From an uncultured Bacteroidota bacterium (GTDB lineage Bacteria > Bacteroidota > Bacteroidia > Chitinophagales > Chitinophagaceae), in contig CAIUZK010000011.1 in NCBI GenBank assembly GCA_903903635.1, positions 1 through 62,803 on the forward strand: 62,803 nucleotides of DNA, given 5' to 3'. The notes beneath the pieces are model-generated. The model did not search any database, was not told where the DNA came from, and saw nothing but the letters and a program-made list of their open reading frames with translations. The translations under genes and the position numbers were made by a program. Positions 1 to 62,803 of this stretch are shown piece after piece (the first letter of the stretch is position 1; the number at the start of each line of letters is the position of its first letter).

Positions 1-94
1 ATAGCAGTCTGAGATTATTTTGTTTTATCGAACGAAAAACCTAATTTTATGTGATATTAATCCCACATATCGGCACTACGCTTTTCTACATAGC

Positions 95-251
95 AGTCTT
101 AAAATAATTCATTATTCGCAGATTTTACGCCTCATAAAACATGCCTTCGCTAAGCTATGGCAGTTAATAACATGCCTTCGCTAAAGCTATGGCAGTTAAT
201 AAAAGAAATATAACTTCGCAATATGGTGGAACTTATTTCATCAACGTTCCT
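95..251 (+). repeat. Palindromic repeat element, copy A (left arm missing)
   Basis: This is the right part of an element that recurs at 9657-9851 and 20273-20431. It shares the core beginning AGTCTTAAAATAATTC and the right arm ending CGTTCCT, but lacks the left inverted arm. It uniquely holds two tandem copies of a 31/32-bp unit (ACATGCCTTCGCTA...GCAGTTAAT, about 139-201). The rest of 1-364 holds a short direct repeat, ATAGCAGTCT at 1-10 and again at 91-100, and no convincing gene. A 57-codon frame (189-362) that starts inside the element is noted elsewhere as unlikely. Confidence 0.75.
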
Positions 252-364
252 AAGCCTAATTCATACGAAATAGTTTTTGACGGTAGCCTCATCAGATTAA
301 TTTATAATGATGGCAGGTTTTCAATGATATTATTACCTAATTTTCGAAAAAAAAAGAAATAGCT

Positions 365-895
365 ATGGCTCAGAATCATGCATTAATTGCAGAATTACAA
401 ATGGAAGCCGCATCTACCCGCAAAATGCTGGAACGCGTACCTACCGAAAAAAATGACTGGCATCCGCATGCAAAATCGATGAAACTCGGCAGACTGGCAA
501 CGCACGTTGCTGAATTGCCAGGTTGGGTAGTATTTACCCTTGGAGCAGATGAACTGAATTTTGCTACCATGGAATACAAACCGATAACTAATCCGACAAA
601 GGAAGAATTGCTTGCACTGCATGACAAAAACGTAAGTGACGCACTTGCAATACTTGAAAAGACTACTGATGAGGATCTTGAAAAAATGTGGTCATTGAAG
701 AATGGTGAACATGTGCATTTTACCATGCCGAAGAAAGTGGTTGTCCGCTCAATGGCTTATAATCATCTTTACCACCACCGTGGTCAGTTGAGTGTATACC
801 TGCGCCTGCTTGATGTACCTGTTCCGGGAATGTATGGACCAACTGCAGATGATCGTCCTGCTACGGCTCCAGCCGGAGATACTGCCGCAGGATAA
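365..895 (+). CDS. DinB family protein (DinB_2-like four-helix metal-binding protein)
   Basis: A 176-residue cytosolic protein of usual DinB length. The family's three metal-binding histidines are recognisable: H47 in ATHVAELPGW, and H134 and H138 in NHLYHHRGQL. The HxxxHRGQ pattern is diagnostic. DinB-like proteins form a four-helix bundle holding a divalent metal. Some are thiol (bacillithiol/mycothiol-type) transferases, but the role of this one cannot be told from the sequence. The C-terminal 15 residues are Ala/Pro/Thr-rich and probably disordered. The ATG is preceded by an A-rich stretch typical of Bacteroidota initiation regions. The gene stands alone and ends at a strong hairpin at 923-954 shared with the convergent esterase gene. 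Confidence 0.9.
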   Translation: MAQNHALIAELQMEAASTRKMLERVPTEKNDWHPHAKSMKLGRLATHVAELPGWVVFTLGADELNFATMEYKPITNPTKEELLALHDKNVSDALAILEKTTDEDLEKMWSLKNGEHVHFTMPKKVVVRSMAYNHLYHHRGQLSVYLRLLDVPVPGMYGPTADDRPATAPAGDTAAG

Positions 896-922
896 TTTGA
901 ATGATTCATTTTCAACAATATA

Positions 923-958
923 ACAAAGGCTAAAGTTCTGACTTTAGCCTTTGTTGTT
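923..958. terminator. Intrinsic terminator between convergent genes
   Basis: A perfect 14-bp stem (ACAAAGGCTAAAGT and its complement) closes a 4-nt loop TCTG and is followed by TGTTTT on the plus strand. It lies 28 bases after the DinB stop and before the end of the convergent esterase gene, so it can serve both strands. Confidence 0.85.
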
Positions 959-987
959 TTATCAAGGGAAGATAAGTACAAATTGAT

Positions 988-2253
988 CTACTCTATTACT
1001 AATCTCTTTACTACGGGTGCATTAACCTGGTCGGCATACCTGATGTGCAGGAAATAAATACCTTTGGCAAGGTGTGAAGTGTTCATTTCATAATTTGCAT
1101 TACCCACATTTCCCGAGGCTAAAACAGTACGACCGGTCTGGTCATAAACAGTAACTTCGGCTATAGGTACAGTAGCCTTAATCTTAACCAGTTCTGAAGC
1201 AGGGTTAGGGAAAACTGAAACTTCAGCTATCGAAACAGTGGCATAAATGTTAACCAGACCCGAGGTAAGCATAGGGGAAATTGAATCAACAGTTCCAGTA
1301 ACTGCTTCGTGAATGCCATCACCTTCAGTGCAAACCATTTGGTAAAGAAAAACATTGATCATAGAATCAACAGTAAAGAATTTAGCTGCATTAGTCGACC
1401 ATGGAACATGACCATCGCCCGGGAAAATATGGCTCATGTGGTAAATTCCATTTGCTACATAGACCGGCTCCAGTGTTCCAAGACCACAAAGATTTACATG
1501 CACAGTACCAGATAAAGGATATCCACAATAATAAGGTACAACATTATCGTTGGTGCCCTGAGCATTTACAGAAGGTTTATCGCCGATACCTGCAAATGAT
1601 GACTGATTAAGCGCTCCCGCAAGATTGATAATGGCTTTGAACCTGGTGGTATATCCTGCATTGCCACTATTACCTTCAAAGCCGCCATTGGCCATCATGG
1701 CTGCTGCAATATTAGGAGGACATTCGCCCAGACTGTCGAGATAACCCACATGCATGTATAAAACAGCACCGGCAGAATTGCCACCAATAAAAATATTGTT
1801 GGTATCAATCTTGTACGTATTAGTAGTAGCCCTGTCTTTTACAAAATACCGGATAGCAGCCTTACCATCGCCAATGGCCTTGATTACTTCATCAACGGCA
1901 GAAGCGGAATCTAATAAGGTTAACGGGCTGGTAGTGCGATAGTCGATAGATACAGTAACATATCCTCTCTTTGCAAAGTTTTGACACAACCATATAATGG
2001 TACTGTCGTTAGTTCTGTCGCCATTGCCAGTGATAAAGCTACCGCCGTGCCCCAGGATAATAACGGGTCTTTCGGCCAAGGTATCGCCGGTGGGCTGGAA
2101 AATATCCATCTGCAGGCTGTAGACGGAAGAATAGGTAACGGTAGTTTTGGTATAGCCGGTAAAAACCTCTGTATTATACCTACCGGGAGGACATCCTGCC
2201 GTGGCAATACCTGAAATAAACAGCGCAATAAAGAATAAGTAAAGTGTACGCAT
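988..2253 (-). CDS. Secreted alpha/beta-hydrolase (carboxylesterase-like) with T9SS type A sorting domain
   Basis: A 421-residue exported esterase-like enzyme. Residues 1-19 form a signal peptide. The alpha/beta-hydrolase domain (about 40-305) shows the HGG oxyanion motif at 69-71, the nucleophile elbow GGNSAG with S160, a candidate acid D236 in GTNDNVVP and a candidate base H282 in GDGHVPW, in the order Ser-Asp-His. The last 75 residues are a T9SS type A domain (VSVFPNPASE, GKGIYFLHI-like strands, VKRLVIE end), so the enzyme should be exported through the outer membrane and anchored or released. Substrate is unknown; acyl or cinnamoyl esters are possible. The start codon lies inside a 15-bp inverted repeat at 2251-2287, which may control expression. 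Confidence 0.88.
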   Translation of the reverse strand: MRTLYLFFIALFISGIATAGCPPGRYNTEVFTGYTKTTVTYSSVYSLQMDIFQPTGDTLAERPVIILGHGGSFITGNGDRTNDSTIIWLCQNFAKRGYVTVSIDYRTTSPLTLLDSASAVDEVIKAIGDGKAAIRYFVKDRATTNTYKIDTNNIFIGGNSAGAVLYMHVGYLDSLGECPPNIAAAMMANGGFEGNSGNAGYTTRFKAIINLAGALNQSSFAGIGDKPSVNAQGTNDNVVPYYCGYPLSGTVHVNLCGLGTLEPVYVANGIYHMSHIFPGDGHVPWSTNAAKFFTVDSMINVFLYQMVCTEGDGIHEAVTGTVDSISPMLTSGLVNIYATVSIAEVSVFPNPASELVKIKATVPIAEVTVYDQTGRTVLASGNVGNANYEMNTSHLAKGIYFLHIRYADQVNAPVVKRLVIE

Positions 2254-2287
2254 TGTATTAATTTTTTGTGTGAAAATTAATACAATG
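2251..2287 (-). promoter_or_regulatory. Perfect 15-bp inverted repeat covering the esterase start codon
   Basis: The arms CATTGTATTAATTTT and AAAATTAATACAATG are perfect reverse complements around a 7-nt loop. On the minus strand the final ATG of the hairpin is the start codon of the esterase gene, so in mRNA the codon and the bases just before it would be paired. It could be a translational control hairpin or a dyad operator. No known family was recognised. Confidence 0.55.
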
Positions 2288-2475
2288 TAATAACTTTTTA
2301 CGAACTAGATTATCTTTTTATTACTTTATTTAACCTACAACAAATATCAGTGCTTTTTGCTTATAATAAATGCAAATAAAATAGTCTTTTCGAACTTTAG
2401 GCATTGTTAAAATTACCCACAATAATTTTGAGCCTCACATCCCTGCAAGTTCTGATCGTACCGGTTATAGACTGA

Positions 2476-4080
2476 TTATAGCTTTTGCAGTTGCTGCGTT
2501 TTCAGAATTTGTCCGTTAGCATCCTGAACAGAAATGATGTATATGCCGTTTTTCAGACCTGATAATGATATTGTCTCCCGTTCATTCATCCAGGACAGAT
2601 TTTCAGTAATCACGATCCTTCCAAGTGCATCTATAATTTTAATAATAGTGGCAGCACCTTTGGTAAAGTCGGTACGATATAAACAAATATTGTTTGAAGC
2701 AGGATTGGGAAAAATAGTTATGGCGCCTGCGGAGACAATATTTTGCTCCACCTTTGTCAGATCAAAAGGTTCATAGTAATAATAGTATTTCCTTTCGGGA
2801 GAAGAGAGGTAATAGCCAGCGCCTGTGAGTGAATCGGAGAACACATAATTAAATGATTGTGCCTCTAAAGGATTACTATAAGTATCGTAGGTAAACCATA
2901 TTTTTTTACTGAAGGTTTTTTGAGTAACCGGCGCGGTGTAACCGCCATAATAATTATAAATAACGGTATCGGGCAACCCATATAAGGATACATTCTTCAG
3001 ATATTCGCAACTGGCATAGACAGTATCACCAGAAAACAGCCTGGTACCGGCAAAGGTAAAATAACTTATACCTGCTGTATAGCCAAAAGAATCATTAATG
3101 TAGGCGGACCAAACGCCGACATTGTACTGTGAAGTGCTGTCTTTCTGCAGGGTGGAATCGGGGTTATAAACCAGATATTGCCTGATCTGGGGTTGCCAGA
3201 AACCAGAACTATCGGCGTATAAGCAGGTGAAAGTCATATTGCCATTTATGTCGTAAGCGTATACCGATTTACGGTTTTCAACCCAGGCACCGGTATATAC
3301 ACTTGAACTATCGGAAACCAACTGATTTAAACCATTGTAGGTATAGCAGACTATACTTGTGGGTTCCCAACTACTCATTATGGAATTATAAGAATAATAC
3401 ATTGCGGATATCCTGTTGTCCAGCGTGTCGTAATTCAATTGGCAACGATATTTGCCGCCCGGGAGCGTGGGATAATATTGATTATCAGTTTGTGTAAGCA
3501 AATCACCTGAATAAGTATTGAGCACCTTATCGGCAAACCCAAAAATATTGCCTGATGAGGGACCAAAAGGACAATAAGAATTCCATGCATAAACACTATC
3601 CGGCATAATGTCCATACTTATTACAGGAGATTGAACGGGGGCATAAATAAGTGCAAAAGGATAATTCTGGTCAACAGGGGAAGTATATGTATTCACTGAA
3701 GGCGACAGATAAGCCATTTTCTGGAAATTAAATAATGAGCTCCGGTTGCTGCTATAAAAATAATAGGCTGAGTCGGATTTACCAGGGTGGCTGGCAAACG
3801 TATCCAGAAGATTATAACCACAAAAAGCTTTAAGCCGTTCGCCTGAAGCGCCTGATGATTTTTTAGCTGCAATATGCATGCTCTCACGGCGTTCGTATTG
3901 CCGCTGCAATACTGATTGTAAATTGCCGGCTACAAACACAGATGCGGGAGTAACCGGCGAAACAGCAACGCCAGCCTGCCTGTGGATCTGTTGAATATTA
4001 CTAAAGTTCTGTGCAGTAACCTGATGACTGTTTGCCAGCAGCAGTAACGTTGAGAAAATATATAAAAACAGTTTTTTCAT
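2476..4080 (-). CDS. T9SS type A sorting domain protein of unknown function
   Basis: A 534-residue secreted protein. Residues 1-23 are a signal peptide (MKKLFLYIFSTLLLLANSHQ start). The middle (about 100-430) is rich in Tyr, Ser and Asp, with several YAYDxNGN / YTYNGLNQL-like strands that recall the YD-type repeats found in many large Bacteroidota surface proteins, though they are too degenerate to call as Rhs. The last 80 residues are a T9SS type A domain (ITIFPNPASN, GLKNGIYIISV, TQQLQKL end). It is transcribed alone, with 222 bases to the esterase gene downstream. The domain layout says surface or secreted; no enzymatic motif was found. Confidence 0.8.
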   Translation of the reverse strand: MKKLFLYIFSTLLLLANSHQVTAQNFSNIQQIHRQAGVAVSPVTPASVFVAGNLQSVLQRQYERRESMHIAAKKSSGASGERLKAFCGYNLLDTFASHPGKSDSAYYFYSSNRSSLFNFQKMAYLSPSVNTYTSPVDQNYPFALIYAPVQSPVISMDIMPDSVYAWNSYCPFGPSSGNIFGFADKVLNTYSGDLLTQTDNQYYPTLPGGKYRCQLNYDTLDNRISAMYYSYNSIMSSWEPTSIVCYTYNGLNQLVSDSSSVYTGAWVENRKSVYAYDINGNMTFTCLYADSSGFWQPQIRQYLVYNPDSTLQKDSTSQYNVGVWSAYINDSFGYTAGISYFTFAGTRLFSGDTVYASCEYLKNVSLYGLPDTVIYNYYGGYTAPVTQKTFSKKIWFTYDTYSNPLEAQSFNYVFSDSLTGAGYYLSSPERKYYYYYEPFDLTKVEQNIVSAGAITIFPNPASNNICLYRTDFTKGAATIIKIIDALGRIVITENLSWMNERETISLSGLKNGIYIISVQDANGQILKTQQLQKL

Positions 4081-4287
4081 AATCAGCTATTTGATTTTTA
4101 ATTCAGCTTTCACCCTAAAGGCCGGGATAAGAATTGAGGCAATATTAGTACAGCTTAAAGGAAATTTTCATGACAGGCATCAAATACAGATATGATACAG
4201 AGCATGTATTTACTATATCACTATGCGTTTTGATTGAAATTTCAGGTTATTTGCTATCTTTAAAACCGAAATCAAATGATACTACCA

Positions 4288-4410
4288 ATGAAATTCAGGA
4301 TTTTTTCTATTCTAGCTCTACTTATTATTGTAGGATTAAGCAGTTGCACCAACCGTCAGTTCCCAGGAAGGTATCATCAGGATGGTCAGGGGCATGCTCG
4401 TTTTTATTGA
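4288..4410 (+). CDS. Small lipoprotein, 40 residues
   Basis: A short reading frame overlooked by length cut-offs. It begins MKFRIFSILALLIIVG and has a clear lipoprotein signal ending in the lipobox LSSC with Cys20, followed by TN and a polar 18-residue tail rich in His, Gly and Gln. It is preceded by A-rich sequence and a TATCTTTA element (-7-like, at 4256-4263). Its last 7 bases overlap the end of the convergent TonB receptor gene. Tiny lipoproteins of this design are common in Chitinophagaceae, but their roles are unknown. A longer overlapping frame at 4170-4433 has no signal or family resemblance and is judged a shadow. Confidence 0.55.
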   Translation: MKFRIFSILALLIIVGLSSCTNRQFPGRYHQDGQGHARFY

Positions 4411-6368
4411 TTTTTTTCTTTTACGATACCTAAGTTTAATGCCAGAAGCCAATTGGTACCGGGCATAGGCCTGTAGGCTACTACCTGGTATTGGCTATTC
4501 CATATGTTGTTGCACTGACCTGAGAGGCGGAGCTTATGTTGCCTGAAACGCGTATCCAACATTAGCTGAACGTTTCCTGTAGCATATGGTGTAATAAAAT
4601 AAGACTCATCGGAAGTAATGAAACGGTAGCCTGTGTAGGTGTGATTGTAATTAAATGACAACTTTCTGAAAGTAAATCCGGCATTCGCCTGTCCATTATA
4701 ACGGGGCGTATAGGGAATCTGCTTTCCTATACTTCCATCGTTGTAAATATAACTGGAAACGGTAGTTGCCAGAATGTAGGATGTATTCAGACCAATATGG
4801 AACTTCCAATGGCCCGTGGTGTAAGAAATATTGTTTTCCGTCTCTACTCCCCTGCTGTGCACCTCTGAAATGTTGTGAGGTGTCCATATAGCGCCACCTA
4901 TCCACAATATCCAATCGTGGATATTGCGGTTAAATACCGAGACATCATGACTAAGTGTAAAATCGCCGGCTTTAAAACTCAGCAAATAGCCGGCATCTTC
5001 GCTCCAACCCTGTTCCGGTTTCAGACTTGTATTTCCACCAGGGAAATAATACAACTCATTCAATGCAGGGGTGCGGTAAGTACGTTGTACATTTGAACGC
5101 AATAACAACCATGGAGTAATAGCAAAGGATGCATTTGCACCCGGAAGTAAAATATTGCTTTGCCTGGCTTCAGTTCCACTATTAATAATTTCATTTCGGG
5201 CGCTTACAGATATATCCAACTTATCCTTCCACACCTTGATATCATATGCACCAACAAGGGCTACACGGGATTGTTGTTTTGAGCCTTCCCCCTGCTGATT
5301 GAGCCAGGCAAGCTGGAAGGGCGTAAACATAGATATACGACCCCAAAAACCTAATTCTTTTTTCCAGCCCACTTCCTGATAATACTGGTAAACACTATTG
5401 TTTACGTGTAACAAAATAGCATCATCGCTATATCCAGATTCATCTTTAACAAATGATGACCGGGCATACCATTTATTTGAACCAGTAACTTTATTCCATT
5501 CTGCAACAACCCTAAATGCGCCATCCTCCTGCTTTTTTACAGAGGATGATTCAAGCAGACCGGGAGGGATTTCCCGGCTGTATTGCTGCATCCAGGCAGT
5601 AAGGCTTACCACCTGCAAAGCGCCTATTTTATATGCAGCCCGTAATTGGACCGCTTCGCTCTGTAAACGGCTGTTGTGCATATCTGATTTAATACCCTGA
5701 TTGCTGGTAAAAGTAAAATTATTGATGGCAGATTGAGCATATACACTGCCGGAAAAAAACCACCTGTGATTGTGAATATCAGCATCCAGTCCACCCATAT
5801 ACTGGCCAAAGCTTCCGGTTCCTGCATTTACAAAAAGAGCGCTCTTTGCCGAATCGAAAACCGGCGCATCGTTTTCCAGCATCAGGGCGCCACCAACATT
5901 ACCACTGCCCCATAAGGCTGAAGAGCCACCGTACACAATATTTACCTTGTGCATAAATGAAACAGGCAGTGTGGAAATATCCGCAATACCCAATGCAGCA
6001 TTCTGTATAGGCACGCCATTCCAAAATACTGCCGACTGGGCTGACGAAGAACCTCTGAAATTCAATGTTGCCAATCCATTAAAACCATAAGATTTTACAA
6101 ACACCGGAACCTGCTGTGTGAGCAGACTGGCCAGACTCTGCAACTGGTATTGATGAAGTGTGGCGCTATCTATAGTTTTCACCTTCTGCCCCGGCGAGAA
6201 ATCGTTGATCCGGGAGTCATTGGAAACTTTGCGTTTGGTATGGATATTAATTTCCTGCAGTGTTGTGTCATTAGTATTCTGACAGTAAGCATCTGAGGGA
6301 AGGATACAACCAATAACAGCCGCAAAAAGCAGCATTTTCAATGTTATCTGTGTGTATAGCGTTTTCAA
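4404..6368 (-). CDS. btuB: BtuB-like TonB-dependent receptor (vitamin B12 uptake)
   Basis: Outer-membrane transporter for the last step of surface cobalamin capture, powered by TonB. I chose the TTG at 6368, four bases after the BtuG stop. It gives a 654-residue protein whose signal peptide has a basic n-region (KTLYTQITLK) before the hydrophobic core. The first ATG is at 6335 and would lose that region; longer in-frame starts run into the btuG gene. A plug domain follows the signal (SLASLLTQQVPVFVKSYG, then LNFRGSSSAQSAVFWNGVP). A 22-strand-type barrel rich in aromatic-alternating strands fills the rest. There is no carboxypeptidase-like N-terminal extension, so it is BtuB-like rather than SusC-like. 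It is the last gene of the riboswitch operon, directly after the BtuG-like lid, as in Bacteroides B12 loci. Confidence 0.85.
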   Translation of the reverse strand: MKTLYTQITLKMLLFAAVIGCILPSDAYCQNTNDTTLQEINIHTKRKVSNDSRINDFSPGQKVKTIDSATLHQYQLQSLASLLTQQVPVFVKSYGFNGLATLNFRGSSSAQSAVFWNGVPIQNAALGIADISTLPVSFMHKVNIVYGGSSALWGSGNVGGALMLENDAPVFDSAKSALFVNAGTGSFGQYMGGLDADIHNHRWFFSGSVYAQSAINNFTFTSNQGIKSDMHNSRLQSEAVQLRAAYKIGALQVVSLTAWMQQYSREIPPGLLESSSVKKQEDGAFRVVAEWNKVTGSNKWYARSSFVKDESGYSDDAILLHVNNSVYQYYQEVGWKKELGFWGRISMFTPFQLAWLNQQGEGSKQQSRVALVGAYDIKVWKDKLDISVSARNEIINSGTEARQSNILLPGANASFAITPWLLLRSNVQRTYRTPALNELYYFPGGNTSLKPEQGWSEDAGYLLSFKAGDFTLSHDVSVFNRNIHDWILWIGGAIWTPHNISEVHSRGVETENNISYTTGHWKFHIGLNTSYILATTVSSYIYNDGSIGKQIPYTPRYNGQANAGFTFRKLSFNYNHTYTGYRFITSDESYFITPYATGNVQLMLDTRFRQHKLRLSGQCNNIWNSQYQVVAYRPMPGTNWLLALNLGIVKEKNQ

Positions 6369-6372
6369 ATCC

Positions 6373-7443
6373 TTAGTTATCAAAATAAAAATGTCCGGGG
6401 CCTGATCCAACATTGAAACTGGTTCTGACTGTGCCGTCTGGTCTATAAATATAAACAGTACCCTTCTGGTTGAAATCTTTGGCATCGGCAATATAGATTT
6501 CATCATTTGCCGGATTAATACCCACTGCATAAAAATACTGGTTGGCTTTATCTGCAACGAAGGGTTGTGCAGGTAAAGCCGAGGCATGAATACCTACTTT
6601 ATAAACACCATTGGGCATTGTACCTTTATTGTATGCTTCAAGAAAGCAGATTGTATCTTTTGCCGCATTCAACACAGGCTTAAACGGATTGGCATTTGCA
6701 GGGAACAGAAAGGAGTGCAGTACCTCACCTGTCGTAGGGTCGATACGCGATAAGGTAGCCGTTGTACCATATGGCTCGTCACCAGCCAAAACCCACAGCA
6801 TCTGCTCTTTGTCGATCAATACCTCCTGCGGAGCCTTTGCCGGCAGATTAATCTCCCTTATGATGTTATTGGTAATGATATCTACCTGATACAATTTGCC
6901 GCAGGCTGTATCCCAAACACAAATATAGGCAGAGCCATTATAGAGGCACATACCTTCTGTGTTTCGATAGGGGAACGTAATAGAATCTGATACCACCAGG
7001 GTTTGAGGATTGATAATATAGACCTTGTTGTTATACTCAGATGATATATAGGCTTTGGTAGTGCTTACAGGCAGTATGTACCTTGGTTTCTTTATGTTTA
7101 TTGTGCCGGTTTGCTGCCAGGTAGCGGAACTAAGCACCACTATTTTATCTGAATTATTGATACACAGGAATAATTTATCACCAATATGCTGCATGCTTTG
7201 AAAAATATCACCAAGCGGCTGCTTATTTACGCTTTCGAAAATGTCACCAAATACGCTATCCTTGCCAGATGCCCATGCATAAAGAGATGCATCGCCTGAA
7301 GTGAAATTACCTTCACAAATCACATATACATTTCCTATAGCCCCGGGGAGGCTGGAGTATGCAGGCTCAGGTTTATCTTTTTTACAGGAAACCAGCCAGC
7401 AACAAAGAATAAGAATCAGCGCCTGATAATTTTTTCTGTCCAT
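6373..7443 (-). CDS. btuG: BtuG-like surface lipoprotein (seven-bladed propeller, DUF5074-type)
   Basis: A 356-residue lipoprotein: signal peptide with lipobox LVSC and acylated Cys20, then KKDKPEP. From about residue 35 the sequence is a YncE/DUF5074-like beta-propeller with repeating blades of about 45 residues (GNVYVICEGNFTSGDASLYA, KAYISSEYNNKVYIINPQT, MLWVLAGDEPYG, EIYIADAKDFNQKGTVYIY). In Bacteroides thetaiotaomicron BtuG proteins of this fold bind cobalamin very tightly outside the cell and sit as a lid on BtuB. The adjacent BtuB-like gene and the upstream B12 riboswitch argue for the same job here. The start overlaps the preceding gene by 28 bases, suggesting translational coupling. 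Confidence 0.82.
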   Translation of the reverse strand: MDRKNYQALILILCCWLVSCKKDKPEPAYSSLPGAIGNVYVICEGNFTSGDASLYAWASGKDSVFGDIFESVNKQPLGDIFQSMQHIGDKLFLCINNSDKIVVLSSATWQQTGTINIKKPRYILPVSTTKAYISSEYNNKVYIINPQTLVVSDSITFPYRNTEGMCLYNGSAYICVWDTACGKLYQVDIITNNIIREINLPAKAPQEVLIDKEQMLWVLAGDEPYGTTATLSRIDPTTGEVLHSFLFPANANPFKPVLNAAKDTICFLEAYNKGTMPNGVYKVGIHASALPAQPFVADKANQYFYAVGINPANDEIYIADAKDFNQKGTVYIYRPDGTVRTSFNVGSGPGHFYFDN

Positions 7444-8435
7444 TTGTTACCATTTGTATCGTTTAGCAACAGGTAATAAATACCCGGCGGGCAAGCTGTA
7501 AGCGACATGGTGGTGGTGCAGCTTACAACATTTGTTTGAAAAACCACATTGCCGGTTATAGTGGTCAACTGTGCTGTTGTGAGGTTATTAACACCACCCT
7601 TCTGACCGATAGTTATAAAATCTGCGGAAGGATTGGGATAGATCATCAAACCTATATTCTCCTGCAGCCTGTTTACACTTTCGAATGCTTCGTGAATAAC
7701 ACCAACAGCATCCAGGTCGAAACCACAGGAAGGGAATGGCGATGGATAAGGATCGTTTATTATCCTTCCGGAATGATCGTGGGATGCATGAGCCCCAACA
7801 GATCCTACCACATCAATAAGCCGCACATGAGTCACATTATTTACATCGAGACCCGGAGTGCCAGCCAATTCATCCAAATCGAAAGGAGTGCCATACATGC
7901 CTATATACTTACCGGCAAGGTTATTGATATTGACCGCATTCATGTAACCGGCATTGCTAACCTGAACATCGGTAGCTGTTAAAGAAGAAGCGGGGAACCG
8001 GAAATAATTTATACCATCAGAACTTACTTCAACAAAAGCCAGTTCAAGGTAAGCCAGTGAGGAATCAGCAAAATCGCGGAATCCATTTTCGAAAACGGCG
8101 AAATCCGGCCCGGAGCCATTGATTATGGGATGAAGGAAGGTAAGGTCGGCAATACCACTATCGCCAAGGCTCACAACCCCACCATCTGGTATGCCGGTGG
8201 CCAGACTGCTGTCGCCGAATGTGGCACAACCAAGTGAAGTATCGGCAATATCCAACCATCCCCTGTGTAATGAACAATGAATAGCCCATGACACAAACTG
8301 GCTGCTTCCGGCACTGATGGCAGCGCTGCCTGCAAGCCCGGCCTGTGGCGCATATTGGGCAAAAAGCCCATGAGCCGGAATCAGCAATGTTATAAGCAGA
8401 CCTGATAATAGTTTCTTAATCAATTTCGATTTCAT
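7416..8435 (-). CDS. T9SS-exported cell-surface protein of the B12 operon
   Basis: 339 residues with a signal peptide (MKSKLIKKLLSGLL start, cleavage near AHGLFAQ). Residues 30-235 form a domain often found as a 'cell surface protein' in Bacteroidota cobalamin loci: GPDFAVFENGF, AFVEVSSDGINYFRF, VRLIDVVGS and GFDLDAVGVIH, which resembles a lectin-like jelly-roll. The last 75 residues are a T9SS type A domain (LMIYPNPSAD, CPPGIYYLLL, KWTEKIIRR end). It lies 14 bases after the DUF4465-like gene and overlaps btuG. Surface capture or presentation of corrinoid is the likely role by association; binding residues are not known to me. Confidence 0.78.
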   Translation of the reverse strand: MKSKLIKKLLSGLLITLLIPAHGLFAQYAPQAGLAGSAAISAGSSQFVSWAIHCSLHRGWLDIADTSLGCATFGDSSLATGIPDGGVVSLGDSGIADLTFLHPIINGSGPDFAVFENGFRDFADSSLAYLELAFVEVSSDGINYFRFPASSLTATDVQVSNAGYMNAVNINNLAGKYIGMYGTPFDLDELAGTPGLDVNNVTHVRLIDVVGSVGAHASHDHSGRIINDPYPSPFPSCGFDLDAVGVIHEAFESVNRLQENIGLMIYPNPSADFITIGQKGGVNNLTTAQLTTITGNVVFQTNVVSCTTTMSLTACPPGIYYLLLNDTNGNKWTEKIIRR

Positions 8436-8449
8436 TTGTATCCGGCTCC

Positions 8450-9427
8450 TTATTGCTTTATAAAACGCATATCTGCATTCTTTCCGTTACCTGTCAGCCT
8501 CATGATATATGCCCCTGCCTGCAATGTGGCGGTATTTATGCTCAACCTGGCAGAAGTGATATCGTATGATTCAATTGTTCTTCCGCTCATATCCATAACT
8601 ATAGCCCTGGTTAAAGACTGATCAAACAGATCGACGTATAATTCTCCAATGGCAGGATTAGGATAAACCCTGGCCGCTGAATTTTGGGGAGTGCATGCAG
8701 TTTTCAGGGTTGATGATTCAGCAGTGGTGAAATTATCGAGACAGAAATAAGCGGGTGTATTCATGCCATACAAGCCATTATCAGATGAGCTCAGGGAAAA
8801 TTGAAGACTGTCTACATGCCCCAGCGGCACCAGATTTACCCACTGCCAGCTTTTCACTATATAATTCATTGTAGAATCCGGAAAAAGGTAATTAGCGAGA
8901 TAGAAAGTAACACTATCAGGGTTCATTACCCCACCAAGGAAACCATGCACAGTAAGTTTGAACCAATCGCCATTATGAAACTTACGTGCAAAAGGATCGC
9001 CGTCACGCATACTGTTTGCCGCATAGGTACTGTTGGTAACATAACAACCATATACAGGATTGCCGGCAGCAGCCCCGATCAGTTTTACATAGTTTTGATT
9101 TCCGTAAGCAACAACATAATTGTGAGATGTGTCATAACCCCGGCCTGCCCTGGCTGAATACTGGTTGAGGAAACCACTCGTAGCGCTGTCAGTCATATTT
9201 GAATAAGCAAAACCAGAGCTCCAGAAACCGCCCCAGCTTGTGTCGTAATAGCAAGGGAAATGAGCCAGCCCATCATTATAACCCACATCAGACATAGAGG
9301 CAGAATAGTTGACATAAAAAGTATCGGGATGAGCAAGGCTCAGGTCCTCGAATGAGGCGACAGTCTGGGCCCCGGCATAAATGGAACCCAATAAAAGGGA
9401 AGCAGTAACAAGTGAAATTCTGTGCAT
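8450..9427 (-). CDS. DUF4465-type T9SS protein, first gene of the B12 operon (BtuH-like candidate)
   Basis: I start at the ATG at 9427 (MHRISLVTASLLLG), which gives a clean signal peptide; an upstream ATG at 9463 would put twelve extra residues before it. Residues 20-240 match the DUF4465 pattern: VASFEDLSL near the N-terminus, then GFWSSGFAYSNMTD, GFLNQYSARAG, VKLIGAAAGNPVYG, FKLTVHGFLGG and SDNGLYGMNTPAYFCLDN. Such proteins occur in Bacteroidota B12 loci, and surface B12 binders of this neighbourhood (BtuH) are known; I infer, but cannot prove, the same function. The C-terminus is a T9SS type A domain (ARVYPNPAIG, MRFIKQ end) in place of the lipid anchor. It is the first gene after the riboswitch. 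Confidence 0.78.
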   Translation of the reverse strand: MHRISLVTASLLLGSIYAGAQTVASFEDLSLAHPDTFYVNYSASMSDVGYNDGLAHFPCYYDTSWGGFWSSGFAYSNMTDSATSGFLNQYSARAGRGYDTSHNYVVAYGNQNYVKLIGAAAGNPVYGCYVTNSTYAANSMRDGDPFARKFHNGDWFKLTVHGFLGGVMNPDSVTFYLANYLFPDSTMNYIVKSWQWVNLVPLGHVDSLQFSLSSSDNGLYGMNTPAYFCLDNFTTAESSTLKTACTPQNSAARVYPNPAIGELYVDLFDQSLTRAIVMDMSGRTIESYDITSARLSINTATLQAGAYIMRLTGNGKNADMRFIKQ

Positions 9428-9482
9428 ATAGAAATTGGTTAAAAACAATTCAAAATGCAGCAATTGGGTAAAAATCAGATAC

Positions 9483-9504
9483 AGAAAAATGCGGGTAAAC
9501 CCAC
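9483..9504 (-). terminator. Attenuator-like hairpin between riboswitch and operon
   Basis: On the minus strand GGTGGG-TTTA-CCCGC is followed by ATTTTTCTG. This is a short GC stem plus a U-rich tract, placed after the aptamer and before the first gene. It may be the expression platform; a stronger palindrome CCCGGTAA-T-TTACCGGG (9550-9566) directly after the B12 box is an alternative partner (P13-like). Confidence 0.5.
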
Positions 9505-9567
9505 CTTCATCTCACCTGTGCTTTTGGTCCCGAAAGCAGCGATAAGTATCCCGGTAAATTACCGGGC

Positions 9568-9937
9568 CAAAGGCAGGTCTTCTGACTTACTCCACTTTTT
9601 CGCGGCCTTCCCATCCGCATTAGCGAACAGTGGCAAAACAGGTAGCGAAAAAGCTTAGGAACGATGATAAAATAACTCCCACCATCTTACTCGTTCTATT
9701 CCATTTTTATTTCGTTGAAAAAGTCTTTATCCCGAAAGCCTTCGGGACGCAGATTTTACGCCTCATAAAACATGCCTTCGCTAAAGCTATGGCAGTTAAT
9801 AAAAGAAATATAACTTCGCAATATGGTGGAACTTATTTCATCAACGTTCCTTAAAGGAGCTAACAGCATCGGGTAATGTCCAGGATTTACACCTGATTCC
9901 CTTTTCATCATCCTGCAAAAAGCAGGTTGAACCTTTG
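9568..9937 (-). promoter_or_regulatory. Cobalamin (B12) riboswitch, split by a 195-bp repeat element
   Basis: Read on the minus strand. The closing stem P1 is CAAAGGT (9931-9937) with GCCTTTG (9568-9574). The conserved core is present in order: GGGAATCAGGTGTAAATCC, then ACATTACCCGATGCTGTTAGC, later GCCACTGTTCG, ATGGGAAGG, and the B12 box AGTCAGAAGACCTGCC. Removing the repeat element at 9657-9851 leaves about 175 nt, close to the normal aptamer size. The element sits in the peripheral variable region between the CTGTTAGC and CCACTG segments, so all core segments remain intact. Downstream genes encode B12-uptake surface proteins, which agrees with repression by B12. Confidence 0.88.
9657..9851 (+). 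repeat. Palindromic repeat element, copy B (full length, inside the riboswitch)
   Basis: Complete element: left arm AGGAACGATGATAAAATAAC and a right arm that is its near complement, pairing over about 29 bases up to the CACCAT ends. One copy of the 31-bp inner unit (about 9770-9801) is present. The middle carries a private hairpin, CCCGAAAGCCTTCGGG, instead of the AT-rich tract of copies A and C. There is no coding capacity of transposase type, so it is MITE- or REP-like. Flanking bases do not give a clear target-site duplication. Confidence 0.85.
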
Positions 9938-10005
9938 TTTGCACAAAAGTATATAGTAATGGATTAAACAGCAGATATTTTTTTAATCGAACTGTGAATA
10001 AGTCG

Positions 10006-10521
10006 CTATCCCCTCATCTTATCGAGCAGCATACTTAATGTTTGTGCATCATTATCATCGAGTTGCACAAGGTCTTCTGTGGCTGCATCAATTTGTTCTT
10101 TTGCCTGGTGAATGATGTTGATCCCTTTTTCGGTAAGCGAAACCAGGGTTTCCCTCTTATCTTCTTTTGAAGGTACGCGTTTAGCCAGTTTCTTCTCGAC
10201 CAGCTTATCTATAATACGTGGTACATTGGAACTTTTCTCCAGCATACGGCTACCTATATCCTTCACACACATCTGCTCAGGATGCTTACCATGCAGAATG
10301 CGCATTACATTATGCTGCTCTATGCTGATATCCAATGACTTTACAGCTACTGCAAAACAGGAGCGAAGCCAATAGGCCGAGTGCATAATATTGAGCGTAG
10401 CCTTTTGCTTTTCGTTTACAAACCGGCTGGATTTTATGGCTTCTTCGAGTTTCACGGGATAAATATACGTAGGTACATGATTAAATTCAATTATCGGATC
10501 AGGAATTTGCAAAAAGATCAT
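10006..10521 (-). CDS. MarR family transcriptional regulator
   Basis: 171 residues. The winged-helix core of MarR proteins is clear: MRILHGKHPEQMCVKDIGSR for the first helices, then SSNVPRIIDKLVEKKL as the recognition helix region and VPSKEDKRETLVSLTEKG as the wing with the conserved DKR. Related Bacteroidota proteins usually start at a K-L/I-E-E motif. Here that would be the GTG at 10455 (VKLEEAIKSS), so the first 22 residues from the ATG at 10521 may not be translated. It ends about 70 bases upstream of the B12 riboswitch on the same strand, and read-through into that leader is possible. Its ligand and targets are unknown. Confidence 0.85.
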   Translation of the reverse strand: MIFLQIPDPIIEFNHVPTYIYPVKLEEAIKSSRFVNEKQKATLNIMHSAYWLRSCFAVAVKSLDISIEQHNVMRILHGKHPEQMCVKDIGSRMLEKSSNVPRIIDKLVEKKLAKRVPSKEDKRETLVSLTEKGINIIHQAKEQIDAATEDLVQLDDNDAQTLSMLLDKMRG

Positions 10522-10536
10522 TTTTTAAATGAAGAG

Positions 10537-12282
10537 TTAATGCATAACTACCAATTTATGCACCAAGAATTGGTTGCCCTGCATCCTGATAATACACAGA
10601 TAAACACCGGGGGCAAGATTGCCCAATTCTATATCAACGCTATTGCCGGAAAGCGGATAAACACCTATTTGCCTGCCAGAAAGGTCGGCGATTTGAGCAG
10701 TTGAATTAGAAGGAAAAGCCGGATTGCTATTAATAGTGATCCTGTCATTAGACGGATTGGGGTAAACGGAAATTTTATTTTGGGGACCAAATTCCGCTTT
10801 TGTATTTAAAGAGGGAAGAAACTCAGGGTTGCAACCCAAAGAATCGTACTTATACCGGGCAATAAATAATTCTTCCGACATACCAGAAGGGCTTATAAGC
10901 GTATCCGGTCCAAAATATATTGGATTGTTAGCATAATCACCAGTAAGGAAAAAACTGCCTTTATTATCAACCATTACAAATAAATAATCATCACCGCCGC
11001 CTGGTAACATATAGGCTGTATCAAACGAACCGGAACCGGAATATTCAGCAATAAACGAAGGATCCCAACCGGAAACTACTGGTATACTATGCCCGCTGAA
11101 GTTGAGCGCTGCTGAGCTTGCGCTGGTAGCTCCTGCTACCCATACATTGCTGCAATTATCTACAGATACGCTCCAGCCCTGATTGGTAAGGGCATCTCCC
11201 GCCGACCTGGCCCAAACAGCATTCCCCGATGAATCATACTTTGCCAGTAACATATCAATACCGCCTGCACTAATCAATGTATCAGATGCGATAATCAAAG
11301 TTGAATCAAAAGAGCCTGTCAAATAAACATGCTCAGAGTCATCAAGAGTGAGCGCATTTAAGCCTATTTTATGCCCCATTTTTTTTGCCCATAATGCAAG
11401 GCCACTCCCATTGAATTTCGCAAAGAAATTTTCGTTGAAGGGATAGGTGCCTGTAAGAATATTAGTTAGCAAAGTGCTACCCACCATCATGGTATCTGAT
11501 TGAAAATAGCCGGCAATATAAATATTACCGGTAGGGCTAACATCCATAACATGAGGATAATCATCTCTGCGGCCACCAAAGCTTACAGCGGTTATTACAT
11601 TACCCAGAACATCATACTTTGCCAAAAAAACGTCAAATGTATCTCCAGCAGGGGACGAGTTGGTTAATGTTACAGAGCCTAAAGTCACAGAGGGCCGGTT
11701 AAATCCTCCCGTGATATAAATATTATCGAGACTATCGATACCTATTGCACCAAGATTTACCAACCTGGTGTTTCCTAATACATTTTTAGCCCAGACAACA
11801 TTTCCAGCAGGCGAATATTTAACCAGATAATACATTGAATACAGTAACGGGTTCGATAATGTAATTGAACCGAACGTACAGGAAAAGTTTCCCGTATAAA
11901 TTCCATACGAATAAATGTTTCCATTATTATCGGTAGTAAGTCCTAAATCCACGGTATTTGAGGTCTGTGATCCCCGGGCCCATTTTATATGTCCCAGAGA
12001 ATCGGTTTTTACAATAATTTGCTGGGCAATATGTGCAGAATTGAAAACAGTATCCGCCCCATAAACAATATAGTCGGCTATACCTAAGCCGGAATAAATG
12101 CCTGTACAACCAGCAACTATTACGTTGCCTGAATCATCAATAACAGAAGAATAGGCATCAATTCCTGAATTTACTCCAGGCACACTGCTAGTACCCCATT
12201 GCCAGCCCAATTGCGCACTGGCGGTAAACTGGCTGAACAATGCAGCTAAAACTATAGAAATAATAACTATTGGCTTTCTCAT
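10537..12282 (-). CDS. SBBP-type beta-propeller T9SS protein
   Basis: 581 residues with a signal peptide (MRKPIVIISIVLAALFSQ, cleavage near ASAQ). Residues 35-490 hold about eight irregular blades with the SBBP/beta-propeller signature: VDDSGNVIVAG, DNNGNIYSYGIY, IDSLDNIYITGGF, SPTGNIYIAGYF, LDDSEHVYLTGSF, VDNCSNVWVAG and VDNKGSFFLTG, each followed by a strand ending in FLAKYD or FFAKFN. The last 75 residues are a T9SS type A domain (ISVYPNPSND, LAPGVYLCII, HKLVVMH end). A surface scaffold or binding role is likely; no catalytic motif was found. It starts 37 bases after the next T9SS gene upstream and may be co-transcribed with it. Confidence 0.82.
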   Translation of the reverse strand: MRKPIVIISIVLAALFSQFTASAQLGWQWGTSSVPGVNSGIDAYSSVIDDSGNVIVAGCTGIYSGLGIADYIVYGADTVFNSAHIAQQIIVKTDSLGHIKWARGSQTSNTVDLGLTTDNNGNIYSYGIYTGNFSCTFGSITLSNPLLYSMYYLVKYSPAGNVVWAKNVLGNTRLVNLGAIGIDSLDNIYITGGFNRPSVTLGSVTLTNSSPAGDTFDVFLAKYDVLGNVITAVSFGGRRDDYPHVMDVSPTGNIYIAGYFQSDTMMVGSTLLTNILTGTYPFNENFFAKFNGSGLALWAKKMGHKIGLNALTLDDSEHVYLTGSFDSTLIIASDTLISAGGIDMLLAKYDSSGNAVWARSAGDALTNQGWSVSVDNCSNVWVAGATSASSAALNFSGHSIPVVSGWDPSFIAEYSGSGSFDTAYMLPGGGDDYLFVMVDNKGSFFLTGDYANNPIYFGPDTLISPSGMSEELFIARYKYDSLGCNPEFLPSLNTKAEFGPQNKISVYPNPSNDRITINSNPAFPSNSTAQIADLSGRQIGVYPLSGNSVDIELGNLAPGVYLCIIRMQGNQFLVHKLVVMH

Positions 12283-12301
12283 GTGTCTTTGGTTTTTAAG
12301 T

Positions 12302-12317
12302 AAAAGGCCTGTGGCCT
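12302..12317 (-). terminator. Short hairpin after the Ig-like T9SS gene
   Basis: On the minus strand AGGCC-ACA-GGCCT is followed by TTTTA, three bases after the stop of the 12320-13411 gene. The stem is only 5 bp, so it may be weak and allow read-through into the SBBP gene. Confidence 0.35.
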
Positions 12318-12319
12318 AA

Positions 12320-13411
12320 TTATTGTTTGAGTATCATTGACGTAATTGAATGCATGGAATCCTTTAACCTGATATAGTATATACCATATGCCTTATCTGA
12401 AATATCGATTGTTTCAATTTCGGATCCGGTTATAAGTTGCCGATAAACTATTTGGCCGGTGGCATTGAAAAGCTCTAAGGATGCCCCTTTAGCTAAGCCA
12501 CCAATGGTAAATAAACCCCTTGTGGGATTAGGAAATATCCGGAATGTGGTTTCAGATGGTTCCACAGTTTGGAGCAGGGCAGAGCAAGGGTTAACCGTTA
12601 CAGTTACCGGATTATAATTATAGTTAGCGCATCCGGAAATACTTAATGACAAGTAATAAGTAACTACTATTGGATTTGGAGTCGTATTGGACAATGAATC
12701 AGAAATGACGCCCAGGCCAGGAGCACCAAAAGAAGTTGCGGGCAAGATACCAGAAACGGCGGGCCTGGACCATGAAAAAACGGTTCCGGGTGTAATACTG
12801 GCAGCATTATAATGAAACCCGGAAGTATCGCAAATAGCCGACGGTGTTAATGTGCTGGATAGTGTTGGTGCTGGATTCACTGTGACTGTTACAGTAGCGG
12901 TATTACTGCATCCACCTGCAGTGAGCGTGAATACATAAATGACCCCAATGGGCAAAGGAGTGGTGTTGATCAATTGTTCGTTAGGGTTGCCCATACCGGA
13001 TGAAGCCGGAACTGGTATACCTGAAATTGCAGCCCTTGTCCATGCAAAAACAGTACCAATTGTGCTGCTTGTGGGTGTATAATTGAAAATAGTGCTATCA
13101 CATAAATAAGGGGGAGTAATTGAGCTGGATAATGCCGGCAACGGATTAATTGTCAGGAGCGTCGTAACGTAAGCGGCGCCAACAGTATAAGTAATAGTGA
13201 CCGTGCCGGCCGCCACACCTGAAACTATTCCGGTAGTAGCTCCAACGGTTGCCATTGCAATATTACTACTTGTCCAGGTACCGGCGGGTGTACCATCGGT
13301 AAGTGAAACAGTACTACCCTGACATACTACTGATGGGCCAGTAATAGGGAGAATTGCAAATAAATTACAGGAACATAAAAGGCAAATCAGGAGTAACAGA
13401 TTGGGTTTCAT
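12320..13411 (-). CDS. Ig-like (Big_2) and PKD-like T9SS protein
   Basis: I start at the ATG at 13411 (MKPNLLLLICLLCS), which yields a normal signal peptide; the in-frame ATG at 13438 adds nine residues before it. The protein of 363 residues has one Big_2-type repeat (GPSVVCQGSTVSLTDGTPAG ... GIVSGVAAGTVTITYTV) at about 25-95. Two PKD-like repeats follow, of the style found after 'GTVFAWTRAAISGI' and 'GTVFSWSRPAVSGI'. A T9SS type A domain ends it (FRIFPNPTRG, MILKQ end). The Big_2 repeat is the same type that makes up the three giant genes at 20-46 kb, so this is a short relative. Confidence 0.82.
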   Translation of the reverse strand: MKPNLLLLICLLCSCNLFAILPITGPSVVCQGSTVSLTDGTPAGTWTSSNIAMATVGATTGIVSGVAAGTVTITYTVGAAYVTTLLTINPLPALSSSITPPYLCDSTIFNYTPTSSTIGTVFAWTRAAISGIPVPASSGMGNPNEQLINTTPLPIGVIYVFTLTAGGCSNTATVTVTVNPAPTLSSTLTPSAICDTSGFHYNAASITPGTVFSWSRPAVSGILPATSFGAPGLGVISDSLSNTTPNPIVVTYYLSLSISGCANYNYNPVTVTVNPCSALLQTVEPSETTFRIFPNPTRGLFTIGGLAKGASLELFNATGQIVYRQLITGSEIETIDISDKAYGIYYIRLKDSMHSITSMILKQ

Positions 13412-13637
13412 AGAAAATTGTAAGATGAGAATTATCAATGAATTCCCACAAAGATAAAATAAATTATAATTAATTTAGGAAATTATCTTTCTATAAAACT
13501 GAGATTCAAAGCACTAAAAATAAACCAAATAGGTGGTGAGTAACAATTACTATACTGAATAATAATTGTTCAATTTTCAATATTTACTAACCGCCGTTGT
13601 ATTGTTATTTATTTATACATGTTATAGCATTCTGAGA

Positions 13638-13670
13638 TTGTCTCAATTGCACTTTAAATACGTACCTTTG
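13638..13670 (+). promoter_or_regulatory. lepA promoter
   Basis: A Bacteroidota-type -7 box TACCTTTG (13663-13670) lies 17 bases before the lepA ATG. A TTG at 13638-13640, with a 22-base spacer, can serve as the -33 element. Confidence 0.6.
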
Positions 13671-13687
13671 CACCCTTCTAAATATAT

Positions 13688-15484
13688 ATGCAAAACATTC
13701 GCAATTTCTGTATCATTGCCCATATTGACCATGGCAAAAGCACGCTGGCCGACCGCCTGCTTGAATTTACCAAAACCATCTCCTCGCGCGACATGCAGGC
13801 GCAGGTACTAGATGATATGGACCTGGAACGGGAAAAGGGCATTACTATTAAGAGCCATGCCATTCAGATGGATTATGAACTGAATGGCCAGAAATATGTG
13901 CTTAACCTGATCGATACTCCGGGACACGTTGACTTCTCCTACGAAGTAAGCCGTGCTCTTGCCGCTTGTGAAGGGGCATTGCTGCTGGTGGATGCATCGC
14001 AGGGTATACAGGCACAGACAATAAGTAATCTTTACCTGGCGCTGGACAATGACCTGGAGATCATTCCGATTATCAACAAGATTGATATGGAAGGAGCCAT
14101 GATTCCGGAAGTAACCGACCAGATCGTGGACCTTATTGGCTGCAAGCCTGAAGACATAATACTTGCAAGCGGTAAAAGCGGTATCGGTATAGAGGCAATA
14201 CTTGCTGCAGTAATTGACAGGATACCTGCACCTAAGGGTGATCCAAATGCGCCATTGCAGGCTGTAATCTTCGATAGCGTATTCAACTCCTTCAGGGGAA
14301 TTATCGCTTATTTCCGCGTTTTCAACGGAACATTAAGAAAGAACGACAAGATCAAATTCATACATACAGACGCCGACTACACGGCCGATGAGGTGGGCAT
14401 CATGAAACTAACACTTACCCCCAAGCAGGAAGTAAGCGTAGGAAATGTGGGCTACATCATAACCGGCATTAAAACAGCAAAGGATGTAAAAGTAGGTGAT
14501 ACAATTACAACCATTGCCAACCCTACGACTGATGCTGTGCGCGGTTTCCAGGAAGTAAAGCCAATGGTATTTGCCGGTATATTCCCGGTAAACACTGATG
14601 ATTTTGAAGACCTGCGCGATTGCATGGAAAAGCTGCAGCTCAACGATGCATCACTCACCTTTGAGCCTGAAACATCGCAGGCGCTAGGGTTTGGTTTCCG
14701 TTGTGGATTTCTGGGCATGCTGCATATGGAAATTATTCAGGAAAGGCTGGAACGTGAGTTCAACCAGACTGTAATTACCACCGTACCGAACGTTAGCTTC
14801 AGGGCATACAAAACAAGGGATAAGAACAAGATGATCGTGGTGAATAACCCGAGCGAAATGCCTGAACCAAGCAGCATTGACCGGATTGAAGAGCCATTTA
14901 TCCGTGCGCAGATCATTACCCTACCCGACTATATAGGCAATATCATGAGTCTTTGCCTTGGCAAGCGTGGCTTACTTATTAATCAGCACTACCTTACTCC
15001 AACCAGGGTAGAACTTATATTTGAACTACCGCTGACCGAAATCGTATTTGACTTCTATGATAAACTAAAATCATGTACACGTGGTTATGCATCCTTCGAC
15101 TACAATCCGCTGGACTACAGGGAAAGTGATATTGCCAAAATGGATATTCTGCTCAATGGAGATAATGTGGATGCACTAAGTGCATTGATACATCGTAGCC
15201 GTGCCACTGATTTCGGTCGTAAGTTATGTTCTAAACTGAAGGATCTGCTTCCCAAGCAGCAATTCGTGATCGCTATACAAGCGGCCATCGGAGCCAAGAT
15301 CATTGCCCGTGAAACAATATCGGCAATGCGCAAAGATGTAACTGCCAAGTGTTACGGAGGTGATATCAGCCGTAAACGTAAGCTACTGGAAAAACAGAAA
15401 GAAGGTAAGAAACGCATGCGCCAGATAGGCAGTGTAGATGTTCCGCAGGAAGCTTTCCTTGCAGTACTGAAGTTGGATGTATAG
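13688..15484 (+). CDS. lepA: Elongation factor 4 (LepA), ribosomal back-translocating GTPase
   Basis: 598 residues, the usual LepA length. GTPase motifs are complete: G1 AHIDHGKST (11-19), G3 DTPGHVDF (76-83) and G4 NKID (130-133). Translation-factor domain II and the two alpha/beta domains follow ([16 protein letters not shown] near 335-350; [21 protein letters not shown] near 470-490). The lysine/arginine-rich LepA-specific C-terminal tail ([31 protein letters not shown]) ends the protein. LepA acts on stalled or mistranslocated ribosomes and on ribosome assembly. It has its own promoter and no operon partners. Confidence 0.97.
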
Positions 15485-15590
15485 AAATCTCATTTCGGTG
15501 AACCTGCATTGCTAATCTTAAAGTACCACAAAAATGGTATAGTGAATTTTGTGTCCTTTAGCTTAATTTTAAGGAATAAAAACACACCAA

Positions 15591-16229
15591 TTGAGGTATC
15601 TTTTTTGCATTGCTATCTGGCTTTTAGGGCTGTCAGCAAATTGTGCTTCGTGGGCACAGGATGCCATATCCCCATTATCTGAATTCTCGAAGGAGTGGAA
15701 TAATCCAAAATACAAGGTTTGCAATACGGGATCCAAAGCCAGCTATCTTTCGGATAAAGAAAAGGAGATCATACATATACTCAACCTTGCCCGGCAAAAC
15801 CCACAACTGTTCTGCAATACGGTGGTAAAAAACGTATTGAAAATTGTTCCGGAAACTGATACTGGCTCAAAAGTTTACTACAAAAGCCTGGTTGATGAAA
15901 TGCAGCATATGAAGCCACTGCCATTACTGGCACCTGATTCTTTATGCGCGCTTAGCGCCAAAGCTCATGCGCAAGGACTTGGTTCAACAGGCAAAACAGG
16001 GCATGCACGTGTGACACCACAAAGTAAAAAAGTAACAAGATTTGCCGGTGAGTGCTGCTACTATGGCTCATCGGATGCTGTGGCCATAATACTAACCTTG
16101 CTTATCGACGAAGGAGTGGAAAGCCTGGGGCACCGGAAAATATGTTTTTACACCTATGCTTATTGCGGCACCGGCATTGCCCCGCACACGGTTTATGGTT
16201 ATGCAGCAGTACTTGATTTCAACTATTAG
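15591..16229 (+). CDS. Secreted CAP-domain (SCP/PR-1-like) protein, first of a tandem pair
   Basis: 212 residues starting at a TTG (no ATG fits); TTG-AGG-TAT gives MRYLFCIAIWLLGLS, a good signal peptide. The CAP domain is recognised by ILNLARQNPQLFC, SAKAHAQGLGSTGKTGH, the glutamate in FAGECCYYG and the histidine in GHRKICF, which together supply the His-Glu-His set of the CAP cavity. Six or more cysteines could form disulfides in the periplasm or outside the cell. Function is unknown. The second copy lies only 11 bases downstream, so the two are probably one transcript that arose by duplication. Confidence 0.8.
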   Translation: MRYLFCIAIWLLGLSANCASWAQDAISPLSEFSKEWNNPKYKVCNTGSKASYLSDKEKEIIHILNLARQNPQLFCNTVVKNVLKIVPETDTGSKVYYKSLVDEMQHMKPLPLLAPDSLCALSAKAHAQGLGSTGKTGHARVTPQSKKVTRFAGECCYYGSSDAVAIILTLLIDEGVESLGHRKICFYTYAYCGTGIAPHTVYGYAAVLDFNY

Positions 16230-16240
16230 AATATCCAACC

Positions 16241-16876
16241 ATGAAGATCATCCTTTGCTTCCTCCTATTGTCTGGCCTTTGCCTAAGCCCAATATTTGGC
16301 AAAGCTAAAAACGACACTAATCCTCTGGCAAGTTTCTCAAAAGCCTGGGAAGACCCCAGGTATCTTAAATGCAATACCGGCGCCCATACCGGCTATCTTT
16401 CAGAAAAAGAAAAGGAGATCATCTATATATTGAATATGGCCCGGATGAACCCTCCCTTATTTTGCAAAACAGTGTTATTGCATGCACGGGAGATCTCATT
16501 TATCGATACATCCTCTACTATCTATTATAAATCGTTGGCTTCGCTGATGAAATATATGGCCCCATTGGATATTCTTATGCCTGACTCACTTTGTTATCAA
16601 AGCGCCCATTGCCATGCAGTAAGTTCCAGCAAAAAAGGTTATGTAGGCCATGAAAGGCAAACCGAGGAATGCAAACGACTGCAAAAATTCTCTGCAGAAT
16701 GTTGCCAGTATGGCTCAACCACACCATTAGATATAGTGCTCTCGCTGTTGGTTGATCAGGGAGTCCCTGATCTGGGACATCGCAAAATATGCCTTGGAAA
16801 CTACAGCAAAATGAGCCCTGCCTATGAGGTGCATAAAATGTATGGAATCGTTGCCGTGCTCGACTTTAATTACTGA
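16241..16876 (+). CDS. Secreted CAP-domain protein, second of a tandem pair
   Basis: 211 residues, clearly homologous along its whole length to the preceding gene: shared NTG..(A/T)GYLSEKEKEIIYILNMAR, SLGHRKIC-like DLGHRKICL and the same VLDFNY end. Signal peptide at 1-20 (MKIILCFLLLSGLCLSP). CAP-cavity residues are kept (H in SAHCHAVSS and GYVGHER, E in SAECCQYGS, H in GHRK). It starts with an ATG, unlike its sister. It ends 9 bases before the end of the convergent hisS gene. Divergence in the middle suggests an old duplication. Confidence 0.8.
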   Translation: MKIILCFLLLSGLCLSPIFGKAKNDTNPLASFSKAWEDPRYLKCNTGAHTGYLSEKEKEIIYILNMARMNPPLFCKTVLLHAREISFIDTSSTIYYKSLASLMKYMAPLDILMPDSLCYQSAHCHAVSSSKKGYVGHERQTEECKRLQKFSAECCQYGSTTPLDIVLSLLVDQGVPDLGHRKICLGNYSKMSPAYEVHKMYGIVAVLDFNY

Positions 16877-16885
16877 ACCAACAAT

Positions 16886-18331
16886 CTACCCTCTCAGAAT
16901 TTCTATACACTCGCTTACTGATACTGTCTTCTGTTCTCCTGTGGTAAAGTTTTTTACAGCAACCATATTCTTCAGTCGCTCCTCATCACCGGGCAGCAGC
17001 ACAAAAGCAATACTGCGCTTATTGGCATACTTCATCTGCTTGTCGAACTTGGCGGCATCCGGATAAATCTCGGCTGCAATACCGGCCGATCTTAATTGCT
17101 GCAGTATCTGCAATGCGTAAGCCTCATTCTCTCCACCAAAATTAACCAACATTGCCTGAGTGCCTTCAACCAGCCTTTGCGGGAAAACTTTCAGCTCATC
17201 CATGACATCATAAATGCGATCAACTCCAAAAGAAACACCCACACCTGACAGGTTCTTCAAACCAAATAAGCCGGTAAGATCATCATAACGGCCACCACCG
17301 CCTATGCTGCCCATCTTAACACCATACGGAATCACCTCAACAATCACTCCAGTATAATAATTCAATCCTCTAGCTAAACTAATATCGACGTTAATTCCCG
17401 ATGAAAATGAGAGCTGCATACCATTAACCTCAAATGGAATCTTGATTTTTTCACCTCCATATTTACTCAAAGATTTATGGTATTCAATAGATTTCTCGAT
17501 TTCTCTTACACCTTCTAATCCAATTTCGCTTCCCTGCATCTTCGATCGAAGCTCATCTATTATTTCCTGATTATTTGAGTATGCAATTTCCCCTCTCACT
17601 AATTCTTTCAAAATATCAACAGATTTTGCATCAAATCCTTTGTCCGTCAATTCTTTTTCAACACCATGTAATCCAATCTTATCCACTTTATCTAATGCAA
17701 CCGTCATATCAATCAATTTATCAGGATGCCCACATAACTCAGCCATGCCCGCCAATATTTTCCTGCTATTAATTTTTATAACAAACGGAATCCCCAATGT
17801 CACAAAAGCTTCCTCATAAATACACAATAACTCAGCCTCATTGATCAGCGAAGTACTGCCCACCACATCAGCATCACATTGCCAGAACTCACGATAGCGG
17901 CCCTTTTGCGGCCTGTCGGCACGCCACACCGGCTGCATCTGGTAGCGCCTGAAAGGGAAAGCCAGCTCATTCTGGTGCATAACTACATAACGGGCAAAAG
18001 GTATAGTGAGATCATAACGTAAAGCCCGCTCAGTGATAACAGGAGAGGAATAAGATTTACTGAGCATCTTCTCCCATTCATCATTCATTTTCTTTTTGGT
18101 ATCGTCTGTTTGTGCATTCAATCCATTATTAAGGATCTTGAATATAAGGCGATCCCCCTCTTCACCGTACTTGCCTGTGAGCGTAACCAGATTCTCCATA
18201 GATGGGGTCTCCAATGGTTGAAATCCATACAACTCAAATATAGAGCGCAGTGTATTGAAAATATATTGGCGCTTGCGAACCTCTGCCGGTGAAAAATCCC
18301 TGGTACCCTGTGGTATTGATGGTTTAGACAT
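16886..18331 (-). CDS. hisS: Histidyl-tRNA synthetase
   Basis: 481 residues; attaches histidine to tRNA-His. Class II motifs are present: motif 1 region around 45-60, motif 2 in RYDLTIPFARYVV (about 105-117) and RADRPQKGRYREFWQCDADVVG (137-158), the HisA-type RGLNYYTG (about 325-332) and motif 3 GGGGRYDDLTGLFG (about 345-358). The anticodon-binding domain fills the last 95 residues. It is longer than the common 420-450 residue form, as often in Bacteroidota. The stretch at 17340-17820 (residues about 170-330, insertion domain) is much more AT-rich than both flanks. It probably shares a transcript with the phosphatase gene just upstream. Confidence 0.95.
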   Translation of the reverse strand: MSKPSIPQGTRDFSPAEVRKRQYIFNTLRSIFELYGFQPLETPSMENLVTLTGKYGEEGDRLIFKILNNGLNAQTDDTKKKMNDEWEKMLSKSYSSPVITERALRYDLTIPFARYVVMHQNELAFPFRRYQMQPVWRADRPQKGRYREFWQCDADVVGSTSLINEAELLCIYEEAFVTLGIPFVIKINSRKILAGMAELCGHPDKLIDMTVALDKVDKIGLHGVEKELTDKGFDAKSVDILKELVRGEIAYSNNQEIIDELRSKMQGSEIGLEGVREIEKSIEYHKSLSKYGGEKIKIPFEVNGMQLSFSSGINVDISLARGLNYYTGVIVEVIPYGVKMGSIGGGGRYDDLTGLFGLKNLSGVGVSFGVDRIYDVMDELKVFPQRLVEGTQAMLVNFGGENEAYALQILQQLRSAGIAAEIYPDAAKFDKQMKYANKRSIAFVLLPGDEERLKNMVAVKNFTTGEQKTVSVSECIEILRG

Positions 18332-18338
18332 AACTTTC

Positions 18339-18794
18339 TTACTTATAATTTTCTATAATTGCGTTGCAGGTTTTATAAATCAGGTCGTAAACAATTTTGT
18401 AGCCATCCTCATTACCATAATAAGGATCAGGCACAGACTCATTACCGCCCGGATGGAGTTCATTCAAAAAATAATCTACCTTACTCATATCAGCCAATGG
18501 GCCTCCTATACTTACTATATCCCGGTATACATCTCCGGCAAATGCATAAATTTTATCATAGTTTTTAAAATCAGTCCTGGTCAATCTGGTGGCCCGGAGG
18601 TCTGAAATATCAATACCATTAACCAGACAAATTTTTTGCGAAAAACGATGTGGCATCTCACCGATATGATAAGAATTCGTACCGGCAGAAGCAATAGTCC
18701 ATTTAATTCCATTCTGCTTCACAAGATGACGCATCACCCCTTCGGCTATAGGTGAGCGGCAAATATTACCCAAACAGACCATGAGAATGCGCAT
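18339..18794 (-). CDS. Low-molecular-weight protein tyrosine phosphatase
   Basis: 151 residues from the ATG at 18794; the frame continues three codons further to a TTG that is not needed. The P-loop is at the N-terminus, CLGNICRS (C7 to S14), and the general acid is in VPDPYYG near the C-terminus, both diagnostic of LMW-PTPs. In bacteria such enzymes dephosphorylate tyrosine kinases of polysaccharide export or phospho-arginine proteins. No kinase lies next to it; a polysaccharide gene set is 28 kb away. It is 7 bases upstream of hisS on the same strand. Confidence 0.93.
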   Translation of the reverse strand: MRILMVCLGNICRSPIAEGVMRHLVKQNGIKWTIASAGTNSYHIGEMPHRFSQKICLVNGIDISDLRATRLTRTDFKNYDKIYAFAGDVYRDIVSIGGPLADMSKVDYFLNELHPGGNESVPDPYYGNEDGYKIVYDLIYKTCNAIIENYK

Positions 18795-18940
18795 AAGCCG
18801 CAAAACTACTAAAAAGCATGGCTATATGCCGCAAATCGTAGTACAGGATTTCTGCTGAAACCCAATGCGTTTAGCTGCGAACCACTATTTTAACGGTTTC
18901 ATTATGAATTGTGTATTAATTTGCCGCAAGGAAACAGGAT

Positions 18941-19393
18941 ATGTCGAAACTTAAAGAACAATTGTATCTGCTTTGTACAGAATATTTAAGAAATAAGGAA
19001 GCAGAAATAAAAATGGCTATCTCAGAAGCACAGGAAGCCGCTAACAGTGATACAAAGAGCAGTGCAGGAGATAAATTTGAAACGGGAAGGGAGTCCATGC
19101 AGCAGGAAATAAACCTTAACCTGACCCGTATGAGTGAACTGAACAAACAAAAGCAGACGCTTGAACTGATCATACCGGCTCAAAAAAGCTCTGTTGTTAT
19201 GCCAGGTTCGTTGGTGCGCACCAATAATGGGAATTACTATATAGCCATAAGCGCCAAACAACTAAAGGTGGATGATATTTCTTACTACGCTATATCCATA
19301 GCCTCTCCGATAGGCGAAAAGCTTTCAGGAAGAAAAGCAGGTGAATCATTTGAGATGAATGGAAAGAAATTTATAATTGAAAGTCTAGCTTAG
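18941..19393 (+). CDS. GreA/GreB-like transcription factor
   Basis: 150 residues in two parts. The N-terminal half (1-85) is a helical, coiled-coil-like region ending in the conserved TKSSAGDKFETGRESMQQE. The C-terminal half (about 90-150) matches the GreA/GreB C-terminal domain: VMPGSLVRTNNGNYYIAIS, ISIASPIGEKLSGRKAGESF and GKKFIIES. This form is common in Bacteroidota, often with wrong names such as 3-oxoacyl-ACP synthase. Acidic residues at the coiled-coil tip (GDKFETGRE) suggest it could act in the RNA polymerase secondary channel. A good ribosome site AAGGAAACAGGAT precedes the ATG. It is monocistronic and divergent from the phosphatase gene. Confidence 0.85.
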   Translation: MSKLKEQLYLLCTEYLRNKEAEIKMAISEAQEAANSDTKSSAGDKFETGRESMQQEINLNLTRMSELNKQKQTLELIIPAQKSSVVMPGSLVRTNNGNYYIAISAKQLKVDDISYYAISIASPIGEKLSGRKAGESFEMNGKKFIIESLA

Positions 19394-19425
19394 GAACGAT
19401 GACGAAATATCTTAAAATATTCCCA
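19392..19425 (+). repeat. Deletion remnant of the palindromic repeat element
   Basis: The left arm AGGAACGATGACGAAATA is directly joined to TCTTAAAATA.TTC, a tract found about 70 bases further in in copy C. It looks like an internally deleted element that lost its right arm. It begins at the stop codon of the GreA-like gene. Confidence 0.5.
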
Positions 19426-19488
19426 AATTAGCAGCTAACCAAAAAACGGGAATAGAGTATAAGTAGCTTTACTGCAATCCAACCTGCA

Positions 19489-20223
19489 TTGAGGTACCTC
19501 GTTTTCATATTACTCTTAATTCCTTTCTCCTTAGGGGCACAATCGCTCATGGGAACTGTGACAGATGCCAATACAGGCATGCCTTTATCGAATGTCACGG
19601 TTATAAACACCAAGACCCATAATGGTGTTTCGACAGATGAACATGGTGTATTTGTTATACCTGCAAGCCAGGGCAATGTTATATCGTTCTCCTACATAGG
19701 TTACAAAACAGTTCAAAAGGCAAAGCCACCTTCGGTTGGCATTGCGACTATTACTATTGCTATGGAACCTGCTGAATTTATGCTGGAAGAATTCAGATTA
19801 CGTCCCGGACGGCTTACACAATATCAACTGGACTCGACTGAAAGAGCGGCAATATACAAAGTTCCATTGCAACGCATGCATCCCAATGCATTTGCAAGCC
19901 CGGCAGGCGCTTTTGCCGAGTTATTCTCCCAAAAGGCTAAACGCATCTATGCCTTCCAGAAGAATTTTATAGCTGGAGAAATCGAGAAATTTGTTGATAC
20001 CCGGTATAAACCTGAACTGGTAACAAGGCTTACCGGCCTTACGGGCGACAGCATCGGACATTTTATGTATGAATTTCCTATGGCTTATGATTATGCACGG
20101 GCAGCAACTGACCTTGAAATAAAGATGTGGATCAGAAGCAACTACAGGATATGGATAAAGACACTTGTACCTGATACCGCAGCAAGCAGTATACATAAAA
20201 TGGAGGAGCAGCTAAAAAAATAG
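19489..20223 (+). CDS. Secreted protein with carboxypeptidase-like regulatory domain
   Basis: 244 residues starting at TTG (MRYLVFILLLIPFSLG gives the signal peptide, cleaved near GAQ). Residues 20-105 are a CarboxypepD_reg-like (CNA-B/transthyretin-like) beta-sandwich: MGTVTDANTGMPLSNVTVIN, GVSTDEHGVFVIPAS and ISFSYIGYKTVQ. The rest (about 110-244) is a helical region of unknown type seen after such domains in many Bacteroidota proteins (QLDSTERAAIYKVPLQR, YDYARAATDLEIKMWI). It lacks a TonB-receptor barrel, so it is not a truncated SusC. The start context TTGAGGTA is the same as in the CAP gene at 15591. Confidence 0.75.
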   Translation: MRYLVFILLLIPFSLGAQSLMGTVTDANTGMPLSNVTVINTKTHNGVSTDEHGVFVIPASQGNVISFSYIGYKTVQKAKPPSVGIATITIAMEPAEFMLEEFRLRPGRLTQYQLDSTERAAIYKVPLQRMHPNAFASPAGAFAELFSQKAKRIYAFQKNFIAGEIEKFVDTRYKPELVTRLTGLTGDSIGHFMYEFPMAYDYARAATDLEIKMWIRSNYRIWIKTLVPDTAASSIHKMEEQLKK

Positions 20224-20272
20224 AGCCACTCCTACAGAGCAGCTCTATTAAACAATCGCATTAATTCTACTA

Positions 20273-20431
20273 AGGAACGATGAGGAAATAACTCCCACCA
20301 TCTTACTCGTTCTATCCCATTTTTATTTCGTTGTAAAAGTCTTAAAATAATTCATTATTCGCAGATTTTACGCCTCATAAAAAAGAAATATAACTTCGCA
20401 ATATGGTGGGAGTTATTTCATCAACGTTCCT
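20273..20431 (+). repeat. Palindromic repeat element, copy C (complete arms, no inner unit)
   Basis: Left arm AGGAACGATGAGGAAATAAC and right arm, its near-perfect complement (29 positions with a few mismatches), bracket a 100-base AT-rich middle. The 31-bp inner unit is absent. It fills the gap between two convergent genes and ends 5 bases before the stop of the giant gene, so as RNA it can act as a large terminator-like hairpin for both. Confidence 0.8.
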
Positions 20432-20436
20432 AAAGA

Positions 20437-23400
20437 TTATTTTAGTTTAGCAAATCTTGAAGTTTTCAACAAACCACCTGTTTCATCGTAAATCAACACC
20501 ATATACACACCATCAGCAAGCTGGCTAACGTCTATACTGGTGATTCCATTCTGAGCTATCTGCACTTTGCCATCCACGCTTAAAATCTGCACATTTACCT
20601 TCACAGGTGCATCAATAATAAGCACATTTACTGCCGGATTAGGATAAATTGCAATATCGCTTGTATTACTTGCTGTTGAGGAAACACTTGTACCGCACAA
20701 ACTTGCCGGAACAACGGTAACAGCATGTGTTGCAGACCTGGAACCACAACTATTGGAAACAGAATAACTAATAGTAGTACTACCGGCGGCAACACCAGCT
20801 ACAAGCCCTGCGCTTACCGTAGCTACAGAAGTATTACTGCTACTCCATAACCCACCGGTTACCGTTTCGGTCAGCGCTATAGAATTACCTTCACAAACGC
20901 TTGTGAAACCACTAATAACTCCAGGATAAGGTAATGCAATTACAGAAATTGGTTTGGTAGCAACGGCACTGCCGCATGCATTGGAAACAGTATATTTAAT
21001 CGTATCCATACCACCGGAGATTCCGGTAACAACGCCAGCCGATACAGTAGCCCTTGCATTACTGCTGCTCCAGATACCACCAGTAGCAGCATCTGTCAAT
21101 GTGATTGTTGCCCCCTGGCAAACAACGGATGGGCCTGAAATTGTTCCAGCCACCAGAGCTACCTGCACACTCACAGCAACTGAATCGGTCATTGATCCGC
21201 AACTGTTTGATACAGCATAATAGATCTCTGCCGAACCTGCCGCCACTCCTGAGACTACACCAGTTGTATTTATAGTGGCAACAGCTGTATTGCTGCTGCT
21301 CCATACGCCACCGAACGAGGCATCGGAAAGAGTAGTAGTACTGCCAAGACAAACATTTGTAATACCGGTAATTGGCATACTAACCGGAACTGAGTTTACG
21401 GTATTGGCAATCACAGCGATACCGGCACATCCAGTACCAGGAACTGTATAGGTTATTGTAACCACGCCTGCAGCAACACCGGTAACGATGCCTGTACCTG
21501 CTCCAACACCAGCCACAGAAGGATTACTACTGCTCCAGGTTCCACCAGCAGTTGCATCGGATAATAAGGAAGTTGAGCCAATACACTCATTGGTAACGCC
21601 GGTAATGGCTGCCACAACAGGGGCGGTATTTACAGTATTGGTAATCGTAGCGGCAAAACTGCATCCAAATGAATTGGTAACAGTATAATTAACAGTTACA
21701 GTGCCGGAAGTAATGCCGGTAACTATTCCGGTGGTTGCTCCTACTGTAGCTATTAATACATCGCTACTTGACCATATACCACCAGGGGTGGCATCTGATA
21801 AAGCAGAGGTCGTTCCGGGACACTCACTGGCAGTACCTGTTATGGCAGCAACAACAGGCAAAGGATTAACAACCTCAGTCTGTGTTACGAATGAAGTACC
21901 GCATGTACTTACCACCATATAAGTAATATCAACAGATCCTGCTGCGACTCCGGTTACAATACCGGTTCCGGCACCAACAGTGGCTATGGCAGGGGCGCTA
22001 CTGCTCCAGGAACCGCCAGCCAGCGCATCCGTCAGTGTAACCGATGTACCAGGACATAAACTTGCAGGGCCAGTAATGGCAGGAATGGATGTAATAAGAC
22101 TAACAGTATCCAATGTTGTTACACTTGTGGGGCAACCAAACACATTGGCATAAGTGTAAGTAATAGTTGCAACACCTACTGCAACTCCGGTTGCAATACC
22201 AGATACTGAACCAACTGAAGCAACCGATGGATTGCTGCTGGACCATATTCCGCCGGTTGTGGCATCAGTCAAAGTAATTAGCGTACCAGTACATTGATGT
22301 GTTGGACCACTTATTGGCGCCACTACCGGAACAGGATTGACAGTGACAATTTTTACAGAGGTACCCAAACCGCAGACACCGGTTACCGTATAGAAAATTG
22401 TATCTACACCCGCAGTAATCCCATCAACAATACCCGGCCCTACCAATAATGCATGAGCATTGGAAGCCGTCCAGGTACCACCAGGAACACCAACCGAAAG
22501 TGTGATACCCGATCCTACACAAACAGATGAACTACCCAGAATTGGTCCGGCTCCGGATGTAATAACATTTACAACAGCAGTTGCTGAGGATGTTCCGCAA
22601 CCATTGGTTAAAGTATAAGACAGCGTATCAGTTCCAGTTGTAACACCTGTAACGATACCGCCACCTGAAATCGTAGCATTCGCATTAGAAGCGCTCCATG
22701 TTCCACCAGGAATTGCATCTGACAGTGTAATAGTAGCGCCCACGCAAACTGTACCGGCGCCTGTTATTGTTCCCGGATAAGGAAGACCATTTACGGTAAC
22801 TGTCTGTGTTGCAATAGCAGAACCGCAGGAATTTGTAACCGTATAATTTATATCATCGGTTCCGGCAATAACACCTGTAACAACACCTAAAGACGATACA
22901 GTTGCATTAGGGTTACTTGCGCTCCATACCCCGCCTGGTGTACCATCAGTCAGTGTTATAACAGCACCAACACATACATTTGATGGACCAGAAATACTTC
23001 CGGCTACCGGGAGTACATTGACAGTAATCACATAGGTGGCAGAGCCAACGCCACAAACGCCGGTAACTGTATAACTTATAGTGTCTACACCAGGGAGAAT
23101 ACCGGTTACAACACCCGACCCAGTTACTGTAGCATTAGCATTACTACTGCTCCATGAACCTCCCGGCACTGCATCCGACAATGTGATCAAAGCGCTCATA
23201 CATACTGCACCAGGACCAGTAATGGTACCAGCGGTGGCGGATGCACCTATGCCAATAATATAAGTTGCTACTGCGGCCCCACAACTACCGCTAACAGTAT
23301 AAGAAATGGTATCCATACCTGAAGTAACGCCGGTAACCACACCTGTTCCGGAAATGGTTGCATTAGCATTACTGCTGCTCCAGGTGCCACCAGAAGCAGG

Positions 23401-26400
23401 ATCTGTAAGCGTAATATTGGCACCAACACAAACCAAAGAAGGCCCGGTAATAGTACCTGCATCAGGCGACAGATTAATTGTTAAGATCTGTGTTGCGACT
23501 GCGGTACCACACACATTGGTTACGGTATAAGAAATTGTATCTACACCAGGTAAAAGGGCTGAAACCATGCCACCAACACTGACTGTAGCAGAAGCATTAC
23601 TACTAGACCAAACACCACCCGGCGCAGGGTCGGTAAACAAAAGATATGTACCCGTACACATAGTTGCAGCACCAGTGATAGAACCGGCAACCGGCAAAGG
23701 ATTTACAGTTACAACATAGCTGGCAGCCACACTACCGCAGCTACCAGATACAATATAAAACATAGTATCCACACCACCAGAAAGACCGGTCACAACACCG
23801 ACTCCGCTGATAGCAGCATGAGCATTGGCTGAACTCCATGAGCCACCTGGAGCAGTCTCAGTGAGTGTAATGGTTGAACCGGCACAAACTGTTGCAGGAC
23901 CCGAAATGGTACCGGCAGAAAGGAATGCGCCTATAGTAATAACTTTGGTTGCAACTGCGGTTCCACATGCATTGGTAACGGTATAAATAATAGTATCAGT
24001 ACCGGCACTCACAGGAGTAACCAGACCAACGCCCGAGATTGTTGCATGAGCATTACTCATGCTCCATACGCCACCTGTAGCAGCATCTGTGAAGGTAACA
24101 GGTGTGCCCATACAAATTGAAGAAGGACCTACTATAGTTCCGGCCACAGGTACAGCATTTATAGTAACCACCTTGGTTGCCACCGCTGTTCCGCAACTAC
24201 CTGAGACAGTATAGGATATTGTATCAATACCCGGCACAATGCCTGTTACCAGACCAGAGCCGCTTACCGTTGCAGTTGTATTACTTGCACTCCATACGCC
24301 ACCTGGTGTTGCATCCGTCATTGTTACAGGAGAGCCGATACAAACAGTACCAGGACCTGTAATAGTACCAGCGCTCAGGAACGCACCTATTGTGATAACT
24401 TTAGTAGCGGTTACAGTACCACACGGATTGGTTACAGTGTAAATAATTGTATCAGTACCTACCGAAACAGGGCTAACAATACCGGATCCGGCAATGGTTG
24501 CATGAGCATTGCTCATACTCCAGGTTCCACCAGTAGCAGATTCGGTATAAGTAATGAATGAACCTATACAAATGGAAGATGGCCCTGTGATGGTACCCGC
24601 TACAGGCAATGGATTTACTGTAACGGTATGTGTTGCCACAGCTGAACCACATGAACTGGTAACGGTATAAGATATAGTATCAACACCAGCAGAAACACCT
24701 GAAACTAATCCTCCAACTACAGTGGCATGAGCATTACTGCTGCTCCAAACGCCACCTGGCGCAGGATCCGTAAGTGTAATATTTAAACCAACACATACTA
24801 CTCCCGGGCCGGATATTGTAGCCGCAGAGAGGAAAAGTCCGACTGTAATGATCTTGGTAGCACTTGTTGTGCCACAGACATTGACCACAGTATATGTAAT
24901 GGTATCAATACCTGGTGTAATGCCTGTAAGTAATCCGGCGCCTGAAATAGTAGCTGTAGCATTGCTGGCGCTCCAGGTTCCGCCGGTTGTGGCATCGGTC
25001 AGTGTGGCAAATGTGCCCGCACAAACACTGGATGGGCCACTTATTGCGGCTACACCTGCCGGTACTACATTTACTGTAGCGAAAGTACCCACACTTCCAC
25101 ATGCATTAATGATGGTATAACTTATAGTTGCGATCCCGCCGCTTACACCTGTAACTACGCCTGAACCTGATACTGTAGCAATTGCAGGCGTGGCGCTGCT
25201 CCATGTTCCACCAGGTGTAGCATCAAGTAGTGTAATGCTTGATCCAACGCATACCGAAGTTGGCCCGGTAATAGTACCCGGACCAGAAGTAGCACTTACC
25301 GTAACTGTGGCAGAAACGATGCAGGTACCAATAGTATAGGATATGGTTGAGATACCAGGAGCAACTCCGGTAACTACACCGCCAGCCACTGTAGCAATAG
25401 ATGGTGCACTGCTGCTCCATGTTCCTCCAGACACTGACTCGGTGAATGTAGTTGTATTTCCTACACATACATTTGCCGATGATGGCGACAAGGCGGCAGG
25501 CGCAACACTAACCGTAACGTCTTTTACAGAATAACAACTACCAATGACATAAGAGATAGTAGCAATTCCGACTGTAACTCCGGTAACGAGGCCACCTGCT
25601 GAAACAGTAGCAACGGCTGCGTTATTACTGCTCCATGCGCCACCCGAGGTTGCATCTGCCAATAATGATGTACTACCGGTACATATTGTTACGGGGCCGG
25701 GAGGTGTTATTGCTGCCGGACCAGAAATAACAGTAACAGTATCAACAGCAGAACAAGCGCCGATAGTATATGAGATTGGGGCAATGCCCACACCCACACT
25801 GGTTACCAGGCCTCCGGCAGAAACTGTAGCGATACCGGGAGCACCGCTGGACCAGGTACCACCAGATGTAGCATCAGAAAGAGCAACAGTCGCACCACCT
25901 GAACAAATTGTTGGATCATAGGGCGATATGGCAGCAGGTCCGTTTACTGTAACAGTTTTTACTGCATAGCAGCTACCAATAGTATAAGAGATAGTTGCGG
26001 TACCGGCAGCAATGGCAGTAACAAGTCCACCTGCTGAAACAGTTGCCACACCAATGGCGCTACTGCTCCAGGTTCCGGCAGGAGTAACATCAGCCAGCAG
26101 AGATGTAGATCCGGTACAAATTATAGTGGGACCAGGAGGTGTTATGGCCGCAGGGGAAGCAATAACTGTAATAGTATCGAACGCAGAGCATCCGGCAACT
26201 GTATATGAAATAATTGCAGTTCCTGCGCCCACACTTGTTACCAGACCTCCTGATGTAACCGTAGCAACACTAATTAAACTGCTGGTCCAGGTGCCACCGG
26301 AAGTAGCATCTGATAATGATACTGTAATACCACCAGAACAAATGGTTGGATTATGAGGAGTAATAGCGGCTGGCCCATTGACAGATACTGTTTTTAATGC

Positions 26401-28914
26401 AGAACAGCCACCAACTGTATACGATATAACTGCTGAGCCATTGGCAACACCAGTAACAACGCCACCAGAATTCACAGTAGCAATGCCAACTGAACCACTG
26501 GACCATGTACCTAAAGGTGTGGCATCAACCAATGTGGTTGTGGACCCAATACAAACACTTACCGGGCCAGGAGGCGTTATTGCCGCAGGTGCAGTATTTA
26601 TAGTTACAACTGCTGTAACGAAACAGGTACCTACCGTATAAATCACAGTATCCACACCGGCAGTAACTCCTGTAACAACACCACCTGAAATAGAGGCATG
26701 AGTATTGCTCATGCTCCATGTTCCGCCACCTGTGGCATCTGTAAATGTTAATGTGTTGCCAACACAAACTGTACCTGAAGAAGGTCCTATTGATGCCGGA
26801 CCAGAAATAACAGTGACAGTGTCCAGATTACTACACCCGGCTACTGTGTAAGAAATTACGGCAGTACCCGGGGCTACACCTGTTACAAGACCACTACCAG
26901 ATACTGTAGCAATAGATGGGGAACCACTACTCCATGAACCACCGCCTGTTGCATCAGTTAATGAAATTGTATTGCTCTGGCATACTACCGGAGAGCGCGG
27001 CAGGATGGCTGCCGGACCATTTACAGTTACCGTTTTTGTAACTGAACATGTTCCAATAGCATAAGTAATTGTGTCGACACCTGCGGTAATACCCACTACA
27101 TGACCAATTGTGGATACGGTGGCATTTGTATTGCTGGCACTCCAAGTACCACCAGGCACAATATCACTGAGATCAATGAAATCGCCTATACATAAACTTA
27201 CTGCCCCGGAAGGGGAAATAGGTCCGGGTGTTAAATTGACAGTTATAACTTTATATACCGTATCGTTCCCGCAGGCATTTGAAACGACATATAAAATACT
27301 ATCGGTAGCGCCGCCGGTAATGCCGGTAACCACACCGCCGCTGGTTATAGTTGCGACTCCTGTGTTTTTACTTATCCACGTACCACCAAGTGAGTCATTG
27401 GTTAAAGTTATTGTACTTCCCACACATACACTGGATGGACCGGCTATTACATCAGCCAATGGCAAAGGATTTATGGTAATGTAAAATTTCTCTGAATCTA
27501 TAGAGATACCATCATTTACCCTGAATACAAATGAATCTATGAGGGGCATACCAGGGGTATGCACATAATTAAAAGTGCCCGGAATGGAAAGGATACCACC
27601 CGTGGAAGTTCCTGTTGCCACTGTACCTGTTGAAAGCAGCGATGCGCCGTTATATAGATGTCCGTTTACAGCATTATTATATAAGGTCCAGGTTTCTGTC
27701 TGGCTAACATCAGAGTCAGTAATTGCCAGATAGCTGGTGATGGATAGACCAGCACCATCGCAGACATGAAGAGTCTGAACATGGCCACTATCAAAATAGG
27801 GAGCGTGATTGTTCATACTCACCTTACGGATCCTGTTATTTGTAAAATCGGCAATGTATACATTACCAACAGGGTCCAGCATAACACCTGCCGGTCCATT
27901 AATCTGAACTAATGCACTGGTTGCAGGCCCACCATCACCACCAAAACCAGCAGCTCCATTTCCAACCGCGGTAGTTACAATACCTGTGCTCAAGTCAACT
28001 TTGCGTATCCTGTTATTTGTAAAATCGGCAATATACAATTGACCTGCATTTGCAACAATGCCATCAGGATGGTTGAACTGCGCACTGGTTGCAGGAAATC
28101 CATCACCTGAAAAACCCGGAGAAGTTGCTACCCCGGCTATAGTAGAAATAATACCAGTAGAAAGATTGAGTTTTCTGAGGATATGATTATTCTCGTCTGA
28201 AATATAGAGGTTATCCAATGCGTCAAGCGAAACGCTATAGGGTGCATTCAATTTCTGGGCAGTAGCTATCCCATCACCTGTATACCCTCCAATACCGGTA
28301 CCTGCCAGAGTAGACATGATGCCTGTAGAACTGATCTTCCTGATCTTACTATTTCCCCAGTCTGCAATATAAATATTACCGGCTCCATCCACTGTCAGAT
28401 TTGTAGGATGATTTACCAATGCTGCAGATGCAGGCCCACCATCACCTGTAGTACCAGCTGTACCATTACCTGCTATTGTAGAAATAATACCTGAGGTATT
28501 AATCTTACGGATACGATATCCAGCCATCTCAGCTATATAAATGTTACCAGCAGCATCAAGTGCCACACCATTTGGTTGGTTTAGTTTTGCTGCAGTGGCC
28601 TGAATACCATCAAAATTATAACCTGCAACACCAGTACCTGCCACAGTGCTAATAATACCAGATGTATTAACCATACGCACCCGTGCATTGGCATAATCAG
28701 CAATATATACGTTACCGGCTGCATCTACAGCCACAGTTGTAGGATTATGCACCTCTGAGGTGATAGCCGGAATACCATCACTTGTATAACCTCCTGTTCC
28801 ATTCCCTGCTATTGTAGATATATTTTGTGCAAATACACTGGAAAAAGCAAATAGAAAAAATGCAACAAACACCACAAAATGATGCCTGAATGAAAAAGAT
28901 AAACGCTGTTTCAT
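20437..28914 (-). CDS. Giant NHL propeller / Ig-like repeat T9SS surface protein, 2825 aa
   Basis: Signal peptide 1-29. Residues 30-375 are six NHL repeats of about 56 residues (ISTIAGNGTGGYTSDG ... VYIADYANARVRMV), enough for a six-bladed propeller. Residues 375-490 are a cadherin-like or tandem-type domain (SYLAITDSDVSQTETW, DSFVFRVNDGISIDS). About thirty Big_2-type Ig repeats of 65-80 residues follow (pattern GPSSVCVGSTITLTD..PGG.WSSSN..ATVS..GVVTGV..G.DTISYTV), most with a paired Cys in VC and SCG that could make a disulfide. The final 75 residues are a T9SS type A domain (IAIYPNPAVN, TSRFAKLK end). A long surface fibre or adhesin is the likely form; the ligand is unknown. Its leader matches that of the 37190-46639 gene. 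Confidence 0.88.
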   Translation of the reverse strand: MKQRLSFSFRHHFVVFVAFFLFAFSSVFAQNISTIAGNGTGGYTSDGIPAITSEVHNPTTVAVDAAGNVYIADYANARVRMVNTSGIISTVAGTGVAGYNFDGIQATAAKLNQPNGVALDAAGNIYIAEMAGYRIRKINTSGIISTIAGNGTAGTTGDGGPASAALVNHPTNLTVDGAGNIYIADWGNSKIRKISSTGIMSTLAGTGIGGYTGDGIATAQKLNAPYSVSLDALDNLYISDENNHILRKLNLSTGIISTIAGVATSPGFSGDGFPATSAQFNHPDGIVANAGQLYIADFTNNRIRKVDLSTGIVTTAVGNGAAGFGGDGGPATSALVQINGPAGVMLDPVGNVYIADFTNNRIRKVSMNNHAPYFDSGHVQTLHVCDGAGLSITSYLAITDSDVSQTETWTLYNNAVNGHLYNGASLLSTGTVATGTSTGGILSIPGTFNYVHTPGMPLIDSFVFRVNDGISIDSEKFYITINPLPLADVIAGPSSVCVGSTITLTNDSLGGTWISKNTGVATITSGGVVTGITGGATDSILYVVSNACGNDTVYKVITVNLTPGPISPSGAVSLCIGDFIDLSDIVPGGTWSASNTNATVSTIGHVVGITAGVDTITYAIGTCSVTKTVTVNGPAAILPRSPVVCQSNTISLTDATGGGSWSSGSPSIATVSGSGLVTGVAPGTAVISYTVAGCSNLDTVTVISGPASIGPSSGTVCVGNTLTFTDATGGGTWSMSNTHASISGGVVTGVTAGVDTVIYTVGTCFVTAVVTINTAPAAITPPGPVSVCIGSTTTLVDATPLGTWSSGSVGIATVNSGGVVTGVANGSAVISYTVGGCSALKTVSVNGPAAITPHNPTICSGGITVSLSDATSGGTWTSSLISVATVTSGGLVTSVGAGTAIISYTVAGCSAFDTITVIASPAAITPPGPTIICTGSTSLLADVTPAGTWSSSAIGVATVSAGGLVTAIAAGTATISYTIGSCYAVKTVTVNGPAAISPYDPTICSGGATVALSDATSGGTWSSGAPGIATVSAGGLVTSVGVGIAPISYTIGACSAVDTVTVISGPAAITPPGPVTICTGSTSLLADATSGGAWSSNNAAVATVSAGGLVTGVTVGIATISYVIGSCYSVKDVTVSVAPAALSPSSANVCVGNTTTFTESVSGGTWSSSAPSIATVAGGVVTGVAPGISTISYTIGTCIVSATVTVSATSGPGTITGPTSVCVGSSITLLDATPGGTWSSATPAIATVSGSGVVTGVSGGIATISYTIINACGSVGTFATVNVVPAGVAAISGPSSVCAGTFATLTDATTGGTWSASNATATISGAGLLTGITPGIDTITYTVVNVCGTTSATKIITVGLFLSAATISGPGVVCVGLNITLTDPAPGGVWSSSNAHATVVGGLVSGVSAGVDTISYTVTSSCGSAVATHTVTVNPLPVAGTITGPSSICIGSFITYTESATGGTWSMSNAHATIAGSGIVSPVSVGTDTIIYTVTNPCGTVTATKVITIGAFLSAGTITGPGTVCIGSPVTMTDATPGGVWSASNTTATVSGSGLVTGIVPGIDTISYTVSGSCGTAVATKVVTINAVPVAGTIVGPSSICMGTPVTFTDAATGGVWSMSNAHATISGVGLVTPVSAGTDTIIYTVTNACGTAVATKVITIGAFLSAGTISGPATVCAGSTITLTETAPGGSWSSANAHAAISGVGVVTGLSGGVDTMFYIVSGSCGSVAASYVVTVNPLPVAGSITGAATMCTGTYLLFTDPAPGGVWSSSNASATVSVGGMVSALLPGVDTISYTVTNVCGTAVATQILTINLSPDAGTITGPSLVCVGANITLTDPASGGTWSSSNANATISGTGVVTGVTSGMDTISYTVSGSCGAAVATYIIGIGASATAGTITGPGAVCMSALITLSDAVPGGSWSSSNANATVTGSGVVTGILPGVDTISYTVTGVCGVGSATYVITVNVLPVAGSISGPSNVCVGAVITLTDGTPGGVWSASNPNATVSSLGVVTGVIAGTDDINYTVTNSCGSAIATQTVTVNGLPYPGTITGAGTVCVGATITLSDAIPGGTWSASNANATISGGGIVTGVTTGTDTLSYTLTNGCGTSSATAVVNVITSGAGPILGSSSVCVGSGITLSVGVPGGTWTASNAHALLVGPGIVDGITAGVDTIFYTVTGVCGLGTSVKIVTVNPVPVVAPISGPTHQCTGTLITLTDATTGGIWSSSNPSVASVGSVSGIATGVAVGVATITYTYANVFGCPTSVTTLDTVSLITSIPAITGPASLCPGTSVTLTDALAGGSWSSSAPAIATVGAGTGIVTGVAAGSVDITYMVVSTCGTSFVTQTEVVNPLPVVAAITGTASECPGTTSALSDATPGGIWSSSDVLIATVGATTGIVTGITSGTVTVNYTVTNSFGCSFAATITNTVNTAPVVAAITGVTNECIGSTSLLSDATAGGTWSSSNPSVAGVGAGTGIVTGVAAGVVTITYTVPGTGCAGIAVIANTVNSVPVSMPITGITNVCLGSTTTLSDASFGGVWSSSNTAVATINTTGVVSGVAAGSAEIYYAVSNSCGSMTDSVAVSVQVALVAGTISGPSVVCQGATITLTDAATGGIWSSSNARATVSAGVVTGISGGMDTIKYTVSNACGSAVATKPISVIALPYPGVISGFTSVCEGNSIALTETVTGGLWSSSNTSVATVSAGLVAGVAAGSTTISYSVSNSCGSRSATHAVTVVPASLCGTSVSSTASNTSDIAIYPNPAVNVLIIDAPVKVNVQILSVDGKVQIAQNGITSIDVSQLADGVYMVLIYDETGGLLKTSRFAKLK

Positions 28915-28931
28915 ATTAATTATTATTAACC

Positions 28932-28959
28932 TTCAGAACTATCTCCTAAAAATACTAAG
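28932..28959 (-). promoter_or_regulatory. Leader motif shared with the other NHL giant gene
   Basis: On the minus strand a 28-base stretch, CTTAGTATTTTTAGGAGATA then GTTCTGAA, matches the leader of the 3149-aa gene (46657-46683) at most positions. It ends 17 bases before the ATG in both genes. TAGTTCTG fits the -7 consensus with one mismatch. It is probably the promoter. Confidence 0.5.
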
Positions 28960-29048
28960 AAAGTTGCTTATTACTAGTAAAATGGCTTAAATCTTTTGAT
29001 TATTCATTTAATATATTAATAACGGGTTAAACAAAAGATGAAAGAGAT

Positions 29049-29080
29049 AAAAAAAAGCCGCCATTTTGCAATGACGGCTT
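29049..29080 (-). terminator. Intrinsic terminator of the 2406-aa giant gene
   Basis: On the minus strand AAGCCGTCATT-GCAA-AATGGCGGCTT (11-bp stem with one mismatch) is followed by a run of eight Ts. It lies 21 bases after the stop codon. It separates this gene from the leader of the next giant gene. Confidence 0.88.
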
Positions 29081-29101
29081 CATTTGTTACTAAATGTTCA
29101 T

Positions 29102-32100
29102 TTATTCGGATTTTGCAAATTTTGCTATCTTCAGCAATAATCCTTCTTCATTGTAAATACTCACAAAGTACATACCATTTGCCAGATCACTAACATCAAT
29201 GGATGGACCTGATTTATGTTGAATGACAACCTTTCCATCAATACTCACCAAAGTAGCATAAACTGTTACAGGTGCATCGATATGAAGTACTGTTGCAGCG
29301 GGATTAGGATAAAGCTTAATTTCTTCAGTTAAATTACCACTGTTGGATACCTGATTATGACAAACACCAGCCGGTACAACCGTTACACCATGAGTAGCAG
29401 ATCTTGTACCACAGGCATTGGTAACAGAATAACTAATTATGGTTGTACCCGGTGTTAAGCCAGTAACCAAGCCACCAGCTATAGTTGCAGCAGCTGTATT
29501 GCTACTGCTCCAGATGCCTCCTGTAACTGATTCAGTTAAAGCAATAGACATACCTGCACAAACACTGGTATAACCTGATATTACGCCCGGATAGGGCAAG
29601 CCATTCACGGCAATAGGACGGGTTGCCACAGAAGTTCCACATGCATTAGACACAGTATATTTTATAGTATCAAGCCCGGTTGATATTCCGGATACTAATC
29701 CGGTAACTGAACCAATGGTGACTCTTGAATTGGTTGCACTCCACAATCCACCAGGTATTGCATCTGCTAAAGTAACAGAAGCACCCTGACAAACACCGGT
29801 AGGTCCGGTTATGGTTCCGGAAGATGGAGTAACCTGAACTGTGATAAGAATTGAATCAGTAATGGTACCACAACTATTGGAGATGGTATAATAAATCTCG
29901 TCTGTACCATTACTTACTCCGGTTACTAAACCGGCAGAGCCAACTGTAGCTATTGCAGTGTTTCCGCTACTCCAAATGCCACCAAAGGATGCATCGGACA
30001 AGAGCAGATCTGACCCTAAACAAACACTCGAGCTTCCAGTAATCACTGACGGTACAGGAATATCACTTACTGTATCCGATACCGTTGCCAAACCGGTGCA
30101 ACCTCCTGCACTAACGGTATAACTAATAGTAACTATTCCTGCGGTTAACCCATTTACTACACCGCCACCTGTAATGACCGCAACAGAAGGATTGCTGCTG
30201 CTCCAGACACCTCCTGAAGTAGCATTATACAGAACAGATGAACCGCCCACACATTGTTGAGTGATACCGGTTATAACCCCAACTGCAGGAGCCGCATTTA
30301 CAGTATTCCCTATTGACATAACGGAAGAACATCCATGTGAATTGGTAACAGTGTAATCAATAGAAACCGTACCAGCAGAAACGCCTGTTACTGCACCAGT
30401 TAAAGAACCAATTGTTGCAATTGCAGTATTACTGCTGCTCCACACACCGCCAGGAGTCGCATCAGTAAGTAAAGTAACATTTCCAACACATTCAGAGGCT
30501 AAACCACTTATTGCCGCTACCACAGGTAATGGATTTACGGTTTCCAGCCTGGTAATTGAACTTGTACCACATGCATTTACAACAGTGTAACTAATGGTAA
30601 CGGTACCTGATGACACACCTGACACAACCCCTGTGCCGGCAACTACAGTGGCAATAGCAGGCGAACCACTACTCCATAATCCACCAGCCAGAGTATTGCT
30701 TAATGTAACACCTGATCCAATACAAACATCCGCTGGTCCTGTTATGGGGGGAGTTACCGGCATAAGACTCACTGTATCCAAAATGGCAACACTGGCAGGG
30801 CAACCAAAACTATTTGTAACCATATAGGTCAGCGTTGCAACTCCTGCAGAAACCCCGGTGACAATACCTGAACTGAAACCAATTGTTGCAATACCGGGTG
30901 AACTACTTGTCCAGACACCTCCCGGAGTTGCATCCGCCAAAGATATTGTTGTTCCTGTACACTGTGTAGAAGGCCCGCTGATAGGTGCGACTACTGGAAC
31001 AGGATTTACGGAAACTACTTTATAAGCAGTATTGGAACCACAGCTATTTGTAACAGTGTAAGATATAGTATCAATGCCTACACTCAGTCCGGCAATGACA
31101 CCAGGCCCCATTATTGCAGCATGAGTATTGCTACATGTCCAGATACCACCTGGCATACTGGCAGTTAAGGTTATCCCGGAACCAATGCAGACATTAGAAA
31201 TTCCAGAAATAGTGCCGGCTGAAGGCAATGACAAAACAGTAATTATTGATACTGCAGATATTGTTCCGCAGCCATTTGTTACACTATAAGAAACAGGAAC
31301 GGTACCTGCCGCCACACCGGTAACAAGTCCGGCTATTGATACAACCGCATTGGTATTCCCCACACTCCAAATGCCACCTGGGGCCGCATCAGTAAGTGAA
31401 ATACCTGATCCTATACAAACACTGTCAGGGCCAGTAATGCTACCAGCCAGTGGCAATGGATTTACGGTCACGGACATACTGGCACCTGCCGATCCGCAGG
31501 CATTGGTTACAACATAATTTATAACATCAGTACCCGCAGTAACACCAGTAGTAATACCTGTTGCAGAACCGATAGTGACATTAGGGTTGACAGCACTCCA
31601 GACACCACCCGGAGCCGATGCGGTTAAGGTAACTGATGCGCTTTCGCATATTGTTGATGGTCCGGAAATTGTACCTGAAACCGGGGAACCATCAATAGAT
31701 ATCGCCTTTGTTGCAGAGGCAATGCCGCACACTCCGGACACAGTATATAAAATGGTATCCAAACCCGGAGTAATCCCATTTACAATGCCGATTGGGGATA
31801 TGGTGGCATTAGTATTTGTCATACTCCATGTACCACCCGGCACAACATCGGAAACTGCGATAGACGAACCAAAACAAACTGATGCCGCACCAGTGATGAT
31901 GCCTGTAACAGTTGAAGAACTTATTGTAACAACATATGTGGCAACAACGGTTCCACAACTTCCTGTAACTGTGTAAGCCACGGTATCCACACCGGCAGAA
32001 ATACCAGTTACAATGCCACCGCCACTTACTGTAGCATGGCCATTACTGCAACTCCATGTACCTCCAGGCATCCCATCGGTAAGTGTAATTGCCGAACCTA

Positions 32101-35100
32101 CACAAACACCGGTAGGGCCCGATATTGTACCGGCAGACAAGGCCGCTCCAATTGTAATTACTTTTGATGCAATTGCCACGCCACATAGATTGGTAACAGT
32201 ATAATACATTGTATCAATTCCTGCTGATATCGGTGTAAGAATTCCTGTTCCTGAAATTGTCGCCAGAGAGTTGCTCATACTCCATATGCCTCCCGAAGCA
32301 GCATCTGTATATGCAGACGGAGCGCCGGCGCACACTGATGAAGCGCCAACAATAACGCCGGCAGCAGGCATCGGATTTATAGTAATTGTGTACGTCGCTA
32401 TGGCTGTTCCGCAACTGTTGGTTACGGTATACAATATTGTATCCACACCCGCATTAATACCTGTTACTAAACCGGCAACACTTACGGTGGCATTAGCATT
32501 AACCGCGCTCCAGACACCACCCGGAGTAGCATCACCAAGAGTAATTGCAGATCCTTCACAAACAGCCGATGGGCCAGTAATAGTACCTGCTGAAGCACCT
32601 GCACCAATGGTCACTATTTTGTTGGTTGACGCAGTACCACATGAGTTGGTAACTGAATAACTTAAAGTATCGACACCTGCAGTTATGGGTGTTAATAATC
32701 CAACACCTGTAATAGTAGCACGTGCATTACTAAGGCTCCAGGCTCCACCTGAAACTGTTTCAGTGTAAGTAACAGGTGTGCCTATACATACAGATGAAGG
32801 ACCTGTAATGGCGCCTGCATCCGGCAACGGATTAACAGTAACATTATGACTAGCAGTGGCAGACCCACAAGCACTGGTAACTGTATAGGTTATTGTATCA
32901 ACGCCGGTACTAACACCTGTAACTACACCACCAACAACTGTGGCATGAGAATTCGAGCTACCCCAAACTCCACCGGGTGCAAGATCAGTTAGCGTAATGG
33001 CAGACGCAACACAAACAGTATTCCCTCCCAATATTGTTCCTGCAGTAAGAAAAGCCCCAATGGTTACAATTTTAGTACTTGTATTAGTTCCACATGCATT
33101 AACCACAGTATAAGAAATCGTATCAATACCCGGGCTAATACCTGTAAGTAAACCCAGTCCGGAAATAGTAGCAGTACCGTTGCTGCTGCTCCAGGCACCT
33201 CCTGCAGAGGTATCAGTAAGTGTAGCAAACGTACCGGCACAAATCATTGAAGGACCAAGAATTGGCCCAACACCTGCCGGCACAACGTTAATGGTTGCTG
33301 TTGCTGATAAGGTGGTGCATACATTCGTTACAGAATAACTAATAGTGACCAATCCTCCACTCACACCTAAAACAACACCAGCACCAGATACTGTGGCCAA
33401 AGCTGGATTACCACTGCTCCAAACTCCGCCCGGAGCTGCATCTGTCAATGTTATTGTTGAACCAACGCATACACTTGATGGACCTGTAATAGTACCGGCA
33501 GCAGGTGCTGAACTTACAGTAACTGTCGCTGTAGCTGTACAGGTACCAATTGAATATGTAATAGTGGCGCTTCCCAAACTTACACCTGTTACAATTCCCC
33601 CGGCAACACTTGCTATGCCTGCAGAACTGCTGGTCCACACACCACCAACAACTGCATCAGTAAGTGTGACAGTATTGCCAATACAAACATTAGCAGAGGC
33701 AGGAGAAATTGCAGCAGGCGATATATTAACTGTAACATCTTTAGTCGCTGAACATCCCAGAACATTGGTGTATGAAATCGTCGCAATTCCGGCTGCTACC
33801 CCGGTTACCACACCACCCCCTGTAACTGTGGCTGTACCGGGTGCACCACTGCTCCAGGTACCACCCGGTGTTATATCAGCAAGAGTTGTGGTTGCCCCAA
33901 CACACACTGAAACCGGTCCGGCAGGTGTGATTGTTGCCGGATTGGCATTCACGGTCACATACGTGGTAACAAAGCAGGTACCAACTGTATAAATAATAGT
34001 ATCGATGCCAACTGAAACCCCGGTGACAACGCCTCCTGTTACAGTTGCTCTGGCATTACTGGCGCTCCAGACACCTCCGGCCGTTACATCTGTCAGCGAA
34101 ATACTACTTCCGATACATACAGATGATGGTCCAGGCAAGATGGGTGCCGGATTGGGTATAACCGTAACAGTCTTGGTGGCTGAGCATCCAAGCACATTGG
34201 TATAAGAGATGACAGGAGTTCCGGCAGCAATAGCCGAAACTACTCCGCCTCCAGATACTGTAGCCAGAGCAATATTACTACTGCTCCAGGTTCCTCCTGG
34301 CGAGGCATCAGCCAGAGTAGCCGTACCACCAATGCAAATAGTTACAGAGCCTGGAGGTGTAATGGCTGCAGGAGCAATGTTTACCGTAATTGGCGCAGAA
34401 ACTGAACAACTTGTACCAAGAGTGTACTTAACTGTATCTAGACCGGCAGTAACACCTGTAACAACTCCACCAGCCACAGTAGCATGAGCATTGGTTACGG
34501 TCCAGGCTCCTCCTGCGGTTACATCATTCAATGTAGTAGTGGCTCCAGGACATACTGTAAACACACCTGTAATAGCCGCTGGCAAAGGATTAACAGTAAC
34601 GATTTTTGTCGCTGCACATCCTGTAGACAATAATGTATAAGAAATAGTTGAGTTTCCAGCAGATACCCCAGTTACAATACCTGAGGCAGATCCAATTGTT
34701 GCAACAGCCGTCGATGTACTGCTCCACACAGCACCACCCGATATATCGCTGAGCGTAGTAGTGCTCCCCACACAAACAGAAGCCGTACCTGTAATCGGAG
34801 AAGGTAAAGGATTTACAGTAACTGTAGTCGTTGCGCCTAAAGAAGACGGACAACCGCTAAGTAAGGCCGTTACTGTGTAAACCCCGGCTCCGGTAAGTGG
34901 CATATTTGTTATTGATGGATTTTGCAGACCAGAGGAAAAAGAACCTGGACCTGCCCAACTATAGGCAACCCCGGGTGTAGTACACGTTGAAGTGAGATTC
35001 AGTGTACTTCCTTCACACACAGGGCTGCTGCTTCCGGCGGTGGGGGTTGCCGGCAGCGGCTTGATGGGATTCAGGTTAGTATACAAAGTATCCCTCATCC

Positions 35101-36322
35101 CTGTACATGCATCGATTCCAACAGCCATTAATGCAATTATTGTAGCACCTGTAGTTACCTGTGTCGATGGACCTGTATAAGAAGTCAATGTTTCACCGGT
35201 AAGGGCTGTCCATGACCAGGTAAATGTGCCCGGATTGGTTATAGAAACAGTAGTCAGGGTACCCACACAAACACTTGCTGTATCACCCACTACATGCGCA
35301 CTGGAAGTATCGCCCGTTGCAGTCCAGTTGGGCAATGTTGATTTAAATGCATTGATTATATCCGACGTGTTGAGAATATAGGCATAGGCAAATTTTACAC
35401 TATCACCAGCCGTGATATTTCCAAGGTTGAAAACAATACCAAGACCGGCATCCAGAGTATCCGAACCAGAATATCTCACAGTCGCCGAGCCTGCATAAAG
35501 CGCATCACAATTAACAGTAGGTGCAAGTCCTGAATTGATTAAAAAACATTTTGCCCTGCAATCCAGGGTACCAAGTCCCAGGTAAGCCCTGGTATATGTA
35601 ACACCTGTGGCAGATACCAGTGTAGCATTCAACGAATCCGGCAATTGGTAAGCCACCGTATTAATCGTTGTGTATACGCCTGTTATAGCTACCTCCTGAT
35701 CCGGGTCAACGGTTCTCATGTAGTATACATTGTTTTTTACGGTACCAGTCGTATTTTTCAATGTTACTGAAATAGTAAAAAAGAGATTGTTAGTATCCAG
35801 CGTTGTAATCTGGGTTACAGCAATACCATTTCCGTCAATTCCCTGCCATGTGCCTGTACTCCTTGAACCGCTATTAGTATATGATATATTAGTGCCTGAA
35901 AGTGTACCTGTAAAATAAACACCGGATCCGCAACCTGCATTCTGATTCCAGGCATTGCTTTGAACGCCATTTACTTCTAAGCTCCACCCTTCCTGTGGGC
36001 TACCAGGTAAAAAGTAATCACCAAAGTAAGCCGGAGTTCCGGTTGTCCATCCGTCTCTATCTGGGTCGGCAACCCAACCCAGACCCAGGGTACCTGTGCA
36101 GGTTCCGGTACATGAATTTTTCATTGATACCCCTCCCCGCGGATGATAACCTCCGGGAGCAGCCTCACCGGAACCAAAAGCCCCGTTTGAGTTTATACCA
36201 ACTTCTACATAATTGCCCTTTAAAAACACATTACAATTAACAAGCTGTGCCTGCAAACCACCAGCTATAAATAATAACCCAACAGCAGCAAAAAACGTCC
36301 TGATAAAATTCTGCTTTTTCAT
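29102..36322 (-). CDS. Giant Ig-like repeat T9SS surface protein with unique N-terminus, 2406 aa
   Basis: Signal peptide 1-26. Residues 27-335 are not NHL repeats but a distinct Cys-rich beta domain (LVNCNVFLKGNYVEVGINSN, GLGWVADPDRDGWTTG, YYMRTVDPDQEV). I know it only as an N-terminal module of other large Bacteroidota secreted proteins. A PKD/Ig-like repeat follows (TPTAGSSSPVCEGSTLNLTS), then about 24 Big_2-type repeats in nearly the same order as in the two NHL giants. The T9SS type A domain closes the protein (IKLYPNPAAT, KIAKFAKSE end). The repeat array contains a 53-base stretch identical to one in the 37190-46639 gene. It is probably co-transcribed with the small secreted protein 38 bases upstream. 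Confidence 0.87.
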   Translation of the reverse strand: MKKQNFIRTFFAAVGLLFIAGGLQAQLVNCNVFLKGNYVEVGINSNGAFGSGEAAPGGYHPRGGVSMKNSCTGTCTGTLGLGWVADPDRDGWTTGTPAYFGDYFLPGSPQEGWSLEVNGVQSNAWNQNAGCGSGVYFTGTLSGTNISYTNSGSRSTGTWQGIDGNGIAVTQITTLDTNNLFFTISVTLKNTTGTVKNNVYYMRTVDPDQEVAITGVYTTINTVAYQLPDSLNATLVSATGVTYTRAYLGLGTLDCRAKCFLINSGLAPTVNCDALYAGSATVRYSGSDTLDAGLGIVFNLGNITAGDSVKFAYAYILNTSDIINAFKSTLPNWTATGDTSSAHVVGDTASVCVGTLTTVSITNPGTFTWSWTALTGETLTSYTGPSTQVTTGATIIALMAVGIDACTGMRDTLYTNLNPIKPLPATPTAGSSSPVCEGSTLNLTSTCTTPGVAYSWAGPGSFSSGLQNPSITNMPLTGAGVYTVTALLSGCPSSLGATTTVTVNPLPSPITGTASVCVGSTTTLSDISGGAVWSSTSTAVATIGSASGIVTGVSAGNSTISYTLLSTGCAATKIVTVNPLPAAITGVFTVCPGATTTLNDVTAGGAWTVTNAHATVAGGVVTGVTAGLDTVKYTLGTSCSVSAPITVNIAPAAITPPGSVTICIGGTATLADASPGGTWSSSNIALATVSGGGVVSAIAAGTPVISYTNVLGCSATKTVTVIPNPAPILPGPSSVCIGSSISLTDVTAGGVWSASNARATVTGGVVTGVSVGIDTIIYTVGTCFVTTYVTVNANPATITPAGPVSVCVGATTTLADITPGGTWSSGAPGTATVTGGGVVTGVAAGIATISYTNVLGCSATKDVTVNISPAAISPASANVCIGNTVTLTDAVVGGVWTSSSAGIASVAGGIVTGVSLGSATITYSIGTCTATATVTVSSAPAAGTITGPSSVCVGSTITLTDAAPGGVWSSGNPALATVSGAGVVLGVSGGLVTISYSVTNVCTTLSATATINVVPAGVGPILGPSMICAGTFATLTDTSAGGAWSSSNGTATISGLGLLTGISPGIDTISYTVVNACGTNTSTKIVTIGAFLTAGTILGGNTVCVASAITLTDLAPGGVWGSSNSHATVVGGVVTGVSTGVDTITYTVTSACGSATASHNVTVNPLPDAGAITGPSSVCIGTPVTYTETVSGGAWSLSNARATITGVGLLTPITAGVDTLSYSVTNSCGTASTNKIVTIGAGASAGTITGPSAVCEGSAITLGDATPGGVWSAVNANATVSVAGLVTGINAGVDTILYTVTNSCGTAIATYTITINPMPAAGVIVGASSVCAGAPSAYTDAASGGIWSMSNSLATISGTGILTPISAGIDTMYYTVTNLCGVAIASKVITIGAALSAGTISGPTGVCVGSAITLTDGMPGGTWSCSNGHATVSGGGIVTGISAGVDTVAYTVTGSCGTVVATYVVTISSSTVTGIITGAASVCFGSSIAVSDVVPGGTWSMTNTNATISPIGIVNGITPGLDTILYTVSGVCGIASATKAISIDGSPVSGTISGPSTICESASVTLTASAPGGVWSAVNPNVTIGSATGITTGVTAGTDVINYVVTNACGSAGASMSVTVNPLPLAGSITGPDSVCIGSGISLTDAAPGGIWSVGNTNAVVSIAGLVTGVAAGTVPVSYSVTNGCGTISAVSIITVLSLPSAGTISGISNVCIGSGITLTASMPGGIWTCSNTHAAIMGPGVIAGLSVGIDTISYTVTNSCGSNTAYKVVSVNPVPVVAPISGPSTQCTGTTISLADATPGGVWTSSSPGIATIGFSSGIVTGVSAGVATLTYMVTNSFGCPASVAILDTVSLMPVTPPITGPADVCIGSGVTLSNTLAGGLWSSGSPAIATVVAGTGVVSGVSSGTVTISYTVVNACGTSSITRLETVNPLPVVAAISGLASECVGNVTLLTDATPGGVWSSSNTAIATIGSLTGAVTGVSAGTVSIDYTVTNSHGCSSVMSIGNTVNAAPAVGVITGITQQCVGGSSVLYNATSGGVWSSSNPSVAVITGGGVVNGLTAGIVTISYTVSAGGCTGLATVSDTVSDIPVPSVITGSSSVCLGSDLLLSDASFGGIWSSGNTAIATVGSAGLVTGVSNGTDEIYYTISNSCGTITDSILITVQVTPSSGTITGPTGVCQGASVTLADAIPGGLWSATNSRVTIGSVTGLVSGISTGLDTIKYTVSNACGTSVATRPIAVNGLPYPGVISGYTSVCAGMSIALTESVTGGIWSSSNTAAATIAGGLVTGLTPGTTIISYSVTNACGTRSATHGVTVVPAGVCHNQVSNSGNLTEEIKLYPNPAATVLHIDAPVTVYATLVSIDGKVVIQHKSGPSIDVSDLANGMYFVSIYNEEGLLLKIAKFAKSE
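33816..33868 (-). repeat. 53-bp tract identical to 42353-42405
   Basis: Begins CCCCCTGTAACTGTGG and ends CAGGTACCACCCGG on the plus strand; every base matches the tract in the other giant gene. It encodes part of an Ig repeat (GAPGTATVTGGGVVTGV). Confidence 0.9.
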
Positions 36323-36360
36323 ACACTCTATAATTAAAATGAAATAAAATATAGTATTGA

Positions 36361-36813
36361 TTACTTAGCCAACTTCTGAAATGGAATACTATACAGTAAT
36401 CCGGGAGACCTGTCCCAAAAAACATTGACCTTGTAATTACCTGGTACCAATCCGGAAATATCCAATCGATCGCTATAACGATAATCCTGTTTTTGAGCAG
36501 CCCATTTAGTCAAACTCTTTCCATATTTATCCGTAATTGTCACATTGAACATTACCGGATCAGGGGTATTCAGTTCGAGGGTTAAAATATTGATAAATGG
36601 AGCAGGTGAAATACTATAGTTTACATTTATTCGCTCAAGATGAGTGGAATTACTCTTATGCACTTCGACCTCAAAATGACCAGTAATAACTGATTTATCA
36701 ATCTCATTATTACTGCTGTAAGTTGCCGCCTTTCCAGGAAAATCCTGCGCTGTAACCGTACCACCATTAAAATAATAAATGGATAATAATAGCAGAAGTA
36801 TTCGTTTGTTCAT
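36361..36813 (-). CDS. Small secreted protein upstream of the 2406-aa giant gene
   Basis: 150 residues from the ATG at 36813 (MNKRILLLLLSIYYFNGG), which gives a normal signal peptide cleaved near VTAQ; the frame extends 18 codons further upstream without need. The C-terminal 90 residues form a beta-sandwich-like pattern (ILTLELNTPDPVMFNVTITD, YSDRLDISGLVPGNYKVNVFW) reminiscent of a T9SS sorting domain, but it lacks the usual PNP motif. That makes it a divergent sorting domain or a free-standing partner. It lies 38 bases before the giant gene on the same strand. The 376 bases upstream of it hold only AT-rich sequence, a 9-bp hairpin (37035-37062) and the terminator of the next gene. Confidence 0.7.
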   Translation of the reverse strand: MNKRILLLLLSIYYFNGGTVTAQDFPGKAATYSSNNEIDKSVITGHFEVEVHKSNSTHLERINVNYSISPAPFINILTLELNTPDPVMFNVTITDKYGKSLTKWAAQKQDYRYSDRLDISGLVPGNYKVNVFWDRSPGLLYSIPFQKLAK

Positions 36814-37034
36814 AAAACAATATTTAGAAATCAATGTAGAATTGAAAATAAAAAACAAGTATTCCAATCTGTCTGGGGATAGAGATGATTTCAGATTCGG
36901 AAAACTGTAAATAAAATATGTTTATAAAATTACCATCTTTTTAGAGTAAAAAGAATATTTTTTTTGCATATCAATAATTAATTAAGAAATTCAATTGAAT
37001 GATGCAGGTAGTATCACTTACCCAAATCAGAAAG

Positions 37035-37062
37035 CAAGTATTTTCAATAATGCAAATACTTG
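37035..37062. other. Hairpin in a gene-free spacer
   Basis: A perfect 9-bp inverted repeat, CAAGTATTT and AAATACTTG, around a 10-base loop, followed by TTTTCC on the plus strand. No plus-strand gene precedes it, so its role is unclear; it may back up the terminator at 37141. Confidence 0.4.
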
Positions 37063-37140
37063 TTTTCCAACCACTTGCATTGATATTTTGCCGGATTGAC
37101 CATCTTAAATAAAAGACATTTTTATCGTGTGTGAAATGAA

Positions 37141-37166
37141 AATGGCCGCCCATATGGACGGCCATT
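37141..37166 (-). terminator. Intrinsic terminator of the 3149-aa giant gene
   Basis: AATGGCCG pairs with CGGCCATT, extended inward by CC/GG after one mismatch. On the minus strand it is followed by TTCATTTC. It lies 23 bases after the stop codon. Confidence 0.75.
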
Positions 37167-37189
37167 ATATTACAGATTAACTTTTGTTA

Positions 37190-40100
37190 TCAATCCATCT
37201 TAGCCAACTTCATTGTCTTCAGCAATTGGCCATTTTCATCAAAAATATTTACAAAATACATGCCATTTGCCAGATTGCTGATATCAACTTTAGTAACCGA
37301 TTTCTGATCGATCACAACTTTTCCATCAATACTCAACATCGTAATATTTACTACAACAGGAGCAGAGATATTTAATATTGTTGATGCCGGATTAGGGAAT
37401 ACAGAAATTTCATCTTCACTGCCCTTGATAGTGCCTGTCATTGTATGGCAAACTTCCGGCGATACAACTGATACGGCATGTGTAGCTGATCTTGTGCCGC
37501 ATCCATTAGTAACAGAATAGCTGATAGTAACAGTACCAATAGCTAAACCTGCTACAGTACCGGCGCTAACTGTAGCAACGGAAGAATTGCTGCTGCTCCA
37601 TGTTCCGCCAGTTACTGATTCTGTCAGTGCAATAGACATGCCTGCACAAACACTGGTATATCCTGAAATTACACCCGGATAAGGGGCTGCATTGATTGAT
37701 ATAGGATGTGAAGCCGTTGCCGATCCACAGGAGTTGGTAACCGTATATTTTATGGTATCCAAACCAGCAGTTACCCCTGTAACAATTCCTGTTGTTGATC
37801 CTACAGTTGCCCTTGCATTTGAGGCGCTCCAAACACCACCTCCAGCAACATCAGCCAATGTAACAGCAGATCCCTGACAAACACCGGTAGCACCTGTTAT
37901 GGTACCCGCAGATGGAAATACCTGAACACTCATTGAAATAGAATCTGTTACAGATCCACAGCTATTGCTTATTGAGTAATAAATTTCTGAAGTTCCGGCA
38001 CTAATGCCTGTCACAACGCCTGAACCGCTGATAGTTGCTACGGATATATTACTGCTGCTCCATGTACCTCCGGCTATTGCATCAGCCAGAGTTAAGGCGG
38101 CCCCTACACAGACATTGGTTCCTCCTGTAATTGGCGCTGGTAGCGGTATAGAATTTACTGTATCTGAAATAGTTGCGATGCCCGTACATCCGGTTCCTGC
38201 CACGCTATAAGTTATGGTAACAATTCCTGCAGCAACACCACTTACCAACCCACTGCCACTAACTGTTGCAACCGAAGGATTACTACTTGTCCATGTACCT
38301 GTAGGGGTAGCATCAGCCAAAGCTGAAGATGCACCCACACACACATTTGCGGAACCAGTAATGGCTGCTACAACCGGTGCGACATTTACGGTATTGGTAA
38401 TTGAGACAGTATTGCTGCAACCGAATGAATTGGTAACTGTATAATTGATCAATACTGTACCTGAAGTAATGCCGGTAACAACTCCTGTTGAAGTACCCAC
38501 TGCAGCGATAGCAATATTGCTGCTGCTCCAAACACCGCCCGGAGTTGCATCACTCAAAGTTGTAGCAGAACCAGGACACTCACTGGCTGTACCTGTAACC
38601 GGAGCAATAACCGGCAGCGGATTTACAGTTTCCAATCTTGTGACAGATGATGTACCACAGGAATTTACAACTATATAACTGATTGTAACAGTTCCTGCTG
38701 AAACACCGGTTACTACACCAGTTCCTGCTATGACTGTTGCAACAGATGGAGTACTACTGGTCCACGTTCCACCGGCCAAAGCATCACCAAGCGTCACATT
38801 TCCACCCACACATACATCCGCTGCACCTGTAATTGCAGGCGTAACAGGCATAAGATTAACTGTATCCAGTGAGGTAACACTACCCGGACAACCAAATGAA
38901 TTTGTTACGGTATAGGTCAGGGTTGTAGTACCAACTGAAATACCGGTTGCAATACCTGAGGTGAGCCCGATAGTTGCAACAGAAGGCATACTGCTGGTCC
39001 AGATACCACCCGGAGTAACATCAGTAAGAGAAATAGTTGTTCCTGTACACTGGCTTGTTGGCCCGCTAATTGCGGATACAACAGGCACCGGATTTACTGA
39101 AATAACTTTAAACGCAGTACTCGTGCCACAGCTTGTAGTAACCACATACAATATGGTATCCACACCTACACTAACTCCGTTAATAATTCCAGGTCCGGTA
39201 ACCAATGCATGACCATTGCTGGCCAACCACGTACCACCAGGTACGCCATCAGTAAGTGTAATACCAGAACCAACGCACACACTGGATATACCAGATATTG
39301 TTCCTGCTGTAGCCAATGACGAAATAGTTACGATCAATACTGATGAAGCAGTACCGCAACTATTGATAACAGTATAAGAAATAGGATCAGTGCCACTGGT
39401 GATTCCAAAAACAACACCGATACCCGAAACTGTTGCATTGGCATTGCCTGCACTCCAGATACCACCAGGTGATGCATCAGATAAAGTTATTGATGAACCG
39501 ATACACACGCTGTCAGCGCCTGTAATTGTTCCGGCATCCGGCAATGGATTAATCGTTACCATCATCGTGGCTGCAACAGAACCGCAGGCGTTTGTAACTG
39601 TATAACTGATCAAATCAGTACCTGCCGATACTCCGGTTACCATGCCGGTTCCGCTAACAGTAGCATTTGTATTAACTGCCGACCATGTTCCACCCGGTGC
39701 AGGATCTGTTAATAATATGGAAGCGCCAACACATTCAGTAGATGGCCCTGTAATTGTACCAGCAACCGGTGTATTGTCAATACTAATTACCACAGAGGTT
39801 GATGCGGTACCGCAAACTCCGGTAACAGTATATATAATAGTGTCGAGACCAGGCGTGATACCATTCACTATACCCAATGGAGAAATAGTTGCATTGGCAT
39901 TACTGCTGCTCCATGTACCACCGGCTACAGCATCAGAAAGTGTAATTGTTGAACCAAAGCATACAGCCGATGGTCCTGTAATAGTGCCGGTAGCTGTAGT
40001 AGCGCTGACAGTTACAACATGAGTTGCCACAACAGTACCGCAACTGCTGGTTACCGAATAAGTAATTGTATCAACACCTGCGGAAAGACCTGTGACGATA

Positions 40101-43100
40101 CCAGTTAAACCAGCAAAAGCATGCGAATTGATAGTACCCCAAACACCACCAGGTGTACCATCAGTCAATGTTATTAATGAACCTATGCAAACGGCAGAAG
40201 GTCCGGTAATTGTTCCGGCACCAGCGGAGGTGCTTATAGTAATGACCTTGATAGCAGATGCTACACCACAAACATTGGTAACGGTATAGGAAAGGGTATC
40301 TGTACCAACTGTAATTGCAGTAACCAAACCGGTTCCGCTAACAGTAGCCCTCGTATTGCTCAGGCTCCATACGCCACCGGGTGAAGCATCTGAATACAGA
40401 GTAAATGTACCCGTACACATAGCCGATGGGCCTGTGATAACACCAGCAACAGGTAGCGCACTTACCGTAACTATTTTAGTAGCTACCGCTGTGCCACAAC
40501 TGCTGGTTACTGTATAGGAAATCGTATCGATTCCAGCAGTAACACCTGTTACAACTCCTCCGGCTACCGTAGCATGACCATTGCTGGCGCTCCACACACC
40601 ACCCGGAGTGGCATCAATCAATGTAACCGGAGTGCCAATACATATGATACCAGCGCCGGTAATAGTTCCGGCAGTAACAACACCTCCGATGGTTATCACC
40701 TGAGTGGCAATGGCGGTTCCGCATACATTGGTTACAGTGTAAGAAATAGTATCGGTACCTGCGCTTACCGGAGTAACCAGCCCTGTGCCGGAAATTGTGG
40801 CATGTGCATTGCTAATGCTCCAAACCCCACCGGGGGCAGCATCTGTATAAGTAGCCGGTGAGCCCATACATACAGTAGAAGGTCCTGAAATAGTACCTGC
40901 CACAGGAGTTGGATTAACTGTAATAACAGTTGTAGCAATAGCGACGCCACAACTACTAGTAACAGTATATGAAATCGTGTCGATACCTGCAGTCATACCG
41001 GTTACAATACCTGTACCTCCAATGGATGCATGACTATTGCTTGCACTCCATATGCCTCCGGGAGCTGCATCAGTCAGGGTAATTGTTGAACTTGTACATA
41101 CTGTGGAAAGACCTGTAATTGAACCTGCAGTAAGGAATGGCCCAACCGTAATAACATATGATGTTGAAGCTGTTCCGCAAGAGTTGGTTACCGTATAAGT
41201 TATTGTATCGGTACCAACAGAAACCGGAGTCACAACACCAGAACCTGAAATTGTAGCATGACTATTTGTGATACCCCACACACCACCACTAATTGCATCT
41301 GTATAAATAATCAGTGAACCGATGCATATTGCCGCCGGACCTGTTATAGTTCCTGCATTAGGTAGTGGATTAACTGTTACAGCATGCGTAGCCACTGCTG
41401 ATCCGCAACTGCTTGTCACGGTATAATTGATAGTATCAACACCTGAAGTAATACCTGTTACTAATCCACCCGCAACAGTTGCATTACCATTTGTTGCTCC
41501 CCAAACACCACCTGGCGCAAGGTCGCTCAGTGTAATATTAGCTCCCACACAAACACTGCCGGCACCTGTAATTGCACCTGCAGTCAGATAAGGACCAACA
41601 GTAATGATTTTTGTTGCTGATGAAGTTCCGCATACATTGGTTATTGAATAGGTAATGGTATCTGTACCGACACTTACACCCGTCAGCAAACCTGCGCCTG
41701 ATATGGTAGCATGAGCGTTACTGGCACTCCATGTTCCTCCGGTTGTTGCATCAGCCAAAGTGCCAAATGTACCGGCACAAACTGTAGAAGGCCCTGTGAT
41801 CGGGGAAACTCCAGCCGGTACAGCCGTAACAGTAGCTGTTGCTGCCGCAGATCCGCAGGCATTTGAAACAGTATAACTGATGGTTGTTGTTCCTCCGCCA
41901 ACACCAAGAACAACACCCGCACCCGAAACTGTAGCAACAGATGTAATAGTGCTGCTCCAGACACCACCAGGTGTCGGATCAGAAAGTGTTATTGTGTTGC
42001 CGACACAAACAGTTGATGGTCCTGTAATTGTACCGGCAGTTGGCGCAACTGCCACCGTAACAGTGGCCGATGCTGTACAGGTACCTATCGTGTAATTTAT
42101 AGTAGCATTGCCTATGGCAACACCCGTTACCACACCACCTGCAACCGTTGCTATAGTTGGAGCAGTGGTTGACCAAGTGCCTCCGCCAACACCATCAGTC
42201 AATGTAACCGTATTACCAACGCAAATAAGTGAAGAGGAAGGAGAGAGCGCACCCGGAGTGACATCAATAGTCACCACCTTGGTAGCAGAGCAACCTGAAC
42301 TATTAGTATATGAAATAGTAACGGATCCTGCTGCAACACCTGTAACAACACCGCCCCCTGTAACTGTGGCTGTACCGGGTGCACCACTGCTCCAGGTACC
42401 ACCCGGAGTTGCATCAGCCAGTGTTGCCGAAGCACCTACGCACATACTTACAGCGCCTGCAGGAGTAATTGCAGCAGGTAACGCATTCACAGTAACCGTA
42501 GCGGATACAGAACATGTGCCTATTGTATAATTTATTGTATCAACACCTGCTGAAACACCGGTTACTATACCTCCGGCTACGGTAGCATTGGCATTATTGG
42601 CCGACCAGACCCCACCAGGTGTGGCATCAGTCAGGGTAACAGTATTTCCTATACATACAGAAGATGAAGCAGGAGAAATACCTGCAGGAGCGGCCACAAC
42701 AGTTACCACCTTGGTAACCGCACAACCCAAACCTGAAGTATAGGAGATAGTTGCGGTTCCGGGGGCTACACCCGTTACAACACCAGTACCACTTACTGTG
42801 GCAATGGATGGCGAGCCACTGCTCCAGATCCCACCCGGTGTTGCATCGGTGAGATTGGTGGTTGAACCCACACAAACAGTCACAGCAGTCAGCGGATTAA
42901 TTGCAGCAGGCATATTATTAACAGTAACAGGAGCAGTAACGAAGCATGTACCTACTGTATATACTACCGTATCCAATCCTGCTGCAACACCCGTAACTAT
43001 ACCACCTGCGATTGTAGCATTTGCATGCCGCATGGTCCAGGTACCCCCTGATGTAGCATCGGTAAAAGTCACAGTATTTCCAACACAAACACTCGCTGAG

Positions 43101-46100
43101 ACGGGAGATAACGCTGCCGGGGCAGTAACAATTGTAATATTTGAAGTAGCATAACAACTACCCAATGTATAAGAAATAATATCTGTTCCTGCTGCTATAC
43201 CTGTAACAAGTCCACCCACAACAGTAGCATTTCCATTCTGAGCCGACCAGGTACCACCCGGTGTTGCATCAGTGAGTGTGGTTGTACTCCCCACACATAT
43301 TGTGGCACTGGCCGGTGAAATAGCCGCTGGGCTGGTATTCACAGTTACATATGCCTTTGATACACAGGTACCCACAGAATATAAAACTGTATCCAACCCT
43401 GCAGATACACCGGTAACCGTACCCCCAACTATTGAGGCATGGGTATTTGTCATACTCCATATACCACCACCAGTGGCATCAGTAAAACTAATTGTTGCAC
43501 CTGTACATACTGTACCCGTGCCCGGAGATATTGCGGCAGGAGCAGCAACTACAGTTACAGGAGCAGTGGCATTACAACCCGAAACAGTATAAACCACTGT
43601 ATCTAAACCTACAAATGCGCCGGTAACTATACCTCCCACATTAGTGGCGTTGGTAGTGGTCAGGCTCCAGGTTCCGCCGGAAGTTGCATCGGTAAATGTA
43701 ACCGCACTGCCGATACATATTGTTGCGCTTAAAGGTGATATGGGTGCAGGCAAAGCATTTACAGTCACAGACTGGGTTGAGTACATAGTGCCGCATGCAT
43801 AAACTACAGAATAAGTTATGATAGTAACGCCACCAGCAACACCTGTAACAATTCCGGTAGTTGCACCTACAACAGCAACACCAGGATTGCTGCTGCTCCA
43901 GGTGCCTGGAGTTGTCGCATCAGTCAAAGTAATAGTAGCGCCTACACATAGTACATTTGGACCAACAACAGGAAGCACAACAGGCGCAACTACAGATACC
44001 TTTCTGATAACGCTGTTTTGCTGATCTGCTATAAACATATTATCATTGGCATCAAACGTAACATCCACTACTGTGTGTAAAGTTGCAGTAGAGGGTGAGC
44101 CGCCATCACCTGTATAACCGGTAGATCCTGAACCAACCACTTTAGTAATGATACCTGAAGTATTTACCATTCTCACACTGTTACCACCGTCAGATGCTAT
44201 ATACAAATTTCCGGCTTTGTCAAAACCAAGTCCACCCGGATAGCTTAAGGCTGCTGCTGTAGCCTGACCACCATCACCTGTATTTGCGTTCACACCTGTG
44301 CCTACAATAGTAGTTATGATACCCGCTGCATCTATTTTCCTGACACGATGATTACCATTATCGACTATTAAAAGGTTTCCATTAGGATCCATTTTTAAAT
44401 AATTCGGGTGACTGAGCAACGCGGCAGTAGCCTGGCCTCCATCCCCACCGAATCCTAATGTACCAGTACCTGCATAGGTTGTAATTATACCGGAAGGATC
44501 TATTTTACGGATTTTATTATTACTGATGTCGCCGATGAACATATTCCCGGCGGCATCAAACACAATGCCGGCAGGCACATTAAGCTGCGCATCGGTAGCC
44601 TGCCCACCATCGCCCAGTGAGCCGGCTGTACCTGTACCTGCAATAGTGGAAATAATGCCGGAGGAGTTGACTTTACGAACCCGGTTATTACTACCATCGG
44701 TGATATAAATATTTCCGGAACCATCAGCAAGAACTTCGAAGGGCTGATTCATTTCATGAGTAGTAGCAGAGCCTTCACCCGTATACCCGGCGGTACCATT
44801 TCCAGCTACAGCAGTTACAATACCTGTTGTCGGATCCACTTTACGAACGGCAGAGTTGAAATCATCAACTATGTAGATCATGCCGGTAGCGGGATCAACA
44901 GAAATACCATGAGTGTTATTGAACTTTGCAGCAGTGGCGGCTCCACCATCACCTGTATAACCGGCAACACCCGTACCTGCAAAAGTTGAAATAACTTTAT
45001 TACCTACTGCAACTTCTGTTGCACTTGATGTGGTACCGCATGAGTTGGTAATAGTATAAGAAATGGCAACAAACCCGGCGGACACGCCTGTTACTACCCC
45101 TCCAGATACGGTGGCAATGGCGGTGTTGCTGCTACTCCATGTACCACCTGCTGTATCTGCTGATAGTGTTGCCGTATTACTCGGACAAATATTCACCGGA
45201 TCGGGGGTAATATGACCGGCAAAGAAAGATTGTACGGTTACATGGATTGTAGTGGAATCAATGGAAGTACCATCATTAACCCAAACTTTAAAGGAATCAG
45301 TACCACTGTATCCAGATGTTGGATGGTAAGAAACACCAGTAGGGGTTATTGCAGCAGTACTTCCAGGCGATGTAACTGAATAGGGTAACCCAATTACTGT
45401 TCCATGTAGAGGTGCTGAATGGAGTACCCATGTTTCTGTTTGCCCTGCATCAGAATCTGAAATTGGCAAGTATGAATTTATTGATACTAATCCGGAATTT
45501 TCACAAACGAGCAGGGTTTGGTTATGCCCCATATTAAAAGTAGGAGGATCATTTGGAGAACCAACCATCCTTATTACATTGTTATTATAATCTGAGAATA
45601 GTATATTTCCTGCGTTATCAACCATTAATCCCGTAGGCCAGTTTAATGTAGCTAGTGTTGCAGCAGCACCATCTCCTGTATACCCAGGTGTACCGGTTCC
45701 GGCAATTGTTGATATAATGCCAGATGAGTTAATTTTTCTGACTACGTGGTTATGCCTGTCTGAAAAATATAAATTATTACCTGCTGCCTCAAGATATAAA
45801 AAGCAAGGATAATTAAGTTGGGCAGATGTTGCCGCCCCCCCGTCGCCAAAATAACCTGTAGCACCAGTACCTGCAATTGTTGAAATAATGCCGGAAGTAT
45901 TAACTTTTCTGATTCTGTTGCTAACCTGATCTGCAATATAAATGTTACCGGATGCATCCCCGACAACTCCAAATGGATAATTTAATTCACTATTAGTAGC
46001 AGGTATACCATCAGAGGAAAAGCCCGGAGTTCCATTTCCAGCAAATGTGCTTATAATACCTGAAGCACTTACCTTTCTGATCCTTTGATTAAAAGCATCT

Positions 46101-46639
46101 GAAATATACAAATTTCCCGATGCATCCATAAAAACTCCCTCCGGGCCATTCAGTAGAGCTCCTGTTGCAGGTGTTCCGTCTCCGCTAAAACCAGATGATC
46201 CGCCAATACCTGCAACCGTTGATATTATACCTGATGAGTTTACTTTTCGAACGCAGTGATTGAGATAATCAGCTATATACAAATTACCGGAAGGATCCAT
46301 AAACAAAGCTACTGGCTCCTGCAACTTTGCATTTGTAGCCTGCCCCCCGTCTCCACTGAAACCTGATGATCCATTTCCCGCTACTGTAGAAATTATACCT
46401 GAAGTATTTATTTTTCGAACCAGATTATTATAACAGTCGGCAATGTAAATGTTACCAGCTCCATCTTTGAACAGACCACAAGGTTTATATAATTCTTCGT
46501 CAGTTGCTGGTAGTCCGTCTCCAGAATAACCGGCAATCCCATTTCCTGCAACAGTAGTGATAATTTGAGCCTGCGTTTTAGAGGAAAATAATATCGCAAG
46601 AATGAATAGGATTAGTAACTGGTTAAAGGTCTTTTTCAT
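37190..46639 (-). CDS. Giant double-NHL / Ig-like repeat T9SS surface protein, 3149 aa
   Basis: The largest gene of the window. Signal peptide 1-24. A first set of six NHL repeats fills 25-375 (ITTVAGNGIAGYSGDG ... IYIADCYNNLVRKI). A cadherin-like domain follows at 375-485 (SYLPISDSDAGQTETW), then one Ig repeat. A second set of six NHL repeats lies at about 560-890 (VISTFAGTGVAGYTGDG ... MIYIVDDFNSAVRKV). About thirty Big_2 repeats fill 890-3065, and a T9SS type A domain ends it (ISVFPNPAST, MKLAKMD end). Two propellers separated by an Ig domain suggest two binding heads on one stalk. Its leader matches the 2825-aa gene; its last Ig repeat (GYTSVCAGMSIALTESVTGG) is identical over 20 residues to that of the 2406-aa protein. 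Confidence 0.88.
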   Translation of the reverse strand: MKKTFNQLLILFILAILFSSKTQAQIITTVAGNGIAGYSGDGLPATDEELYKPCGLFKDGAGNIYIADCYNNLVRKINTSGIISTVAGNGSSGFSGDGGQATNAKLQEPVALFMDPSGNLYIADYLNHCVRKVNSSGIISTVAGIGGSSGFSGDGTPATGALLNGPEGVFMDASGNLYISDAFNQRIRKVSASGIISTFAGNGTPGFSSDGIPATNSELNYPFGVVGDASGNIYIADQVSNRIRKVNTSGIISTIAGTGATGYFGDGGAATSAQLNYPCFLYLEAAGNNLYFSDRHNHVVRKINSSGIISTIAGTGTPGYTGDGAAATLATLNWPTGLMVDNAGNILFSDYNNNVIRMVGSPNDPPTFNMGHNQTLLVCENSGLVSINSYLPISDSDAGQTETWVLHSAPLHGTVIGLPYSVTSPGSTAAITPTGVSYHPTSGYSGTDSFKVWVNDGTSIDSTTIHVTVQSFFAGHITPDPVNICPSNTATLSADTAGGTWSSSNTAIATVSGGVVTGVSAGFVAISYTITNSCGTTSSATEVAVGNKVISTFAGTGVAGYTGDGGAATAAKFNNTHGISVDPATGMIYIVDDFNSAVRKVDPTTGIVTAVAGNGTAGYTGEGSATTHEMNQPFEVLADGSGNIYITDGSNNRVRKVNSSGIISTIAGTGTAGSLGDGGQATDAQLNVPAGIVFDAAGNMFIGDISNNKIRKIDPSGIITTYAGTGTLGFGGDGGQATAALLSHPNYLKMDPNGNLLIVDNGNHRVRKIDAAGIITTIVGTGVNANTGDGGQATAAALSYPGGLGFDKAGNLYIASDGGNSVRMVNTSGIITKVVGSGSTGYTGDGGSPSTATLHTVVDVTFDANDNMFIADQQNSVIRKVSVVAPVVLPVVGPNVLCVGATITLTDATTPGTWSSSNPGVAVVGATTGIVTGVAGGVTIITYSVVYACGTMYSTQSVTVNALPAPISPLSATICIGSAVTFTDATSGGTWSLTTTNATNVGGIVTGAFVGLDTVVYTVSGCNATAPVTVVAAPAAISPGTGTVCTGATISFTDATGGGIWSMTNTHASIVGGTVTGVSAGLDTVLYSVGTCVSKAYVTVNTSPAAISPASATICVGSTTTLTDATPGGTWSAQNGNATVVGGLVTGIAAGTDIISYTLGSCYATSNITIVTAPAALSPVSASVCVGNTVTFTDATSGGTWTMRHANATIAGGIVTGVAAGLDTVVYTVGTCFVTAPVTVNNMPAAINPLTAVTVCVGSTTNLTDATPGGIWSSGSPSIATVSGTGVVTGVAPGTATISYTSGLGCAVTKVVTVVAAPAGISPASSSVCIGNTVTLTDATPGGVWSANNANATVAGGIVTGVSAGVDTINYTIGTCSVSATVTVNALPAAITPAGAVSMCVGASATLADATPGGTWSSGAPGTATVTGGGVVTGVAAGSVTISYTNSSGCSATKVVTIDVTPGALSPSSSLICVGNTVTLTDGVGGGTWSTTAPTIATVAGGVVTGVAIGNATINYTIGTCTASATVTVAVAPTAGTITGPSTVCVGNTITLSDPTPGGVWSSTITSVATVSGAGVVLGVGGGTTTISYTVSNACGSAAATATVTAVPAGVSPITGPSTVCAGTFGTLADATTGGTWSASNAHATISGAGLLTGVSVGTDTITYSITNVCGTSSATKIITVGPYLTAGAITGAGSVCVGANITLSDLAPGGVWGATNGNATVAGGLVTGITSGVDTINYTVTSSCGSAVATHAVTVNPLPNAGTITGPAAICIGSLIIYTDAISGGVWGITNSHATISGSGVVTPVSVGTDTITYTVTNSCGTASTSYVITVGPFLTAGSITGLSTVCTSSTITLTDAAPGGIWSASNSHASIGGTGIVTGMTAGIDTISYTVTSSCGVAIATTVITVNPTPVAGTISGPSTVCMGSPATYTDAAPGGVWSISNAHATISGTGLVTPVSAGTDTISYTVTNVCGTAIATQVITIGGVVTAGTITGAGIICIGTPVTLIDATPGGVWSASNGHATVAGGVVTGVTAGIDTISYTVTSSCGTAVATKIVTVSALPVAGVITGPSAMCTGTFTLYSDASPGGVWSLSNTRATVSGTGLVTAITVGTDTLSYTVTNVCGVASAIKVITISTSAGAGTITGPSAVCIGSLITLTDGTPGGVWGTINSHAFAGLTGIVTGLSAGVDTITYSVTSSCGTVVATHVVTVSATTATGTITGPSAVCFGSTITLSDAVAGGTWSSSNANATISPLGIVNGITPGLDTIIYTVTGVCGTASTSVVISIDNTPVAGTITGPSTECVGASILLTDPAPGGTWSAVNTNATVSGTGMVTGVSAGTDLISYTVTNACGSVAATMMVTINPLPDAGTITGADSVCIGSSITLSDASPGGIWSAGNANATVSGIGVVFGITSGTDPISYTVINSCGTASSVLIVTISSLATAGTISGISSVCVGSGITLTDGVPGGTWLASNGHALVTGPGIINGVSVGVDTILYVVTTSCGTSTAFKVISVNPVPVVSAISGPTSQCTGTTISLTDVTPGGIWTSSMPSVATIGLTSGIATGISVGTTTLTYTVTNSFGCPGSVTSLDTVNLMPVTPAITGAADVCVGGNVTLGDALAGGTWTSSTPSVATVIAGTGVVTGVSAGTVTISYIVVNSCGTSSVTRLETVNPLPVIAPVTGTASECPGSATTLSDATPGGVWSSSNIAIAAVGTSTGVVTGITSGTVLINYTVTNSFGCSNTVSITNTVNVAPVVAAITGSANVCVGASSALADATPTGTWTSSNPSVATVSGSGLVSGVAAGIVTITYSVAGTGCTGIATISDTVNSIPLPAPITGGTNVCVGAALTLADAIAGGTWSSSNISVATISGSGVVTGISAGTSEIYYSISNSCGSVTDSISMSVQVFPSAGTITGATGVCQGSAVTLADVAGGGVWSASNARATVGSTTGIVTGVTAGLDTIKYTVTNSCGSATASHPISINAAPYPGVISGYTSVCAGMSIALTESVTGGTWSSSNSSVATVSAGTVAGLAIGTVTISYSVTNGCGTRSATHAVSVVSPEVCHTMTGTIKGSEDEISVFPNPASTILNISAPVVVNITMLSIDGKVVIDQKSVTKVDISNLANGMYFVNIFDENGQLLKTMKLAKMD
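42353..42405 (-). repeat. 53-bp tract identical to 33816-33868
   Basis: Same 53 bases as in the 2406-aa gene, 8.5 kb away, while neighbouring repeats differ at many third positions. This points to recent gene conversion or exchange. Confidence 0.9.
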
Positions 46640-46656
46640 AATTAATAAATTTACAA

Positions 46657-46683
46657 TTCAAACTAAGTCTTAAAAATACTTAG
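46657..46683 (-). promoter_or_regulatory. Leader motif of the 3149-aa giant gene
   Basis: On the minus strand CTAAGTATTTTTAAGACTTA then GTTTGAA, 17 bases before the ATG. It aligns with 28932-28959 upstream of the 2825-aa gene with one gap. It includes a -7-like TTAGTTTG. Confidence 0.5.
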
Positions 46684-46771
46684 AATTTTTGTGATATACT
46701 AAGATTAACGAGATAATTTTCCATATTTCTGTGATGTATTAATACCTGGTTAATATTGGTTCCTATTTGCG

Positions 46772-46806
46772 AAAAGGCTGCACAAAAAATTTGCGCAGCC
46801 TTTTTT
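46772..46806. terminator. Intrinsic terminator after the UDP-glucuronate decarboxylase gene
   Basis: A 10-bp perfect stem AAAAGGCTGC / GCAGCCTTTT with a 13-base loop, and T runs on either strand. It lies 24 bases past the decarboxylase stop (minus strand) and isolates the sugar-nucleotide genes from the giant gene. Confidence 0.88.
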
Positions 46807-46830
46807 CGAGGATATACTTTGAATCAAACA

Positions 46831-47766
46831 CTAAATATGCTGCTTGAAATATTCCAATGTCCGTTTCAACCCTTCGTGCCTGTCTACCTTAGGCTCCCAA
46901 CCCAGTATATTCCGGGCTTTGGTAATATTCGGCTGGCGCTGCCTAGGGTCGTCCTGAGGGAGTGGTTCAAAAACTATTTTCGATTTTGAACCTGTCAGTT
47001 CAAGCACCTCATTTGCAAACTCCAGAAGTGTTATTTCAGAAGGATTGCCAATATTAACAGGTCTGCTGTAGTCACTCAGTAATAAGCGATAAATACCTTC
47101 TACCAAATCATCTACATAGCAGAAAGAGCGGGTCTGAGAACCGTCTCCGTATACTGTAATATCTTCTCCCCTCAGCGCCTGGCTCATAAATGTAGGCAAT
47201 GCACGGCCATCATCGAGTCGCATCCTTGGGCCATAAGTATTGAATATCCTGATGATGCGGGTTTCTACCTGATGAAAAGTATGGTAAGCCATCGTTATGC
47301 TTTCCATAAAGCGCTTAGCTTCATCATAAACACCACGCGGGCCAACCGGATTTACATTACCCCAATATTCCTCGGTTTGAGGATGTTCCAACGGATCTCC
47401 ATATACCTCGGAAGTAGATGCAACCAGTATTCTGGCACCTTTAGACTTGGCTAAACCGAGTAAATTATGCGTTCCCAATGCGCCAACTTTCAAAGTCTGG
47501 ATCGGCATTTTAAGGTAATCGATCGGACTTGCGGGTGAAGCAAAATGAAGGATATAATCTATATTGCCGGGAACATGCACAAACTTCGTAACATCGTGAT
47601 GGTAAAACTGAAATTCTTTTACCGGGAAAAGATGCTCTATGTTCTTGATATTCCCTGTCAGCAGGTTATCCATGCCAATGACCTCGTACCCTTCTTTAAT
47701 AAAACGGTCGCACAAATGTGACCCAAGGAAACCTGCTGCACCGGTAATCAATATTCTTTTTGCCAT
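46831..47766 (-). CDS. UDP-glucuronate decarboxylase (UDP-xylose synthase), SDR family
   Basis: 311 residues; converts UDP-glucuronate to UDP-xylose with bound NAD. The Rossmann motif is GAAGFLG (9-15), the catalytic set is STSEVYG (117-123) and YDEAK (Y147, K151). The UXS hallmarks [11 protein letters not shown] (74-84), [13 protein letters not shown] and [15 protein letters not shown] are all present. The gene follows ugd on the same strand after a 105-base gap, so the two together turn UDP-glucose into UDP-xylose. This could supply xylose units for an exopolysaccharide or for glycosylation. Confidence 0.93.
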
Positions 47767-47772
47767 TGTATA

Positions 47773-47807
47773 GTATAAAGTATAAAGTATAAAGTCGTAT
47801 GTATAAA
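47773..47807 (+). repeat. GTATAAA 7-mer tandem repeat
   Basis: Three perfect head-to-tail copies of GTATAAA (47773-47793), one degenerate unit and a further perfect copy at 47801-47807. It lies in the 105-base gap between ugd and the decarboxylase gene, just upstream of the latter's start. Slippage here could change spacing of a promoter. Confidence 0.7.
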
Positions 47808-47871
47808 GAAATAAGTCAAAAGTAATCCAACAAACCCAAACTGCTCCTTCCTTACATGAAATTTAGTGATT

Positions 47872-49251
47872 CTAATCCAGCATGCCTCTGTCGCTCAATA
47901 ATGGATTATGAGGCATTTCCAACGTGTCATGTACCTGTGGATGTATCACCTTACGGCCGATACTTTCGTAGTAAAATCCAAGATCCTGCATTTTATCCAG
48001 TGAGTAAACGTTACGTCCGTCAAAAATCGCCGGGTGTATCAGCATATTGTCAATCCGGTCGAAATCAGGATTCCTGAATTCACTCCATTCCGTTACTACG
48101 ATCACAGCGCTTGCGCCCTCAACTGCATCATACTGATCGGCTGCATAATATATTTTATCGCCCATCAGTTGTCGCACATTATTCATTGCTTCAGGATCAA
48201 ATACACGCAACTTTGCACCGGCTTCAGTCAATTCCTTTATCAGCTCCAGCGCAGGTGCATCCCTGATATCATCGGTCTCAGGCTTAAATGCCAGTCCCCA
48301 GATCGCAAAAGTAAATCCGGTAAGATCACTGCCAAAGTAGTTCTTTACTTTCTTGCCCAATACCAGTTTCTGACGTTCATTCACCTTCATTACAGTATTC
48401 AGCAACTGAAAGTCATATTCCATATCCTGGGCAGTAAAAGCCAGCGCTTTTACATCTTTAGGGAAACAGCTTCCGCCATAACCTATGCCGGGGAAAAGGA
48501 ACCTTTTACCTATCCTGCTATCGCCACCTATGCCAATACGCACCCAGTCTACATTAGCCCCGGTTTTTTCGCATAAGTTGGCCATCTCATTCATAAACGA
48601 TATACGCATAGCCAGATAGCTGTTGGCAGCATACTTGGTCATTTCAGAGGAACGTTCATCCATAAAATAGATAGGATTTCCCTGTCTTACATATGGCTGG
48701 TACAACTCATCCATTACTTTTCTTGCCTTTTCACTTGAGGTACCTATCACTACCCTGTCTGGCTTGAGAAAATCCTCCACAGCCACCCCTTCACGCAGGA
48801 ACTCAGGGTTAGAAACCACATCAAACAAGGAGGGGTCAAGCTTCTGAACCAATACAGCATGCACTTTTTCGGCTGTACCAACCGGCACAGTGCTCTTATT
48901 TACGATAACTGTATATTTTGTAATCAGACTACTCAATGACTGAGCCACATCCAGCACATACTGAAGGTCGGCGCTGCCATCCTTGCCGGGAGGCGTGGGT
49001 AAAGCCAGGAAAACTACCCGTGCATTACTAATACCTTCACTGAGCGAAGTAGTGAAATGGATTCTCTTTTCTTTTATATTCCTTTCAAGCAGCACATCAA
49101 GACCTGGCTCATAAATTGGCGATTTCCCTTGTTTAAGTTGCTCTATTTTTCTTTCATCAATATCTATGCAGGTAACATTATTGCCAGTTTCGGCAAAACA
49201 GGTACCTGTTACCAGGCCTACATAGCCTGTTCCAATTATTGCTATTTGCAT
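47872..49251 (-). CDS. ugd: UDP-glucose 6-dehydrogenase
   Basis: 459 residues; oxidises UDP-glucose to UDP-glucuronate with two NAD. The N-terminal GTGYVGLVTG motif (7-16) binds NAD. The catalytic cysteine C262 is in GYGGSCFPKD. Further family motifs are FLALPTPPGKDG (80-91), NKSTVPVGTAE (118-128) and the C-terminal WGLAFKPETDDIRDAPAL. Length and order are those of Ugd/TuaD. It has its own -7 box at 49269-49276. The neighbours are the decarboxylase that uses its product and a divergent glycosyltransferase. Confidence 0.96.
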   Translation of the reverse strand: MQIAIIGTGYVGLVTGTCFAETGNNVTCIDIDERKIEQLKQGKSPIYEPGLDVLLERNIKEKRIHFTTSLSEGISNARVVFLALPTPPGKDGSADLQYVLDVAQSLSSLITKYTVIVNKSTVPVGTAEKVHAVLVQKLDPSLFDVVSNPEFLREGVAVEDFLKPDRVVIGTSSEKARKVMDELYQPYVRQGNPIYFMDERSSEMTKYAANSYLAMRISFMNEMANLCEKTGANVDWVRIGIGGDSRIGKRFLFPGIGYGGSCFPKDVKALAFTAQDMEYDFQLLNTVMKVNERQKLVLGKKVKNYFGSDLTGFTFAIWGLAFKPETDDIRDAPALELIKELTEAGAKLRVFDPEAMNNVRQLMGDKIYYAADQYDAVEGASAVIVVTEWSEFRNPDFDRIDNMLIHPAIFDGRNVYSLDKMQDLGFYYESIGRKVIHPQVHDTLEMPHNPLLSDRGMLD

Positions 49252-49268
49252 TCTTTAAAATTAGGGTG

Positions 49269-49276
49269 CAAAAGTA
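49269..49276 (-). promoter_or_regulatory. ugd -7 promoter box
   Basis: TACTTTTG on the minus strand, a perfect TAnnTTTG box, 17 bases before the ugd ATG. Confidence 0.6.
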
Positions 49277-49515
49277 ATTAATATTTCCTTCAACCATCTC
49301 TAAATAATGCATAATATATTTTTCATTGTATTTTTTGCGACAACAAGGATATAGCCATTACTTAGGTAATTGCCAACTTCAGCTCCATCCAATATCCCAA
49401 TCAGGAAAAAAGCTTAAGTCAGCTACCGATTAGTTAAGAAATTAAATATGTGTATGCAGATTTTCTTTTCAATTCATCAATCGCATCATAATTACATCAT
49501 TTTGTCGTTATTACC

Positions 49516-49595
49516 CTGGACTTTCTAGCTAAGACTATCTACTTTAGACTTTCTACTGACTACTTTCCACTTTAGACTCTCTACTTTAGACTTTT
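49516..49595 (+). repeat. Low-complexity direct repeats in the ugd/glycosyltransferase divergent spacer
   Basis: CTACTTTAGACT occurs at 49539-49550 and 49581-49592, with a one-base variant CCACTTTAGACT at 49567-49578, among related TTTCTA/ACTTTCTA pieces. The remainder of 49252-49628 shows only the ugd promoter and AT-rich sequence; no gene was seen. Confidence 0.65.
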
Positions 49596-49628
49596 AATTA
49601 CCTTCGCAAACATTACTTTAACCAGAGG

Positions 49629-51578
49629 ATGAAGCTATCTGTAATTGTTGTTAACTATAATGTCAAGTACTTCCTTGAAGTATGCCTCAATTCCCTCTTC
49701 AGGGCATTGAAGGATATTGATGGAGAAGTTATCGTTATTGACAATAATTCTTCGGATAGCAGTTGCGAAATGGTCAGGGAGCGATTCCCAACGGCTGTTC
49801 TGATAGAAAATAAGGACAATAAAGGGTTTTCGAAGGCAAATAACCAGGGTGTAGCCATAGCCAAAGGCGAGTATATCCTGTTCCTCAACCCTGATACAGT
49901 TATGCCTGAGGACTTCTTTACCCGCACCCTCCCCTATCTTGATGCCCATCCTGAAGCCGGTGCGCTTGGGCCCAGGCTTATAGATGGTAAAGGACAATTT
50001 GCACCTGATTCTAAAAAATCATTCCCCTCTCTTTCTGTTGCATTGTTTAAGACACTGGGAATTAATAAGCTTTTTCCACGCTCGGCCTACTTCAATAAAT
50101 ATTATGCTGTACATATCGGGGAGCGGGAAACTTCTTCTGTTGATGTACTGTCGGGTTGCTGTATGATTGTGCGCCGATCGGCTATGGATATTGCCGGTGG
50201 TCCCTTCGATGAGGACTATTTTATGTACTGCGAGGATGTCGACCTTTCCTACCGTATTCAAAAAGCAGGTTTTAAAAATATTTACTTCCCTGAAGTCGAC
50301 CTGATTCATTATAAAGGAGAAAGTACCCGAAAAATGACTTTGTCGTATGTGCGCATATTCAATGAGGCGCTGGTGACATTCGTAAAGAAGCACTACACAA
50401 AAAAACAGGCCAACCTTTTTGTGCTTTTTATCAATATTGGCATTATACTCAGAGCTGTTCTCGGCACACTAAAGCGCGGCCTGAAAGTACTTCACATGCC
50501 TTTATTCGATGCCTTGATACTCCTGCTGACATTATGGGGAATAAAGAATTTCTGGGTACAGGAAGTGAAGAACATTATGCCAATACCACCTGCCTCCGTA
50601 TACGCTACATTCCCCGCATATATTGTCTTGTGGCTACTTTCGCTCTATGTAAACGGCGCTTATGACCAGCCCTACCGCGCGCTCAAGGTCACGAGGGGTA
50701 TGCTTATCGGCACGGTGGCAATCCTGGCCTATTACGGACTGCTGCCTCCTGAATACCGCTATTCTCGTGCCATCATCATCTTCACTGGTTTTGGAGGAAC
50801 GGTTGTTCTTCTTGGCTTACATGAGATCCTATACCGAATGGGCATTCTTAAGTTCATACCCTATGATAAACTGCCACGCAGAGCTATTATTGTAGCCAAC
50901 GAAAATGCATACCAGCAAACCGCCGCAATATTGCAGCAGGTAAACTATGCTCCTGAATTATCGGGCCGTGTTAGCCCAACAACTGAGAAAAAAGAAGCGC
51001 TGGCTACACTGCCCGAAATGAAGCAACTGTTGTTTACTACTGGAGTTAACGAAGTTATCTTCTGCATTAACGGGCTGACTTATAATAATGTATTTGAGCA
51101 GATGCAATTGTGCGGCAAAGACTATGAATACAAAATACACCTGCCCGGCAGCCAGAGTTTTGTTGGCAGCAACTCCAGCAGCACTTCGGGCGACCTGTAT
51201 ACACTGGACCGCCGGTTTAATCTTTCAGATTTTGCCAACGTACGAAACAAACGGATGCTGGATATAGCCTCCGCATTTTTGTTTATTATCCTGTTTCCTT
51301 TCTGCTTCTTTTTATTAAAAAAACCGGTCGGTTTTCTTATCAACTGCTTTAGAGTGCTGTCGGGCAAAATCACATGGATAGGATATGCAACAGGTGTAAA
51401 TCAGAAATACCTGCCGGCAATCCGTAAAGGCGCGCTACAACCTTACAACATACTGGAAGATTATGAGCCATCAACTGAAGTTAAAACCCAGATCAACATT
51501 ACTTATGCGCATAGTTATACCCCTGTAACAGATATTAACCTCTTGCTCAAGAACTTCAAATACCTAGGAGGTTTATGA
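49629..51578 (+). CDS. Membrane-bound family 2 glycosyltransferase with degenerate sugar-transferase-like C-terminus
   Basis: 649 residues. Residues 1-250 are a GT2 catalytic domain: VIVVNYNVKYFLEVCLNSL, DNNSSD (38-43), FLNPDT (85-90) as the DxD-type site and EDVDLSYR near 205, close to rhamnosyltransferase-like enzymes. Hydrophobic segments follow near 265-285, 293-312, 325-345, 352-372 and 380-400. A soluble part (about 425-530) resembles the nucleotide-binding-like middle region of polyprenyl sugar transferases (RRAIIVANENAYQQ). The end (NKRMLDIASAFLFIILFP, GKITWIGY) recalls a bacterial sugar-transferase domain that has lost its core. It lies divergent to ugd, consistent with cell-surface glycan assembly. 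Confidence 0.82.
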   Translation: MKLSVIVVNYNVKYFLEVCLNSLFRALKDIDGEVIVIDNNSSDSSCEMVRERFPTAVLIENKDNKGFSKANNQGVAIAKGEYILFLNPDTVMPEDFFTRTLPYLDAHPEAGALGPRLIDGKGQFAPDSKKSFPSLSVALFKTLGINKLFPRSAYFNKYYAVHIGERETSSVDVLSGCCMIVRRSAMDIAGGPFDEDYFMYCEDVDLSYRIQKAGFKNIYFPEVDLIHYKGESTRKMTLSYVRIFNEALVTFVKKHYTKKQANLFVLFINIGIILRAVLGTLKRGLKVLHMPLFDALILLLTLWGIKNFWVQEVKNIMPIPPASVYATFPAYIVLWLLSLYVNGAYDQPYRALKVTRGMLIGTVAILAYYGLLPPEYRYSRAIIIFTGFGGTVVLLGLHEILYRMGILKFIPYDKLPRRAIIVANENAYQQTAAILQQVNYAPELSGRVSPTTEKKEALATLPEMKQLLFTTGVNEVIFCINGLTYNNVFEQMQLCGKDYEYKIHLPGSQSFVGSNSSSTSGDLYTLDRRFNLSDFANVRNKRMLDIASAFLFIILFPFCFFLLKKPVGFLINCFRVLSGKITWIGYATGVNQKYLPAIRKGALQPYNILEDYEPSTEVKTQINITYAHSYTPVTDINLLLKNFKYLGGL

Positions 51579-51767
51579 CCTTAATTTGTTGTTTATTATT
51601 CCTTCCTGATAACAATAAACAAACTGACTGTCAAATCACATTTCGGGGATGATCAACGTCCCGGAATGCATTAAAATAGCCCGTTAGCAATTTGGAATAC
51701 TATTTATATAACTATTTCGATTAATTTCCTATGACATTAATCATGAAAATGTAGCGGAAAGGGGACT

Positions 51768-51775
51768 TACTTTTG
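51768..51775 (+). promoter_or_regulatory. -7 promoter box for the 136-aa protein gene
   Basis: TACTTTTG, a perfect TAnnTTTG box, 17 bases before the ATG at 51792. Confidence 0.55.
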
Positions 51776-51791
51776 TTAAAACATCTAAGCA

Positions 51792-52202
51792 ATGAACAAG
51801 ACAAGCAATTCAGATACTTTAAGCAAGGTAAGTATCACACACATGAATAATGCGCACAACGACTGGTTGCGTGCGCTGAATTTCTACAAAGATGAGTTGA
51901 AGATGCTTAACAACAGACTCACCGAGATAGCAAAGAAGAATACAGGTAAAGAAGTAATGATAGCTATTGAGCATTTTGAGAACCAACTCAGAATACAGGT
52001 TGAAAATATCCATTTGCTCGATCATGAGATAAAGGCTAATGTTAAGAAAGCCGCTCATGAAACAAAGGCTTCAGGCGCCGGCTATATTGATGGCATTTTG
52101 TTTACCCAGCACAATGAATTAGAAACAAAATTTATTACTGAAGAAAAGATCATAAACGAGTTGAGGCATTCTTTCAACCAGTTTGCCGCAGAGTGGATGT
52201 GA
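51792..52202 (+). CDS. Hypothetical helical (coiled-coil) protein
   Basis: 136 residues, no signal peptide or membrane segment. Almost entirely helical by composition, with heptad-like stretches (LRALNFYKDELKMLNNRLTE at about 26-45 and NQLRIQVENIHLLDHEIKAN at 65-85). It ends in a charged helix (EEKIINELRHSFNQFAAEWM). I do not recognise a family; small cytosolic proteins of this design are frequent in Chitinophagaceae. It has a good -7 box and is followed by a hairpin at 52273-52300 shared with the convergent cytochrome gene. Confidence 0.72.
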   Translation: MNKTSNSDTLSKVSITHMNNAHNDWLRALNFYKDELKMLNNRLTEIAKKNTGKEVMIAIEHFENQLRIQVENIHLLDHEIKANVKKAAHETKASGAGYIDGILFTQHNELETKFITEEKIINELRHSFNQFAAEWM

Positions 52203-52272
52203 TTTTTTTCAATCCTCAGTTGCCAGGTCATCATCTGTCCACTCAGCTTGCTTTTTAGTTCCGCCAATAGAT

Positions 52273-52300
52273 ATACTATGTTCTATGATGAACATAGTAT
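52273..52300. terminator. Hairpin between convergent genes
   Basis: Perfect 11-bp stem ATACTATGTTC / GAACATAGTAT around a 6-base loop TATGAT. It lacks a clear U-tract, so it may work as an RNA-stabilising or bidirectional stop element. Confidence 0.5.
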
Positions 52301-52326
52301 AATTGGATTGAAGTCCATCGGTTGTC

Positions 52327-53022
52327 CTAGTTATTTGGAGCGCCGGCTGCTACCCATTTGGTTATCTGGGCAATCTGGCAATCTGACAATTGTATTCCTC
52401 CCAGAGGCATCGCATTATATCCTGCTGTGTGTTTCACGTCTCCTATTAGCCTTCCGCTCACCGCAGCATTCTTTATACTGGCATAGTCGGCCAGACTACC
52501 ACCCAATGAACTTGCTGAATTATGACAGCCCAGGCAATTGAGTTGCATCATAGGCTGAATAGCGCCGCTGAAAGTATAAATTGTACTATCGCATGTATTT
52601 GCGCAAGCGCCGCTATCGGTAGCCCCGGCTATGATCCACCTCTTTATCAGATCCAGTTCTGTGGGAGTCAGGTCGGGAGATTGGATAGGCATATGCTGAA
52701 CACTAAAAGTGTGCATATCAACAGATTCCCAGATTTTACTCGCAGCAATATTACCCGGAACAATTCCTTTGCTGACAATATGCTTATAATTATCAAGCAA
52801 ATATCCCCCTGCTCCCCTATTGCCACTATGGCAGCCACTTTTGGCGCAATTGGAAATAAATATGGGCTGGATATCCCGTTCAAAACAGATTGACGGATCA
52901 TTGGTACGCTGACTTTCAGGCATCACATAGGGTGCGTGTACGCACGAATTCAATGTAATTGCTGCTGTACCAAAAAAAATAACCACTCCTGCCAGTACGC
53001 TTAATTTCCTGTTTATACCCAT
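52327..53022 (-). CDS. Cytochrome-c-like lipoprotein
   Basis: 231 residues from the ATG at 53022; the frame runs 19 codons further upstream. A lipoprotein signal ends in LNSC (Cys27). Two cytochrome-like heme sites are visible: CAKSGCH (a CX4CH form) in the N-terminal half and CLGCH (CX2CH) in the second half. Methionines that could be distal ligands occur in QHMPIQSPDLT and YNAMPLGG. The repeat of the layout (DIQPIF..NC / AIQPMMQLNC ... HMP / AMP) suggests duplicated cytochrome domains. Likely a periplasm-facing or surface electron carrier; no partner oxidase lies nearby. Confidence 0.82.
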   Translation of the reverse strand: MGINRKLSVLAGVVIFFGTAAITLNSCVHAPYVMPESQRTNDPSICFERDIQPIFISNCAKSGCHSGNRGAGGYLLDNYKHIVSKGIVPGNIAASKIWESVDMHTFSVQHMPIQSPDLTPTELDLIKRWIIAGATDSGACANTCDSTIYTFSGAIQPMMQLNCLGCHNSASSLGGSLADYASIKNAAVSGRLIGDVKHTAGYNAMPLGGIQLSDCQIAQITKWVAAGAPNN

Positions 53023-53253
53023 AACTATATTTCTACGCCAAATAACAGCAAATATTGTTCCATTGCTCTTAACAATCAATCATTTATGTTTTCATTAACT
53101 GAATTTCGAGGGAAAATCGTTGCTTATAAAAATATTTATTTTTTTACATGCCCAAGTTTCGGCATCATTTTATCGTCTATAGTATTTATTACGGAGTATA
53201 TACTAAATTGCTTATAATTCCGTTTCCCATAATGTACCTTAAACAATCATTTT

Positions 53254-54681
53254 ATGAAGAATTTTTCCATTCCCCGGTTACGCATCCTATGCCTTCTACT
53301 CACCTGCCTGTCATTTACCAATGTCAGGGCTACCCATCTTGTAGGCGATGATTTCACGTATAGGTATCTGGGTGACACCTCCTTTTATGGAAGCATCAGG
53401 CATATATATGAGATTACATTCAATTTGTATGAAGACTGTATGGGAGGAGAACCTGGAGCTATATATGGGGATAATCCTGCTTTTTTTGGGGTATATAATG
53501 GCACATCTCTGTATTCAGCCGATAGTGTTAGTTTCTCATCTTCGGTATCCATGCCTGTTTATTGCATGGGACCATGCGGTACCGGATTAGCCCCATTATG
53601 TGTACTCAAAAAAACATTTACAAAAGTTTACTTATTGCCTTCCAGCAGCACAGGTTATACTATCGTTTATCAGCGTTGTTGCAAGAACAACGCCCTTATC
53701 AATGTTATGGATCCTGGCGGTTCAGGTTCCACTTATTTCATAAAAATACCCCCCACTTCACTTGCTGCAACAAATAACAGCGCTGTTTTCAGTGATTATC
53801 CGCCATTGGAAATAGCCAGGGATTATTCATTTGCGTTTGACCACTCAGCCACCGATGCTGATGGCGACTCGCTGAGTTATGAATTATGTAATGCATTCAA
53901 TGGAGCAACCACAGATATTAAGCCATTTCCTCCTTTACCACCACCATACGCTCCAATTGACTATATGCCGCCACTTTCCTATTCCAATCCAATGACTTGT
54001 TCCGTAGATTTAGCTATTGATCCTGTTACCGGGTTACTCACAGGAACCCCAAATACCCTTGGCCATTACCTCATATCCATATGCTGCAATGAATGGCGTG
54101 GTGGAGTAATCATCAATACTGTAAGGAGAGAATTTGAATTTACTGTGGTTAATCTCTCCGGAAGCTATTACCATCCCTTTGCAGGAAATGATACAGCCAT
54201 TTATGTTGGTGATTCCATCCAATTCAATGCTACAAATGCATCTTCTTATTCCTGGACCCCATCCACTAACCTAACCAACAATTCCATTCCAAACCCGGTG
54301 GGACACTATCCTTCCCCTGGTTTGTTTACCTACATCCTTCACGGTGTAAGTGATACCGGAGGTTGCCTCGGCAACGACACCATAAATATCAATGTTGTTG
54401 AATACTCTGAATTTACCGCACCCGGCGCTTTCACACCCAATGGCGATGGACTCAATGATTATTTCCGGCCACTGGCCATAAAAAATGCTACGCTGATCAG
54501 CATGAAGATTTATGATACCAAATGGCGGTTGATACATACCGCCGAGACTCAGAACCCCATATGGGACGGAACCTATAATGGCACCAGGCTTGATGGCGGG
54601 TCTTATAATTACGAGCTCATTTACAAGGATAACAAAGGCAATATCAGGTCAAAAACAGGCACGGTGCTACTGATCAGGTAA
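53254..54681 (+). CDS. Surface protein with gliding-motility-type (CHU_C, T9SS type B) C-terminal domain
   Basis: 475 residues with a signal peptide (MKNFSIPRLRILCLLLTCLS). Residues 27-310 contain an extended region (THLVGDDFTYRYLGD, NPVTGLLTGTPN-like strands, HYLISICCNEWRGG) found in many large Bacteroidota adhesin-like proteins with the 'ATHLVG' start. An Ig/PKD-like domain follows (GNDTAIYVGDSIQFNATNA). The final 90 residues are the CHU_C domain (APGAFTPNGDGLNDYFRP, WDGTYNGTRLDGGSYNYELI, GTVLLIR end), the type B T9SS signal usually attached by PorP/SprF-type partners. No such partner is in this window. Confidence 0.85.
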   Translation: MKNFSIPRLRILCLLLTCLSFTNVRATHLVGDDFTYRYLGDTSFYGSIRHIYEITFNLYEDCMGGEPGAIYGDNPAFFGVYNGTSLYSADSVSFSSSVSMPVYCMGPCGTGLAPLCVLKKTFTKVYLLPSSSTGYTIVYQRCCKNNALINVMDPGGSGSTYFIKIPPTSLAATNNSAVFSDYPPLEIARDYSFAFDHSATDADGDSLSYELCNAFNGATTDIKPFPPLPPPYAPIDYMPPLSYSNPMTCSVDLAIDPVTGLLTGTPNTLGHYLISICCNEWRGGVIINTVRREFEFTVVNLSGSYYHPFAGNDTAIYVGDSIQFNATNASSYSWTPSTNLTNNSIPNPVGHYPSPGLFTYILHGVSDTGGCLGNDTININVVEYSEFTAPGAFTPNGDGLNDYFRPLAIKNATLISMKIYDTKWRLIHTAETQNPIWDGTYNGTRLDGGSYNYELIYKDNKGNIRSKTGTVLLIR

Positions 54682-54695
54682 GTAATTCCGGCAAT

Positions 54696-54769
54696 GTAGA
54701 GTAGGCAAGGGGAATTTCATCTCAAGCCTCTCTCAGAACCGTACTTGACAATCTCTCATCATACGGCTC
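54696..54769 (-). ncRNA. Group II intron domains V and VI (remnant 3' end)
   Basis: On the minus strand 54769-54736 is a 34-nt domain V: GAGCCGTAT pairs with GTACGGTTC, with the inner stem GATGA-GAGA-TTGTC closed by a GNRA loop; the AGC catalytic triad is kept. Domain VI follows and the intron ends at CCTACTCTAC (54696). The 5' part of the intron (domains I-III) is not seen upstream. Confidence 0.85.
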
Positions 54770-54772
54770 TTA

Positions 54773-55000
54773 TTATTCAGACCTTGCTACATCTATGCCC
54801 AATGAACAAATAGTTTGGGATTGGATTTTTGTAAATCCTCGTACCCAATTATATGCTTTTTTGAACCGGCCCTGTAACTTCTTGTACTTTTTACGCGCCC
54901 AACTGATTAATCGATATGTAACCGCTGTAAGTGTATGGTCAAGTTTACTTTTGTAATGCTGAATTTTCAAAAGCCGGCATATCGAAACAGTTAAATACAC
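54773..55000 (-). pseudogene. Group II intron reverse transcriptase/maturase, C-terminal fragment
   Basis: A 75-codon open frame whose middle matches the C-terminal maturase end of group II intron proteins: HTLTAVTYRLISWARKKYKK then GRFKKAYNWVRG (compare the usual W-x-x-x-KYKR and R-A-x-x-W patterns). It stops three bases before domain V, exactly where an intron protein encoded in domain IV should end. All polymerase domains are missing, so the intron was truncated at its 5' side. The frame stays open a little further upstream but without recognisable sequence. Confidence 0.75.
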
Positions 55001-55119
55001 ATCTAAAGCAACAGGCCAGGGTATTGAAACCGGGCATCTCTTTTCATGTGAGGATTGAAGATGATATACGTGGCGGCGGTCTATATTTTTAAAATCTATG
55101 GGTAGCTGGTAACGCGCTT

Positions 55120-55533
55120 ATGGATGATATAGATTATTTCTTACGCGCAATATGGCTTGAATGTTGCGGGCACATGAGTGCTTTTACAAACCCAAAAGAA
55201 AGGAAAAGGTATCCGATATTTGAAATGGAATCGGATGAGGGTGGAATTATGGAATCAAGTACCAAAGAAATACTAAAAAAAGACTTCAACCTAAAATATG
55301 ACTATGATTTTGGGAGCACCACATCACTTTTGCTAACGGTGATGGAGGTTTTCCCGGTAGAATGCCCCGCCGGGATAGAACTACTGAGCCGTAATAAACC
55401 CCTTGAAATCATGTGTGATCTATGCAGCAAAGAACCAGCGGCAGTATTGTGTACTACCTGTTATAATCCCAGCATATTTTGTGAAAAATGTGCTAAAAAG
55501 CATGCCGAAACCTGCGAGGATTTTGCCGATTAA
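55120..55533 (+). pseudogene. Zinc-binding hypothetical protein, truncated and with an in-frame stop
   Basis: The frame starts directly at DDIDYFLRAIWLECCGHMSA, which in related proteins lies in the middle, after an N-terminal zinc-binding part that is absent here. It continues through YDYDFGSTTSLLL and a Cys/His cluster (CDLCSKEPAAVLCTTCY, FCEKCAKKHAETC). A TAA at 55531-55533 interrupts it. Reading through gives STLPVVNSPRMGVCGYDG, the expected C-terminal tail with NSPRxGxCGY, in the same frame. So the gene lost its N-terminus and gained a nonsense codon near the end. Function of the family is unknown; the pRiA4b ORF-3-like YDFG motif is a distant similarity. Confidence 0.65.
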
Positions 55534-56208
55534 TCGACATTACCAGTGGTCAACTCTCCAAGAATGGGTGTATGTGGCTATGATGGCTGCAAAATTATTG
55601 ACTTAGATATCCTACCGCTTGCACACAAATATGAAACTTATTTCCCAAAACCATTTCAATTTTTCAACGAGTTAGAAGGCGCTGTGCAAGAATTAAAGGC
55701 TAGAACTGGTGTTCGGATCTTTAACTTTAGTATGAATATAGAAGAGCATGCTTCTACTACTGGTTATAGCCTTTTTGCTCAATTACTGGACAAAATTGCG
55801 GAGGAAAATGATGTGGTTTTCGTAATCTCAGCTGGAAACACTAAGCCAGTTGATATGAGAAGAGAATGGCCCGCAGATACGTTCGAAGCTTTAAAAATTC
55901 TTGCATCTTCAAGGAATGACGCAATTAAAAAACCAGCTGAAAGTTGCCGCAACGTTAGCGTAGCGGCACTAAATCCGCCCAATATTGATGGTGTTATCCC
56001 ATATGCATTAAGTAATTATAGCTGCCGAGGGCCGGGGCTCAGAATTGGACTTAAGCCGGATTTCGCACATGTAGGTGGTTCAGGAACCATTCATCCCATC
56101 TTAGGGCATGGCTTACTATCTTTAGATGTTACAGGCAAGATAGTTGATGGGTGTGGCACCAGCTATGCCGCACCACATGTTGCCAAAACTCTAGTAATGT
56201 GGGCATAA
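55534..56208 (+). pseudogene. IetS-like S8 (subtilisin) peptidase fragment fused to the zinc-protein tail
   Basis: After the tail PVVNSPRMGVCGYDG the frame switches without a break to an S8 peptidase: KIIDLDILPLAHKYE, VRIFNFSMN, VISAGN (oxyanion Asn), NYSCRGPGLRIGLKPDFAHV and GTSYAAPHVA (catalytic Ser). The N-terminal Asp and His blocks are missing, and it stops at VMWA where the family normally continues into a long C-terminal region. The RGPG...KPDFAHVGG pattern is typical of IetS-type defence peptidases that pair with an AAA ATPase; no ATPase gene remains here. It is inactive by sequence. Confidence 0.75.
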
Positions 56209-56420
56209 TTATAGTCTGATCTTGGTATTAAATGCTGAAAAATACAACAAATGTGGCTCAACAATGCAATTCACTGTGCTGTGTGGCTGCTTCAGTGTTT
56301 AGGACGCAGTAGTTCTTTAATAATCTTTAATAATCTGGCACTATGGTTAATTGGTACACAATAAAAACACTATCAGTTCTATAATAATCCATTGCTTTTT
56401 CCGGTGAAATCTTGATAATT

Positions 56421-57533
56421 CTATTTAAATAGCAAGTTGATTATCTGGTACCAGTAAAATAGCGCTTCTCCTTTAGCTACAAATTTCAGACGCTTATTTA
56501 GAAAATTGTATTCCGGATGCGCGATCATGTATTCCGCTAATGGAATTTGATCATGAAATCGTTGTATCTCTCCTTCGTGGTTTGAAAGAACAATTGCAGA
56601 CAGATATGCAGCTTTAGCACTTGCCACCTGAGCATGCTCTATCCTGAAATTACCTATATAAACGAAATGGCCAAACTGATTGATGCCTGCTTGTAGTTCG
56701 GCAAATCTGACTTTATCCTCCGCCGTCAACTGAACGTCTTTTCTTGCGATCAGAATAGCTGTATCAATAGTATCTTTCAGAATTTGCTCGATGGACTCGA
56801 TTTTCCTTTCTGGCCGGTATTGTATTTCACCTTTGGCGGTGGCTTCATATGCTTTCCTAAATGTCGGCAGATCATTAACAAGATCAAATAAATGACCAAT
56901 GTCAAATATCTGTTTTATTATTTCCTTCTCCTTATCTGATTGATAAGGCACTCCGGTGGTATTGGGCGCAAATGCAGTCAATTTATCACCGGCTATCGAA
57001 TTTACATCAGGTACTTTGACCATTATTGCATCACCGGAAACTATCAGCCAGTCAGTATGGATCGGCTTGTCAATCAGGACTGGATAATGATGATCTGAGA
57101 ACAGAACATCTAATAAAATTTCCCGCTCAGGGTTAGTAATGGCCTCTCCTTTCTGGTTCTTTGCCGGAACATTTGATCTGTAGACAAACTTATAGTGAGC
57201 CTTCGGAATACCTTCTTTATAGCTCCTTCTGTCGTCAAGTTCCATCCGAATAAACACACTGTTCCCGATGATCTTTGATAAGTGCTTTTCCAGATCTTCC
57301 CGCTTTGTTTCAGGCTTAACGATTATATCAATATCTACTGAGAATCGTTGTGGTTTCTCGAGTAACAGCACTAGGCTTGTGCCTCCTTTGAATATGAAAT
57401 CAAGGCCAGTTAGTGAAATCTGTTCCAATAAGTACAAAGCATGGATCATTGCCTCCATTATAGAAGGATCTTTGCCGTGTTTGTTTCTTTTTTCGGCTAA
57501 CCATTCGCCGGATAGTGATCTGCTATCTATCAT
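56421..57533 (-). CDS. AbiEii/AbiGii-type nucleotidyltransferase toxin
   Basis: 370 residues. The nucleotidyltransferase core is FIFKGGTSLVLLLEKPQRFS followed by VDID: GGTSL (50-54) and the DxD pair D67/D69, typical of AbiEii. SIAGDKLTAFAP (about 182-193) is the conserved second motif. The second half is helical. AbiEii toxins transfer nucleotides to RNA (tRNA for MenT-type relatives) and act in abortive infection. Its start overlaps the upstream DUF6577/AbiEi-like gene by 11 bases, the usual order antitoxin then toxin, so the two are translationally coupled. The protein is slightly longer than the common 250-310 residue form. Confidence 0.88.
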   Translation of the reverse strand: MIDSRSLSGEWLAEKRNKHGKDPSIMEAMIHALYLLEQISLTGLDFIFKGGTSLVLLLEKPQRFSVDIDIIVKPETKREDLEKHLSKIIGNSVFIRMELDDRRSYKEGIPKAHYKFVYRSNVPAKNQKGEAITNPEREILLDVLFSDHHYPVLIDKPIHTDWLIVSGDAIMVKVPDVNSIAGDKLTAFAPNTTGVPYQSDKEKEIIKQIFDIGHLFDLVNDLPTFRKAYEATAKGEIQYRPERKIESIEQILKDTIDTAILIARKDVQLTAEDKVRFAELQAGINQFGHFVYIGNFRIEHAQVASAKAAYLSAIVLSNHEGEIQRFHDQIPLAEYMIAHPEYNFLNKRLKFVAKGEALFYWYQIINLLFK

Positions 57534-58281
57534 TTAAGATGAAATTTGGTATGTCTGTTTTACTCAATAGAAATTCTAAAAAAAGTTTGTCTTTCCCCCG
57601 CCTTTTTGCATAATAGAATAATCTGGTAAAATCGATTATATAGCGATTGTAGGCGGTATTGATAATGTGTGCTAGTTCGCTTCCCTGATAAGCGACAAAT
57701 ATTTTCTTGTCGCAATACAGATCTACAAGCATTTTTTCAATAGTTATGGTAGGTACTTTCCCAGCATGCTGTGTAGGTGCCTTAGTGGTTAAAGACTCAA
57801 TAATTACAGCCGCCTCCAGTTCGCTGATATATAGTTCTATTTCCTTTTCCTCTGGCTCTAAATAAATATTAGGAATACCTGCATCTTTCAAAAAATAGAA
57901 TACTGACTCAAGTGCATCTTTTTCAACTTCCAATACCGTTAAGAATTTTGAAGGTACATGGAGCATAAACTCTGTTACAGCTTTGGTAGACCAGATGCAT
58001 TGTTTTAAAGTGGGATATTGCTGCTCTATCTTATAAAATATATTTTCTTCTGCGGCTCCGATTTCCGGAATAAAAGCAGGTTTATTACTAAATGAAAAGA
58101 GTTTTTTTGATATAGGTATTATTATGTTTTTTGCTTTAAGGTCATAAATCCGCCATCTAAAAGTTGTCTCCTTTAAGTCAGGTTCAAATTTTCGATAAAA
58201 GCTATATAGCTCATCACGAGAAAAAGTTCCTTTATCTATGAATTTTTCTCTAAGCTGTTCTATAAGAATGTTCGCAGTCAT
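57523..58281 (-). CDS. AbiEi-like antitoxin (DUF6577 type)
   Basis: 252 residues from the ATG at 58281 (MTANILIEQLREKFIDKG); 14 further codons upstream would place the start across the -7 box. The N-terminal winged-helix part (FSRDELYSFYRKFEPDLKET then TFRWRIYDLKAKNIIIPISK) is a DNA-binding domain. The middle and C-terminal parts (CIWSTKAVTEFMLHVPSKFL, VPTITIEKMLVDLYCDK, KLFLEFLL) match the antitoxin body of AbiEi/DUF6577 proteins. AbiEi antitoxins repress their own promoter by binding inverted repeats; such a repeat lies at 58314-58360. Confidence 0.82.
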   Translation of the reverse strand: MTANILIEQLREKFIDKGTFSRDELYSFYRKFEPDLKETTFRWRIYDLKAKNIIIPISKKLFSFSNKPAFIPEIGAAEENIFYKIEQQYPTLKQCIWSTKAVTEFMLHVPSKFLTVLEVEKDALESVFYFLKDAGIPNIYLEPEEKEIELYISELEAAVIIESLTTKAPTQHAGKVPTITIEKMLVDLYCDKKIFVAYQGSELAHIINTAYNRYIIDFTRLFYYAKRRGKDKLFLEFLLSKTDIPNFILNDR

Positions 58282-58301
58282 TGCTTTTGTCCTAATTATT
58301 A

Positions 58302-58309
58302 CAAAGATA
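58302..58309 (-). promoter_or_regulatory. -7 promoter box of the AbiEi/AbiEii operon
   Basis: TATCTTTG on the minus strand, a perfect TAnnTTTG box, 20 bases before the antitoxin ATG and 4 bases downstream of the operator palindrome. Confidence 0.7.
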
Positions 58310-58313
58310 GTAA

Positions 58314-58360
58314 ATTCAAACAAAAGACAGTAAATGGCGTTTATTGTCTTTTGTTTGAAT
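58314..58360 (-). promoter_or_regulatory. 21-bp palindromic operator of the toxin-antitoxin operon
   Basis: Two 21-base arms (58314-58334 and 58340-58360; left arm begins ATTCAAACAAAAGACAG) are complementary at 20 of 21 positions around TGGCG. It covers the -33 region of the operon promoter. By analogy with AbiEi autoregulation it is the likely binding site of the antitoxin. Confidence 0.75.
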
Positions 58361-58983
58361 AGAAGTAAGGGATTAGAAATGCTTACTACCGCAATAAAAC
58401 TCTTGAAGTTGCCACAAAAGTTATGATTTAAGATGTTTTTGCTACAAAAATTATATGAAAAAAAATAACTACTGCGAAACAGGTAAGCTGTCTATAACAT
58501 GCCGGACTATGCCCAGGCGCGGAATATTACCGCTTTAGGTGCCTGTAACTACCCAAACTGGAAAGCCCCCTTTGCGATGAAAGTACCTTTGTCCAGCAAT
58601 AAAAGAACGCACAAAAGTGGAAATAAGTGGCACAAATGGGGAATGTGGTGCATGAATGGTCCTAAATGGCCCAAACAGGGAAATCTGCCTTTTTACCCAT
58701 TGTACCTTTAATAAAATCGACAGTAAAAGTTGGGAAGTTTAATCCTTTTAAGGAATTGTTTGTAGTGTATCGTAAAGTATGCCCGAATGCGGTAAGTGCA
58801 CTTTTTCGCCAATGTAGCTTTGTTGTGGTTTTAACCTACGCAGGCAAAAAGGGAGCAAAAAGGAATTGTTCAGCACAACTCGGAATTGTTCGGAACAGTA
58901 CGACACAAGATGACCTGAATCTGGAAATGAGGTTTTTTGACTAAAGTAGCTTTGTGGATTTACATAAAAAAAGAGCAGTATAT
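58361..58983 (+). other. Gene-free spacer with repeated -7-like boxes
   Basis: No credible gene in 620 bases. GTACCTTTG (58583), GTACCTTTA (about 58703), GTAGCTTTG (58814) and GTAGCTTTG (58946) are spaced by 110-130 bases; the last is the likely promoter of the HTH gene. GGAATTGTTC occurs at about 58862 and 58882, and GGAATTGTTTG at 58751. Confidence 0.5.
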
Positions 58984-59250
58984 ATGGAAGAACAACTAAT
59001 AAGAATGGAAGAAAAAATGGATATGCTTATCAAAGAGGTAATTGGTTTGAAGAAGCGACTGGACAACCTCAGCCATATGCCAAGAGATAAACCACTTCCG
59101 ATAAACGGGGCAGCGGAGTATCTGAATTTATCAGTGTCCAGGCTTTATGGATTAATATATTCCGGCGAATTAACACCCATTCAAAGAAGTAAGAGGGGTA
59201 GAATACTTTTTTCGCAGGAGGAGTTGAAGAGGTATTTGAATAACAAGTAG
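58984..59250 (+). CDS. Excisionase-family helix-turn-helix protein
   Basis: 88 residues from the ATG at 58984, 29 bases after a perfect -7 box TAGCTTTG (58947-58954). The frame opens earlier, but earlier starts would overlap that promoter. The N-terminal 35 residues form a short coiled coil (RMEEKMDMLIKEVIGLKKRL). The rest is a MerR-like/excisionase HTH (INGAAEYLNLSVSRLYGLIY, then RGRILFSQEELKRYLNN). Proteins of this kind act as directionality factors or regulators in Bacteroidota integrative elements. The recombinase genes downstream on the same strand fit this. Confidence 0.85.
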   Translation: MEEQLIRMEEKMDMLIKEVIGLKKRLDNLSHMPRDKPLPINGAAEYLNLSVSRLYGLIYSGELTPIQRSKRGRILFSQEELKRYLNNK

Positions 59251-59283
59251 AAAAAATCTAAACACAAAAAAACGATCAATAAA

Positions 59284-60138
59284 ATGGCAATTATAAAAGA
59301 GGTTTATTCATCGACACGGGTTAATCTGATTTATCAGCTATTAAGAAACGAAGCTGATAATGGTACTCCAAAAGAATACGATGTGAGAGTCGACGAGCTA
59401 AAGGTAGTATCGCGAACATCTGATCCGGAAAGGTTTCACGGACACGAGGAATTTGTTTTACCGGAAACACGGAGTATTATAATCAACATTTATGACGGCA
59501 CTTCAAACAGGTGTAACCGATATAATTTACTGCTAAGAGAAGAAGACCCATCGCAGCAAGAGTTATCCGGCATAGAAAAGTCTATTAACACAAAAATGCT
59601 TCAGGAGAGAAAAAAGTGGGAATTTGACAAGTTAAAAGAGGACTACGATGATCTAAAGGAACAGTTGGGTGAGGCAGAGGAATATGCTGAGCAGCTAAAA
59701 GGCAAGATAGAGCAGCTTGAAGCTGAGAAAAGCACGAAATCGAATAAAATTACCGAGACCATTGTTGGTTTAGCAGGGATGTTTCTTGCGAGCAAACCGA
59801 ATGCGCTTAGTGGTATCCCCTTGATCGGCGATCTTTTAGGAGGCAATAAGACCATTCCATTACCAGTGGAAGAAACATCTGGAGCCACCGTTCAGGAAGA
59901 AGATAGTACAGCTACCTTTCAGAAAATGGTTACACCCAAAGCATTTACCGGAGATATAACGGATGGAGATGAACAAAGCCTTAAGGATGCATTGAGTCCA
60001 TTCTTTAAACCGGAATATATTGACAGGGTGGTACAGATCATTCAATACCTGTTTATGCACAATTCCTTTGTTGACCAAACGATCACTGTTATGGAACATG
60101 CAATAAAGCAGGGTGACCAAACAAAAAAGGCAGCGTAA
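59284..60138 (+). CDS. Hypothetical coiled-coil protein of a mobile element
   Basis: 284 residues, not recognised as a named family. Residues 1-95 look globular (EYDVRVDELKVVSRTSDPER, IIINIYDGTSNRCNRYNLLL). Residues 100-160 are a long coiled coil (KWEFDKLKEDYDDLKEQLGE then AEEYAEQLKGKIEQLEAEK). A Gly/Leu-rich moderately hydrophobic stretch follows (ETIVGLAGMFLASKPNALSG), and an acidic linker leads to a helical end. It follows the HTH gene by 33 bases and precedes another small gene, so it appears to belong to one operon. Similar proteins accompany excisionase genes in Bacteroidota elements. Confidence 0.7.
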   Translation: MAIIKEVYSSTRVNLIYQLLRNEADNGTPKEYDVRVDELKVVSRTSDPERFHGHEEFVLPETRSIIINIYDGTSNRCNRYNLLLREEDPSQQELSGIEKSINTKMLQERKKWEFDKLKEDYDDLKEQLGEAEEYAEQLKGKIEQLEAEKSTKSNKITETIVGLAGMFLASKPNALSGIPLIGDLLGGNKTIPLPVEETSGATVQEEDSTATFQKMVTPKAFTGDITDGDEQSLKDALSPFFKPEYIDRVVQIIQYLFMHNSFVDQTITVMEHAIKQGDQTKKAA

Positions 60139-60163
60139 TTCAATTCAACTTTAAAATCAGACA

Positions 60164-60358
60164 ATGGCGCATTATACACTACCGATAACGATTGAAGCAA
60201 ATTCGCAGGCTGAAGCAGAACAAAAACTTCAGCAATTGATACAAGCTGCTGCCTTACCCAGGCGTACCGCTGTAACCAAAGCAGTAGGAGGCATATTAGT
60301 TGAAATGTTGGATTACTATATGGTAAAACACGGACCGGCTAAAGCAATTGATAAGTGA
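60164..60358 (+). CDS. Small hypothetical protein, 64 residues
   Basis: Opens with PITIEANSQAEAEQKLQQLI, a pattern of a strand followed by an amphipathic helix as in small sheet-helix proteins. It then has RTAVTKAVGGILVEMLDYYM. No family was recognised. It lies 25 bases after the coiled-coil gene and has the same strand, so it is part of that operon. Confidence 0.6.
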   Translation: MAHYTLPITIEANSQAEAEQKLQQLIQAAALPRRTAVTKAVGGILVEMLDYYMVKHGPAKAIDK

Positions 60359-60460
60359 GCAACATTTGAGAAGTTGTTAAAAATCAGAGGTATAAAAAGT
60401 GAATGAAATTCTAATACTAAAAAACATAGCACATTGATAATCAATTAGTTGTATATTTGT

Positions 60461-60778
60461 ATGGAGAGAAAAAGGCAAAAAGAAATAGGCACGTTAATTG
60501 CACAAGACAGAGCAAAAGGTTACCAACAAACTGATGTTTTCCCCGATAGAATTTCTATCGAACAATTCAGGGCGATATGGAATGATGACAGGGTTCAATA
60601 CAATGATGAACAATTATTCAAAATCAGGGAATGGTTGTATGCCATGTGTAATGTTGCGCTTTCAGTTGCAGAAGAACGATTTCAAAACAGGAATAAATTT
60701 ATAGAGCTAAAACCGGAAACAGATGAAGCAAATGAAAGCCATTTTATACATCCGAGTGAGTACAGACGAGCAAGCTGA
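60461..60778 (+). CDS. Small hypothetical protein preceding the serine recombinase
   Basis: 105 residues from the ATG at 60461. Mostly helical and charged, with an early KEIGTLIAQDRAKGYQQTDV and a middle QLFKIREWLYAMCNVALSVA. It may be a regulator or recombination accessory, but no motif was recognised. A perfect -7 box TATATTTG (60452-60459) abuts the ATG, so either the mRNA is nearly leaderless or a later start is used. Its end overlaps the recombinase start by 56 bases in another frame, which suggests coupled translation. Confidence 0.65.
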   Translation: MERKRQKEIGTLIAQDRAKGYQQTDVFPDRISIEQFRAIWNDDRVQYNDEQLFKIREWLYAMCNVALSVAEERFQNRNKFIELKPETDEANESHFIHPSEYRRAS

Positions 60779-62303
60779 GAAAGGTCATAGTCTTGCGCAT
60801 CAGGAAGAAATGCTTCGGAAATACTGCGCTATTAATAGCATCGAAATAGTTGCCTTTTATAAGGAAGACTATTCAGCTAAGACTTTTGACAGACCAGAGT
60901 TCAATAATATCATTGCCGCTCTGCGTAAAAACAAAGGCATGGCTGATCTGTTGCTATTTTTAAAATGGGATAGGTTTTCCCGAAATGCTCCAGAAGCATA
61001 CACAATGATAAGCCAGCTTCATAAGCTTGGCGTGGAGCCGCAAGGAATAGAGCAGCCATTAAATATGGAGATACCGGAACAGAAATTCCTTCTGGCTTTA
61101 TATCTGACCGCACCTGAAGTAGAGAATGACCGCAGGGCAATGAACATAATTGCCGGAATACGCAAAGCAATGAAGGATGGTCGGTACATGGGTTCTGCTC
61201 CTTACGGTTATAAGCACAGCCGTAACGAGAACAATAAACCCTGTATCGCCCCCAGCCAAAAGGAGCAGGGCTTTGTTGAGACGGCGTTTGAAATGATGGC
61301 AAGTGGCAACTACCACATTGAGGAGCTAAGGCATATTCTCAACAAGAAAGGAATGCCATTAGGAAGGACCCGCTTCTGGTGTATGCTACGTAATCCTGTC
61401 TACATTGGCAAGGTTGCTGTTCCGGCCTACAAGCAAGAGCCGGGTATGGTAGTAAAGGGCTCACATGATGGCATTATTGCAGAGGCTTTGTATTACGAGG
61501 TTCAGGATGTACTGGAGGGTCGCAAACGCAAGTTGCCTAATTCACCCTTCTGCCAACAGGAGGAGTTGCCATTGAGAGGATTTCTTACTTGCGCAAAATG
61601 TGGCAAGACCCTTACGGGCAGTGCATCAAAAGGAAGAAGCGCACGATACTATTACTATCACTGCAAAAATAAGTGCAATGAACGTTTTCGGGCGAATGAG
61701 GCTAACGAGTGTTTTGAGCAGATGCTAGAGAATATTAGTCGTGAGGATAAGTTATATCGTTCTTGTGAATTGATAATGGCGGGTGCTAATAAAAAGAATG
61801 GGCAGGACAGATCCAATGAAGTTCTACAACAAAAGAAGGAATTGGAGACTTATAAAAAGCGATTGGATAATGCCCAAACCTTAATGCTTGATGGCGAACT
61901 TGATGTAGCTGATTATCGCAAAATCAAGGCAAAGTTAGAGCCGGAAATTGAAAAGATTGCAGCAAGAATCGCACAGTTGAGTAAGAACGAGAACAATGGA
62001 CGGGAAATAATAGAATTTGGTTTCTACTTTCTGCGGAATATGAGCAATCTCTTTACCAGCGCGAGTTTGGACAAGAAACGATACATTCTTGGTTCGACCT
62101 TCCCGGAAAAATTGATTTATGAGAATGGCACCTATCGAACCGAAGCAGACGAGAATGTCCTTGTCTTGATAGCTAATACAGGCAAGGATTTGGGAGAAAA
62201 AAAGAAAGGAAGGCGAGATTTATTTCGCCTTCCTTCCCGTAAAGTGGCCTCGCCAGGAGCAGAGCCTCTTTACGGTATTTATTTCTATTTTATCCAAACG
62301 TAG
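60723..62303 (+). CDS. Large serine recombinase (site-specific integrase)
   Basis: 526 residues. The resolvase-type catalytic domain is at the N-terminus with the nucleophile S13 in YIRVSTDEQAEKGHSL, and further conserved residues in LKWDRFSRNAPEAYTM. The Recombinase domain (about 165-285, APYGYKHSRNENNKP ... RNPVYIGKVAVPAY) and a zinc ribbon (CAKCGKTL ... YYYYHCKNKCN, about 299-335) follow. A coiled-coil region comes after (about 375-450). These features define large serine integrases of phages and integrative elements. The C-terminal tail VASPGAEPLYG resembles that of other Bacteroidota recombinases. Confidence 0.93.
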   Translation: MKQMKAILYIRVSTDEQAEKGHSLAHQEEMLRKYCAINSIEIVAFYKEDYSAKTFDRPEFNNIIAALRKNKGMADLLLFLKWDRFSRNAPEAYTMISQLHKLGVEPQGIEQPLNMEIPEQKFLLALYLTAPEVENDRRAMNIIAGIRKAMKDGRYMGSAPYGYKHSRNENNKPCIAPSQKEQGFVETAFEMMASGNYHIEELRHILNKKGMPLGRTRFWCMLRNPVYIGKVAVPAYKQEPGMVVKGSHDGIIAEALYYEVQDVLEGRKRKLPNSPFCQQEELPLRGFLTCAKCGKTLTGSASKGRSARYYYYHCKNKCNERFRANEANECFEQMLENISREDKLYRSCELIMAGANKKNGQDRSNEVLQQKKELETYKKRLDNAQTLMLDGELDVADYRKIKAKLEPEIEKIAARIAQLSKNENNGREIIEFGFYFLRNMSNLFTSASLDKKRYILGSTFPEKLIYENGTYRTEADENVLVLIANTGKDLGEKKKGRRDLFRLPSRKVASPGAEPLYGIYFYFIQT

Positions 62304-62384
62304 CAATACCAACAACAGGTAACTTCAGACAGAGGATTCAAAATAATACTGCATGAAATGTCGAAAAATTAAATGAACTAAGTT

Positions 62385-62404
62385 TGTACCCCAATATGTA
62401 CCCC
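62385..62404 (+). repeat. TGTACCCC direct repeat before the tyrosine recombinase
   Basis: TGTACCCC at 62385-62392 and 62397-62404, 12 bases apart, 46 bases before the integrase ATG. Short direct repeats in this position are often arm-type binding sites or regulatory sites. Confidence 0.35.
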
Positions 62405-62449
62405 GAGTCATTTTATCTGTTATCTTAGCCATGACAAAAGACTGATAGA

Positions 62450-62803
62450 ATGGACATAAAATTATACTTAAAACGAAGGGACAGCAAAATCGAAACGGTC
62501 ATATATGCGAGCATAAGCTATCCAGGTTACAGGGTGAAATATTATCTACCAGAAAAAATCAATCCCTTATTCTGGAATAATGAAACACAAAGAGCCCGTG
62601 AAACAAGAAAATATCCCGAATACCCAGAATTTAATACCCGCCTCAATAATCTTACAAGCGATATAAAAACAATTTTCAGACGGTATCAAAACGATAATGC
62701 CGGTTTAATTCCTTCGCCTGATCTACTAAAGCAATTATTAGACGTTGCACTTAAAGGCAAAAACTCAAAACCTGAGCACACATTTTTTACGTTTTTACAA
62801 GAG
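62450..62803 (+). CDS. Tyrosine-type recombinase/integrase, N-terminal part (cut by window end)
   Basis: 118 codons are visible and the frame is still open at the last base. It starts MDIKLYLKRRDSKIETVIYA and continues through VKYYLPEKINPLFWNNETQR, which is the Arm DNA-binding domain of Bacteroidota integrases (a beta-sheet ending in a Trp, then a helix). A SAM-like core-binding domain begins near residue 108 (EHTFFTFLQE). The catalytic domain lies outside the window. It follows the serine recombinase by 147 bases on the same strand, so two integrases of unrelated chemistry lie side by side. Confidence 0.85.
   Translation, partial: MDIKLYLKRRDSKIETVIYASISYPGYRVKYYLPEKINPLFWNNETQRARETRKYPEYPEFNTRLNNLTSDIKTIFRRYQNDNAGLIPSPDLLKQLLDVALKGKNSKPEHTFFTFLQE

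Follow-up and report, generated by a model that had tools for sequence, protein, structure and literature searches.

A MITE-like palindromic element inserted in the P6 region of a cobalamin riboswitch that most likely still works

Can a riboswitch still work when a mobile repeat has inserted into its aptamer? The question is raised by a leader on the minus strand of the window, i.e. the entire stretch of 62,803 nucleotides that was analysed, from an uncultured Bacteroidota bacterium (Chitinophagaceae). Rfam matched the cobalamin riboswitch RF00174 twice in this leader, at 9555-9758 (44.3 bits) and at 9808-9951 (35.6 bits), and each match exceeded the gathering cut-off of 31.5 bits by itself. 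The former is sound in its 3' part only, from CCACUG to the P1 arm, the latter in its 5' part only, from the P1 arm to CUGUUA. Because each match is sound in one half only, we conclude that these are two halves of one aptamer. In the whole genome no RF00174 match besides both halves was found. The 5' half (9854-9937) runs from the 5' arm of P1 to the 5' strand of P6; the 3' half (9568-9654) contains P7, the next hairpin, the B12-box region and the 3' arm of P1. Both were delimited by the RF00174 matches and by alignment with 29 orthologues. Matching P1 arms had been claimed in an initial annotation of this DNA. Indeed, CAAAGGU (9937-9931) pairs with GCCUUUG (9574-9568) over 7 bp, and the arms end at the nucleotides given there. 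The labels P6a, P6b, P7 and P8, which denote helices of the P6 accessory region, are those of the present analysis.

The kissing loop between L5 and L13 that is described for the cobalamin riboswitch class in the relevant parts of PMC9600662 and PMC9911696 has its counterpart in the window. P5/L5 (CAUUACCCGAUG, 9867-9878, minus strand) contains CCCGA, a motif that all 29 orthologues share without change and that can pair with the UCGGG of a P13-like hairpin loop (9518-9540, minus strand). Judged by eye, this hairpin is conserved in the orthologues, UCGGG is present in all rows of the downstream orthologue alignment, and the complementarity of both loops is conserved across the alignments. In folding calculations the P13-like hairpin had a probability of 0.96 with the element in or out. 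A terminator scan yielded a terminator-like hairpin, GUGGGU..ACCCGC (9504-9491), followed by a U run (together 9485-9504, minus strand). As shuffled sequences gave 0.7 such sites on average, the one site is weak evidence alone; by eye, a hairpin with a T run is found at this place in the orthologues, too. At the other end of the leader, TACTTTTG (9944-9951, minus strand) fits TAnnTTTG, which we take to be the -7 promoter consensus of Bacteroidota. TAnnTTTG-like words are located at the same place in the orthologues; a scan for sigma-70 promoters gave none.

The aptamer is situated upstream of an operon that resembles B12-uptake operons, all on the minus strand. The first gene (8450-9427) encodes a DUF4465 protein with a C-terminal secretion signal (PF14717, PF18962) and the second (7416-8435) a protein with a secretion sorting domain only (PF18962). 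They are followed by a DUF5074/YncE-like beta-propeller (6373-7443; PF16819; 8bmx_D, E = 2.4e-38), which presumably is BtuG-like, and by a BtuB-like TonB-dependent receptor (4404-6587; PF00593, PF07715; 8p98_A 'Vitamin B12 transporter BtuB', E = 8.1e-52). The YncE-like protein and the TonB receptor match chains D and C of the single entry 8bmx. The product of the second gene, for which Pfam gives the sorting domain alone, possibly is an uncharacterised component of B12 uptake.

What separates the two halves? The initial annotation had reported an element of 195 bp. An insertion is present; its size had to be corrected to a core of 193 bp, GGAACG...CGTTCC (9658-9850, minus strand), bordered by a 3-bp target duplication, TAA at 9851-9853 and again at 9655-9657, both flush with the core. 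The element is a dispersed repeat, with at least 53 matches in its own genome when 40 of 207 candidates were scored. When up to 3 mismatches were allowed, the end motif was found there 127 times in forward and 119 times in reverse orientation (246 in all), the reversed pattern, used as a control, at 7 + 6 places. Nineteen stretches with both ends could be extracted from the window plus 30 fetched loci; three were false starts and were dropped, leaving 16 genuine copies. An exact, flush 3-bp direct repeat, always TAA or TTA, borders 13 of these 16 (13 of 19 before dropping). Among the remaining three, one has TAA/TTA, and two are composites with a different 3' part. The outer arms are common to the copies and the tips differ; the cores of genuine, non-composite copies measure 157, 187-193 and 210-214 bp. 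The nearest copy among the candidates scored is about 96% identical to the window element, and related elements are present in 28 of the 35 genomes of the genus (own genome counted). The 193-bp core contains no ORF of 80 or more amino acids, and no autonomous partner was evident among the first 100 end-motif places listed. Terminal inverted repeats, short size, a flush target duplication and many dispersed copies are features of MITEs, and we classify the element as a non-autonomous, MITE-like transposable element.

The RNA of the window copy was predicted to fold at -70.5 kcal/mol (z = -7.36; none of 200 shuffles was as good). The self-folding palindrome that had been proposed is thus borne out. 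The arm is longer than the approximately 29 bases initially assumed, since self-pairing involves about 70 bp, i.e. 73% of the 193 nt. The element was also considered as a known RNA family and this was rejected: the only Rfam matches of the region are the RF00174 halves, whose extension into the element is a spurious alignment, and none of the 20 other element loci that were searched (L002-L021, out of 29) gave an Rfam match.

Further copies and repeats were noted. A short copy with a 157-bp core and a flush TAA duplication is located at 20274-20430 of the window. One composite, at 29-250, has another sequence in place of its 3' part, and the same composite is found in L024. Additional matches of the end motif are at 19392-19410 and 4043-4061, with 1 and 3 mismatches. 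Several contigs start or end within the element (L004, L008, L014, L015, L019, L021, L025, L026), so the repeat fragments the assembly. A group II catalytic intron (RF00029, 64.9 bits) was matched at 54696-54771 on the minus strand.

Does the aptamer remain complete when the element is taken out? An RF00174 match was found in 31 of the 35 genomes of the genus, own genome counted. The orthologue set consisted of 29 of the 30 other genomes, with G026 left out; in each the aptamer was taken together with a DUF4465-like match that starts 121-177 nt downstream of it. The comparison with relatives that lack the element, as the initial annotation had proposed, is available: the 29 aptamers score 85.1-110.9 bits against RF00174 and none is interrupted. 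Aligned with them, the element-free window keeps all 80 invariant columns, all 89 columns conserved at 95% or more and all 98 at 90% or more, at 67-85% identity to individual orthologues. In this alignment the spliced row has one A more than the duplication-exact splice used for the folding and HMM tests. A profile HMM of the 29 orthologues assigned 172.6 bits to the spliced window (145.0-192.3 bits for orthologues in leave-one-out tests) and matched the window with the element twice, with 84.4 and 78.5 bits. This confirmed that all conserved aptamer segments are present and in order. RNAalifold predicted 40 pairs for the 29 orthologues, 14 of which have at least one double change. They lie in P1, P2, P4, GCUCC:GGAGU/C and the hairpin after CCACUG; P3 and P5 were not formed, and GGGAA was paired with UUNCCC instead.

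The joint that hosts the element, on its 5' strand, connects GCUCC:GGAGU (P6b) with CUUUUUCGC:GCGAAAAAG (P7). At this place CUG and CCACUG are 32-40 nt apart, in the spliced window as in the 29 orthologues; length-variable columns hold or adjoin 24 of the 201 inter-nucleotide sites of the aptamer. The assumption of a variable loop was right insofar as the site is peripheral and of variable length. It is no hairpin loop, rather an asymmetric joint between two helices. At this length-variable joint between two P6 accessory helices, the inserted hairpin would become an extra arm. A TAGC...GCTA stem, suggested to flank the element, was discarded: in the orthologues GCUCC pairs with GGAGU/C, and CUUUUUCGC:GCGAAAAAG follows; at the place of TAGC and GCTA they have segment pairs such as GTATGC/GCAACC or GTGAGC/GCAACC. 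A pattern scan of genome contigs, which may omit the own genome, for the element at the same joint returned only 3 Pseudomonas loci, which by their taxonomy were taken as chance.

Next to the conserved sequence stands the question whether the aptamer can still fold. The 51 assigned native pairs, all of which are standard pairs in the window, were forced and the ensemble cost was measured in a model without ligand, pseudoknot and kinetics. For the native fold this gave 5.81 kcal/mol in the absence of the element and 5.87 kcal/mol in its presence, i.e. predicted folding was unchanged. When 15 other copies of the element were used as inserts, 13 cost 5.87-5.92 kcal/mol and the two composites 7.13 and 8.44 kcal/mol. 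Sixty dinucleotide shuffles had a mean of 11.58 kcal/mol and 60 random 196-mers from the window a mean of 12.87 kcal/mol (minima 5.89 and 6.54). No shuffle and no genomic piece was as cheap as the element, the best shuffle being just 0.02 kcal/mol above it. P6b had a pairing probability of 0.97 without insert and 0.89 with the element; the means were 0.04 for shuffles and 0.01 for genomic pieces. P3, P5 and P8a were poorly predicted whether the element was present or absent. In this model self-complementarity insulates the insert, and the calculations agree with the proposal that the element was tolerated thanks to its palindromic nature. Of 89 positions at which the element was placed along the aptamer, 36 cost 1 kcal/mol or less; consequently, folding alone does not single out the joint.

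Is the extra arm a peculiarity of this genome? In a survey of the order RF00174 was matched in 349 of 393 genomes (best matches listed). In 13 genomes besides that of the window the best match was weaker than 1e-15, and several of these aptamers are long. Ten of the 13 were searched again and gave a single match each, thus none of the ten is split like the window. Among 160 lower-scoring genomes, 36 of 214 matches (11/90 + 25/124) were at least 240 nt long; as these genomes were picked for low score, this is no general frequency. The 42 long aptamers that were inspected more closely comprised 35 of the 36, one from the genus (G009), four from weak-match genomes and two from the order survey. 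Thirty of them carry 55-133 nt at the joint that is occupied in the window, and of these 20 fold at z <= -2 and 10 do not. In six the length resides in the loop of the next hairpin (five at z <= -2), three were unanchorable and three had neither arm. The aptamers of G167, G217 and G209 score 88-112 bits, arm included.

For five genomes the arms were compared with the rest of the genome, and they look like repeats of it. The 102-nt arm of G353 has at least 76 matches, many of them partial or overlapping (40 of 172 candidates scored; the best other copies are 75-77% identical). The 177-nt arm of G167 is found at 9 further places with 78-89% identity, in a 400-kb sample and without a shuffle baseline. 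The G166 arm has 13 more matches, short and partial; that of G292 was found at 4 places in a 400-kb sample (shuffle mean 0.05), and two arms of G332 at 5 and 3 places (shuffles 0). Random pieces occasionally match repeats, too: a piece from G332 did so at 16 places and a piece from G292 at 1. The arms of G353 and G167 are located in the loop of the next hairpin, those of G166, G292 and G332 at the joint used in the window. Tentatively, and with somewhat less than even confidence, we suggest that the P6 accessory region in this order is a recurrent graft site for palindromic mobile or dispersed repeats, which survive because they fold on themselves and turn over as arms. The graft places, for which our confidence likewise falls a little short of even, would be the P6b-P7 joint or the loop of the next hairpin. 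If this is true, part of the size variation of cobalamin riboswitches consists of domesticated mobile repeats, and the window presents the fresh birth of an arm.

Two loci of the survey deserve mention in their own right. L148 (G167:C18), from another family of the order, has an aptamer at 201-568 of the locus (88.4 bits) that carries the 177-nt dispersed palindrome within the hairpin loop following CCACUG. This makes it the second candidate case of an aptamer that harbours a mobile repeat. In genus g43 (L157, L158, L159, L163, L164, L166, L168, L169) the P6b-P7 joint bears arms of two or more sequence types, which consist of short repeated units, as if arms had been exchanged at a single site.

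How the locus came about and what the insertion did to the switch can be read in several ways. The genome consists of 275 contigs and several end inside the element, hence two unrelated contigs could have been joined within the repeat. Such an assembly artefact is very unlikely and was rejected: the flanks are the complementary halves of the genome's sole RF00174 aptamer, they carry matching TAA repeats, and the joined sequence has an HMM score like that of an orthologue. More serious is the proposition that the insertion broke the switch, that the halves fail to assemble in time, leaving the operon in a constitutive on or off state, and that the sequence is intact just because the event is recent. 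The halves are 196 extra nt apart, the 3' half is transcribed with a delay owing to the arm, and the element is absent from all 29 orthologues examined. The element also is young, its nearest copy being 96% identical, and few mutations would be expected to have accumulated whether the switch is broken or works. Neutral decay at half of the 4% divergence would, by a rough estimate, have hit about two of the 98 conserved positions; absent decay therefore is weak evidence of selection, and the insertion may be so recent that decay is not yet visible. Given how recent the insertion looks, conservation alone is no proof that selection continues. Against a broken switch speak the unaffected predicted folding and the long arms at this length-variable joint in other genomes of the order, the high-scoring aptamers of G167, G217 and G209 included. 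We consider a broken switch unlikely.

Possibly the element neither destroyed nor spared the switch and instead altered it. A long RNA duplex of about 70 bp, as formed by self-pairing of the element, is a plausible substrate of RNase III. A cut would leave the aptamer in two pieces, joined through P1, P3 and P6; alternatively, the delay by 196 nt of extra transcription between the halves would shift the response. Either would amount to a new regulatory behaviour, which appears rather improbable to us.

The best explanation, with a probability of roughly 0.7, is that a MITE-like element was grafted onto the P6 region of a cobalamin riboswitch typical of the genus, was tolerated, and that the switch most likely still works. 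The 193-bp core with its 3-bp TAA duplication would have inserted in the 5' strand of the P6b-P7 joint. The transcribed element would close on itself and thereby become an extra arm, and the joint probably turns into a three-way junction in the three-dimensional fold. Core, L5, P13 loop and terminator would retain their partners. B12 would presumably still bind and regulate, with control by binding that favours termination ahead of the operon, and the fitness of the cell may have been preserved.

The locus thus offers a transposable element with readable borders inside an aptamer whose uninterrupted form is seen in 29 orthologues, a natural experiment on how structured regulatory RNAs acquire peripheral arms. 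It suggests a simple, testable rule: self-complementary inserts are insulated, ordinary inserts are not. If arms at the same joint elsewhere derive from dispersed repeats, mobile palindromes would be a source of riboswitch architecture beyond being a threat to it.

How does this compare with known systems? In the portions of the review PMC10969869 that deal with them, bacterial MITEs are short and non-coding and have inverted terminal repeats, a target duplication, many copies and stable folds. The window element is alike in size, lack of coding, inverted ends, duplication, copy number and folding; unlike the MITEs covered there, its family has no name. That MITEs may form riboswitches or terminators is speculation only in these portions of the review. 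Among open-access publications, most subscription papers lying outside, we found no mobile repeat inside an aptamer, and the pertinent parts of PMC8546581 and PMC5644110 describe no such insertion. Variation of the P6 region (PMC9600662) and a repeat between riboswitches (PMC3049150) are already known. With RF00174 cobalamin riboswitches that have a P6 accessory region the window shares the aptamer, the L5-L13 complementarity and the position before B12-transport genes; in contrast to the known P6 accessory region, the extra stem here is a recognisable transposable element of 193 nt with its target duplication. The nearest case is the leader of the pneumococcal trp operon, upstream of which a BOX element lies between two T-box riboswitches. 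In the section of PMC3049150 concerned, the authors draw the inference that the riboswitches have remained functional, the parts being largely independent in their folding. Both cases present a folded, dispersed repeat in a riboswitch leader. However, BOX is placed between two complete T boxes, whereas the window element resides inside a single aptamer.
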